DNA of 40,589 nucleotides, from NCBI GenBank assembly GCA_913052475.1, contig CAJXEJ010000019.1, forward strand, positions 1 to 40,589, in the 5' to 3' direction. The stretch's first letter is position 1. The number at the start of each line of letters is the position of its first letter. Positions 1 to 40,589 of the stretch are shown piece after piece. Source of the DNA: an uncultured Dehalococcoidia bacterium. GTDB taxonomy: Bacteria > Chloroflexota > Dehalococcoidia > Lucifugimonadales > Lucifugimonadaceae. The position numbers and the translations under genes were made by a program. The notes under the pieces were generated by a model. The model was not told the DNA's origin. It saw only the letters and a list, made by a program, of their open reading frames with translations, and ran no database searches.

Positions 1-234
1 AGTGAACTGGTAGAGGTGGTTCTGAGCGTCCTACGTGACGCAAACGCTTCCAATAGGGAACGCATGGACGCTGCTACGTGGCTAGCTGATAGAGACTTTG
101 GTAAGCCAGTAGCGGACAAGTTCCCGGACACTCCGGGCATTGGTGACTTCACCATCATGAGTGGTGACCATGACGCAAGGGGCAACCCGAGCCCAGACTC
201 CAGTTGGTCGCAAATCCGAGATAATAAGTGGTAA
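1..234 (+). CDS. C-terminal part of a small phage/mobile-element-type protein (partial)
   Basis: The frame is open from the first base of the window, so the 5' end lies outside it. The visible 77 residues start with an amphipathic helix pattern (SELVEVVLSVLRD), followed by a segment ending in WLADRDFGKP. A helix followed by a D-R-x-[FY]-G-[KR]-P motif is common in small phage proteins, including some terminase small-subunit-like proteins, but I cannot name the family. The tail after the GKP motif is low in recognisable structure. The fragment lies about 800 bp from a tRNA 3'-half remnant, which fits the edge of an integrated element. Function is unknown; the coding call rests on the open frame and residue pattern only. 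Confidence 0.45.
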   Translation, partial: SELVEVVLSVLRDANASNRERMDAATWLADRDFGKPVADKFPDTPGIGDFTIMSGDHDARGNPSPDSSWSQIRDNKW

Positions 235-427
235 CGCTATCGGGGGAGGTCAAATTAACCGGATTCTCCCAAATGACCACCACCCAAACCGAGTGCTGTG
301 GATTTCATTTCGGTTCGACCTAATCTCCGAACTTCAAGACCTGACATTTGCGGACCTCTCATACGACCAACATCGAAGGCGAATCGTTCCTCAGATAGAG
401 TGCCCGGCAGCTTGAACTTGCGGTTAG

Positions 428-748
428 CTACTCTTGGAATTTTTCGATTGTGAGCAATTCGAGAAACTCGATCCGTTGGCTTTCGATTAACTTTCGGACC
501 TCACCACCGAGCTTGAGAGCTTCGGATGGCAAGGTATGGCCTTCGCGAGTCGGGGTTTCGAGGGTCTTATCGGTCCATTCTAGGCAAACGACATCTTGGT
601 CTCCCGGCAAGGTGTAGCTATTGTAGGACACACGAAATTCACCACGCTGCCCCGCCTCGTGGTAGGCCTGTGCCTGCCTATGCACAAGGGTTGCCACCCG
701 GCGCGCCTCTCCGGGTTTCGTCTTGTACCAGCGTCTCACGACATACAT
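428..748 (-). CDS. small dimeric alpha-beta barrel (ABM/NIPSNAP-like) protein
   Basis: This 106-residue protein starts at an ATG preceded by AAAGG eight bases upstream, which is why I prefer it to longer starts at 769 or 808. The N-terminal strand MYVVRRWYKTKPGEARR, then a helix and a strand ending VVCLEWTDK, match the pattern of small ferredoxin-like alpha-beta barrel proteins such as antibiotic-biosynthesis-monooxygenase-like or NIPSNAP-like domains. These usually work as dimers. No signal peptide or membrane segment is seen. It stands alone, with no obvious operon partner. The family call is by fold pattern only; the substrate is unknown. Confidence 0.5.
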   Translation of the reverse strand: MYVVRRWYKTKPGEARRVATLVHRQAQAYHEAGQRGEFRVSYNSYTLPGDQDVVCLEWTDKTLETPTREGHTLPSEALKLGGEVRKLIESQRIEFLELLTIEKFQE

Positions 749-1191
749 TTCAATTGCCTTTCTATTCATGAAGGAATTTACGAAAGAATCAGATGCGGCG
801 ACTCTCACGTCGCGAAGATCAGCAAATCGCGCTGGATATTAGCAGCTTCGAGGACTCGCGATCGGCGGAATTTAACGAAACGCGCCAGTGGAGTGCGATC
901 GGTTTGAGTGTAATGCATTGAAGGCGACAAACAAAAGCGATGTAAGACTTGGTTCGTCGAACCCTAGTGAGCAAAGCGCTGCGACGGTTAATTAGCAAAA
1001 AACAGTAGCGAAATCGCTCTGCGGGTTTAGTGCCCCCTGTGGGGATCGAACCCATGACCTGCGGATATAAGGCAGTTGATGTTCAATCCCTAGACTGCTC
1101 CAAGTTGGCTGTTATTCAGACCGGCGAAAATCGATGTAATGTTACTGGGTTCCTTCGGTCGATCAGATATCAGAATCATGGAGTTTTCTCT
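749..1191. other. gene-free stretch between small barrel gene and ceramidase-like gene
   Basis: No convincing protein gene lies here. The only recognisable element is the tRNA 3'-half remnant at 1031-1077. A minus-strand frame over 819-1055 reads out of the tRNA-like sequence and looks like chance coding. A GGAG at 1180-1183 is the ribosome binding site of the gene starting at 1192. Confidence 0.5.
1031..1077 (-). other. 3' half of a tRNA-like sequence, possible integration (att) site remnant
   Basis: Read on the minus strand, the stretch ends with an acceptor-like 3' strand AGGGGGC plus discriminator A (1031-1038). Before that is a T-arm with loop TTCGATC (1044-1050) and GGG/CCC stem, and then an anticodon-arm-like segment CTGCCTTATATCCGCAG. 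The latter resembles the arm of tRNA-Ile(UAU) but with a mismatched stem and shortened variable loop. No matching 5' acceptor strand GCCCCCT is found upstream of it on that strand, and the D-arm is not recognisable. It is therefore not a working tRNA. Integrases commonly duplicate exactly this 3' half at the far end of an inserted element. Confidence 0.55.
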
Positions 1192-2589
1192 TTGCTACAA
1201 GCTGGAGTTGCGCGAGTAGATATTAGCCCGAAAACCGGTGTGGCCCACGCCGGCTGGGGTGCACAGACTCATCAGGTCTCGGTCGGCAATGATATGCCTT
1301 TGCTGGTCACTGCTCTAGTCGCATCGAATGAGGGTATTGAGATAGCAATCATCGACGTAGACATTTTGCTGTTCACACCCGAGCAAGATAAAGATATTCG
1401 TAAACTTGTATCGGCTGAGTCGGGCATCCCATTTGGGAACATCCGGCTTGCGTATACTCACACCCACTCAGGGCCCATCACATTTAGTCAGTGGATCAAG
1501 GAAGGGATCGATCTAGCCGAGGATTGGTGGGATGCGATACCCACTGCATGTGTAAAAGCTGTTACCGAAGCAAAAGCGACTGCCACAGGCGCAAGAACAG
1601 GTTTTGGGCGAGGTAGCTGTGACATAAACATTAACAGGCGCGCCGTCAGAAGCAATGGTGAGCTATTTACTGGGCGAAACTGGAATGGATTCGTCGACCA
1701 TGACGTTGATGTTGTTAGCTTCGACGACATCGAGGGTCATCCGATCGCCACCATCGTCAATTACGCCATGCATCCAACGATAATGGCGCACGATAACCAA
1801 TGGGTCACGCCCGACTTCCCCGGAACTTTACGCTCAGTTGTAGAGGACACAGTCGGAGGCATGTGTCTATTCTTGCAGGGAGCAAGCGGCAACCAGGGCC
1901 CGGTAGATGGATTCACCGGGGATTTACGCGTTTATCGGAAGGCGGGTTCCAAATTAGGCGCCGAGGCATCTCGCGTGAGGTTGAACATCGATCCATTGCA
2001 ACGCGAAGAACGATTGGATCAAATCCTCGCTTCAGGCGCGGATCTTGGAATTTATACAGATGTTCCGACAAACGAATCTGACGGTACTCTTGCAGTAAGT
2101 AACATTTCGATCGATCTCCCGAGTCGGGACGTGCTCACACCAGAAGCTGCTCAAACAGCGTTTGATGAAGGTCAACGTCGACTTGATTCTGTGCGCGCTG
2201 CGGATGCTTCTGAAGCAGACGTTAGACAGGCCGTGTCGGAGGTGACGCGCGCTAACATCCAACTAAATGTTGCGCTACTTTCCCACCGTCTGACAGAGAA
2301 CGGTCACATCAAAGTGAATGTGCAGTCTATGAGAATCGGGGAGAGCGTACTGGTTTCGCTACCAGTGGAGCCTTTTGCCGAGCTTGCTGACGAGGTCAAA
2401 AAGCGATCAACCGCCGTAAACACAATATTTTCAGGATTCAGCAACGGACACATCAACTACCTTCCAACCGATCTTGCCCATGAGGAAGGCGGCTATGAGG
2501 TCGGAGTCTGCGTGTTCGCGCCGGGTTCAGCGGAGTTGGCAGTGAGAGCTTCGCTCGAGGTGATTGACGATGTCAGCAGCAGGACTTGA
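1192..2589 (+). CDS. neutral/alkaline ceramidase-fold protein, leaderless (copy 1)
   Basis: The 465-residue protein matches the N-terminal domain family of neutral/alkaline non-lysosomal ceramidases. Supporting motifs are HTHSGP at residues 90-95 (zinc-binding and active-site segment), NYAMHPT (a second zinc-type His), LFLQGASGN, the Glu-bearing LPVEPFAE and the NGHINYLPT segment. The start is a TTG at 1192 with GGAG eight bases upstream, which aligns exactly with the start of its paralogue at 6794. Longer frames reach back into the tRNA remnant and are rejected. True ceramidases are secreted and much longer (about 650 or more residues), whereas this protein has no signal peptide and lacks the C-terminal domain. 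It is therefore probably a cytoplasmic amidase or hydrolase of unknown substrate. The paralogue lies in inverted orientation about 2.8 kb away. Confidence 0.85.
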   Translation: MLQAGVARVDISPKTGVAHAGWGAQTHQVSVGNDMPLLVTALVASNEGIEIAIIDVDILLFTPEQDKDIRKLVSAESGIPFGNIRLAYTHTHSGPITFSQWIKEGIDLAEDWWDAIPTACVKAVTEAKATATGARTGFGRGSCDININRRAVRSNGELFTGRNWNGFVDHDVDVVSFDDIEGHPIATIVNYAMHPTIMAHDNQWVTPDFPGTLRSVVEDTVGGMCLFLQGASGNQGPVDGFTGDLRVYRKAGSKLGAEASRVRLNIDPLQREERLDQILASGADLGIYTDVPTNESDGTLAVSNISIDLPSRDVLTPEAAQTAFDEGQRRLDSVRAADASEADVRQAVSEVTRANIQLNVALLSHRLTENGHIKVNVQSMRIGESVLVSLPVEPFAELADEVKKRSTAVNTIFSGFSNGHINYLPTDLAHEEGGYEVGVCVFAPGSAELAVRASLEVIDDVSSRT

Positions 2590-2653
2590 GCGATATTGTT
2601 GGCACTCGGACGAGTTTGGGGGACAGGTCACAGATATCCAAGGTCGAATATCG

Positions 2654-3808
2654 CTAGATTTTGTAGCGTTTGAGTAGGTTTTTAGCGATGACGAGGCGCT
2701 GGATTTCGTTAGTGCCTTCACCAATGATCATGAGGGGTGCGTCGCGGTAATAGCGTTCGAGAGGGAGGTCTTTGACGTAGCCGACGCCGCCGTGAATTCG
2801 CATGGCGTCCATGGTCACTTCGGCACAGATTTCTGATGCGTAGAGTTTTGCCATCCCTGCTTCTTCGTCGACTCGATCACCGTTCTGTTTCTTTTCCGCG
2901 GCGTCGCGCACCATGAGGCGTGCGGCGTGGATCTTGGTCCCCATATCGGCAAGCATGTTCTGGATAGTCTGACGGCTGGCGATTGGCCTACCGAACGTTT
3001 CGCGGGATTGGGCGTAGGCGATCGCAGCTTCGAACGCGCCCTGCGCGACTCCGACCGCCCGAGATCCCACGTTGATTCGACCGGTTTCGAGGGCGTCCAT
3101 CGCCTGATAGAAGCCTTTGCCTTCTTCGCCGAGGACTTCGGCGGTCGAGATTCGGTAGTCGTCGAAGATAAGTTCGGAGGTGTCGACGCCTCGATAGCCG
3201 AGTTTGTTGAAGTCTTTTCCGGCGGTGAAGCCGGGGCCTTTTTCGGCGATGAATCCGGTGATGCCTCGATAGGCGGGATCGGCGTCTATATCGGTCTTAG
3301 CGAGCAAGAGGAAGACATCGCCGTTGCGGCCGTTGGTGATGAACTGCTTGCTGCCGTTGATTACATATTCTTCGCCGACACGGACGGCATGTGTTCGCAT
3401 GTTTGCGACGTCGGTACCACCGCCAGGTTCGGTGAGGGCGAGACCGGCTCGTTTCTTGCCGGTTGCTAGATCGGGAAGCCAGCGTTGTTTCTGTTCTTCA
3501 GATCCGTGTTTGTTGATCGCGAAGGTCAGCATCGAGTGGGAGCCGATGGGACCGGTGAGCGACATCCAGACTTTCGAGATTTCTTCGAACACCATTGCGA
3601 AGGTGAGCACGTCGACACCGAGTCCGCCGTACTCCTCGGGGACTGTCATACCGAAGAGGCCCATTTCAGCCATTTGATCGACGAGTTTTGCCGGGTAGGA
3701 GTCGTTTTCGTCGTGTTCCGCGGCTTGGGGTGCGGCTTCTCGTCGCACGAAATCGCGCACAGCTGAGAGTAGCTGTGTACGGAGTTCGAGCATCTGTTCC
3801 GTGGTCAT
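2654..3808 (-). CDS. acyl-CoA dehydrogenase
   Basis: The 384-residue flavoprotein has the full acyl-CoA dehydrogenase layout: an all-helical N-terminal domain, a middle beta domain beginning LALTEPGGGTD (FAD-contact signature), and a C-terminal helical domain. The segment GEGTNEIQR near the C-terminus carries the catalytic base Glu (residue 364 from this start), together with HGGVGY. It would oxidise an acyl-CoA to the trans-2-enoyl-CoA, passing electrons to electron-transfer flavoprotein. The start ATG at 3808 has GGAG six bases upstream; a longer frame to 3844 is possible. It lies downstream of the MFS gene on the same strand with a 184 bp gap that holds a perfect palindrome, so it probably has its own promoter. 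Chain-length preference cannot be told from sequence. Confidence 0.93.
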   Translation of the reverse strand: MTTEQMLELRTQLLSAVRDFVRREAAPQAAEHDENDSYPAKLVDQMAEMGLFGMTVPEEYGGLGVDVLTFAMVFEEISKVWMSLTGPIGSHSMLTFAINKHGSEEQKQRWLPDLATGKKRAGLALTEPGGGTDVANMRTHAVRVGEEYVINGSKQFITNGRNGDVFLLLAKTDIDADPAYRGITGFIAEKGPGFTAGKDFNKLGYRGVDTSELIFDDYRISTAEVLGEEGKGFYQAMDALETGRINVGSRAVGVAQGAFEAAIAYAQSRETFGRPIASRQTIQNMLADMGTKIHAARLMVRDAAEKKQNGDRVDEEAGMAKLYASEICAEVTMDAMRIHGGVGYVKDLPLERYYRDAPLMIIGEGTNEIQRLVIAKNLLKRYKI

Positions 3809-3884
3809 TCGGGTCTCCGGGGGTGTCTTTCGTGCTGACGGCACGCTTGGCAGGACAAACTGTGATGATTTGGCACCAAATGGT

Positions 3885-3896
3885 ACTCCGCGGAGT
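3885..3896. promoter_or_regulatory. perfect 12-bp palindrome upstream of acyl-CoA dehydrogenase, possible operator
   Basis: ACTCCGCGGAGT is a perfect palindrome in the spacer between the MFS gene stop and the acyl-CoA dehydrogenase start, about 77 bp upstream of that start. A shorter interrupted palindrome, TTTGG-CA-CCAAA, lies next to it at 3870-3881. Such symmetry fits a dimeric repressor of TetR/FadR type, but no regulator gene is present nearby, so this is a guess from position. Confidence 0.3.
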
Positions 3897-3992
3897 TAAC
3901 CAGTATCACCCCGGAATTCGTTGGACACGCTGTAGCGGGTTATCCCTCTTTTAGTTGCTTGTGATTACTAAATCAGACCAATCGGGGGATAC

Positions 3993-5252
3993 CTATGCGG
4001 CTGAGCTGTCCGTTTCGAGGCTGGTGGATTTATTCATTGCCGGGTAGATGACGAAGGCGACGAACATGAAGGCGATGCCAGTCCCGGCGGTAATCAGGAT
4101 AGCGGTTGCGGGATCGAGGATGCTGGCGAGTGCGCCAATTCCGAGTTGTCCGAAGAATCCGGTTCCGATGAATACGGCCACCGATCCAAGTACGCGCCCT
4201 CGCATTTCGGGGGAAGCGACGTAAATCATGATTGCGCTTTGCATGGTTGCGAACGCCGACATGCCGATACCGCCGAAGAACAGGATTATCAGCGTTATCC
4301 AGTAGATTTCAGACTGCGAAAAGAGAACGATTGCGATCAGGAAAATGAGTGCACCCCACATGTAGATACGTGTGTAGTGGCGCGGTTTGGCAAATATGGC
4401 TATGAGTGCAGCGCCCAGGCACGCGCCGGCGCCTTCAACTGATTGCAGCACGCCGATGAGGACGTCGCTGACCATGAGGACCTGCTTGGCGACGACGGGT
4501 TGTTGGCTAATGTAGGAGAAGCCGAAGACGTTGAGGATGAGGGTGACACCGAGAGTGCCGATCATTACCTGGCTTTTTCGGATGTACCGGACGCCTTCGA
4601 TGATCTGTGTTTTGGAACCGACAGGAGTTTCGCTGGTTTCTGGTCGCCTGTACTTCATTGAGAGGGAGATGACGACGCCAATCGAGTAAAGGACGACGCC
4701 GAGTAGGAAGCCGCCCTGAGCGCCAATGGTGGTGAGGAAGACGCCGCCGACGAAGGGTCCGAGGATACGGAAGAGGGAATTGGTTGATTGTTCGAGCGAA
4801 ACGGCGCGTCCGGCCGAGCTTCTGCCGACTACTTCGCCGATCATGGTGCGCCTTACAGGGAATTCACTTGCCATTACAGCTCCGATGAGGAAGCTGCCGA
4901 ATGCGAGATGCCAGTATTCGATGAGGTCGGCGATGATTAAGGTCGCGAGCACAGCGGAAACGGTTGCCTGTATCGCAAGGCCAGCGATCATCAGGTACTT
5001 GCGGTTGAGTCGTTCGGCGATGACGCCGATTCCGAAGCCGAAGAGCATCGGAAGGAATCGAAGGAAAAACGTGAGCGAGACGAGGAACGGTGAGTTGGTG
5101 AGCTCGAGGGTGACGAGTGCCACGACGAGCATTTCAAGCCACATCATGGTGCCGGTCATCCAGCCGACCGACCAGAGTCGGAGGAAGGCGCCGTTGCGGA
5201 GGAGTGTTGGTTGGGAGGGGGAGGTGGTCAACGGTAGGAGCGGTGGAGGCAC
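3993..5252 (-). CDS. MFS transporter, EntS/MFS_3-like exporter
   Basis: The 419-residue integral membrane protein has about twelve hydrophobic segments, the typical major-facilitator size. The loop after the second segment reads GVIAERLNRKYLM, the family's G-x-x-x-[DE]-R-x-x-R-[KR] motif, and a matching loop (SPEMRGRVLG) follows the tenth segment. These patterns and the ordering fit the MFS_3 / enterobactin-exporter-like group, which usually exports small molecules using the proton gradient. The frame opens with a GTG at 5252. A TTG at 5231 just before LTTSPSQPT is an alternative, and neither has a strong ribosome binding site. The acyl-CoA dehydrogenase follows downstream. The substrate is unknown. 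Confidence 0.88.
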   Translation of the reverse strand: MPPPLLPLTTSPSQPTLLRNGAFLRLWSVGWMTGTMMWLEMLVVALVTLELTNSPFLVSLTFFLRFLPMLFGFGIGVIAERLNRKYLMIAGLAIQATVSAVLATLIIADLIEYWHLAFGSFLIGAVMASEFPVRRTMIGEVVGRSSAGRAVSLEQSTNSLFRILGPFVGGVFLTTIGAQGGFLLGVVLYSIGVVISLSMKYRRPETSETPVGSKTQIIEGVRYIRKSQVMIGTLGVTLILNVFGFSYISQQPVVAKQVLMVSDVLIGVLQSVEGAGACLGAALIAIFAKPRHYTRIYMWGALIFLIAIVLFSQSEIYWITLIILFFGGIGMSAFATMQSAIMIYVASPEMRGRVLGSVAVFIGTGFFGQLGIGALASILDPATAILITAGTGIAFMFVAFVIYPAMNKSTSLETDSSAA

Positions 5253-5286
5253 TGGCGGTGGGCTGAGGAGTTGAAGTTGGCTGACG

Positions 5287-5314
5287 TGCCGCCCTTCGAG
5301 TACCTCATGATGAC
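5287..5314. repeat. REP-like element, type B
   Basis: The 28-nt stretch is matched at 30453-30480 with three differences, and its core TTCGAGTACCTCA..ATGAC also resembles 19379-19396. On the minus strand it reads GTCATCATGAGGTACTCGAA. It lies between two minus-strand genes and has no coding role. See the repeat-family finding. Confidence 0.65.
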
Positions 5315-5335
5315 ATTAAGTATGAGCGTGTGATG

Positions 5336-5366
5336 TCCAGAGGGCTTTTACAGTGCCGGTGTGGAG
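5336..5366. repeat. duplicated tail of the ceramidase-like gene
   Basis: Sixteen bases at 5336-5351 (TCCAGAGGGCTTTTAC) are identical to 5423-5438, which are the last coding bases of the ceramidase-like gene ending at 5418. Similarity continues for about 20 more bases with scattered mismatches. Read on the minus strand, the copy would again encode a V-K-A-L ending. It sits 87 bp downstream of the real gene end. It may be the residue of a third, deleted gene copy or a small imperfect duplication. Confidence 0.6.
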
Positions 5367-5417
5367 TTTTCGTTAGTCGCTATCGTGACTTTGTCACTTG
5401 GCTACGCTTTGTATCTA

Positions 5418-6794
5418 CTATCTCCAGAGGGCTTTTACGGCATCGGTGCAGACTTCGATGGTTTCTTCGGCTGCGCCGGCTGCCATGGGGGTGGTGACGA
5501 CTTCGTAGCCGCCTTCTTCGAAGTTGTCGGCCATTGGCATGTAGCCCAGGTAACCATTGGTGTAGCCGCTGAAGAGCGTTTGGGCTGCTGGTGAATCGCC
5601 TTTGACGGCGATACCAATTTCGCAAAACGCTTCGACCGGAATGGCGACGAGTGCAGCGGGTCCGATTCGCATTGCCTGAACGGGCATCGACATCGGGCCA
5701 TCGGCGGTTCGCATGGTGTTTCCAAGTACGAATCCAGCTCGTTTTGCGTTCGATACTGCAAGTTTGATGTTGGCTTCGGTTTCGTTGAGGCGGGCATTAT
5801 TCAACGTTTCGACGGCTTGATCGAAATCGACTTGCGCTTCTTCAATAGAGGGGAATTCGCCAACCGGGAGCGTTGCAGCGGTGTTGATGATTCGGAGGGT
5901 GTCGTCGGGTTCGCCAGCGGGATCGTCTTCGTACATGCCGAGGTCGGCTCCGGACTGGACTACTTCGACGAGTCGTTCTTTGCGGGGAACGGGGTCGATT
6001 TCGAGCCGGATACGTGCAGTTTCTAGTCCTAGTCGTTCACCGAGCCATTTAGCGACCGCTACTTCACCGATGAAACCGTGGGTGGGTCCGCAGTTTCCGG
6101 CAGCACCTTGCAGGAAGAGACAGAGTCCGCCACCGTATTGTTCGACTACTTTTCGAGCGTAGCCGGGGTAGTCGGGTGAGAGGAGTTTATTGGCCGGTCC
6201 GAGGATGGTCGGATGGCAGGCGAAATTGAGGATTGTTGCTAATGGGTTGCTATCAGTGTCGTTGATAGCGATAACTCCAACCTCCTGATCGACAACACCG
6301 TCCCACTGTCGCCCCGTGAAAAGTGTGCCATCGCTGAGGGCGGGTCGGCGGTTTACGTTGATAGTGCTGGAGCCTTTGCCGACTCCGACATGGGCGGGTT
6401 TTGCCTTGTGGCGCGCCGTGTTTACGGCGTTGGCAACTCGCTCGGGCAGGGAATCCCAGTAAGGGCCGACTAGTTCCATGCCTTCGTTGAGCCATGATTG
6501 TCGGTTGACGGGACCGGAGTGGGTATGAGTTGCGGAGAGTCGGAGGTTTTCTGGCTTGATACCGGCTACTTTTGCTACTTCGGCTCGGATTTCGGCGTCA
6601 TCCTGGTTGGTGAGGACACCGATATCGAGATCGACGATAGCGATTTCGAGTTCGCCATCGGTGACGTAGAGGGCAGTGGCATAGAAGGGCATATCGACGC
6701 CCTCGGCGCGCTGGTGGATTGCGGCACCCCAACCGGCATGCGCGATGCCTACTGGTGGGGTGATGTCGGAACGTCCGGCGCCTGCTGTGAGCAT
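5418..6794 (-). CDS. neutral/alkaline ceramidase-fold protein, leaderless (copy 2)
   Basis: The 458-residue paralogue of the protein at 1192 has the same start (MLTAGAGRSDITP), the HTHSGP motif at the same residues 90-95, NFACHPTI for the second His, LFLQGAAGNCGP, IPVEAFCE and NGYLGYMPM. Both proteins lack a secretion signal and the C-terminal domain of true ceramidases, so they are likely intracellular amidohydrolases rather than sphingolipid enzymes. The ATG at 6794 has only a weak AAAGA upstream. The gene precedes the MFS and acyl-CoA dehydrogenase genes on the same strand, but a 165 bp gap containing repeats makes co-transcription uncertain. It faces its paralogue across these two genes. 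Confidence 0.87.
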   Translation of the reverse strand: MLTAGAGRSDITPPVGIAHAGWGAAIHQRAEGVDMPFYATALYVTDGELEIAIVDLDIGVLTNQDDAEIRAEVAKVAGIKPENLRLSATHTHSGPVNRQSWLNEGMELVGPYWDSLPERVANAVNTARHKAKPAHVGVGKGSSTINVNRRPALSDGTLFTGRQWDGVVDQEVGVIAINDTDSNPLATILNFACHPTILGPANKLLSPDYPGYARKVVEQYGGGLCLFLQGAAGNCGPTHGFIGEVAVAKWLGERLGLETARIRLEIDPVPRKERLVEVVQSGADLGMYEDDPAGEPDDTLRIINTAATLPVGEFPSIEEAQVDFDQAVETLNNARLNETEANIKLAVSNAKRAGFVLGNTMRTADGPMSMPVQAMRIGPAALVAIPVEAFCEIGIAVKGDSPAAQTLFSGYTNGYLGYMPMADNFEEGGYEVVTTPMAAGAAEETIEVCTDAVKALWR

Positions 6795-7126
6795 TTTAGA
6801 TTGGGTCTTTCGTGGTGGGGTAGAAGTTGTTGGTGGTGGGAATTTACCACCGGGGGCGTTGGTGTGGTTGTTTTGTTGGTTTCAGTTTTGAGGACAGATA
6901 CTTCGTAGTGCTTTGATATCCTGAATCGAGTTCAGGATGACGGTGCCGGACGGGTTGGGTCGGTGATACATAGCTTTTTTTAGTCGTGACAACATGCTCA
7001 TATTTGTCGTGTTGTTAATGTGAATATCTTGGGTGAGATGCTCCAAGTGGTTGTGTTGAGCCGGTAGGCGAACTAGCGTGTATAGCACGGGCTGGTGATG
7101 TAATTGCAGCGCTAATAAGGATTTAC
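6795..7126. other. divergent intergenic region with a REP-like palindrome
   Basis: This 332 bp region separates the minus-strand ceramidase-like gene from the plus-strand ABC transporter and must hold both promoters. I see the REP-like palindrome at 6918-6942 and an AAGG ribosome binding site at 7117-7120. A possible but weak TTGAGC (7056) / TATAGC (7081) promoter pair has a long 19 bp spacer. No protein gene is supported. Confidence 0.45.
6918..6942. repeat. REP-like element, type A (palindrome)
   Basis: ATCCTGAA-TCGAG-TTCAGGAT is a perfect 8-bp inverted repeat with a 5-nt loop, followed by GACG. Close relatives lie at 13572-13595 and 29723-29746. On the minus strand all read GTCATNCTGAA, the same core as the type B copies. 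There is no T-tract, so it is not a standard terminator. Confidence 0.7.
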
Positions 7127-8041
7127 ATGGCTACTGAAACCGCAATTCTTGCCGAAGGTTTGACCAAGCACTACGGTGACGTTCACGCTCTGGTCGATCT
7201 CGACCTCGATGTAAAGCGGGGTGAGGTGTTCGGTTTTCTTGGTCCAAACGGGGCCGGGAAGACGACCGCTATTCGGACTCTGTTGGACGAGATTCGTCCG
7301 ACTGCGGGCAGGGCTTCGATCGTTGGGCTTGACACGCACGCAGATTCGGTGGAGATCCGGCATCACATCGGCTACGTGCCGGGTGATCTGGCGATGTATC
7401 CGGGTCTTACAGGGCGCGACACGATCAACTATTTTGCCAATTTGCGTGGCGGTGTCGACTGGTCGTACGTCGACGAACTTGCGGAGCGGCTTAACGCTGA
7501 TTTATCGCCAAAAGTCGGAAATCTTTCTTCCGGTAACAGGCAGAAGGTCGGGCTTATCCAGGCGTTCATGAGCTGCCCGGAAGTGCTGATTATGGATGAG
7601 CCTAGTTCGGGTTTGGACCCTCTGGTGCAACGGGAATTTCAGACGATATTGCGTGAACTGGCGGCCGAAGGGAACACGGTTTTTCTTTCGAGTCACACAT
7701 TGTCTGAGGTACAGCGAGTTGCCGATAGGGTTGGGATTATTCGACAGGGTCGATTGATTACGGTCGAAACGGTTTCGAGCTTGCGTTCGAAGGCGATTCG
7801 TCGCGTTGAGTTCGAGTTTGGATCGGCTGTTGAGCCGACGTTATTTGAAGGAATTGACGGCGTTCGAGACGTTGTTGTCGAGGATCGCAGGATCACGATG
7901 TCGTACGACGGCACAATGGACGTGCTGCTCAAGGTGGCAATGGATCATAACGACGCAGTGGTTGATATCAACACTCACGAGGCTGATCTCGAAGATATTT
8001 TTCTCACTTACTACCGAGTTGATGGGGAGAGTAGTGAGTGA
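7127..8041 (+). CDS. ABC transporter ATP-binding protein (ABC-2 exporter type)
   Basis: The 304-residue ATPase has Walker A GPNGAGKT at 39-46, signature LSSGN at 133-137, Walker B LIMDE at 154-158 with the catalytic Glu, and the H-loop His at 190 (SSH). The C-terminal third, after residue 220, is the small beta domain typical of drug- and antibiotic-type exporters. It starts at an ATG with AAGG six bases upstream. Its stop codon shares a base with the next gene's ATG (TGATG), so the two are translationally coupled. It powers the membrane protein encoded next; the substrate is not predictable. Confidence 0.95.
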   Translation: MATETAILAEGLTKHYGDVHALVDLDLDVKRGEVFGFLGPNGAGKTTAIRTLLDEIRPTAGRASIVGLDTHADSVEIRHHIGYVPGDLAMYPGLTGRDTINYFANLRGGVDWSYVDELAERLNADLSPKVGNLSSGNRQKVGLIQAFMSCPEVLIMDEPSSGLDPLVQREFQTILRELAAEGNTVFLSSHTLSEVQRVADRVGIIRQGRLITVETVSSLRSKAIRRVEFEFGSAVEPTLFEGIDGVRDVVVEDRRITMSYDGTMDVLLKVAMDHNDAVVDINTHEADLEDIFLTYYRVDGESSE

Positions 8042-9699
8042 TGAGCACCAGCGTAGTTGCCATGACGGTTCGCGAGCGCTGGCGGGGAATGGCGATCGGC
8101 GCAGTGACGCTTGGGGTTTTCTTCCTGTTTGGGATGGCCATTTACAAGGATGTTGACCTCAGTTTTTACGAGGAATTTCCTGAAGCCGTTCAGGTGATGA
8201 TGAATATCCCTGAAGGCGCGGGTGTTGGCAGCCTTGCGTATGGCGCTATTTACGGACTTTATGGCGCGCTGGCTATGGGAATTCTGGCTGTGCTGGCTGG
8301 AGCGTCGCTGATCGCTGGTGAGGAGAGGAACGGGACGCTGGGTTTGCTGCTTGCGAATCCTAAAAGCCGAGTGCAGGTGCTTGTTTCAAAGATTGTGGCA
8401 CTACTACTTTTGCTTGCGATTTCGACGGTAGTGCTTGATGTCGTAGGCCGACTGGTTCCGGTTGTCCTCGATGTAGAAATTGGTGGGATGCAGGTTGAGG
8501 CGCAGCTGTTCCACATTTTTATCAACTCAGTTTTCTACGGAATGCTTGCTGTGTTCATAGGAGCTTGGACCGGAAACGGTGGACTCGCCTCGGGAGTGAG
8601 TATCGGGTTGATGATCGTTTCGATGCTTGCTGCGGGGCTGCTTCCGCTCGTCGAGGGGCTTGAGAACTACGCCAAGATATTTCCGTGGTACTACTTCGAC
8701 GGGAGCAATCCGGTTACGGATGGCGTGGAGTGGGGGCACATAGCCGTTCTCGGTGTTGCGTCGGTTGTGTTCGTTGTTGCAGCTCTAGTTGGAGTTTCGC
8801 GTCGTGATCTGAAGGCGCAGGCAATTGGTCTGACGATGATCGACCGCCTGCGAGCGAATCCGATGACGCAGAAGATGGTCGATCGGGTCGCCGGGACTGC
8901 GAAGGCATCTTACATCTGGGTCAAGATCACTTCTGAGCACCAGATACTGCTGATAGCGGCTGCGTATTACATGTTTTTGGTTGGCGGTGTGGTGATCGGT
9001 CTGTTCTACAGTCTGCTCGATGACAGTCTTCTGAAGTTATCGGAGCAGCTTCCCGAAACGTTGATGGCGCTGGCGGGTGGGGGTGATATGAGCACCCCAG
9101 AGGGCTACTACACGGTCGAGAATTTCGGGTTGATGGCACCGTTTATTTTCATGATGGTGACGGTCGTCGTGGGTGCTCGGGCGCTCGCCGGTGAGGAGTC
9201 GAAGCGGACGATGGGGCTGTTGCTAGCCAACCCGATTTCTCGATCTCGAATCGTGTACGAGACGATGGCTGCGATGGTCGTTTTGACGGCCATACTCGGA
9301 TTCGCGACGTTTGCAGGAACTTCTCTTGGATCGCTGCTAAGCGGGCTCGATATGAGCTACGGCAACATCGCTGCGATCTCACTCCACTTGTCGTTGCTCG
9401 GGTTGGTGTTCGGCGGGCTGGCGCTGGCGCTGAGTGCTGCGACGGGGCAGGTGAAAATTGCGGTGTTCGGAAGCGTGGGGCCGGCGGTGATTCTCTACCT
9501 GCTGGATGCGTTTTTACCATTGAACGACAATCTTGCCGGATACGCAAAATGGTCGCCTTTTTACTACTACTCAGGTAGCGATCCGCTGGTGAACGGGATG
9601 CACTGGGGTCACGGCGGAGTGCTGGCTGCTATCGCAGTGGTGCTGGTGGTGGTTGCGGTGGTTTTGTTTGGCCGACGGGATTTGCGACAGACGGGCTGA
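8041..9699 (+). CDS. ABC-2 type permease with internal duplication
   Basis: The 552-residue membrane protein is made of two similar halves, each with about six hydrophobic segments. The cytoplasmic motif GEERNGTLGLLLANPKSR (about residues 93-110) returns as GEESKRTMGLLLANPISR (about 383-400). The end segments also correspond: YYFDGSNPVTDG..WGH and YYYSGSDPLVNG..WGH, each followed by a membrane helix and a [GR]RDL ending. One polypeptide could therefore supply both membrane halves that exporters usually build as a dimer. The start is ATG at 8041, or GTG at 8038, directly after the ATPase gene. The gene completes the two-gene operon. Confidence 0.9.
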   Translation: MSTSVVAMTVRERWRGMAIGAVTLGVFFLFGMAIYKDVDLSFYEEFPEAVQVMMNIPEGAGVGSLAYGAIYGLYGALAMGILAVLAGASLIAGEERNGTLGLLLANPKSRVQVLVSKIVALLLLLAISTVVLDVVGRLVPVVLDVEIGGMQVEAQLFHIFINSVFYGMLAVFIGAWTGNGGLASGVSIGLMIVSMLAAGLLPLVEGLENYAKIFPWYYFDGSNPVTDGVEWGHIAVLGVASVVFVVAALVGVSRRDLKAQAIGLTMIDRLRANPMTQKMVDRVAGTAKASYIWVKITSEHQILLIAAAYYMFLVGGVVIGLFYSLLDDSLLKLSEQLPETLMALAGGGDMSTPEGYYTVENFGLMAPFIFMMVTVVVGARALAGEESKRTMGLLLANPISRSRIVYETMAAMVVLTAILGFATFAGTSLGSLLSGLDMSYGNIAAISLHLSLLGLVFGGLALALSAATGQVKIAVFGSVGPAVILYLLDAFLPLNDNLAGYAKWSPFYYYSGSDPLVNGMHWGHGGVLAAIAVVLVVVAVVLFGRRDLRQTG

Positions 9700-9816
9700 A
9701 CCGGGCTTAGCTGAGTTCCGTTTGATCGTCGATAACGACGATTCCTTTTCGGACTCCCCGGGCAACGGCTTCGGTTCTGCGACTGACTCCCTGCTTCATG
9801 CGATGACAGGCGTGGG

Positions 9817-10433
9817 TTACGAGAGTGGGCTGAAGGGAAAGGGTAAGTAGAGGGTGTTTGATTGGGTTCGGGGGCTTGGTGCGTCTTTTGGTGGCCATAC
9901 ATCGGCTCTGATTGCTTCTTTGCGGACCTGGGAGCGTTCTTCGAGCGATTTGTATGCCCATATGTGCGCCCATTTGTTTAGATCGCCAAGTTCTGTGTAC
10001 CAGCAACCATGAACGGAGAGAGTTTTCTTCGCTCGTCGATCGCTTTACCCCATCTGTCGATGACTTTCGGTATTTCGCCGGTTCTGTAGGTGTACGTCCG
10101 AAGTTCGTAGAAGGGACCTCGAGCACCGGTTATCGAGGAGTCGTTGAACGGGGCCGGGAAGTAGATTTCGGCTGATTGGTCAGCGAGTAAATCGCCTGTG
10201 GGCGGTGGCCAACCGGTGATGCCGGTGGGTTTTGTCGCGAATGGCGAGGCGTTCGTCCATGCTTTCGTATGGCCAAATGTGGAGTGCCCGGTTGAGGGGC
10301 CGAATTCGGAGTAGAAGTAACCGAAGAGATCGGAGTGGTCGAGTCGTCCTCCAGCGAGTGAGTTGGTGAGGATTTCCTGATATTTGGGCAGGTTGTGGGG
10401 GAAGAGGTCGTATGTCCGGAATTCGTAGATCAT
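9817..10433 (-). pseudogene. NIPSNAP family gene broken by a one-base frameshift
   Basis: Translation from ATG at 10433 gives MIYEFRTYDL and runs through a second NIPSNAP repeat (FYELRTYTYRTGEIPKVID) to KLSPFM, then leaves the family and stops at 9978. In the next frame the expected family ending follows at once: GCWYTELGDLNKWAHIW, then AYKSLEERSQVRKEA and a proline-rich end at a stop at 9817. A single missing G near 10004-10010 (ATGGT for ATGGGT) explains everything. Repaired, the protein would have about 206 residues, the normal size for a two-repeat NIPSNAP protein. It could be a real pseudogene or a sequencing or assembly error. It follows ilvD on the same strand but is separated from it by hairpins. 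Confidence 0.85.
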
Positions 10434-10479
10434 GTTTGGGTTGTGGGGTGAAGTGATTGGGTGGGCGGTTGGTCAATTG

Positions 10480-10550
10480 ACCCCGATTTTCATCGGGGTG
10501 TCAGTGTTTGGTTTGGTTGGCTAATCCGAAGTTTTTCGACTCAGCCAACC
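10480..10550 (-). terminator. two strong hairpins downstream of ilvD
   Basis: ACCCCGAT-TTTC-ATCGGGGT (10480-10499) is a perfect 8-bp hairpin. GGTTGGCT (10515-10522) pairs with AGCCAACC (10543-10550) around a smaller inner stem. They lie just after the ilvD stop codon and before the NIPSNAP gene. Neither is followed by a T-tract on the minus strand, so they may end or stabilise the ilvD transcript by another route. Confidence 0.45.
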
Positions 10551-10584
10551 GTATTCTATCTGGCAGAAAAATTGCCAATGGCAC

Positions 10585-12312
10585 CTAGCTAGTGGTGGCG
10601 CCAGTTGAGGCGGGGTTTACTAGTTTGATGTACTTGCTGAGGACGCCTTTGGTGTAGGGCGGAGGCTTTGGTTGCCACTTTTCGAGGCGGGATGCCATTT
10701 CTTTGTCGCTGATCTTAACGTTGAGTTCGAAATCGTCGAGGTTTACTTCGATGAGATCGCCATCTTGCACAACCGCGATAGGGCCACCAACGGCGGCTTC
10801 GGGTCCGATGTGACCGATCATTGACCCGTGGGATGCGCCCGAGAATCGACCGTCGGTCATGAGCAGAACTTTTTCGCCAAGCCCCTGTCCGACAAGAGCG
10901 GCTGTCACCGAAAGCATTTCTCGCATTCCGGGTCCGCCTTTGGGACCTTCGTAGCGGATGACGATGGCATCGCCTTCGTTGATAGACCGCTTCTGGAGAG
11001 CTTCCATTACACCTTCTTCACCGTCGAACACTTTGGCTGGACCACCGAAGGTCTGACCGAACTGGTGTCCGGCGACTTTCAGTACACAGCCGTCTGGGGC
11101 GAGGTTTCCGAAGAGAGTGACGAGTCCACCGGTTTCAGAGATGGGTTCTTCTACCGAGTGGAGAACTTTGGTTGGCTCGGGGACTGTTACATCAGCGAGA
11201 TTTTCGGCGACGGTCTTTCCAGTGACAGTCAGGCAGTCACCATGAAGGAGACCAGCGTCGAGGAGTCGCTTCATTACGACCGGGATGCCGCCGAGTCGAT
11301 CGATATCGAGCATCACGTAGTCGCCACCGGGTTTCATATTGGCGATGAGTGGGGTTTTCATCGAGATGTCGTGGATGTCTTTGAGGGTTAACTCGACGCC
11401 GATTTCGTCTGCGATCGCCGGGAGGTGGAGGGTGGTGTTTGTTGAACCGCCCATAGCAACGACCACCGTTACAGCGTTCTCGAACGCTTCGAGTGTGAGA
11501 ATATCGGAGGGTCGGATGTTCTTGTGGAGCAGGTTCATCACGGCGTGACCGGCTTCACGTGACGAGGCGATTTTTCGCTGGTCGACGTTGGGCTCGGAGG
11601 CCGATCCGGGGAGGGAGAGACCGAGGGCTTCACCAATAGACGACATGGTGTTGGCTGTGAACATTCCGCCACATGATCCCGAGCCGGGGCATGCGTGATT
11701 TTCGATTGCGTAGAGTTCGTCGGCGTCGATCTGGCCGGTCTGGAACTGTCCTACTGCTTCGAAAACGTTCTGGATCTGGATATCTTCGCCATGAAGTGAG
11801 CCAGGAAGGATCGAACCGCCGTAGATGAAAACGGAGGGTACGTTGAGGCGCGCCATCGACATCATTCCACCGGGGAGTGACTTGTCGCAACCGGCTACGA
11901 CGACCAGCCCGTCGTAGCGTTCGGCGAACACGACCGTTTCAATGGAATCGGCGATGACTTCTCTAGAAACAAGGGAGCCTCGCATTCCTTCTGTTCCCAT
12001 TGAAATAGCATCGGAAACGGTGATGGTTCCGAAGGTGAAGGGTGTTCCTTCGGCGGCGAATACTCCGCGTTTTACTTCTTCAACAAGCGGCTCGATTCCT
12101 GAGTTGCAGGGGGTGACTTCGTTATGGGTGGAAGCGATTCCGACGAAGGGGGCAAGGATGTCTTTGTCGCTGAGCCCCATCGCTTTCATCATCGAGCGGT
12201 GAGGTGCTCGAATGGCGCCTTCGGTGGTTTCCCATGATCGCCATTTTCCGGGTGCCCTCTTGGCTGAGCGTGCGGAGTCGAGTTTTTCTTGTGGATCGCT
12301 TGTTGTGGTCAT
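10585..12312 (-). CDS. ilvD: dihydroxy-acid dehydratase
   Basis: The 575-residue enzyme converts 2,3-dihydroxy acids to 2-oxo acids in valine, leucine and isoleucine synthesis. The cluster-ligand cysteines are visible: C69 in TPCNSG, C142 in GCDKSLPG and C214 in [12 protein letters not shown]. The C-terminal segment has the family pattern GRFSGASHG. Length and the early VTPCN motif match the IlvD/Edd family, and the spacing suits the [2Fe-2S] type used by many aerobes. It starts at an ATG at 12312 and is read divergently from the SMP-30 gene. No other ilv or leu genes are in the window. A sugar-acid dehydratase role is possible within this family, but the sequence looks like ordinary IlvD. 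Confidence 0.93.
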
Positions 12313-12544
12313 TTTGGTGTTTTTGACTTGTTGTTTCTGGTTTTACTCGTGCTTCAACGTTTGTTGTTGAACTTGAATCACGGTGTTTTGCGATCCGTAA
12401 TGGTACATGGGGAAGAGGAGATTTTCTTTGGAGGTTTTTGGTTAGGTGGCGGGTGTTGTAGGGTAGCGTGCACTACGGCACTTCGTGGCCCTTCGACGAG
12501 GCCCAGGATGATGCTGATTGATCGCACTTATTAGGGAGTAATGC

Positions 12545-13465
12545 ATGGTTTCGGATTCGATTGAGTTGATTGCTGATGATCTGTTTTTTCCGGAGGGTCC
12601 TAGATGGCGCGCTGAGGAGCAGAAGCTGTATTTCAGTGATGTGATGGCGGGCAAGGTTTCTCGTGTCGATGATGCTAGCGCGGTTGAGACGGTATTCGAA
12701 CCGGGAGAGTTTCCGAATGGGCTAGGGTTTCTGGACAACGGCGATCTGTTGGTTGTTGCGACAGAGAGTAGGACAATTGTTCGATTGGCTGCATACCAGG
12801 TGGTGGTGGGTAGTGCGAGGCGGTCGGATTCTTCGCACCATGCTGATATTTCGACGGCGTACGGAACTAGGAACAACGACATGGTGGTTGCTCAGAACGG
12901 GAACGCTTACGCGGGGGCATATCTTCCAGGATTGAGCGAGGAGGTTCCACCGGGTCCAGCGAATCCACCGCAGTTTGGAAATTTGGTTTTGGTGCGTCCT
13001 GATGGGTCATCGCAAGTGGTGGCAGATCGTGTGTGCTTTCCGAACGGTGGGGCGGTAACTCCAGATGGGAAGACGCTGATCGTTGCGGAGACTTTTGCGT
13101 TTACGTTAACGGCCTGGGACATCGAGGACGACGGAACGTTGTCAGGCCGGAGACCGTTCGCGAATCTGGCGGCTCCGACGGATGGGATTTCGTTAGACGC
13201 TGAAGGCTGTATCTGGGTGGCGTGTCCATATTTCTCTTATGGCGATTCCGGTGGTTGGGTTCGGGTTGCTGATGGCGGTGAGATTAAGCAGGTGATTGCG
13301 CTTGAGGATCGGGACAAGAGTGCTTATGCGTGCATGCTCGGTGGAGCCGATGGTCGAGATTTGTGGCTGTGCGAGTCGACCGTTTTTGGCCAAGAACGTT
13401 TTCAGGGTGATGGTCGAGTGCGCAAGGTGCGAGTGGATGTGCCTATGGCTGAGGGGCAGTGTTAG
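12545..13465 (+). CDS. SMP-30/gluconolactonase family protein
   Basis: The 306-residue six-bladed beta-propeller enzyme has the expected metal ligands: E17 in FFPEGPRW, an Asn in NNDMVV near residue 111, N167 in FPNGG and D213 in PTDGISLD. Family members hydrolyse sugar lactones or related esters. It starts at an ATG with AGGGAG six bases upstream; an ATG four bases earlier is out of frame. Residues 82-98 between blades are unusual for the family and rich in Ser/Arg. The gene stands alone: ilvD is divergent and the glycyl radical enzyme gene is convergent. The nearby aldolases and dehydrogenases make a role in sugar-acid breakdown plausible. Confidence 0.9.
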   Translation: MVSDSIELIADDLFFPEGPRWRAEEQKLYFSDVMAGKVSRVDDASAVETVFEPGEFPNGLGFLDNGDLLVVATESRTIVRLAAYQVVVGSARRSDSSHHADISTAYGTRNNDMVVAQNGNAYAGAYLPGLSEEVPPGPANPPQFGNLVLVRPDGSSQVVADRVCFPNGGAVTPDGKTLIVAETFAFTLTAWDIEDDGTLSGRRPFANLAAPTDGISLDAEGCIWVACPYFSYGDSGGWVRVADGGEIKQVIALEDRDKSAYACMLGGADGRDLWLCESTVFGQERFQGDGRVRKVRVDVPMAEGQC

Positions 13466-13520
13466 GACGCCGGTGACGTGGCAATTGTGTTAGGGCGTGG
13501 TTTGCGTAGTTGCGTTCCCC

Positions 13521-13563
13521 CCCTGGTCTAGCCTCCTCCCTCAGGGAGAAGGCTAGACCAGGG
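13521..13563. terminator. long hairpin between convergent genes, probable two-way terminator
   Basis: CCCTGGTCTAGCC (13521-13533) and GGCTAGACCAGGG (13551-13563) form a perfect 13-bp stem. The 17-nt loop holds a second small stem CTCCC/GGGAG. It is followed on the plus strand by ATTAAAAAA. It sits between the convergent stops of the SMP-30 and glycyl radical enzyme genes. A related but degenerate hairpin lies at 19067-19102. Confidence 0.6.
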
Positions 13564-13571
13564 ATTAAAAA

Positions 13572-13595
13572 ATCCTGAAATGAATTCAGGGTGAC
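13572..13595. repeat. REP-like element, type A
   Basis: CCTGAA-ATGAA-TTCAGG, with flanking AT and GTGAC, is a near copy of the palindrome at 6918-6942. The minus strand reads GTCACCCTGAATTCATTTCAGGAT. It lies directly beside the long hairpin between convergent genes. Confidence 0.65.
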
Positions 13596-13626
13596 AGTGC
13601 TGGCTATGGGGGCTAACTGATCTCGT

Positions 13627-15693
13627 TTACGCTTGGAAGGCTCCGTGTTGGGTTCGACCGAGGACGTGGTCTTGGAGTCCGGGTGGGAGGTCGACGAATA
13701 CGGCGGAGAAGCCCCAGACTCGAACGATTAGGCTGCGGTATTCCGGGTTGTCGGGGTTGTCGCGTGCCTTTAGCAGGGTGTCTCGATCGATGATGTTGAC
13801 CTGCAGAGTTATGACCGAAGGCATCTTCAGGAAGACGGTTAGAAGCGCCACGAATTTTTCGAATGCGTCGTCGCCTCGGACTATCGCTGAGTGAAGGGCG
13901 ATGTCGAGAACGGAGCCGTGACCGGCGCGGTCGAGATCGACTTTCGCAACTGATCGCAGGACAGCGGTGGGACCGCTGGTGTCCATTCCGACGGCGGGCG
14001 AGAAGCTATTGGCGGTGAGTTCACCCATTTTTCGTCCGTCGGGAGAGGCACCATATGCGCTCTTCTTGTGGATACCGAATGACATGAAGCCGGGCGCCCA
14101 TTTGCCGCCGGGACCTTCAGTGTTGTGGGATCGGTCGTGGACTCCGTCACAGAAGAATTCAGAGACTTCCTTGGCGATAAGATCGACGTAATCGTTGTCG
14201 TTGCCGAACTTGGCGGTTTTGTTCTTGAGTATTTGGTAGAGCGATTCGTAGCCTTCGAAATCGGCTTCCATCGCATTGCGGAGCCGAGTCCAAGTCAGGC
14301 TGCGCTCGTCGAAGATGAGCTGCTTGATAGCTGCGAGCCCGTCGGCAGCGTTTCCAACTTGAGCCAGAATCTTGCCGTTGATGGCGTATCGCGCTGCTGT
14401 CGGAGATGCTTCTTCCAGGCAGTCTTCGATTGCTGCTGCAAAGAACGGGAACGTTATTGGACGTGCCGGACCGGGAGCATCGGGCATAACCTCGACGAGC
14501 CGTGACTTGTAGTCGGCCATCACCTCATCGAACGTTGCAAACTCTTTGTTGGCTGTGCTGTATACGAGTTCGTTGAGAACTGGAAGCGCATCGGTGACTT
14601 TGAACTTGATGGTTCCCTTGCCCCCCATGATGAGTTCGGAGCAGCCGTCGTTGCAGTAGTCACGTGCTTCTTCGATCGGGATACCGATCTGTACGAGCGA
14701 AGGTACGGCGACTTCATCGTTGAAAACGGCGAGGTTGTTAGAACCTTTGGCGAGTGCTTGGGCGGATGCTCGGAGTAGGGATGCTGGTGTGCCTTCGAAG
14801 AATCGGACGTTTGTTTTGGGTTCGGCGAGCATCAGTTTTCCTGACGCCTCGACGCACATGAAAGTGACTTCATTCGAGGCGTCGCGACCGTCGGCTGTTT
14901 GACCGGCGATAGAGATGTTGCGCAGGGTGTCGTTGTCGGCGAGATTGGCGTGCGGGAAGTGGGCGGTTTTGATGAACAGGCACTCGAGAAGCTCTTGCGC
15001 CTCGGAGTGGGTGAGTCGACCGGAGTCGATGTCGTCACGGTAGTACGGGTACATCCACTGGTCGAAACGTCCGATGCAGCCACGGCCGCCCAGCACTCGG
15101 GTGAACTGTATGAGTTGGAGGGCAGAGTAGAACGAGGTTGGTTTGCCGGTCGCCAGTTCATCGCAAATTGCTGAGATGTTGTTGAGTTCTTGTGCCCTGA
15201 CGGGATCGGATTCGTTGGCGGCCTTGTTTTCGGCGTTACGTCCGAATTTTGCTACATATTTGCAGGCGGCTTCGAATGAAATTACGACGCCTTTGAGAAA
15301 GTCACGACTTTCTGGGTCGGTGACGGTCTGGAGTTTCTCTTGGGCCTTGTCTCGCATTCCCGGAAAGCCGCGGGAGAGGAGCATGGCGTGACCGGGTGGG
15401 TAGTGAGGATCGTATTCGCCGAGGTTGATTGATTCGGCGTCTTCGGGAGTTGCGAGTAGCGAGCCGACGATGAGTTCGTCGTCCTGAATGAACGGATCAC
15501 TGGCTTCGAGGAGAGAGGCGAAATCTTTAGCGTGACCGACGAGGGTGTCTTCCCCAGAACCGACGATCGGCTTCGTTGCCACCGCAGCATCGTGGGTCTT
15601 CTCCCAGTGCATGTTCCGGAGGCGGCTAATGCGGCTATTGGGATCGAGTTCCATGTTCAAGCGGTCTGACGCATCGCGCACAGGGGTCAGCAT
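13627..15693 (-). CDS. glycyl radical enzyme (pyruvate formate-lyase-like), short form
   Basis: The 688-residue protein has both signatures of a glycyl radical enzyme. The first is an active-site loop NDGCSEL with Cys351 and, two residues on, Glu353. The second is a C-terminal radical site RVWGFSAVFVDL with Gly661. The C-x-E pattern is that of radical dehydratases, C-N/C-S lyases and decarboxylases, not of pyruvate formate-lyase (C-C). It is about 80-100 residues shorter before the active-site Cys than characterised members (about 790-850 residues), so it belongs to no group I can name. The start is ATG at 15693 with GGAGAG seven bases upstream; the frame also has a TTG at 15699. The activase gene is divergent, 187 bp away. 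The enzyme is inactivated by oxygen once activated. The substrate is unknown. Confidence 0.92.
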   Translation of the reverse strand: MLTPVRDASDRLNMELDPNSRISRLRNMHWEKTHDAAVATKPIVGSGEDTLVGHAKDFASLLEASDPFIQDDELIVGSLLATPEDAESINLGEYDPHYPPGHAMLLSRGFPGMRDKAQEKLQTVTDPESRDFLKGVVISFEAACKYVAKFGRNAENKAANESDPVRAQELNNISAICDELATGKPTSFYSALQLIQFTRVLGGRGCIGRFDQWMYPYYRDDIDSGRLTHSEAQELLECLFIKTAHFPHANLADNDTLRNISIAGQTADGRDASNEVTFMCVEASGKLMLAEPKTNVRFFEGTPASLLRASAQALAKGSNNLAVFNDEVAVPSLVQIGIPIEEARDYCNDGCSELIMGGKGTIKFKVTDALPVLNELVYSTANKEFATFDEVMADYKSRLVEVMPDAPGPARPITFPFFAAAIEDCLEEASPTAARYAINGKILAQVGNAADGLAAIKQLIFDERSLTWTRLRNAMEADFEGYESLYQILKNKTAKFGNDNDYVDLIAKEVSEFFCDGVHDRSHNTEGPGGKWAPGFMSFGIHKKSAYGASPDGRKMGELTANSFSPAVGMDTSGPTAVLRSVAKVDLDRAGHGSVLDIALHSAIVRGDDAFEKFVALLTVFLKMPSVITLQVNIIDRDTLLKARDNPDNPEYRSLIVRVWGFSAVFVDLPPGLQDHVLGRTQHGAFQA

Positions 15694-15757
15694 GATCAAT
15701 CTCTCCGTATCGAGTCACGTTTATTAGGCAGTTCCCGTCCGTATTCAGGGAAGGATA

Positions 15758-15780
15758 AGCTATCTGGCGACTAGATAGCT
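15758..15780. promoter_or_regulatory. inverted repeat between glycyl radical enzyme and activase genes, likely operator
   Basis: AGCTATCT-GGCGACT-AGATAGCT is a perfect 8-bp inverted repeat with a 7-bp spacer, so the arm centres lie about 15 bp apart. It lies in the short divergent region and could control both genes at once. The symmetry suits a dimeric regulator; no regulator gene is adjacent. Confidence 0.5.
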
Positions 15781-15807
15781 AGTTTGGCTAAAATGTTGGC
15801 AAAGTGA

Positions 15808-15833
15808 GAACGGTCACTGAATTTTGATCGTTC
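15808..15833. promoter_or_regulatory. second inverted repeat in the same divergent region
   Basis: GAACGGTC (15808-15815) and GATCGTTC (15826-15833) match as an inverted repeat with one mismatch and a 10-bp spacer. It lies about 50 bp upstream of the activase start and could be a promoter-proximal operator or part of its leader. Evidence is symmetry and position only. Confidence 0.3.
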
Positions 15834-15880
15834 GCAAGAGTTTGGGTGATTCCGTATGTGGATCACGGAGAGCATTTTGT

Positions 15881-16822
15881 ATGGCCCCTTCTGAGATTGA
15901 GACATCGGTGCGAATCGGACGTGTTTTCGATATTCAGCGATTTTCTATCCATGACGGTCCGGGCATTCGGACGACGGTATTCCTGAAGGGATGCCCGCTG
16001 CGGTGTTTGTGGTGTCACAACCCGGAGAGTATTGACCCTCGTCCGTTGCTTTCTTTCGTTGCCGACAAGTGCATCAACTGTGGAGCGTGCGCAGAGGTGT
16101 GCCCGAATCAGGCTCACGTGATGGACGAGTCGCTCGGGCATGTGTTTTTGAGAAAGAAGTGCGATGCGGTCGGGGCGTGTGCTGACGTTTGCCCGTCGAA
16201 GGCGCTGGAGATCGTTGGGCGTGCTATGTCGCATGAAGAGGTGCTCGAGAGAGTGCTTCGAGACGTGCCGTTTTACGAGGCCTCGGGCGGTGGCGTGACG
16301 TTCTCGGGTGGCGAACCATTGCTACAGGTCGATTTTGCCGAGGCGTTGCTGCGTGATGTGAAGGCTGCGGGTGTTCATACCGCTGTCGAGACGGCGGGGC
16401 ATGTGATGTTCGATCGTCTTGAGAGAGTGGTTCCTTATACGGATCTGTTTTTGTTCGATGTGAAAGAAACGGACGACTCTCTACACCAGAAGTTCACGGG
16501 TGTTTCGGGCGATCGAATTCGAGAGAATTTGGTGAAGCTTCACGATACCGGTGCTTCGATTCTGATGCGGATGCCGATCGTTCCAGGCTTGAACGATCGT
16601 GAGGAGCATTTCCTTGAGGTGGCTCGTTTTGTTGCGCCACTTACGGATCTGCTGGGTGTTGAAGTGATGCCGTATCATAGCCTTGGTTTGAGCAAGCGTG
16701 ATCGTCTGGGTTTGGATCTGGAGGATGGGACGGAGTCGTCTCCACCGAGTAACGAGAAGATTGTGGAGTGGGTGAGTTTGCTGCGTGGCGAGGGTGTGAA
16801 CGTGGTGAACGAGGTACCGTAG
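15881..16822 (+). CDS. glycyl radical enzyme activating enzyme (radical SAM)
   Basis: The 313-residue activase would generate the glycyl radical on the neighbouring enzyme. It has the radical-SAM triad C38-x3-C42-x2-C45 (GCPLRCLWCHN) and a SAM-contact motif FSGGEPLLQ. A ferredoxin-like insert begins at residue 64: the first cluster is complete (CINCGACAEVCP), but the second keeps only three Cys (C94, C100, C104), with Val97 in place of the expected fourth. The start is ATG at 15881, with GGAGAG eight bases upstream; a longer frame to 15824 is rejected. The insert places it with activases of the C-x-E radical lyases rather than with the short PFL activase, agreeing with the partner's active site. 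Confidence 0.93.
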   Translation: MAPSEIETSVRIGRVFDIQRFSIHDGPGIRTTVFLKGCPLRCLWCHNPESIDPRPLLSFVADKCINCGACAEVCPNQAHVMDESLGHVFLRKKCDAVGACADVCPSKALEIVGRAMSHEEVLERVLRDVPFYEASGGGVTFSGGEPLLQVDFAEALLRDVKAAGVHTAVETAGHVMFDRLERVVPYTDLFLFDVKETDDSLHQKFTGVSGDRIRENLVKLHDTGASILMRMPIVPGLNDREEHFLEVARFVAPLTDLLGVEVMPYHSLGLSKRDRLGLDLEDGTESSPPSNEKIVEWVSLLRGEGVNVVNEVP

Positions 16823-16898
16823 GGTATTTGATGATCGTCGTGTCACACAGTTAACTTCCCTGCGACGACAGATGGCGATTACTCAGGATTTTGTTTGT

Positions 16899-17534
16899 TC
16901 AGCCGGGGGTGATTCGCCATGAGGAGAGGTGCTGGGCGGAGTGTTCGGTGGTGTCGAGACGGATCATTAGCGGGACCATGTGGTCGAGGGCGACAGCTTC
17001 GGCGAGGGTGCCGCATTCGATTGGTGTGAATCCGATTCCACGAATGAGTTCGGCGACTACTTCCATTGCTGCTTCATCGTCACCAGCGTAGTGAACTTCG
17101 CGGGGCTTGCCAGTTGAATCAACTGGATTTTCGAATGTGGCGGCGAAGTTGGTTTTGAAGGCGGCGATCACGCGTGCGCCTTCTCCAATTATCGAGGCGG
17201 TTACTTGAGCACCGGAATCGCCATTGTTTGGCTGGGCTGCGAACGGGTTGGTGATGTCGATGACGATCTTGGTTCGAAGCGATTCAGCGAATTTTCGTGC
17301 GGTTGCGGCGACATCTTTGTAGGGCACAGTGATGATTACGATTTCGCCGGCGTCGATGGCTGCCTGATATCCCCAGATCCGAGATTCGTGCCCCACTGAG
17401 TCGTGGAAGTCGTTTTTCGTTTCGGGTCGGCGTGATCCGAAGGCGACGAAGTGTCCGGCGGCCATGAATGATTTACCGAGAGCTAGTGCCATGTTTCCGG
17501 TGCCGAGTATGCCAATGCGGGGTTTTCGTGCCAC
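16899..17534 (-). CDS. NADP oxidoreductase, coenzyme F420-dependent type
   Basis: The 211-residue Rossmann protein has GILGTGNMALALG at its N-terminus, followed by FGSRRPE, where the arginines suit NADP(H) binding. It continues with VIITVPYKDVA and VIDITNPFA, both typical of the F420-dependent NADP oxidoreductase family (PF03807-like). Such proteins move hydride between NADPH and reduced F420, though many bacterial relatives have other or unknown partners. I chose the GTG at 17534 (VARKPRIGI) with AGGAA nine bases upstream. The frame is open to 17633 but that extension comes from repeat-rich intergenic DNA. It converges on the activase gene. Confidence 0.82.
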   Translation of the reverse strand: MARKPRIGILGTGNMALALGKSFMAAGHFVAFGSRRPETKNDFHDSVGHESRIWGYQAAIDAGEIVIITVPYKDVAATARKFAESLRTKIVIDITNPFAAQPNNGDSGAQVTASIIGEGARVIAAFKTNFAATFENPVDSTGKPREVHYAGDDEAAMEVVAELIRGIGFTPIECGTLAEAVALDHMVPLMIRLDTTEHSAQHLSSWRITPG

Positions 17535-17919
17535 GAGTGACTGTTCCTGAGAGGTTGAGGGTGGTTGGTTTGTTTCGGCGAAGTGAAGAGATTGTACGTG
17601 GCGTTCGTCCCACACCCTCCCCTCTCCCTCCAAGGGAGAGGGGAGAACCGCGCGCGCCCCTGCATCAGGTTCCGGCTCGTTTGGCTCCGGGCGTCGTCGG
17701 ACGACTTGGTCGTGCGTCGCAATCTACCCTCCCTCTAACCCCTTCTAGAGGAGAGAGGACTAGTGGTTCCACTAGGGAAATTCGGTCAGCTACCATCGAA
17801 GATTTGTGTGGCGGATGTATACCGTTCGGAGCTTTGCGGGAGTAGGCTTCGTTGTTGGGCCGCCGAGCGACGCTTTTTACCGAGTTAGCAGTCCTTTTGG
17901 ACGATGAGAATTTACGTAA
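17535..17919. other. gene-free stretch rich in hairpins
   Basis: This 385 bp stretch holds no supported gene. It contains the 13-bp hairpin at 17617-17645, a C/T-rich block CCCTCCCTCTAACCCC near 17728-17743, and a short perfect hairpin CTAGTGG-TT-CCACTAG at 17760-17775. The promoters of the oxidoreductase (minus) and PLP enzyme (plus) genes must also lie here; I cannot place them. Confidence 0.5.
17617..17645. repeat. GC-rich perfect hairpin
   Basis: CTCCCCTCTCCCT and AGGGAGAGGGGAG form a perfect 13-bp stem with a 3-nt loop. It lies upstream of two divergent genes, so it cannot be a simple terminator for either. Such C/T-rich hairpins recur between genes in this window. Confidence 0.5.
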
Positions 17920-19020
17920 ATGACTGAATATCTTCCTTTGCCAGGCACTCCCATTGAGGAGTTGGATACGCCGTGCATAGTGGTCGATCTCGATGTGGCT
18001 GAAGCCAATATCAAGAAACTACAGGCGGCAGCCAACGAGATGGGCGTCCATGTTCGGCCTCACTCGAAAACGAATAAGAGCCCTTACTGGGTTCACAAAC
18101 AGCTTGAGGCCGGAGCGATTGGCGTTTGCTGTGCGAAAGTCGGCGAGGCCGAGGTGATGGTCGAGGCCGGTGTGCCGGAAGTGATGATTCCGAACCAAGT
18201 GATTGGCGCACGCAAGATCGCTCGATTGGTGGCTCTGGCACGTTCGGCGAAGATCATCGTGGCGGTTGAGGATTCGGGCAATGTTGATGATCTTTCGGGT
18301 GCGGCGAGTTCGGCTGGCGCTGAACTTGGTGTGATTGTCGAAGTAAACGTCGGCATGAATCGCTGTGGTGTCGATGGTGACGGTGCGGTGGAGTTGGCGA
18401 AGCAGATCGAAGCGGCTCCTGGGCTGCGGTTCGATGGTCTTATGGGTTACGAGGGTCATACGGTAGCGGAGCGGGACTACGAGGTTCGTAAGACCGAGGC
18501 CGAGAAGGCGATGGCGATTTTGACGGGGGCTGCCGACCAGATTCGTGATGCGGGTATAGATGTGAAGCTGGTTTCGGCTGCGGGAACTGGTACTTACAAC
18601 ATCACGGGGCGGGTTGAGGGTGTGACGGAGTTGCAGTGTGGTTCGTACATTTTCATGGATGGGGACTATCTCGAGGTGTTCAACGATTTCGAGCCGGCGC
18701 TTTCGGTGCTAGCTACGGTGATTTCACGCCAGAAGCAGGACGTTGCGATTGTCGATATGGGATTGAAGTCGATTTCGATTGATCGTGGATTGGCCGAGGT
18801 TCTTTCGCCAGCCTCGGCTTCGATAATCAAGCATTCCGAAGAGCACACCACGGTGAATTTGCCAGATGCTGCGTCGCAGGCGTTGAAGGTTGGCGACAAG
18901 GTGCAGAGTCGTCCAACTCACGGTGATACGACGATCAATTTGCATGAGTACTACTTCGGTATCCGCGACGGCAAGCTTGAGCAGGCTATTCCGATTCCTG
19001 GTCGCGGCAAGTTTCGTTAG
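17920..19020 (+). CDS. D-threonine aldolase / D-serine dehydratase-like PLP enzyme (DSD1 family)
   Basis: The 366-residue fold-type III PLP enzyme has the cofactor lysine K50 in RPHSKTNK and LDTPCIVVDLD at the N-terminus. A C-terminal metal site HGD gives His334 and Asp336. In this family, His-x-Asp is typical of D-threonine aldolases, while His-x-Cys is typical of D-serine dehydratases, so an aldolase-type reaction on a D-3-hydroxy amino acid is favoured. The usual RPH[AS]KTHK motif has Asn for the last His. It starts at an ATG at 17920 and is probably monocistronic. The substrate cannot be fixed from sequence. Confidence 0.87.
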   Translation: MTEYLPLPGTPIEELDTPCIVVDLDVAEANIKKLQAAANEMGVHVRPHSKTNKSPYWVHKQLEAGAIGVCCAKVGEAEVMVEAGVPEVMIPNQVIGARKIARLVALARSAKIIVAVEDSGNVDDLSGAASSAGAELGVIVEVNVGMNRCGVDGDGAVELAKQIEAAPGLRFDGLMGYEGHTVAERDYEVRKTEAEKAMAILTGAADQIRDAGIDVKLVSAAGTGTYNITGRVEGVTELQCGSYIFMDGDYLEVFNDFEPALSVLATVISRQKQDVAIVDMGLKSISIDRGLAEVLSPASASIIKHSEEHTTVNLPDAASQALKVGDKVQSRPTHGDTTINLHEYYFGIRDGKLEQAIPIPGRGKFR

Positions 19021-19066
19021 TCGCGCTCGTGACGTTCACACTCGGCTCCGCGTCGCAGTCTCCTAC

Positions 19067-19102
19067 CCTCTAGCACCTCCCACTTTGGCAGGAAGCTAGA
19101 GG
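19067..19102. repeat. hairpin related to the 13521 hairpin
   Basis: CCTCTAGC (19067-19074) pairs with GCTAGAGG (19095-19102) over a 20-nt loop starting ACCTCCC. The CTAGC arm and the CCTCCC...GGAA loop resemble the hairpin at 13521-13563, suggesting one degenerate family. It lies about 50 bp past the PLP enzyme stop. Confidence 0.45.
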
Positions 19103-19175
19103 CACGGATCAGGGAGCTCGTACCGCAGCATGTCGCTTGGTGCGCCAGCGGTTCGTTCCCTTCGGTGCTTCGAGT

Positions 19176-19216
19176 GCAAAACCCGTCTCGTTATTCGGAT
19201 ACGAGGTGGGTTTTGC
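19176..19216. terminator. 16-bp stem-loop, possible terminator or small structured RNA
   Basis: The left arm at 19176-19191 and right arm at 19201-19216 pair along all 16 positions, 14 Watson-Crick and two G-U, around a 9-nt loop TATTCGGAT. The outer end of the stem is A/T-rich (GCAAAAC / GTTTTGC), so on either strand the hairpin ends near a TTTT run, as in intrinsic terminators. It lies between convergent genes, where a two-way terminator is expected. Confidence 0.5.
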
Positions 19217-19323
19217 TGTGATGTTGATACTCGTCCCAAGTGGAGGCTACGGAACCGAGGAATCTGAGGTGTGGGTCCCGTCGGTGGCAGGGAGAGAATT
19301 GTGGGCGCTAGTATTCACAGTTG

Positions 19324-19396
19324 ACTTACCTGTCGTCCGTGAACCTGGGCGTGCATTCGAACTTGGGATCAAGGCTGGCGAGTGCCTCAGGATGAC
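19324..19396. repeat. REP-like element, type B (diverged)
   Basis: The block begins CTTACCTGTCGTC and ends CGAGTGCCTCAGGATGAC, matching the beginning and end of the copy at 30448-30480 (CTTACCTGCCGTC ... CGAGTACCTCAGGATGAC) but with a longer middle. Confidence 0.45.
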
Positions 19397-19563
19397 TTTT
19401 AGGGTTGTTGCCGGTTGGGTGTTAGGGACTTGATAGGCGCTTCTTCCTCACCCACCCTTTCCCGCTGGGAGAGGGGGGCGTAATTTGGCACGCCGGTGTA
19501 GTCCCGCACCGCCGAAGGTCTCTCTACTTCGCTTTGCTACGGTCGAGAAATCGGATATCAGAC

Positions 19564-20385
19564 CTAATAGAGGATGTGTTGGTCGGAGAGGTCTTTGCCG
19601 CCGGTTGAGCGGGTTAGGCCGCCACCGAGGATTTCTTTTACTTCGAGATCGGCGAAGGCGTTTACGACCTGATAAAACGTTGGGAGGTCTTCCCATCGCG
19701 CCGGGTTCCAGCTGATTGCACCGTCACCAACGAGATCTTCATGCACGACTGCGTTCGAGCCTTCGGCGGGAGTGATGACGGCGTATTGCGTATCGGCGGT
19801 TCCCCATTCGCCGGTTCGGGGCATGTATTTGTAGTGGAGTTGGCCGTCGACTTTAGCTGGGGCGACGGGTTCTGTACGGGGCTTGAGGTTGGTTACTTCC
19901 ATATCGAGGAAGTTGAAGCCGAGCCACGACGCCTGCGTACCGGCGGCGTCTCCAACTACTCGGATGTCGGGTAGTTCGCAGTAGATTTTTGAGAAGCCGA
20001 GTTCTTCGCGCCCTGTGATTATGGGATCGGCTAGGTTCTCCCAGAGAACGGTTAGGAACGGCCCGACTGCAGTGTCTTTTTCTCCGCTGAATTTTGCCGG
20101 GATGGTCACGCCGAGGACGGAGTAGCCGCGTCCGGCGAGCCATTCGATTTCGGTCATGTTGGTTTCACTGACGGTGACGATGGGCTCGCCATGGAGTGAG
20201 AATCCGGGTGGAAGAAGATTTTCTAGTTGGCTTGCGTTTGAAAGGAATGAGACTCGAAGCGATACCGATTTCGGGCTGTTGATGCCATCGAACTTGCGAC
20301 CGTTGTGTCCGCGTCGTGGGCCGGTTGCAGGACCGAAGTGAGTCGGCATTCGGTACATTTCACCGGGCTTGAATGTGTATGACAT
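19564..20385 (-). CDS. acetoacetate decarboxylase family protein
   Basis: The 273-residue protein carries the family's active-site segment GREELGFSKIY, in which Lys133 would form the Schiff base, together with an upstream acidic segment EIEWLAGRGY. It is slightly longer than clostridial acetoacetate decarboxylase (about 245 residues). Related family members catalyse decarboxylation, aldol or hydratase reactions on 2- or 3-oxo acids, so acetoacetate itself is not assured. The ATG at 20385 has AGG seven bases upstream. It is downstream of the GNAT pseudogene on the same strand. No CoA-transferase of the acetone pathway is adjacent. Confidence 0.83.
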   Translation of the reverse strand: MSYTFKPGEMYRMPTHFGPATGPRRGHNGRKFDGINSPKSVSLRVSFLSNASQLENLLPPGFSLHGEPIVTVSETNMTEIEWLAGRGYSVLGVTIPAKFSGEKDTAVGPFLTVLWENLADPIITGREELGFSKIYCELPDIRVVGDAAGTQASWLGFNFLDMEVTNLKPRTEPVAPAKVDGQLHYKYMPRTGEWGTADTQYAVITPAEGSNAVVHEDLVGDGAISWNPARWEDLPTFYQVVNAFADLEVKEILGGGLTRSTGGKDLSDQHILY

Positions 20386-20439
20386 TTTTTACCTGTTCGT
20401 TTGGTGCGGATTGGGTTAGATGGCGTCGACGAAGTTCCA

Positions 20440-21016
20440 CTACGTTGCGTTCACGACGGGCTTGTAGCCGATTTGTTGATATATCGAGTTTGAGGTTGGG
20501 TTGTCGAGTTCGGTGTAGAGCACGACGTACTTTTTACCTGCATTGAGAGCTTTTTGCGTAATCGTGGCAGTGACAGCGGTGGCGTAGTCGTGATTGCGAT
20601 GTTCGGGCGGAGTGTAGACGGCCCCGACCGTGGTGCCATTGTAGGTGTATCGTCCAAGAACGGCGACGCTGACAGGTACGTTAGTTACCCAGAGATAGAC
20701 CTGCCCATTTTCGAGTTAAAACCGCATATGTTCGTCGCTGGTCATCACAATTCCGTGGACCTATTCACGAAATGCGCATCACCATGTCGGGTCCTTCGGT
20801 TAAGAGAGGCCCGACTTCGGGCGTGAACATTACCGGAAGGAGCGGTTTGTCGTCTTCAGTAACCGCGCAGAACTTGGTCGACATCGTCGATTCGATGCCC
20901 TGTATTTGCTGGTAGGCGTAGCCCAGTAGGATTGGATTACCGGCTTCGTTTTTCGTGAGCAGGCCGCGGTTCGCTTCGAGGAATTCTTTAGCGGTTATAG
21001 ATTCGATGACATGCAT
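20440..21016 (-). pseudogene. GNAT acetyltransferase gene, broken by frameshift/deletion and a stop
   Basis: ATG at 21016 opens an 83-residue frame (MHVIESITAKEFLEANRGLL) typical of the N-terminus of a two-domain GNAT protein; it ends at 20765. The acetyl-CoA-binding half follows in another frame: VGAVYTPPEHRNHDYATA (the Q/R-x-x-G-x-G/A region, with Asn-His in place of Arg-Gly), then LYTELDNPTSNSIYQQIGY and a stop at 20440. That second frame has an in-frame TAA between MRF and LENGQVYLW (about 20716-20718). The halves total about 185 residues against about 270 usual, so a middle piece is also lost. It lies between an SDR gene and the acetoacetate-decarboxylase-family gene, all on the minus strand. 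Confidence 0.82.
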
Positions 21017-21046
21017 GATTGATTACGGGTGTCGACGGTTCGGGAG

Positions 21047-21862
21047 CTAGACATATTCGTAGTCGTCGATGATGTTGTTGAGAAGGCTTTGGGGTCCGGC
21101 TGCCATGAGTCCGGCATCGACGGGGAGTAGCACACCGGTTATCCAGCGTGATTCGTCGCTGGCGAGGAAGGTCGCTGCCATTGCGATATCGTTGGCTTCG
21201 CCTTCGGTTCCGAGTGGTGCGAGATCACGTCGGAGTTGGCGTTTTCGATCATCGACGGCTTCGGTCATTGACGTGTAGAGCAAGCCGGGGGCGATGCAGT
21301 TGACCCGGATATTGTCACGCCCGTGATGGACCGCCATCGCTTTGGTTACAGTGATCATGCCACCTTTGGCGGCGGCGTACGGGATGTTCTTGGTCATGGC
21401 GGCGCGGATGCCGTCGACTGACGACACGTTGATGATCGATCCGCCACCGTTGTTGATCATTTCTGGAACTGCGTATTTCGAGATGAAGACAGCACTTTTG
21501 AGATCGACATCTAGCACACGATTCCAGTGTTCTTCGGTTACATCGGTGACCATGCCGATCCCGCCGATGCCGACGCTGTTCATCAGGATGTCGAGCTTGC
21601 CGTAGCGTTCGATTGCTGCTTTGACGAGGGCTTTGCACCCGGCTTCCTGAGCGACATCGGCGATGAAGAGTGAGGCTATACCTCCGGTAGCGGTTATCGC
21701 CTCTTGCGTGGTTTGAGCGGCCGTTTCGTCCATATCGACGATCAGTACTTTTGCGCCGTGTGAAGCGAATACTTTAGCGGTCGCAACGCCTACGCCCGCG
21801 ACGTTTGCGGAGCGGGTGCCAGCTCCGGTGACGATGGCGACCTTATTTGCTAGTCGAGTGAT
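21047..21862 (-). CDS. short-chain dehydrogenase/reductase with apparent ATC start
   Basis: The 271-residue SDR begins (M)TRLANKVAIVTGAG and has the nucleotide-binding glycines TGAG...GVGVA near residues 12-26. It has D43 after the second strand (LIVDMDE, suggesting NAD(H)), an NVSS catalytic-Ser segment at 145-148, and Y162-x3-K166. The first possible ATG (21733) would remove the whole cofactor site. No in-frame ATG, GTG or TTG exists upstream. An ATC at 21860-21862 sits six bases after AGAGG, exactly where homologous proteins would start with Met. The start is therefore either a real ATC or a mutated ATG. The usual NNAG motif reads NSVG. The alcohol dehydrogenase gene is divergent. Confidence 0.85.
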   Translation of the reverse strand: MTRLANKVAIVTGAGTRSANVAGVGVATAKVFASHGAKVLIVDMDETAAQTTQEAITATGGIASLFIADVAQEAGCKALVKAAIERYGKLDILMNSVGIGGIGMVTDVTEEHWNRVLDVDLKSAVFISKYAVPEMINNGGGSIINVSSVDGIRAAMTKNIPYAAAKGGMITVTKAMAVHHGRDNIRVNCIAPGLLYTSMTEAVDDRKRQLRRDLAPLGTEGEANDIAMAATFLASDESRWITGVLLPVDAGLMAAGPQSLLNNIIDDYEYV

Positions 21863-22058
21863 TTCGCACCTCTTGGTGGATATTTTCTTTGACTGAACGG
21901 GTATACCAGTGGATAATCCCCCGCCGGGATTGTGGCACAGTTGCGTTCGATTTTCACTACGCTTTTTAGCTACGGCTTCGAGTCGTTGTGAGTTTTGGTG
22001 ACACAGGCAATAAACGGCACGTTAGCAATACAGCCCGAGACGGAATAAGGAATCGACG

Positions 22059-23075
22059 ATGAAAGCTGCTGTGATGCGTGGGAAGCAGAATTTGGTTATT
22101 GAGGATATTCCGACTCCGGAGCCGGGACCGAACCAAGTGCTGGTGAAGATTGGGTATTCAGCGTTGTGCGGTTCGGATGTTCATCGATTTCAGTACGGAA
22201 TGGCTAACGATGGATCGGTGCTTGGGCACGAGTACATCGGTGAGGTTGTGCAGACCGGCAGTGATGTGACCCGGTTGAAGGAGGGCGACCGGATCGTCGG
22301 TGGTGGTGGCGCACCGCCGGTTGGGGCGGTGGTGCCGTCGTACCCGAACGATAGATATAGTGCTCGGACGATCGGGATTGAGACGACTCGAATTGGTGGA
22401 TTCGCGGAGTACATCACCATGGACGAATGGCGTCCGTTGTTGCTTCCAGAGGGCGTGAGCGATGAGCTTGCTGTTTTGGCGGAACCGGCGTCGATTGCTG
22501 TTCATGCCGTTCGAACTTCGAAGTTTAAGGTTGGTGACACCGCGGTCGTAATGGGAGCAGGTCCGATCGGGTTGCTTGTGATGCAGGTACTGAAGGCTGC
22601 GGGCGCCGCCCAGGTGATCGTTTCGGAACCGGCTGAGGCCCGGGCTGAGGCGGCTCGGTCGTTGGGAGCTGATCTGGTGCTGAATCCTCTTGAGGAGGAT
22701 GTTATTGCGCGGGTGTTGGAGCTTTCGGGTGGTCCAGGCGTGCCGGTGGCATTCGATGCTGCTGCTGCGAAACCGACGTTCCAGCAGGGGCTGGAAATGG
22801 TCCAGCGGGGCGGTCAACTTCTTGTGGTTTCGATGGCATGGGAAGACGTGGACTTGCGGACGGTCGATTGGATCGGCCGAGAGGTCGAGATGAAGGCGTC
22901 GTACGGGGCGCAGCCGATCGACTGGCAAACCGTGCTGAATTTGATGAAGAGGGGTCAGCTTTCGGAGAAATCGATGGTGACTGCCGAGAGTTTTATCGGG
23001 TGGGACGATATGCAGTCGTCGATGGAGCGGTTGATGAAGCCCGATGAGCACGTGCAGCTGGTTTTGGTGTGCTAG
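22059..23075 (+). CDS. zinc-dependent alcohol/polyol dehydrogenase (MDR family)
   Basis: The 338-residue medium-chain dehydrogenase has catalytic-zinc ligands C37 (LCGSDVH) and H57-E58 (GHEYIG), and the Rossmann motif GAGPIG. The usual four-Cys structural-zinc lobe is replaced by a Gly/Pro-rich segment (GGGGAPPVGAVVP), so the structural zinc is missing. The family resembles threonine/sorbitol dehydrogenases and oxidises a secondary alcohol or polyol with NAD(P). It starts at an ATG preceded by AAGGAA. It is divergent from the SDR gene and 219 bp upstream of the ThDP enzyme gene. Confidence 0.9.
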   Translation: MKAAVMRGKQNLVIEDIPTPEPGPNQVLVKIGYSALCGSDVHRFQYGMANDGSVLGHEYIGEVVQTGSDVTRLKEGDRIVGGGGAPPVGAVVPSYPNDRYSARTIGIETTRIGGFAEYITMDEWRPLLLPEGVSDELAVLAEPASIAVHAVRTSKFKVGDTAVVMGAGPIGLLVMQVLKAAGAAQVIVSEPAEARAEAARSLGADLVLNPLEEDVIARVLELSGGPGVPVAFDAAAAKPTFQQGLEMVQRGGQLLVVSMAWEDVDLRTVDWIGREVEMKASYGAQPIDWQTVLNLMKRGQLSEKSMVTAESFIGWDDMQSSMERLMKPDEHVQLVLVC

Positions 23076-23294
23076 GTGCCATTGGCACTGTTTCTGAGAG
23101 ATTGTTTGCTGTGGACTGAGTTGAGGCGATGAAGCTTTGGGGGCTGCGGCACTCCGTGCCCCTTCGGCGGGGCTCAGTGATGTGTGGATGGAGTCGGCGT
23201 GGGTTTGCGATAGGGCGTAGTATGCCGTGGAAATTTGTTTGGACTGGATGCGGGTTTGAGATTTCCCGTCGTTTTAGTCTTGTGGAGTATCTAG

Positions 23295-25028
23295 ATGGCA
23301 TCTCGTTCTTTTACTGGAAATCCTTCTCAAGTTATCGTCGAACAGCTGGTGGCTTCGGGCATCAAGCATTTGTTTTACAACCCTGGTTCGCGTGAAGCTA
23401 GATTTTTCGATTCGCTCCACAGCAATCCGAACATTCATGGTGTGATCGGATTGCATGAGGGGACAGTTACGGCAATGGCTGGCGGATACGCTCAGGTGGC
23501 GACTCAGCCAGCGGTGATGTCGGTTCACCTCGGTGCTGGACTGGCGCAGAGCCTTGGACAGATGCTGAACGTTTGGGCGGCAATGCTCCCCGTAGTGACG
23601 ATCACTTTTGTTGGTGACACCGGTAGTTACGCCGATCGGATTTCACTTGATCTGGGTCACGACGCAGGTCCGACTTCGATCGGTGCGCCGTTCATGAAGG
23701 CGAACTGGACGGTGATCGAGCCAGAAGGATTGCCTGCTGTTGTTGAGCGTGCGATCAAGGTGGCGATGACGCCCCCGGTGGGGCCGGTTCATGTTGCGGT
23801 TTACGACCGGATTCTAGGTCCAGAGCAGATCACGACGAACATTATCGATGGGCCGCCAGCGCAGGCCGTTGCCGGGTATCCGTCAGACAGTGATGTTGAA
23901 GAATTGGCGCGTATTTTGCACGAGGCAAAGCGTCCGATTATCTACGTTGGCGACGGGATCAACAAAAGCGGTGGTGAAAAACTACTGGCTGTAGTCGCCG
24001 AGCATTTTGGTGCAAATATCGCTTCGATGTGGGGCGATTTGCGGGGTGTTCCACCGGCGCATCCGTTGCACTGCGGTTACTTCCGGCAACCGGTGATTGA
24101 TTTGGAAGCGGACGCAATCGTTGGTATTGGTGTGCGGCATGGTGGAAGTGGAACTCCGAACGATTACAAAATATTTGAGGGTGTAAAGAAGATCGCTGCA
24201 GTAGGACCGGATGTGGAGATATTTGAGAATATTCCGGGTCTTGATCTGGCTGTGATGGCCGACGAATCACGCACGCTCGAACGGCTGCTGGAACTGGCGA
24301 CGCGTGAGTACGAATCGGAGGGTTACGACGATCGGCGCGAGGCGTCTTTGCGCATCGCTCGTCGATTGAGGAGCGAACGTCGGGTTGCTCTGCAGCCTGC
24401 AACGGAAATACCGGGGCGAGTCCGTCCTCTGACGCTACTTGATACGGTCGATTCTGAGCTTGAGAACCTGGGTGGAGGCGTGATTACCACCGAGCAATTC
24501 GCCGTTCCGTTGGAAGATGTTCTTGAGAAGTCTAGTGGCGGAAACAACACATACATTCGCCCCGCTGGGGGATCGGAAGGCTACGGCATGGGTGCGGTAC
24601 TCGGTGCCAAGCTGGCTGTACCTGACAGGCCTGTTGTTGGGATTGTTGGCGATGGCTCGGTGTACTACTCAGATTCTGCTTTCTGGTCGGCGGCTCAACA
24701 TGAAATTCCGGTTCTGTACGTAGTGCCGAACAACGGTGCTTACGGGATCGTTGCGGGTGCGTTTGGCAGAGCCAACGGTGTGATGAAGGACACGGGCGTT
24801 TACGCGGGCGTGGTTCTTGACGGTGCCGATATTGTTCAACTGGCGGGATCGTTCGGGGTCGAGGGTCGACGTGTCGACGACGAATCGAAGATGGCCGAGG
24901 CGGTGAAGGAAGGGCTCGAAACGGTCGAGCGAGAAGGTCGTCCGATGCTTCTCGACGTGCAACTTCCACTTGGTCTGCCTGAAGGCGGCAAAGCGTCGAG
25001 ACAGGTCAAATTTAGCGACATGACTTAA
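23295..25028 (+). CDS. thiamine-diphosphate enzyme (acetolactate synthase / benzoylformate decarboxylase family)
   Basis: The 577-residue enzyme has the three-domain layout of this superfamily. The N-terminal Pyr domain has the cofactor-activating E55 in GLHEGTVTAMAGGYA. A central domain begins near residue 190 (AKRPIIYVGDGINKSG). The C-terminal PP domain has the GDG at 452-454 and the NN at 479-480 of the ThDP-binding motif. Residues around FVGDTGSYADR look closer to benzoylformate decarboxylase-type proteins than to acetolactate synthase, but the substrate is uncertain. It starts at an ATG with GGAG seven bases upstream. The following sequence is a histidine-kinase fragment with a start only ten bases on. 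Confidence 0.9.
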   Translation: MASRSFTGNPSQVIVEQLVASGIKHLFYNPGSREARFFDSLHSNPNIHGVIGLHEGTVTAMAGGYAQVATQPAVMSVHLGAGLAQSLGQMLNVWAAMLPVVTITFVGDTGSYADRISLDLGHDAGPTSIGAPFMKANWTVIEPEGLPAVVERAIKVAMTPPVGPVHVAVYDRILGPEQITTNIIDGPPAQAVAGYPSDSDVEELARILHEAKRPIIYVGDGINKSGGEKLLAVVAEHFGANIASMWGDLRGVPPAHPLHCGYFRQPVIDLEADAIVGIGVRHGGSGTPNDYKIFEGVKKIAAVGPDVEIFENIPGLDLAVMADESRTLERLLELATREYESEGYDDRREASLRIARRLRSERRVALQPATEIPGRVRPLTLLDTVDSELENLGGGVITTEQFAVPLEDVLEKSSGGNNTYIRPAGGSEGYGMGAVLGAKLAVPDRPVVGIVGDGSVYYSDSAFWSAAQHEIPVLYVVPNNGAYGIVAGAFGRANGVMKDTGVYAGVVLDGADIVQLAGSFGVEGRRVDDESKMAEAVKEGLETVEREGRPMLLDVQLPLGLPEGGKASRQVKFSDMT

Positions 25029-25038
25029 TAAAGATTTT

Positions 25039-25302
25039 TCAGAGGACCGCCTGAGATTTACCGCACCGATTGGAGCGGATCGCGTACCGGGGTTGCCTGA
25101 AAGTAATCCCGAGGAGTTGTTCGAGATGTTCCATCGTGCCGACAACGAAATGACGCGCCGTGTTCCGGGGACGGGTATTGGCCTTCACGTTTCGAAGCGG
25201 ATCGTCGAGGAACACGGTGGTGAGATCTCGTTTGTCGAGCGTGAAGATGGCGGTGCGGTAGCTTCGCTCCGGACCCCACTGGGTCTGAACGCACTGAACT
25301 AG
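25039..25302 (+). pseudogene. C-terminal remnant of a sensor histidine kinase (HATPase domain)
   Basis: About 87 residues in an open frame match the end of a histidine-kinase ATP-binding domain. A G1-like segment DRVPGLPES is followed by ELFEMFHRADNEMTRR, then the G2 box PGTGIGLHVSK and the domain ending IVEEHGGEISF. The dimerisation domain, the phospho-acceptor His and the N box are absent upstream, where the ThDP enzyme gene ends at 25028. The G1 Gly is replaced by Val (DRVPG for DRGPG). A TTG at 25093 could start translation, but the product could not bind ATP normally. It is most simply a gene remnant. Confidence 0.75.
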
Positions 25303-25339
25303 TCGCGATGTGCCTTGGCTGTGCAAGAGCCATCCATCG

Positions 25340-26137
25340 CTACAGGCTCAGTAATTTTGCAAGCTCTTCACCCTGACGCTTGCAGAAATCGTAGACCGTG
25401 CGGGTATCCCATCCTATGCAGAAGTCGATCACACCGGCATCCATGTAGGGTTTTGCTTCTTCGAAGTGAAAGATCTCCGCTCGGGGTCGTACTCCCAGTT
25501 TGATGGCAGTATCGTTCACATACCTTCGAACTCGTTCGATTTCCGGCTGGCCAGGATCGCCCTGCATGCCTCTGGTGACCGAGTAATCGCTAGGTCCGAA
25601 TTGAATCATGTCGACGCCATCGACTTCGAGGATTTCTTCAAGATTTTCGACGGCATCGACTTTTTCGATCATGAGGGCTACGACGCCTTGCTGCCGTTGC
25701 TGGACAGCCTCGGCGAGAGTGGCGCCGATTCCGTATCCAGCTTCACGTTTCCAGCCAGCACCTGCCTTGCCGCCAGAGCCGGGCGTTTCGGGTCGAGCTG
25801 CGGCGACAGCGCTTCGGGCGTCTTCGGCGGATCGTGTATCGGCGAATAGCAAGTTTTGAATTCCTGCGCCGTTAGCCCGCCCCGCAAGAAATTCCTTCGG
25901 GATCTGCTCGATTTTCATCATTGAGCTCATGTGGTCGAAAAGGTCGATGGCACGGGTAAAATTGTCAAGCGATGCGAGGTCATATGGGGCGTCTTCTCCC
26001 GAGAATTCAATGTAGTCCATAACCCCGGTGTAGCCGATGATTTCGACCATTGCGGGCCAGACCGACATCAGGTGAGTTCCGATGGTCGGTTTACCGTCGT
26101 TGAGTCGATCGCGGAGGACGTTTGTGGTTTTTTTCAT
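25340..26137 (-). CDS. HpcH/HpaI family aldolase/citrate lyase-like
   Basis: The 265-residue protein belongs to the divalent-metal class II aldolases that split 2-oxo-3-deoxy sugar acids or 4-hydroxy-2-oxo acids. Visible are an early GTHLMSVWPAMVEIIG, the metal-ligand Glu in LMIEKVDAVENLEEI, and the metal-ligand Asp in MIQFGPSDYSVTRG. Homologues begin MKKTTNVLR, so ATG 26137 is preferred; ATG 26152 five residues earlier is also possible and neither has a strong ribosome binding site. A longer frame to 26362 overlaps the upstream gene and is rejected. It lies 67 bp downstream of the M81 gene on the same strand, probably in one operon. Confidence 0.88.
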   Translation of the reverse strand: MKKTTNVLRDRLNDGKPTIGTHLMSVWPAMVEIIGYTGVMDYIEFSGEDAPYDLASLDNFTRAIDLFDHMSSMMKIEQIPKEFLAGRANGAGIQNLLFADTRSAEDARSAVAAARPETPGSGGKAGAGWKREAGYGIGATLAEAVQQRQQGVVALMIEKVDAVENLEEILEVDGVDMIQFGPSDYSVTRGMQGDPGQPEIERVRRYVNDTAIKLGVRPRAEIFHFEEAKPYMDAGVIDFCIGWDTRTVYDFCKRQGEELAKLLSL

Positions 26138-26204
26138 CGGGGATGGATTCATCTTGATAGGCCGGGTGAGGCGTTGCTGGATGGGAGCCGTCGGTGGTGG
26201 TCGA

Positions 26205-27698
26205 TCAGTTTTTGGTGAAAACTTCGGTTTGTGGGTTGAACTCGGTGTCGGGTTCGAGTGGGTAGATGGGGCGTGAGCAGACGGTGTGCCCGAGCGATTT
26301 GAGGTTAGCGCTGGTTGCTCCGGGGGCATCGACGTTGAAGTTGGCTTCAACCCAGTCGTCATAGAAAGCTGGTTCGCAGTGCGGTGATTTTACGATTATT
26401 GAGTGGAAATCTTTGGGATCGAGACCGACTTTGAAGAAGAGGCCGCGGTCGACAAGCATCACGGTTGCGGTGGTTACTACGAGCGTGAGGTTTCGAGACT
26501 TGAGTACTGCCGATGGGCCGATGGTGGGTTCGTATTTCCACGTTTCGCACTTGAACGCGCCGTCAGTTAGCGATTCAACGCTCCATTCGAGTTCGAGTGC
26601 CGTGAACTGTGGATCGTGGGCACCGCCAACTCCCATTGTGAATTTAGCGCCGACGCCGAGTTCGTGGGCTTTTGCCGCAGCGGCAGGATCGGCGATTGGA
26701 GCGAGAATTGAGTGAGGGTAGTTCGTTCGGATCATCTCGGAAATGATTGAGTTGGAGTCGCCGGACGAGCCGGAGCTTGGAGCGTCGGCTGCATCGGTGA
26801 ACGCAATTGGACCTGCCATTGCGGCAGCTTTGGCGACCGACTCTTCAAGCCCGATGAACTGACCTTGCATGATGTGCCGATTTGGCCAGAAATCGTTTGC
26901 CATTTGTAAGGCGTGTTGCTCGGCCAGCTGGGGATCGTCGTCGGTAAAGACGTACGCCTGACTGCTGAGTTCGGGAACATCGGTGAATGGATTACAGATG
27001 AAGAATCCTGCTGAGAGGATTTTTGGGTTTTCGTGTAACTTTTTGGCGTATCGAATCTGTGCCCCGAACGCACCGCTTTCGGTGAGGAGTTCGTTACCTC
27101 TGACGATTGCCGGGACGCGAACGCGAGCAGCAACAGGTTTTACTCCGTCTTTGAGGATATGAGTGAGGAGTTGTGCGGCACGCTTACCGGTGTCACCAAA
27201 GTCGACGTGAGGATAGGTGTGGAACGATGTGAGGCCGTTGATATTTTCGAGCATTTTGGCGGTGAGAATGCCGTGGAGGTCCATCGTGATGACAATGGGG
27301 ACGTCGTTGCCGAGAATTTTTCTAGCTTCCTCGAGCAGATATCCCTCGGGATCGAGCAACTCGGTTGTGCCCATGGCGCCGTGCATTGAGAAGTAGACGC
27401 CATCAATTTTTCCGGTGTGCGGCTTTAGCGAATCGAGGAATTCTTCGGCGATACGCAGAAACGCGTTGTGGCGGAGCGGGCCTGCAGCAGTGCCTTCAGC
27501 ATCGAAGGTGTAGACGACTTCGAGATCGTCACCGAACGCCGACTGGAGTTCGGCGAGTGCGCCGCCGATTTGCGAATCGGTGCCTTCGTGGGTGGTCCTG
27601 ATTTCGTCGCCACGCAGATAGTCGAAAAATTCGTACTCGCAAGGCACCGGGTTGAACGTCGATATCTCTTGCTGACATCCACCGATCAGAATTCGCAT
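26205..27698 (-). CDS. M81 family (MlrC-like) metallohydrolase
   Basis: The 497-residue protein matches the MlrC/M81 family, named after a protein of microcystin breakdown but present in many bacteria that use other amides or peptides. The N-terminus MRILIGGCQQEISTFNP and metal-site segments SMHGAM, TMDLHG and FHTYPHVDFGDTG are the family's signature. It has no signal peptide. The ATG at 27698 follows a GGGGGAG about ten bases upstream. It is the first gene of a probable two-gene operon with the aldolase, suggesting sequential breakdown of one substrate, for example amide or ring cleavage followed by carbon-carbon cleavage. That pathway is an inference. Confidence 0.9.
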   Translation of the reverse strand: MRILIGGCQQEISTFNPVPCEYEFFDYLRGDEIRTTHEGTDSQIGGALAELQSAFGDDLEVVYTFDAEGTAAGPLRHNAFLRIAEEFLDSLKPHTGKIDGVYFSMHGAMGTTELLDPEGYLLEEARKILGNDVPIVITMDLHGILTAKMLENINGLTSFHTYPHVDFGDTGKRAAQLLTHILKDGVKPVAARVRVPAIVRGNELLTESGAFGAQIRYAKKLHENPKILSAGFFICNPFTDVPELSSQAYVFTDDDPQLAEQHALQMANDFWPNRHIMQGQFIGLEESVAKAAAMAGPIAFTDAADAPSSGSSGDSNSIISEMIRTNYPHSILAPIADPAAAAKAHELGVGAKFTMGVGGAHDPQFTALELEWSVESLTDGAFKCETWKYEPTIGPSAVLKSRNLTLVVTTATVMLVDRGLFFKVGLDPKDFHSIIVKSPHCEPAFYDDWVEANFNVDAPGATSANLKSLGHTVCSRPIYPLEPDTEFNPQTEVFTKN

Positions 27699-27829
27699 CG
27701 TTCTAGCACTCCCCCTTGTCCCCTTTATTTCTGGTTATCAGTACCAGAAGAATGTACCAGCGCGTGGCGGGTTGTAGGGGATTGGATCCAGTGGGTTAGT
27801 ATTCAGCTTCAGAATTCTTCTGGTCGAAT

Positions 27830-28291
27830 CACCCCGACCGTGATTGATGAGGAACAAATTGCGCTGTACTTGGACAGACACTGCATAGACGGTATCGACG
27901 AAAAAGTGGTTGTTATCGCGCACGAGCAGGACCTGAGCATGCAGGAAGAGTTGGTGCCAAGATCATAACTTACTGGTTCGATGAGGGTCGCCATCCGACT
28001 TTCTTCCGACGTTATTGGAACTGTTGGGGCAGTCGATTCCGGAGTATTTATAGGGTGAGAGTCGCGTAGGAGTTTTGACTGGTGAGGACGACCTGCTGGG
28101 GCACTCGGTGGAAGCTGAATTTGTGCGCTGTGGATCAGGGCGAATTGTATGACCTGAACAGCGATCCAAGTGAGACCAAGAATTTGTTCGACTTGGCTGA
28201 GTATCGAGATCGGATTCGCGGAATGGCTGTCAGGTTGCATCTCTGGCAAGCCGAGAACGGGGATACGGCTCCGTTACCTGCGATCCAGTAA
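27830..28291 (+). pseudogene. sulfatase gene remnant
   Basis: Three pieces of a sulfatase-type sequence lie in order on the plus strand but in changing frames. A weak piece at about 27833-27967 (DEKVVVIAHEQDLSMQEEL) looks like the alkaline-phosphatase-fold segment before a sulfatase metal His. A clear piece from 27997 (DFLPTLLELLGQSIPEYL) is interrupted by TAG at 28051-28053, where a Gln is expected before GESRVGVLTGEDDLLGH. The third, about 28091-28291 (TRWKLNLCAVDQGELYDL, ending ENGDTAPLPAIQ), is the usual sulfatase C-terminus, in another frame. The catalytic C-x-P-S-R segment is absent. This is a heavily decayed gene between the M81 gene and a dehydrogenase. Confidence 0.75.
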
Positions 28292-28515
28292 CGGATTTGC
28301 AGTGGTGTAGGTTCGGTAAACGTTGCGCATCACCTCGTGGTCGTTGAGTCGGCTGACGTCTACGTAGCGTCCGATACGACCGGTTGCGTTTTGATACTTT
28401 TTCGGTTTCTCGCGAAATTCAGAAATGATTGTTTGCCGGATTGGATGGGTGTAGAGTTCCCTGCGGTCTGTCTATTTGTATCTACCGGTGAATCTCTGAA
28501 AGCTGTTGGCCTAAT

Positions 28516-29502
28516 TTGAAAGCCGCACAACTCGTTGCCCCACGTACCTTTGATTTTGTTGAACTAGATGAACCAACCCCGGTTGATGGGGAAGCCAAGA
28601 TTAGGGTTGAGGTTGTTTCGGTTTGCGGTAGCGACATTCACTCAAATTTCGCCGCTGAGCATCCTGAAGAGGCGTATCCACTGGCTCCAGGCGTTCCATG
28701 TCACGAGATTGCTGGAACGATCATTGAGTCGAAGACAGACGAACTCAAAGAAGGCCAACGTGCAATTGTTCTTCCAACTCGTGGACTTGGCGGGCTTGCT
28801 GAGTACCTGACTCAAACACCTGAGCGGGTTTTGCCGATTCCGGATTGGGGTCCGATCGATGAGTGGGTGATGTGTCAGCACACTGGAACCGTTTTGTATT
28901 CGGTGAAGCAGATGGGCAATGTGGCTGGTAAGCGCGTCGCAGTGCTAGGTCAAGGTGGTATCGGTCTTTCGTTCTCGATGCTCACTGAGAAGATGGGTGC
29001 TCAGCAGGTGATCGGTATCGATCCCGTTGAGGCTCGGCGTGAGAAGGCGTTGACGGTCGGGGCGACTAACACGGTAAATCCTGCTGAAGATGATATGTAC
29101 GAGGCGATCGATGAGCTTACCGGTGGTGAGGGCATCGACATTGTGGTCGATGCGACCGGTGACCCTGAAGGTTTTGGTCAGTGCTTGAAGATCGTGAAGC
29201 GCTGGGGCACGTTCGTTAGTTTTAGCCTGACGGGTACGGGAGACAAGATATCCGAGTTCTCACACCGGGAATTCATGTTCAAGGCGGCGACGATTATTCC
29301 GACACAGGTTGCTGCTACTTCGCAGCCGACGAAGGAAATTCGAGAGATGATTGCGCTCAAGGAACGTGGATGGGCGGATCCGGGTGTGTTGAAGAGCCAC
29401 AATCTCGATTTTTCGGACGTTCAACAGGGCTACGACATGTACACGAATCAAGACGATGGCGTGATCAAGGTGGCGATGTTGGTGAACGGTGGCGGCAAGT
29501 AA
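28516..29502 (+). CDS. zinc-dependent dehydrogenase (MDR family), second copy
   Basis: The 328-residue protein is related to, but diverged from, the dehydrogenase at 22059. Catalytic-zinc residues are C37 (CGSDIHS) and H63-E64, the latter in PCHEIAG, where the usual Gly before His is Cys. The nucleotide-binding motif is GQGGIG. The structural-zinc lobe is missing, replaced by the short LPTRGLGG. The start is a TTG at 28516 with only a weak upstream signal. It aligns with the MKAA start of relatives. A strong terminator follows at 29538, so the gene ends its transcription unit. The substrate is likely an alcohol or polyol. Confidence 0.88.
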   Translation: MKAAQLVAPRTFDFVELDEPTPVDGEAKIRVEVVSVCGSDIHSNFAAEHPEEAYPLAPGVPCHEIAGTIIESKTDELKEGQRAIVLPTRGLGGLAEYLTQTPERVLPIPDWGPIDEWVMCQHTGTVLYSVKQMGNVAGKRVAVLGQGGIGLSFSMLTEKMGAQQVIGIDPVEARREKALTVGATNTVNPAEDDMYEAIDELTGGEGIDIVVDATGDPEGFGQCLKIVKRWGTFVSFSLTGTGDKISEFSHREFMFKAATIIPTQVAATSQPTKEIREMIALKERGWADPGVLKSHNLDFSDVQQGYDMYTNQDDGVIKVAMLVNGGGK

Positions 29503-29537
29503 GGCGCCGGTGGCACTTTTTTCGAGAATGTAAATTG

Positions 29538-29574
29538 GCCGTCTCATCGATCAGATGAGACGGCTTTTTCTTTT
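29538..29574 (+). terminator. rho-independent terminator
   Basis: GCCGTCTCAT (29538-29547) and ATGAGACGGC (29555-29564) form a perfect 10-bp stem with a 7-nt loop, followed at once by TTTTTCTTTT. This is a textbook intrinsic terminator, 36 bp after the dehydrogenase stop codon. Confidence 0.92.
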
Positions 29575-29722
29575 GGCGGCCATGATGTGGTGTGTTGGCT
29601 TTCCAGGGGTCGTTTTAGCGAGTGCCCAGGACGGTGTTTTTGTTCTTGTTGGAAGGTGTGCGGTCTGTACGTGAGCACCGAGGATTAGGACGCGGCTATG
29701 TAGATGCCGGCCCTCTGGCGAG

Positions 29723-29746
29723 ATACTGAATCAAGTTCAGCATGAC
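29723..29746. repeat. REP-like element, type A
   Basis: ATACTGAA-TCAAG-TTCAGCAT followed by GAC is an 8-bp inverted repeat with one mismatch. On the minus strand it reads GTCATGCTGAACTTGATTCA. It matches the elements at 6918 and 13572 and lies downstream of the terminator between convergent genes. Confidence 0.65.
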
Positions 29747-29797
29747 AGCTTTTGGGGACCGGATAGCCTGCCACGGTGGATATTAATCAGGTCGCAA

Positions 29798-30370
29798 CTA
29801 GCTCCAGATGGTGACGTCGTTGACGGGGATTCGTTTGGCTTCGGACCGGCGGTCCCTGGTTTCTGAGGGGTAGCCGATGTAGAGGGCGCCGACAATGTCC
29901 CAGTCGGGTTCGGCTCCGATGGTTGTATCGATGGGAGCAAGGCAGGGCCTGCCTGTGCTCCAGCCGACTCCTATGCCCATTGAGTGTGCGGCGAGCATGA
30001 GGTTCTGAACTGCGCAGGCGGTGGCGGCGTAGTTTTCTTTTGTGGCTCCTTCGTTACGCCCTTGGACGGAGTAGACGTAGATGAATGCCGGGGCGTCGAG
30101 AATTTCTCGCTGCGTATCGTTCGCGCTTGCGACGCGCGATTCCTCGTTAGGATTTTTTGCGTTTTCGTAGGTCCAGTTGTGGACGATTTTGGCGATTTTC
30201 TCGCGCATTTCGCCGTCTTTGGAGAGGACGATGAATCGCCAGGGCTCGGCGTTACGGTGGTTGGGTGCCCACGTTGCTGCTTCGAGTGCCTGTTCGAGAG
30301 TAGTGTTGGGAATCGGCGCGTCGGTGAATTCTCGTATGGTGCGGCGATTTCGGATGGTGTCGAGAACCAA
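29798..30370 (-). CDS. nitroreductase family protein
   Basis: The 190-residue flavoprotein has the N-terminal FMN-phosphate motif IRNRRTIREFTD, the segment ATWAPNHRNAEPWRFIVL typical of the family, and the C-terminal ALYIGYPSE. Such enzymes are FMN dimers that reduce nitro compounds, quinones or similar substrates with NAD(P)H. The start is a TTG at 30370 with GGAG eight bases upstream. It is convergent with the zinc dehydrogenase and 138 bp downstream of the DUF1028 gene, with a REP-like element between. The true physiological substrate is unknown. Confidence 0.9.
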   Translation of the reverse strand: MVLDTIRNRRTIREFTDAPIPNTTLEQALEAATWAPNHRNAEPWRFIVLSKDGEMREKIAKIVHNWTYENAKNPNEESRVASANDTQREILDAPAFIYVYSVQGRNEGATKENYAATACAVQNLMLAAHSMGIGVGWSTGRPCLAPIDTTIGAEPDWDIVGALYIGYPSETRDRRSEAKRIPVNDVTIWS

Positions 30371-30452
30371 GGCGGGTGCTCCGGGTGTGTGTTTGGGATT
30401 GATGGTGAAGGGTACAGGGGTTGGTTGGCTTCGGAGACGTTGTCGGCTTACC

Positions 30453-30480
30453 TGCCGTCTTTCGAGTACCTCAGGATGAC
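30453..30480. repeat. REP-like element, type B
   Basis: Twenty-eight bases match 5287-5314 with three differences; the core reads TTCGAGTACCTCAGGATGAC. It lies between the DUF1028 and nitroreductase genes. Confidence 0.65.
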
Positions 30481-30508
30481 CCTAAACAGAGCGCCGTAAA
30501 TCGACGGT

Positions 30509-31216
30509 TTAACTATTCAATCCATTTATCCAGTCGTTCTGGGAGGGGAGAGTGGCTGGATTTTCGGCGCGCTGGAGGTAGTAGGGGTGCATTTCGGCGT
30601 AGGTTTTGTACGCAGAGTGGAGTTCGGGGATGGCGTCGGTTGAGACGTCGATTCGGATGTCGATCGGGAATCGCTCGCCGGGTGTGCCGATGAGGAGGCA
30701 GGCTGATCGTTCGGGGAGATGGCTTCCGTCGGAGCCCGATTGACCACCCGCTTGTTTACCAGCTTCGAGTGCGGAGAGCAGTTTTTCAGCGAGCGGTGTG
30801 CCTTCAAGATCGACATTCGTAAATGCTTTGGTTGTCGCACTGAGTACGTTTTCGTTCGTTAGAAAATTGCCGACTGCGATGCAGTTCTCGCCATTTACGT
30901 GACCACTGGCTGGCTTGATGTTTGCACCTGAATGGACCAGGGGTTTGTCTTTAGGTCCGAGAAACGCTACCTGGCGGAACTCGGGATGTTCGTCGTTGGC
31001 TAAGGCTTCCATGAAGGCTTCAACGGGTGAAGCGCCGTCTTCGAGTAGCTCCATGAGTTCTTCGGCGATAGCGGGATTTGTTGATGCCTGGGAGGTTGCT
31101 ACGCCGATGCCTGGGAGGATTTTCGGGCAGGTGGCTCCGACGGCCAGCGAGTATGTGGCGATGGCTATTCCGAGTTCGCCGGTTGAGGGATCGCGGCCGA
31201 AGATGGTGAATGTCAT
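30509..31216 (-). CDS. DUF1028 family protein (predicted Ntn hydrolase)
   Basis: The 235-residue protein matches the DUF1028 family from its start (MTFTIFGRDPSTGELGIAIAT) through GATCPKILPGIGVATSQA and HVNGENCIAVGN. The family is related in fold to N-terminal nucleophile hydrolases, and its function is not established. A degradative amidase or peptidase role is often proposed because of its frequent neighbourhood with peptide and amide catabolism genes, which also fits the M81 and ceramidase-fold genes in this window. The ATG at 31216 has no clear ribosome binding site. The gene is divergent from the hydratase operon. Confidence 0.88.
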   Translation of the reverse strand: MTFTIFGRDPSTGELGIAIATYSLAVGATCPKILPGIGVATSQASTNPAIAEELMELLEDGASPVEAFMEALANDEHPEFRQVAFLGPKDKPLVHSGANIKPASGHVNGENCIAVGNFLTNENVLSATTKAFTNVDLEGTPLAEKLLSALEAGKQAGGQSGSDGSHLPERSACLLIGTPGERFPIDIRIDVSTDAIPELHSAYKTYAEMHPYYLQRAENPATLPSQNDWINGLNS

Positions 31217-31536
31217 GTGGGTAGTTTAGTTGGTGGTGTGGGTATTTTTTGAGTGTGAGCGACTGATTTCTTTGGTAGTCTCAGCTTCTATCGTGCAGTC
31301 ATCGGGGCTTTGGTGTGCTGGTGTTCGCCGCATTTCAAGTTGGGGACTATTGCCACGTGAGAATGCGAGCAGGCTCTACGGTCTAACTCAGGTGCTATTA
31401 CGGTTCCGAGTAAGGAAAAAGGCATCGATTGATCGATTTTGCCTTTCCGCAATCACAATTTGGCGCGATTAGCTACTGGTTACGCTTGATCGGCGGCAGT
31501 GTAGATATCACAAGCATTAGAACGGATAGATCGGCC
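31217..31536. other. divergent intergenic region
   Basis: This 320 bp stretch lies between the DUF1028 gene (minus) and the hydratase gene (plus). No separate gene is supported. The hydratase frame is open back to 31429, but the extra 36 residues have no family match, so I treat them as leader. I see no repeat or clear promoter. Confidence 0.45.
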
Positions 31537-32325
31537 TTGAAACTGAGTAGTGACGATGTCCTTTTTACCGAGGAGAGGCATCTCGCGATCATTACGCTAA
31601 ATCGACCAGAGGTGATGAACTCGATGAACCCGCCGTTGCACGACGCGCTCCGAGAAGCACTCGAAGAGGTGCGTGATAACGATTCGATCTGGGTAGCGAT
31701 TTTGACCGGAACTGGTGATCGGGCGTTTTCTGCGGGAGCCGATTTGAAGTGGCGTTTCGAGAACGAAGACACGATTCGAGAGATGGCTAAAAGGCCACGC
31801 GAGAAGATTCTTTCCTCGGAGTTTGGCTGCTGGAAACCGGTCATTGCGGCCGTCAATGGCTACGCAGTTGGGGGTGGGTTGGAATTGGCGATCGCCTGTG
31901 ATTTGATTGTTGCGGCTGAACGGGCGCAATTTGGTCTACCTGAACCTCGTCGGGGGCTAATGGCAGACGCTGGTGGAGTTCACGGATTGCCCCGCCAGAT
32001 TCCTTCGAAGCTGGCGATGGAACTGATTTTGACGGGTCGGTTCATAACTGCGCAGCGCGCTGCTGAAATCGGACTTGTAAACCGGGTTGTTCGCAACGAT
32101 GAATTGCTGGCAGCTGCAAGAGAACTTGCGACCGAGATCATGGAGTGTTCGCCTAAGGCGGTGCAGGCGGCTAAGCAGGCTGTTGTGCTCGGCAGCGGAC
32201 TCACGTTCGAGGATGCGATGTTCACGGAGTTTTCGCTGTTTGATCGGCTGAAAAATTCGGCCGATTTCACTGAGGGTCCAAGGGCTTTTTCCGAGAAACG
32301 TGCACCGAAATGGGAAGGTGCGTAG
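31537..32325 (+). CDS. enoyl-CoA hydratase/isomerase family protein
   Basis: The 262-residue crotonase-fold enzyme has the oxyanion-hole segments AFSAGADLK and GYAVGGGLELA. Both catalytic glutamates of true hydratases are present at the right 20-residue spacing (E116 in GGGLE, E136 in GLPE), so it should hydrate a 2-enoyl-CoA rather than only isomerise it. I chose the TTG at 31537 because it gives the usual family length; the frame is open to 31429. Two bases separate its stop from the CoA-transferase start, so they form an operon that activates an acid and hydrates its enoyl form. An acyl-CoA dehydrogenase lies far off at 2654. Confidence 0.9.
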   Translation: MKLSSDDVLFTEERHLAIITLNRPEVMNSMNPPLHDALREALEEVRDNDSIWVAILTGTGDRAFSAGADLKWRFENEDTIREMAKRPREKILSSEFGCWKPVIAAVNGYAVGGGLELAIACDLIVAAERAQFGLPEPRRGLMADAGGVHGLPRQIPSKLAMELILTGRFITAQRAAEIGLVNRVVRNDELLAAARELATEIMECSPKAVQAAKQAVVLGSGLTFEDAMFTEFSLFDRLKNSADFTEGPRAFSEKRAPKWEGA

Positions 32326-32327
32326 GC

Positions 32328-33542
32328 ATGACCGGTGAATTAAGCGCGAGGCGTGCGCTGAACGGCATCAGGATTGTCGATTTCACTCAGGTGATTTTTG
32401 GCCCTTCCTGTACCGCCCAGCTTGCAGATCACGGTGCCGAGGTGATCAAGATCGAACGTCCCGGAGCGGGTGATCTTTCGCGGCAGTTTGGCCCCTATGT
32501 CGATGGCGAGAGCATGCCGTATGCCAGCATCAATCGGAATAAGAAGAGTCTGGCGATAAATCTCAAAGCGCCGGAGGGTTTGGAGGCTGTTTTCAAGCTG
32601 ATCGACTCCGCAGATGTGATCGTGAGCAACTTCCGTCAAGGTGTGATGGACTCGCTTGGTCTGGGCTGGGACGAAGTTCATGCCCGGAATCCCAGAGTGA
32701 TTTACGCCAGTGGATCGGGTTATGGCCCCGACGGCCCGATTGGTTCAACCCGCAAGATGGGGCACGATTCGATGGCGCAGGCGATGACGGGTGTGATGCA
32801 CGCCAACGCTGATTCGAACGGTGTTCCAAGACGAGTTCCTCTTGCTATTGCTGATATTTCGGCTGGAAGCCTGTTGATGGAAGGTATTTTACTGGCACTG
32901 ATCGAGCGCGGAATTTCGGGGGTTGGACAGAAGGTTGAAGTGGCGTTGATCGACGCTGTGCTATGGATGGAGGCGTGGGGTATTGCCACTGTCGCGAATT
33001 CGACGTCTGAAGCCGATCATCTTGGAAATCCGCTTGACGGAGGCGTGTACTTGGCAGCTGACGGCTACATGGTTTTGACCGGGTTGTTCAAGCCGAATCC
33101 GTTGCAGTCGATCTGCGAGGTTCTCGAGATCGAGGATTTGTCGACGAACCAACGTTTTTCAACGGTTGATCTGATGACTGAGAATGCGCCTGAATTGGAG
33201 GCGATTATTCAGGCTGAGATCGAGAAGCGCCCGAGCGATTACTGGGTTCCTAAATTCGATGCTGTCGATATTCTCTGTATGCCGGTGATGAGTCTCGACC
33301 AGACGATTGAGCAACCTCAGGTGATCCACAACGAGATGGTGGTTGAAGTTGCCGGTAACGGGCAGTCAAAGAAGGTTCAGCGTCACGTTGGGATACCGGT
33401 GAAGCTCGGATCGACCCCGGGTGAGATTACGAGTGCCGCACCGGGTGTTGGCGATAACTCTCGGGAGATACTGGCTTCGGTAGGATTCTCCGACAAGGAA
33501 ATCAACGAAATGATTGCTTCGGGAGTCATTGGTATCGGCTAG
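32328..33542 (+). CDS. CaiB/BaiF family CoA-transferase (class III)
   Basis: The 404-residue protein shows the class III CoA-transferase pattern: GIRIVDFTQVIFGPSCTAQLADHGAEVIKIE at the N-terminus in pieces typical of the family, NRNKKSLAINLK, and the catalytic Asp147 in GHDSMAQAMTG, which would form the acyl-anhydride intermediate. The family moves CoA between carboxylic acids such as carnitine, bile acid or dicarboxylic acid substrates. The ATG at 32328 has AAGG about ten bases upstream and follows the hydratase stop by two bases; a longer frame to 32310 overlaps the hydratase. It is the last gene of that operon. Confidence 0.92.
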   Translation: MTGELSARRALNGIRIVDFTQVIFGPSCTAQLADHGAEVIKIERPGAGDLSRQFGPYVDGESMPYASINRNKKSLAINLKAPEGLEAVFKLIDSADVIVSNFRQGVMDSLGLGWDEVHARNPRVIYASGSGYGPDGPIGSTRKMGHDSMAQAMTGVMHANADSNGVPRRVPLAIADISAGSLLMEGILLALIERGISGVGQKVEVALIDAVLWMEAWGIATVANSTSEADHLGNPLDGGVYLAADGYMVLTGLFKPNPLQSICEVLEIEDLSTNQRFSTVDLMTENAPELEAIIQAEIEKRPSDYWVPKFDAVDILCMPVMSLDQTIEQPQVIHNEMVVEVAGNGQSKKVQRHVGIPVKLGSTPGEITSAAPGVGDNSREILASVGFSDKEINEMIASGVIGIG

Positions 33543-33641
33543 AATTTTGCGTTGTAATTGAGACACGGGGCTGGGGTTTCCTCTGTCCGCATGACAGGTG
33601 TTGTGTACAGCATTTTCATTTGTGATTGGTTCTGATCTAGC

Positions 33642-36600
33642 TTGTTGATTTTCTGCCGGCGTTTGCGCGCTGATTCCTACCAGATGCTTGCCCTTGCAGT
33701 GGGCGTGCTGGTGATGACTGCTATCCTCGCTGGTGCTCCGATGTATCTCAGCACGGTCGAATCGCTCGGATTGCGTTCGACGCTCGACACTCTTTCGGCT
33801 TCGCATCGAAATATGCAGGTGGTTGTCGACGAACTTCCGCTTACGGATATTTCTGTTTCCGCTGCGACTGACCGGGTGGATACGGTACTCGACGAACTTG
33901 GCGACCTGGTGGTCAACGTTAACCAGGCATCAAATACGCGAGGTCACTTCTGGGCGATCGATCCCGAAACGATTAGGGGTGGTCCCAAATCCGATATCGC
34001 CGTGTTGCACCGATTCGATGGATTCCTTGATGAAGTCGAGATGGTGGAGGGACGAGCACCCCTTTCGATCGTTAGCGAGGAAGATACTCATCGAGTTGCT
34101 GAAGTTGTTGTACCTGCGGAACGGGCGGCGCGACTCGAGATAGAAGTTGGCAGCGAGATCTGGCTGACACCGAATCCGGTTGACCCTCCGTATCTGATGG
34201 TTCGTGTGGTCGGACTGTTCAGCCCTAAAGACATCGACGCAGAATTCTGGGTGGGACTTGGACCGGAAGTCACGGAGCCGGGTCGACCGGCACCGACTGC
34301 CCGGTACATGCTGCCTTTGTTTTTCACTCGTGACGGGTTGTTTAGGTCGGTAACAGGTGGTGCGGCATCGATCGGAAAAAGCCGGTGGCTTGTGTACCTC
34401 GATCCTGGATTACTCGAGCGACAGAGTCCGGCGTTTACTGCAGAGCAGGTCGATTCGGTTGGGTATGAGCTTCGGCGAGGATTGCCGGAGTCAAAGGCGA
34501 TTTGGGCGCTTGAGAATCCGCTCAGATCGCTTGCACAGAAGATCAGTTTCGCCCGAATTCCCACTTTGATGATGGGAGGAGTGCTACTTCTTGCAGCCGG
34601 TTATTACTCGATCATGGCGGCGGGAGTACTAACGGCGCGCCGGCGTGTGGGTACTGCTCGGATGTGGGCGCGAGGTTCGGGTAGGCGACAGGTCGCAGTC
34701 TTATTTTTCTTCGAGTCGTTACTACTGGTTGTTGCGCCTGCTGTGATAGCGCCGTTCTTGGCGTTTGGGGTGATCAACGCGATCGGGCTGATGCCGGAAT
34801 ACGAGTCGATCAGGTATGGACTGGATATGCCTGTATTTCTGACGTGGCAAGCGTTTGGCTGGGCGTTGATTGGTGCGTTGACCGTACTTCTCTACATGCA
34901 ATGGATTGTATGGAAGGGCGGAGGAAGAGCGATTGGCTCCGAGCAGATTTCGAGTCGGCGGGTCGAGGGAAAGCCCTTCTTCCAGCGTCAGTATCTCGAT
35001 TTGTTGTTTTTCATATTCGGCGGCGTGATTTTGTGGGACCTTTCGACAGAATCGTCGGTGGTAACAGCGAAAGGGGGCAGTGAGCAGATCGTCTCGGTAA
35101 ATCCGTTGCTGGTATTCGCACCTGCGATTTTCCTTGGCGTTGCGGTGATGTTCTCGTTGCGGGTGATGCCGCCGGCTGCCCGGCTTCTTTCGAGCGGATT
35201 AACACGGCGAGGACCGGCGTGGGCACACCTGATTTCAGCGTTGTTTGCCCGGGTTCCCCTGACATACGCGTGGCCAGTGGCGATTCTCGGTATGGCAGCA
35301 GGTACGGCGATGCTTTCGGCGACTGTCGCTGCGACTTTGCAGCAGGGTTCGGTCGATCAATCGGGGTACGAGGTGGGGGCTGATCTGCGGTTGTTCCCGG
35401 TCGATCTGGGGAGTGGTCCAAGAACTAAGATTCTTGAGAATGTTCGAGCACTCGACGGCGTTCAGGGAGTCTCGGGGGGATTGCGTACCACTGGTGACAT
35501 TCGACTTGGTGGGCAAGGTGCGCCGTTCGAACTTCTGGCGATAGAGCCTTCGGAATTTCGCGAGATCGGCCTGTTTAGGGGCGATTATGCGGAGGATGAC
35601 GTTGCGGAGCTAGTTGTGGAGTTGGAATCGACTTCAAACCTGGAGCCGTTGGGCGTACCAGACATAGCGTCGCGCGTTGGTTTCAGAATGAGGTCGGACG
35701 TTATAGAGAGAAGGATTCGTGCGAGCGTTCGATTGCTCGATGCGGACGGTCTGTCGTATTCGGTTGATCTGGGGCCGGTGACGAGTCACGACTGGCAGGT
35801 GCGGTTGGGTGCGATTCCGAGTGTTGCTTCACGTCCGGTCGAGATTGTTGGGATTACCTTTTTCGAGCTGTCACCTGACGAGCTTGGAACTCAGGCGAGT
35901 GTTCAGGTCGACGATTTGATGTTTGAAACGTCTGGCGGTTCTTCGGAGCTTGTAGTTATCGACGGGTTCGACAGCAATGTCGATTTGTGGAACCCGTTGG
36001 CATCTTCCAAGGGTGTCGATACCGGTACGACTGGATTTGTCTACAACCGACGAATCGGCGACGAGTCACGATCGGACAATGGTTTACAAGTTGATCTTGG
36101 GATCGGTACAGATCTCGGGATTCGTGGAGCGGTTCGTTCCAGTTCGGCAGTTGTGCCGATCCTGTTTAGCCAGTTGGCATTGGAGTCGAATAACGTCGCA
36201 GTTGGCGACATGACTGTAGTCCATGCGTTTGGTCGCTCGATTCCTGTCGAGATTGTTAGTGTGACCGATTTGTTCCCGACGCTAAATCCAGAAGCCGGCG
36301 GATTTGGTGTGGTCGACCTAGCGCAGTTGTGGGCGCACCTCACGCTGAGCAGTGCGAACTCGGCAGGTGTTGCTCAGGAGATGTTTATTGGACTGGATGA
36401 TGAGGCTACAGCGGATGTGGTCGATTCGATTTCCTCGACTGTTGGTGGGTTGCATAGCGTGGTTGATCGAGAAGAGATGCGGCAGTCATCGGTGGTGACT
36501 CCGCTGGCGGTGGCAGGCTGGCGAGGTGCTTCGGTAGTCACTGCGGTGTTGGCGATTGGTCTGGCAGTTCTGGGATTCCTTACGTTCGCACCTATGCGAC

Positions 36601-36947
36601 CGGCTGGTGATCATTTCAATCTGGCTGTGCTGCGTTCCCTCGGAGCGAGGAAGCGCGGATTGATGGTCGTTAGCGTCGTTGAGCAGCTGGTTGTGCTGGT
36701 GGTCGGAGTTGCCGCAGGTATCGGAACGGGACTCATCATGGCTCGGATAGCCGTTGATACCGCCTCACAGACCGATTCGAAGGTGAGCCAGTTGCCACCG
36801 ATGGTGTTCTCGACAAACTGGAACTACGTCGGCGGTCTTACGGTGGCCCTCGTTACTGTATTTATTGCGTTGATGGTTTTTGATTCGATCGCGGTGCGCC
36901 GGATCAACGTTGCCAACACGGTGCGCGATTCAGGAAAGAGTGGTTGA
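33642..36947 (+). CDS. giant FtsX-like ABC permease, copy 1
   Basis: This 1101-residue membrane protein has one N-terminal helix (about 15-36), a large outside domain (about 40-300) and a block of about six helices (about 305-568). A second outside domain (about 570-955) and three C-terminal helices (from about 960) follow. This is the double FtsX arrangement of MacB/LolC-type permeases with enlarged outside domains. The C-terminal part has the motif FPTLNPEAGGFGVVDL, shared with the next gene. The start is a TTG at 33642 or 33645, because an in-frame TGA at 33633 closes the frame above; no clear ribosome binding site is seen. No ATPase gene of this class is in the window. It probably pairs with the next protein. 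Confidence 0.88.
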   Translation: MLIFCRRLRADSYQMLALAVGVLVMTAILAGAPMYLSTVESLGLRSTLDTLSASHRNMQVVVDELPLTDISVSAATDRVDTVLDELGDLVVNVNQASNTRGHFWAIDPETIRGGPKSDIAVLHRFDGFLDEVEMVEGRAPLSIVSEEDTHRVAEVVVPAERAARLEIEVGSEIWLTPNPVDPPYLMVRVVGLFSPKDIDAEFWVGLGPEVTEPGRPAPTARYMLPLFFTRDGLFRSVTGGAASIGKSRWLVYLDPGLLERQSPAFTAEQVDSVGYELRRGLPESKAIWALENPLRSLAQKISFARIPTLMMGGVLLLAAGYYSIMAAGVLTARRRVGTARMWARGSGRRQVAVLFFFESLLLVVAPAVIAPFLAFGVINAIGLMPEYESIRYGLDMPVFLTWQAFGWALIGALTVLLYMQWIVWKGGGRAIGSEQISSRRVEGKPFFQRQYLDLLFFIFGGVILWDLSTESSVVTAKGGSEQIVSVNPLLVFAPAIFLGVAVMFSLRVMPPAARLLSSGLTRRGPAWAHLISALFARVPLTYAWPVAILGMAAGTAMLSATVAATLQQGSVDQSGYEVGADLRLFPVDLGSGPRTKILENVRALDGVQGVSGGLRTTGDIRLGGQGAPFELLAIEPSEFREIGLFRGDYAEDDVAELVVELESTSNLEPLGVPDIASRVGFRMRSDVIERRIRASVRLLDADGLSYSVDLGPVTSHDWQVRLGAIPSVASRPVEIVGITFFELSPDELGTQASVQVDDLMFETSGGSSELVVIDGFDSNVDLWNPLASSKGVDTGTTGFVYNRRIGDESRSDNGLQVDLGIGTDLGIRGAVRSSSAVVPILFSQLALESNNVAVGDMTVVHAFGRSIPVEIVSVTDLFPTLNPEAGGFGVVDLAQLWAHLTLSSANSAGVAQEMFIGLDDEATADVVDSISSTVGGLHSVVDREEMRQSSVVTPLAVAGWRGASVVTAVLAIGLAVLGFLTFAPMRPAGDHFNLAVLRSLGARKRGLMVVSVVEQLVVLVVGVAAGIGTGLIMARIAVDTASQTDSKVSQLPPMVFSTNWNYVGGLTVALVTVFIALMVFDSIAVRRINVANTVRDSGKSG

Positions 36948-36948
36948 T

Positions 36949-39900
36949 ATGGGACCACGATCATTCCTTGCATTTGTAGGTCGGCGAACTCGCTCGCACT
37001 GGCCGATGTTAACTGTCGTTTCTGTGGGTGTTGTTTCGGCAGTTGTGACGATCGCTGCGAGTGTTATCTACTTCGACTCACTGGGCGATATCGCACTGAA
37101 GCGTGAGATCTCTGCCGGCGGTGGGGCAAACCACGACATCGTCATATCGGGTCGGGAAACCGATGTTGATGCGGCGAGCAATCAAGAGCTTTTGGGATTG
37201 GTCGAATCAGCTGTCGACGAGATCGCGTCGTCGGTGGCGACAGACATGACGTTGACGTACGGCTCGCCAACATTGTTGGTGGAGCCACCTGAGAACGCTG
37301 ATCCCGATCCAGAAGCCGTAGTTCCCGAAACCGATGGTTCATGGCGCGCCGTGCTGGTGAACGCGCCTGATTTGCAGGTGAACTCGCTACTGACTGAGGG
37401 TGATTGGCCATCGTCTGAAGTAGGCGAGGGTGAGCTGAGCCAGTTGCTCATCGATGTTGCGCTGGAGGAAACGGCGGCGCAGGCTTACGGGGTTGCGGTG
37501 GGCGACGTCGTTGATGTTTCGCCGTTCTGGGACGACGTGAACGATTCGATTGCGGTTCGAATCTCGGGAACGTTTGCTCAAGGGCAGCAGGATCCGGAAT
37601 TTTGGACTGAACTAGACAGCCAGTTCGGGTTCGACGATACCGATCTGAATTTCCTTCCGTTTGTTCCCGAGCCCGGTGTTTTTGAGTCGCAGGTCGGACC
37701 GTATTTGCCGGGGATGACCGTTCGGTATTTCTGGCGATTCCATGTCGATTCGTCTAAGGTCAAGGCATCGGGTGCGAACAAGCTGCTTTTGGGGTTTGAT
37801 GAACTAAAAGCGCAGCTTCAACCCAAGATCGACAGCTATTCGCAAAATATTCCACTTCAGGATGTACTTGCTCGAAACCAGCAGCAGACATTTTTCAGTC
37901 GTTTACCGATGACGGTCGTGTTCTCAGTAATTGCAGTGGTGGTTCTCTACTTCGTCGGTACTATGTCAATATTGATGGTCGAGACCCAGACGAGTGATAT
38001 TGCTCGACTTCGAACTCGTGCTGCAACGGTACGGCAGGTGACCGGTGCGTTCGTGATCGAGGGTGCGATCGTTGCATTGCTGGCAGTGGCCATCGCTCCG
38101 CCCCTTGCTGCGCTACTGGTGAAATGGCTCGGCGTGATTCCGCTGTTTAGCGGCCTGAACGACGGAAATCCGTTGCCATCGAGTCTGGGGCAGACGGCTT
38201 ACTTTGTTTCTATTCTGACGGGTATTGTCGGGTTCTTGGCTATGGTGATCCCGGCTTCACTTGCTGCAAAACGCACCGTGGTTACGAGCGTGCGGGAATC
38301 GACTAGACCCTCGGCACAGGGTGCGATGCAGAAGTACTACCTCGATGTGGCACTTTTTGGCTTGCTGCTTGCGTTTGCTTCGCAGCTTGCCAGCGAGGGT
38401 TCATTTGTTGATGTTCCAGGCGTTGGAGCAGCACAGGTCGACAAGATCAACGTTGCCATGCCTGCGCTGGTTCTGGCGTTTGGCGGGTTCGTCGCTCTTC
38501 GGGCGTTTCCGGCACTTGTTGAGGTGGTAGCGAGGCTGACTGCACTGCCTCGAATATCGGGTCTTGTCTCTCCGGCGATTACGTTGGTGTTGTGGCAGAT
38601 GGCGCGGAATCCGAGGCACTATTCACGGTTGTCGCTTCTAATGATTCTGACGGCTGGTCTGGGTGTGTTCGCTTCAAGTTTTGCGGGGACTCTCGACGTT
38701 AGTGCTGCCGATAGGGCTCGCTATCAGTCGGGTGCTGATCTTCGTGTGAACGGCGTTTCGTACACGAATCGTGTGCAGGCAGGGGAGACGTTCAGGCGGA
38801 TCGCTGGCACGCCTGGTGTGGAGTCGGCTGCTCCTGCTTTCCGGACTGTCGGAGTCGATCTGGCAGCAGACGTTGGCAGCACATTTACCTATCTCGGGAT
38901 TGATCCCGATCCGATGACAGAGATCGCGTGGTCGAGGCCTGATTTTTCTTCGGTTTCGCTGGACGATCAGATGGATCGACTCACCGACTCGCGGACGGGT
39001 ATTCCGATTCCACCGGAGTCTCGCTGGGTGACGCTGAAGGTTCGCCCTACGGTGAGACGCGCTGATTCGCGAATCGCAGCAAGAGTGAGTGATTCGACCG
39101 GTAGGTTGTTCACTCTGAATCTCGGATCGTTGCTGCCGAGACCTGCGGCAGGGCGTCCGTTTAAGTGCGACGTTGCGCAGGTTCATCTACCGCCAAATTG
39201 GTGCACGATTGCTGGTTCGCTCAGTCAGATCGATTACACGGGTGTAAATCCGATTCCCCCGTTGACGCTAGAGTTTATTGGTGTGGGTTTGCCGAACGTT
39301 GAGCGTGGCAGGTTTAGCCGAACAGAGCCGCCATTCCTCGATGCTGGATCGGTTGAGATTGATGAGCTTGGATTTGTTTTGGAGAGCGGTGAGGTTCGGA
39401 TTGTCGAGGAGTTCAATGAGGACTCTTCGTGGATGACGGTTGAACCGGGGTTGAATCAATACCGGGCGCGGCTTGAGCCTTTGTACGTGGTGCCAAATGT
39501 GACGGATGATGAAGAAGATGCGGAATCGACTGAGGACGTCGACCCGGTGGATCAGGGTTTGGCGGTGATGACGTGGAACCCGGTGGTTGTTACGCAGCTG
39601 CGGGGAGTTACGGTGGGATCGGTCAATGCGCCGATTCCGGTGATCGCAAGCACTGGGTTTATGGATCGTGGCGGATACAACGAGGGCGAGCGGATAAATG
39701 TCGATGTTCAGGGCAACAGCGTGCCGGTTCGGTTGACCGGAACTGCCGACTATTTCCCGACGCTTGATCCCGAATTTTCGACTTTTATCGTTGCTGATAT
39801 ACGATCCACGTGGATGGCCCTGAACGCTAACAAAATGCGGAATGCTGAGCAGGCTAACGAGGTGTGGATCAGTACGGGCGAGGCGTCTCCTTCGGAGGTT

Positions 39901-40422
39901 GGCAATGAGATGAGGAAGCGTAGTGTAACCCCGCCTTCATTGATTGCGCAGGACCAGCTGCTTCAGGATGCGGCTGTCGATCCTTTGATTTCGGCTGGTT
40001 GGCGTGCGTTGCTGGCGATTGCCTTTGCGACGGTGCTTGCTGCGAGCGCGGTTGGCTTCCTTGTTTATTCACAGGTGACATTCGCTTCTCGAATGACGGA
40101 GTATGCCGTTGTTAGAACGCTGGGCTTAACGACCCGGCAGGTGCTTGGGCTGGTGGCGTTCGAGCTGCTGATGGTGCTTGTGCCAGCGGTGCTTGTCGGT
40201 GGATTGCTCGGCATGCGAATGGGTGCGACGATCATTCCTTTCCTGGTTACATCGGGTGAGGGAGTACGGGTTGTGCCACCGGTTATACTTGATGTCGACT
40301 GGCAATCGGTTGGCGTGCTGGTTGGCGTGATCGGCGCGATATTCTTGGCGATCTCGATTGGTTTGATCTCATCGGTGCGCAAAATATCCCCCCCAAGGGT
40401 TATGCGTATGGGTCAAAATTAG
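36949..40422 (+). CDS. giant FtsX-like ABC permease, copy 2
   Basis: The 1157-residue paralogue of the preceding protein has the same topology: one N-terminal helix (about 20-42), outside domain, helix block from about residue 314, second outside domain holding an acidic stretch (DDEEDAESTEDVD), and three C-terminal helices from about 1015. The shared motif reads FPTLDPEFSTFIVADI here. ATG 36949 lies one base after the upstream stop codon, so the two are translationally coupled and probably act as a heterodimer. A longer frame to 36880 overlaps the first gene and is rejected. They may export or remodel an envelope component; the substrate is unknown. An ATPase gene may follow outside the window. 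Confidence 0.88.
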   Translation: MGPRSFLAFVGRRTRSHWPMLTVVSVGVVSAVVTIAASVIYFDSLGDIALKREISAGGGANHDIVISGRETDVDAASNQELLGLVESAVDEIASSVATDMTLTYGSPTLLVEPPENADPDPEAVVPETDGSWRAVLVNAPDLQVNSLLTEGDWPSSEVGEGELSQLLIDVALEETAAQAYGVAVGDVVDVSPFWDDVNDSIAVRISGTFAQGQQDPEFWTELDSQFGFDDTDLNFLPFVPEPGVFESQVGPYLPGMTVRYFWRFHVDSSKVKASGANKLLLGFDELKAQLQPKIDSYSQNIPLQDVLARNQQQTFFSRLPMTVVFSVIAVVVLYFVGTMSILMVETQTSDIARLRTRAATVRQVTGAFVIEGAIVALLAVAIAPPLAALLVKWLGVIPLFSGLNDGNPLPSSLGQTAYFVSILTGIVGFLAMVIPASLAAKRTVVTSVRESTRPSAQGAMQKYYLDVALFGLLLAFASQLASEGSFVDVPGVGAAQVDKINVAMPALVLAFGGFVALRAFPALVEVVARLTALPRISGLVSPAITLVLWQMARNPRHYSRLSLLMILTAGLGVFASSFAGTLDVSAADRARYQSGADLRVNGVSYTNRVQAGETFRRIAGTPGVESAAPAFRTVGVDLAADVGSTFTYLGIDPDPMTEIAWSRPDFSSVSLDDQMDRLTDSRTGIPIPPESRWVTLKVRPTVRRADSRIAARVSDSTGRLFTLNLGSLLPRPAAGRPFKCDVAQVHLPPNWCTIAGSLSQIDYTGVNPIPPLTLEFIGVGLPNVERGRFSRTEPPFLDAGSVEIDELGFVLESGEVRIVEEFNEDSSWMTVEPGLNQYRARLEPLYVVPNVTDDEEDAESTEDVDPVDQGLAVMTWNPVVVTQLRGVTVGSVNAPIPVIASTGFMDRGGYNEGERINVDVQGNSVPVRLTGTADYFPTLDPEFSTFIVADIRSTWMALNANKMRNAEQANEVWISTGEASPSEVGNEMRKRSVTPPSLIAQDQLLQDAAVDPLISAGWRALLAIAFATVLAASAVGFLVYSQVTFASRMTEYAVVRTLGLTTRQVLGLVAFELLMVLVPAVLVGGLLGMRMGATIIPFLVTSGEGVRVVPPVILDVDWQSVGVLVGVIGAIFLAISIGLISSVRKISPPRVMRMGQN

Positions 40423-40569
40423 CGAATTCTGTATAGGGTCGATGGAATGCCGACGTCCTATCTGATCTAAGATTTGTTTCCGTATACAGTTCATCCAGCC
40501 CTTGCTCGTAAGATTCGTTTTTCGTTGGGAATCAGCCTAAGTTCAGTCCGTTTCCAGAGAGTGATATTC

Positions 40570-40589
40570 GTGAGTGATAGATGTGTCGT
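40570..40589 (+). CDS. possible start of a following gene (partial)
   Basis: A GTG at 40570 preceded by AGAGTG opens a frame (MSDRCV) that runs off the window. Only about 150 bp separate it from the permease stop. Too little is visible to name it; the missing ABC ATPase would be expected about here. Confidence 0.3.

Follow-up and report, generated by a model that had tools for sequence, protein, structure and literature searches.

How a divergent pair of genes for a glycyl radical enzyme (GRE) and its activase fits into a genome related to SAR202, a deep-ocean group regarded mainly as oxygen-breathing, and what reaction such a pair might serve, are the questions raised by this locus. Among anaerobic bond cleavages, several of the hardest are the work of GREs, and new subfamilies of these enzymes have often proved to have new substrates. 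The pair at this locus ties oxygen-sensitive radical chemistry to a lineage of the dark ocean that has for the most part been described as aerobic. In the window, meaning the whole 40,589-nucleotide stretch of DNA that was analysed, the two genes form a unit of their own, flanked as follows:

12545 to 13465, plus strand: SMP-30/gluconolactonase-like protein, left flank (congener comparison)
13627 to 15693, minus strand: compact GRE, 688 aa, ATG at 15693 (PF02901, PF01228; start alignment)
15881 to 16822, plus strand: GRE activase, radical SAM, CxxxCxxC at Cys38/42/45 (TIGR02494)
16899 to 17633, minus strand, 5' end provisional: F420/NADP-oxidoreductase-like protein, right flank (congener comparison)

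With moderate confidence, we read the pair as a working two-gene unit, encoding a compact CxE-type GRE with predicted elimination chemistry, that is gained and lost in facultatively anaerobic SAR202. The larger protein has the PFL-like (PF02901, E 4.3e-99) and glycine-radical (PF01228, E 5.6e-17) domains of the GRE superfamily, and its AlphaFold (AF2) model (mean pLDDT 88.7, pTM 0.91) forms the expected barrel, the top Foldseek match being glycerol dehydratase 1r8w (E 9.7e-44, identity 27%). Sequence and model together support the assigned domains, fold, gene pairing and putative catalytic residues, whose codons are:

14641 to 14643, minus strand: active-site Cys351, motif DYCNDGCSEL, invariant in 8/8 members
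14635 to 14637, minus strand: Glu353, in the same motif DYCNDGCSEL
13711 to 13713, minus strand: radical Gly661, motif RVWGFSAVF, invariant in 8/8 members
15403 to 15405, minus strand: His97, aligned with His160 of trans-4-hydroxy-L-proline dehydratase (HypD) and His164 of glycerol dehydratase (GD)

The C-x-E site at Cys351/Glu353 and the radical Gly661 given in the original prediction are exact when counted from the ATG at 15693. The reading frame is open further, to a TTG at 15699, and both this ATG and that of the activase at 15881 match the start codons of six relatives, one of which begins its GRE with GTG. Eight members of the subfamily were found, in seven genomes of the window's order and one Poribacteria MAG; all have intact ORFs and retain H97, G350-C351-S352-E353 and W660-G661. 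As predicted, the protein is some 80-100 residues short before the catalytic Cys, with 350 residues versus 432 in GD (Cys433, numbering from the alignment) and 433 in HypD (Cys434, PMC7077986). Most of the shortfall is one internal gap, residues 77 and 97 enclosing 19 aa in 8/8 members, where the 37 other GREs measured have a median of 89. After the Cys about 24 aa fewer are present, identically in 8/8 members, a length taken over the combined 351-425 span, the residue-370 anchor for the Cys-loop being unreliable. The subfamily is marked by this conserved contraction, about 100 residues in all, and by an altered pocket, and the short N-terminal part, recurring in all eight members, is no assembly artefact.

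Judged by its sequence, the GRE belongs to an unclassified compact subfamily. It reached none of the NCBIfam equivalog cut-offs, and in an anchored 89-row tree the subfamily lay within a 17-row clade (SH-aLRT 97) that held 0/11 anchors, these being without isethionate sulfite-lyase (IslA), XSS, HplG, IAD, PhdB and PflD. The suspicion that no named family fits was thereby borne out, the anchored phylogeny placing the GRE in no characterised family. Trees were of the 'quick' type, with SH-aLRT and no bootstrap. The anchored tree, built without L040, a long PFL-like row, replaced an unanchored one of 75 rows, thinned from 116 at 70% identity with short members always kept and five rows from overlapping loci dropped. 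The HPAD, second PFL, second HypD and Klebsiella anchors were labelled by NCBIfam; the HypD references were Cetobacterium HypD and C. difficile L182, another C. difficile protein, L088, having been ruled out as HypD by its motif CVVP. Scores fell well below the cut-offs for the PFL2/glycerol dehydratase model (TIGR01774, 373 bits versus 678.2), for choline TMA-lyase CutC (TIGR04394, 251.6 versus 1050, with anchor L188 outside the clade), for the sulfopropanediol dehydratases (NF048009 and NF048011, 297.8 and 293.5 versus 1000) and for pyruvate formate-lyase (TIGR01255, 67.2 versus 994.2), where Cys351-Ser352 stands in place of the Cys-Cys pair. HypD (NF043068, 295.6 bits versus 1100) was likewise rejected: equivalents of its His160, Cys434, Glu436 and Gly765 are present, but those of Arg156, Asp278, Ser334, Asp339, Phe340, Tyr450 and Thr645 are absent, Asp278, Ser334 and Asp339 being as defined in PMC7077986. 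With IslA the GRE has the fold, the CxE and, we suspect, basic pocket residues in common, but of the sulfonate-site residues Arg189, Gln193 and Arg678 the two mapped, Arg189 and Gln193 (through HypD equivalence, PMC8473560), are Glu93 (Tyr in the Poribacteria member) and His97.

The same 17-row clade holds uncharacterised 'DGC[SW]E'-type GREs of Chloroflexota, Bathyarchaeota and Clostridia (L015, L016, L058, L022, L126, L028, L080, L011 and L035), which are 714-862 aa in total (L058 ends at a contig end) and of which no member shows the full set of contractions that marks the compact subfamily. Their 77-97 segment is 26 aa in L028 and L080, 37 in L022, L126, L011 and L035, and 49 in L015 and L016, with L058 retaining the full 89; the N-terminal contraction is graded across the surrounding clade and not exclusive to the compact subfamily, which, as far as the alignment indicates, is shorter than every other complete C-x-E member aligned.

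By analogy with known GREs, and from the C-x-E plus His pattern, the radical-SAM activase would install a glycyl radical at Gly661, from which the radical would pass to Cys351; the Cys351 radical would then abstract a hydrogen from a small substrate, and Glu353, with His97 behind, would act as in CxE-type eliminases, so that a neighbouring group, be it water, an amine or another group, would depart. C-x-E, however, is found in arylacetate decarboxylases too, and the motif alone is therefore no proof of elimination. Radical decarboxylation or C-C cleavage in place of elimination seems to us unlikely, even though the protein's pocket is unlike those of the eliminases compared, as it scored only 168.7 bits with HPAD and 199.2 with indoleacetate decarboxylase (IAD), versus cut-offs of 1150 and 1100, and the HPAD anchor fell outside the clade, on a long branch that makes its position unsure.

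Quite improbable, in our view, is the reading of the GRE as a glycerol/1,2-diol dehydratase that has diverged, with loss of an N-terminal segment, and still carries out its original reaction. The B12-independent glycerol dehydratase of C. butyricum (PDB 1r8w) is in fact the best match in both sequence and fold, having the barrel, the Gly and Cys loops, the CxE and the catalytic His in common with the compact GRE, which differs from it by a contraction of about 70 aa in the N-terminal part and a shorter Cys-loop stretch. A true GD relative, however, scored 1168 bits to 1r8w versus 301 for the compact GRE, and the GD-like anchor lay in a different clade, the GRE not clustering with the 1r8w family. 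The positions of His281, Ser282, Tyr339 and Asp447, which we take to be glycerol-site positions, are also changed: in the profile alignment Gly203 and Arg/Lys204 stand opposite His281 and Ser282, and the Asp447 stretch is gapped; Tyr339 aligns with Leu257. With Asp447 deleted or replaced, acid-base details must differ from those of GD. Returning to the predicted eliminase, because a basic residue (Arg/Lys204) occupies the aligned Ser282 position and Arg258 is invariant in the subfamily, we lean weakly towards a substrate that is small, anionic and hydroxylated. To name a sugar-acid-like compound would be no more than a guess; a substrate new to GREs is plausible. These pocket assignments come from alignments of about 30% identity, with a local ambiguity of at least one residue, and pLDDT is below 50 at 248-255 and 540-542, which contain aligned pocket positions or lie next to them.

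The activase scored 343.7 bits with TIGR02494 (cut-off 174.35) and has the CxxxCxxC SAM motif of a GRE activating enzyme. Two complete ferredoxin-type cluster motifs are usual in such enzymes; here the first is complete and the second, C94-x5-C100-x3-C104, is one Cys short, Val97 replacing the second Cys. The earlier observation of this loss is true, and reading the motifs one by one extended it to 7/7 subfamily activases, but it is not a unique oddity, as the same Cys is absent in 6/6 activases of a second GRE family, the C15-type, and in at least two further activases. It is very improbable that the gene survives in these bacteria, taken as aerobic, only as a remnant, whether decaying or non-catalytic. 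The PF00115 heme-copper oxidase-family gene found in 7/7 hosts, and the absence of the pair from the congener stretches described below, one of which keeps a partial activase end, would suit such a remnant; the intact ORFs and invariant catalytic residues do not, nor do narG in 5/7 hosts and dN/dS values of about 0.1 in both genes (GRE 0.07, 0.11 and 0.10, indicating purifying selection; activase 0.12, 0.11 and 0.17 for the same three pairs).

The original prediction had the pair isolated among genes of aerobic look, which fits a removable unit within a conserved neighbourhood, in a genome with both a PF00115 gene and narG. The pair is absent from 11/11 congener stretches, in six of which the flanking genes are adjacent, and in congener G008 the missing segment can be delimited:

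13467 to 16782, no strand: segment absent in G008, whose homology ends at 13466 and picks up again at 16783, within the last activase codons

G008 retains 39 bases of the activase 3' end. That the GRE contigs are contaminants foreign to SAR202 is hardly credible: MAG contamination is estimated at 6% in 3/7 MAGs and 4% in 2/7, but only 1.01% in G000, the window's pair lies between genes with close congener homologues (protein identity 80-91% for SMP-30, 62-84% for the oxidoreductase-like protein), and the same pair occurs in seven genomes of five genera of the order. The viral-contig scan gave no match.

The divergent arrangement was also sought in related genomes, and found in 7/7 carriers of the order. 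Besides the pair and one antisense ORF family, no neighbour was common to more than two of the seven loci, and only two other gene families, one of them a TPP enzyme, were shared at all, both between G523 and G528 only; the neighbouring genes make up no consistent pathway. Corrinoid/URO-D-type genes lie at the G021 locus, and an MFS transporter at that of G551. Among 250 genomes of the order, all seven carriers have a second GRE and six a third, versus any GRE match in 4/243 non-carriers; narG occurs in five carriers (missing in two) versus 5/243 other genomes. PF00115 also covers nitric oxide reductases, and so its presence is no proof of oxygen respiration. These counts are phylogenetically non-independent (G551/G552 and G523/G528 are congeners) and come from incomplete MAGs. 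The best reading is that this SAR202 order gains and loses the pair as one unit, in lineages that are facultatively anaerobic and often respire nitrate, and in the company of two further GREs. More tentatively, the subfamily may catalyse a new GRE reaction and may form, with the two other uncharacterised GREs, a module for anaerobic carbon use that nitrate-respiring SAR202 gain and lose within a marine lineage that otherwise respires oxygen. The pattern, with nitrate respiration linked by co-occurrence, offers a testable hypothesis on carbon use in low-oxygen ocean water.

Between the two genes, the following were read:

15694 to 15880, no strand: intergenic region, 187 bp (start codon alignment)
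15753 to 15765, minus strand: AGATAGCTTATCC in the GRE direction (seven-region alignment)
15758 to 15780, no strand: perfect 8-bp inverted repeat AGCTATCT-7-AGATAGCT, arms 15758-15765 and 15773-15780, absent from relatives
15808 to 15833, no strand: imperfect inverted repeat GAACGGTCA-8-TGATCGTTC, 8/9 pairs, read from the sequence

The predicted length of 187 bp holds, as both ATGs line up with the starts of the six relatives. Shared inverted repeats had been proposed to control both genes; both repeats do exist, but a regulatory role is unsupported, since no perfect repeat of at least 7 bp (spacer up to 30) was found in the 220-bp stretch scanned in each of the six relatives. The 8-bp repeat is only modestly beyond chance, arising in 37/2000 dinucleotide shuffles with a spacer of up to 10 and in 83/2000 with one of up to 30. 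The element AGATAGCTTATCC aligns with a AAAATAGCATATCC-like sequence that precedes the GRE gene in the relatives, and could possibly be a promoter element.

The pair studied here consists of two divergent genes in the window:

13627-15699, minus strand, glycyl radical enzyme (GRE) ORF; 688 residues from the ATG at 15693
15881 (ATG) to 16822, opposite direction to the GRE, radical-SAM activase

Counted from the ATG at 15693, the catalytic Cys351-Ser352-Glu353 and the radical Gly661 fall exactly where the original prediction had placed Cys351, Glu353 and Gly661. Because both start codons are supported when the corresponding region of six relatives is aligned (the GRE start being a GTG in one), the gap between the genes is 187 bp, also as proposed. 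The idea that shared inverted repeats control both genes was not borne out, as no perfect repeat of at least 7 bp occurs in this intergenic region in any of the six relatives; a perfect 8-bp inverted repeat arose by chance in 37 of 2000 shuffles with a spacer of at most 10, and in 83 with a spacer of at most 30. Ahead of the GRE gene, the relatives instead align over an ATAGC(A/T)TATCC-like stretch, a possible promoter element that in the window overlaps one repeat arm. A palindrome (CCTGGTCTAGCC...GGCTAGACCAGG) spotted by eye at 13517-13562, just 3' of the GRE stop, is a candidate terminator or small repeat element.

That no named family fits this enzyme was upheld by our searches, in which it stayed far below the cut-off of every curated family model scored (bits/cut-off: HypD 295.6/1100; sulfopropanediol dehydratases 297.8 and 293.5/1000; NF007437 291.9/1109; CutC 251.6/1050; IAD 199.2/1100; HPAD 168.7/1150; PFL 67.2/994.2), and reached 373 bits against 678.2 with the subfamily model TIGR01774. 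Scores against PDB entries were 226.9 and 221.8 bits for two isethionate lyases, 198.8 for HplG, 169.7 for MasD and 141.8 for BssA. In an 89-row tree, eight proteins including that of the window form one branch (SH-aLRT 100, stem 1.3), nested in a 17-row clade (SH-aLRT 97) that holds none of the 11 anchors; this tree was built without IslA, XSS, HplG, IAD and PhdB, and HPAD sits on a very long branch, its position unsure. The anchors above their own cut-offs were CutC (L188), HypD (L182, L168), PFL (L201, L205) and HPAD (L206); L199 fell slightly under that of HpsG (991.7/1000), L178 scored 1168 bits to glycerol dehydratase (GD) 1r8w, L186 scored 1209 bits to N-methyl-hydroxyproline dehydratase 8iof, and L194 and L169, which pass only the subfamily model, carry a label coined here, "YbiW-type".

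The eight members come from seven genomes of the window's order (five genera, two families), called SAR202 here because G550 bears that name, and from one Poribacteria metagenome-assembled genome (MAG). In a set of 60 genomes, the window's own included, GRE matches were found in three: the window's genome (G000), G021 (a 74% identical copy) and G004 (a fragment). A scan of named genomes added the SAR202 MAG Arabian12_MAG_33, entered once together with G550, and the Poribacteria MAG (57%). With a profile built from four members, the seven carriers among the order's 250 genomes scored 1301-1440 bits, by construction for the three profile members that belong to this set, and every further match within the order scored at most 358. 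In a class sample, 63 of 393 genomes had some GRE at E <= 1e-60, and only G000 and G523, both already among the carriers, exceeded 422 bits; the best further matches in a phylum sample of 400 genomes were 38-40% identical (G383, G187). The GRE and its activase form a divergent pair in all seven of these genomes of the order. The 5-kb Poribacteria contig stops 85 bp past the GRE and showed no activase ORF; it carries an M28-peptidase-like protein, encoded in the same direction as the GRE and ending 65 bp before it (L054:864-2828).

The shortness of the N-terminal part, which might have been an assembly artefact, proved real. When the eight members were aligned with 37 other GREs, all eight had 19 aa between residues 77 and 97, where the others have a median of 89 (range 26-133), and because this contraction is identical in eight members an N-terminal assembly fault cannot explain it. 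The span 351-425 encloses 73 aa against about 97 elsewhere, and several smaller gaps add to these two, so that members measure about 680-690 aa from aligned starts. Within the surrounding clade the 77-97 segment is graded (26 aa in L028 and L080; 37 in L022, L126, L011 and L035; 49 in L015 and L016; 89 in L058). The next shortest complete C-x-E rows are of 714-719 aa, in a comparison that covers aligned rows and leaves aside four of 661-680 aa cut at contig ends and class-sample ORFs known by length alone. The AlphaFold model (38 rows) has a mean pLDDT of 88.7 and a pTM of 0.91, with pLDDT below 50 at residues 1-11, 248-255, 540-542 and 684-688; in a Foldseek search it matched glycerol dehydratase 1r8w best (E 9.7e-44, 27% identity) and other GREs nearly as well. 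Three GRE pairs gave dN/dS values of 0.07, 0.11 and 0.10, and the corresponding activases 0.12, 0.11 and 0.17, the window-G021 pair, near saturation, being left out.

The pocket was compared by alignment. The catalytic residues of HypD (His160, Cys434, Glu436, Gly765; numbering from PMC7077986) correspond to His97, Cys351, Glu353 and Gly661, but HypD Arg156, Asp278, Ser334, Asp339, Phe340, Tyr450 and Thr645 have no equivalents, and the sites of IslA Arg189 and Gln193, as given in PMC8473560, are occupied by Glu93 and His97. Signature residues of the subfamily, compared with the 37 other GREs, are Arg/Lys204 (mostly Ser, Ala or Gly in the others), Arg258 (Gln in 25), Ser352 (Val in 27), Asn348-Asp349 (Asn in 6, Asp in 3) and Trp660, preceding the radical Gly (Ala in 27). 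Lys/Arg365 is likewise conserved, in an ambiguously aligned stretch: the region of GD Asp447 is gapped in two HMM alignments, and an ungapped reading places residue 365 on it. From these residues we infer a changed, more basic pocket. The enzyme is likely a CxE-type radical lyase or dehydratase that the neighbouring gene product activates and that serves the cell at low oxygen, and we lean weakly towards a small anionic hydroxylated compound as substrate.

As predicted, the second cluster motif of the activase lacks a Cys, its second, and does so in all seven subfamily activases of the order; the loss is a family-level variant that recurs outside them: 6/6 activases belonging to the C15-type GRE lack this Cys too, as do those that go with L048 (G383) and L066 (Clostridiaceae MAG). 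The motif is complete in 7/7 activases of the C9-type GRE. The window's genome has one GRE of each of these two further types, and neither reached a curated equivalog cut-off:

L044:7950-10424, G000:C15 GRE, GCYEP-type, activase adjacent
L045:8880-11297, G000:C9 GRE, NCWE-type, activase adjacent

On other contigs than the pair, the C9-type is present in all seven carriers and the C15-type in six (absent from G021), with a fourth GRE in G528. Any GRE match was found in only 4 of the 243 non-carriers (the G004 fragment, G492, G505, G614), an association with a Fisher p of 3e-11 that, like those for narG, ignores relatedness and completeness. At E <= 1e-100, narG occurs in 5/7 carriers versus 5/243 (p 7e-7), and by genus in 5/5 versus 3/92 (p 9e-7); above the curated cut-off the counts are 4/7 and 4/243, narG of G551 being in two pieces. 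In the genus of G021, narG is absent from G021 and found in sister species. PF00115, counted in carriers with oxidases and NO reductases taken together, is above cut-off in 7/7. The carriers give the impression of oxygen-respiring bacteria that can also turn to an anaerobic way of life. The accessible part of PMC5864207 describes aerobic respiration in SAR202, with facultative anaerobiosis possible, and its text mentions neither nitrate nor formate lyase; SAR202 nitrate respiration may well have been published already. No GRE in SAR202 genomes is reported in the accessible part of PMC9226047.

Some isolated observations concern neighbours and other GREs. On one G551 contig (G551:C150, L154) the compact GRE lies ~11 kb from the two-piece narG, and an MFS transporter (Pfam: MFS_1 only), NarK-like by eye, is ~0.9 kb away. 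The G021 pair has as neighbours a corrinoid-type B12-binding protein, a DUF1638 protein and three that match URO-D, of which one scores under its cut-off (L043:9455-16083); together they suggest corrinoid methyl transfer. C. difficile and other Clostridia have GREs (L190, L088) in which a GCVVP Cys loop stands instead of C-x-E, and the one scanned stayed below the NCBIfam equivalog cut-offs.

The pair lies in otherwise different neighbourhoods across the seven carriers, and none of 18 congeners has the compact GRE. Eleven congener stretches (L241-L251) were compared, and no match to the GRE or the activase turned up in any of them. The SMP-30 and oxidoreductase-like genes that flank the pair are separated by 27-180 bp in six (L241-L246), where IlvD and an Ala-racemase-like gene border them just as they do in the window; in L248 and L249 the distance is 1.2-1.5 kb and is filled by other sequence, L250 is rearranged, L251 lacks SMP-30 and L247 begins inside the locus. 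In G008 (L243), homology breaks off at window 13466 and picks up at 16783, and the activase 3' end is kept in 39/39 bases, with at most 24/39 matched in the ten other stretches. The 200-bp block 16783-16982, which in G008 opens with these last 39 bases of the activase, shares 94-100% identity with the window, a figure that drops to 74-79% farther out, which is a sign of recent recombination and of probable deletion. Most simply, the pair would formerly have occupied this site in the lineage of G008, or in a donor of the segment, and would then have been deleted. Alternatively, the activase end alone might have been imported into G008. Short stretches at window 17676-17770, 19007-19095 and 19504-19553 have many dispersed matches (roughly 80-96%) in congener genomes, and are repeat-family-like for this genus.
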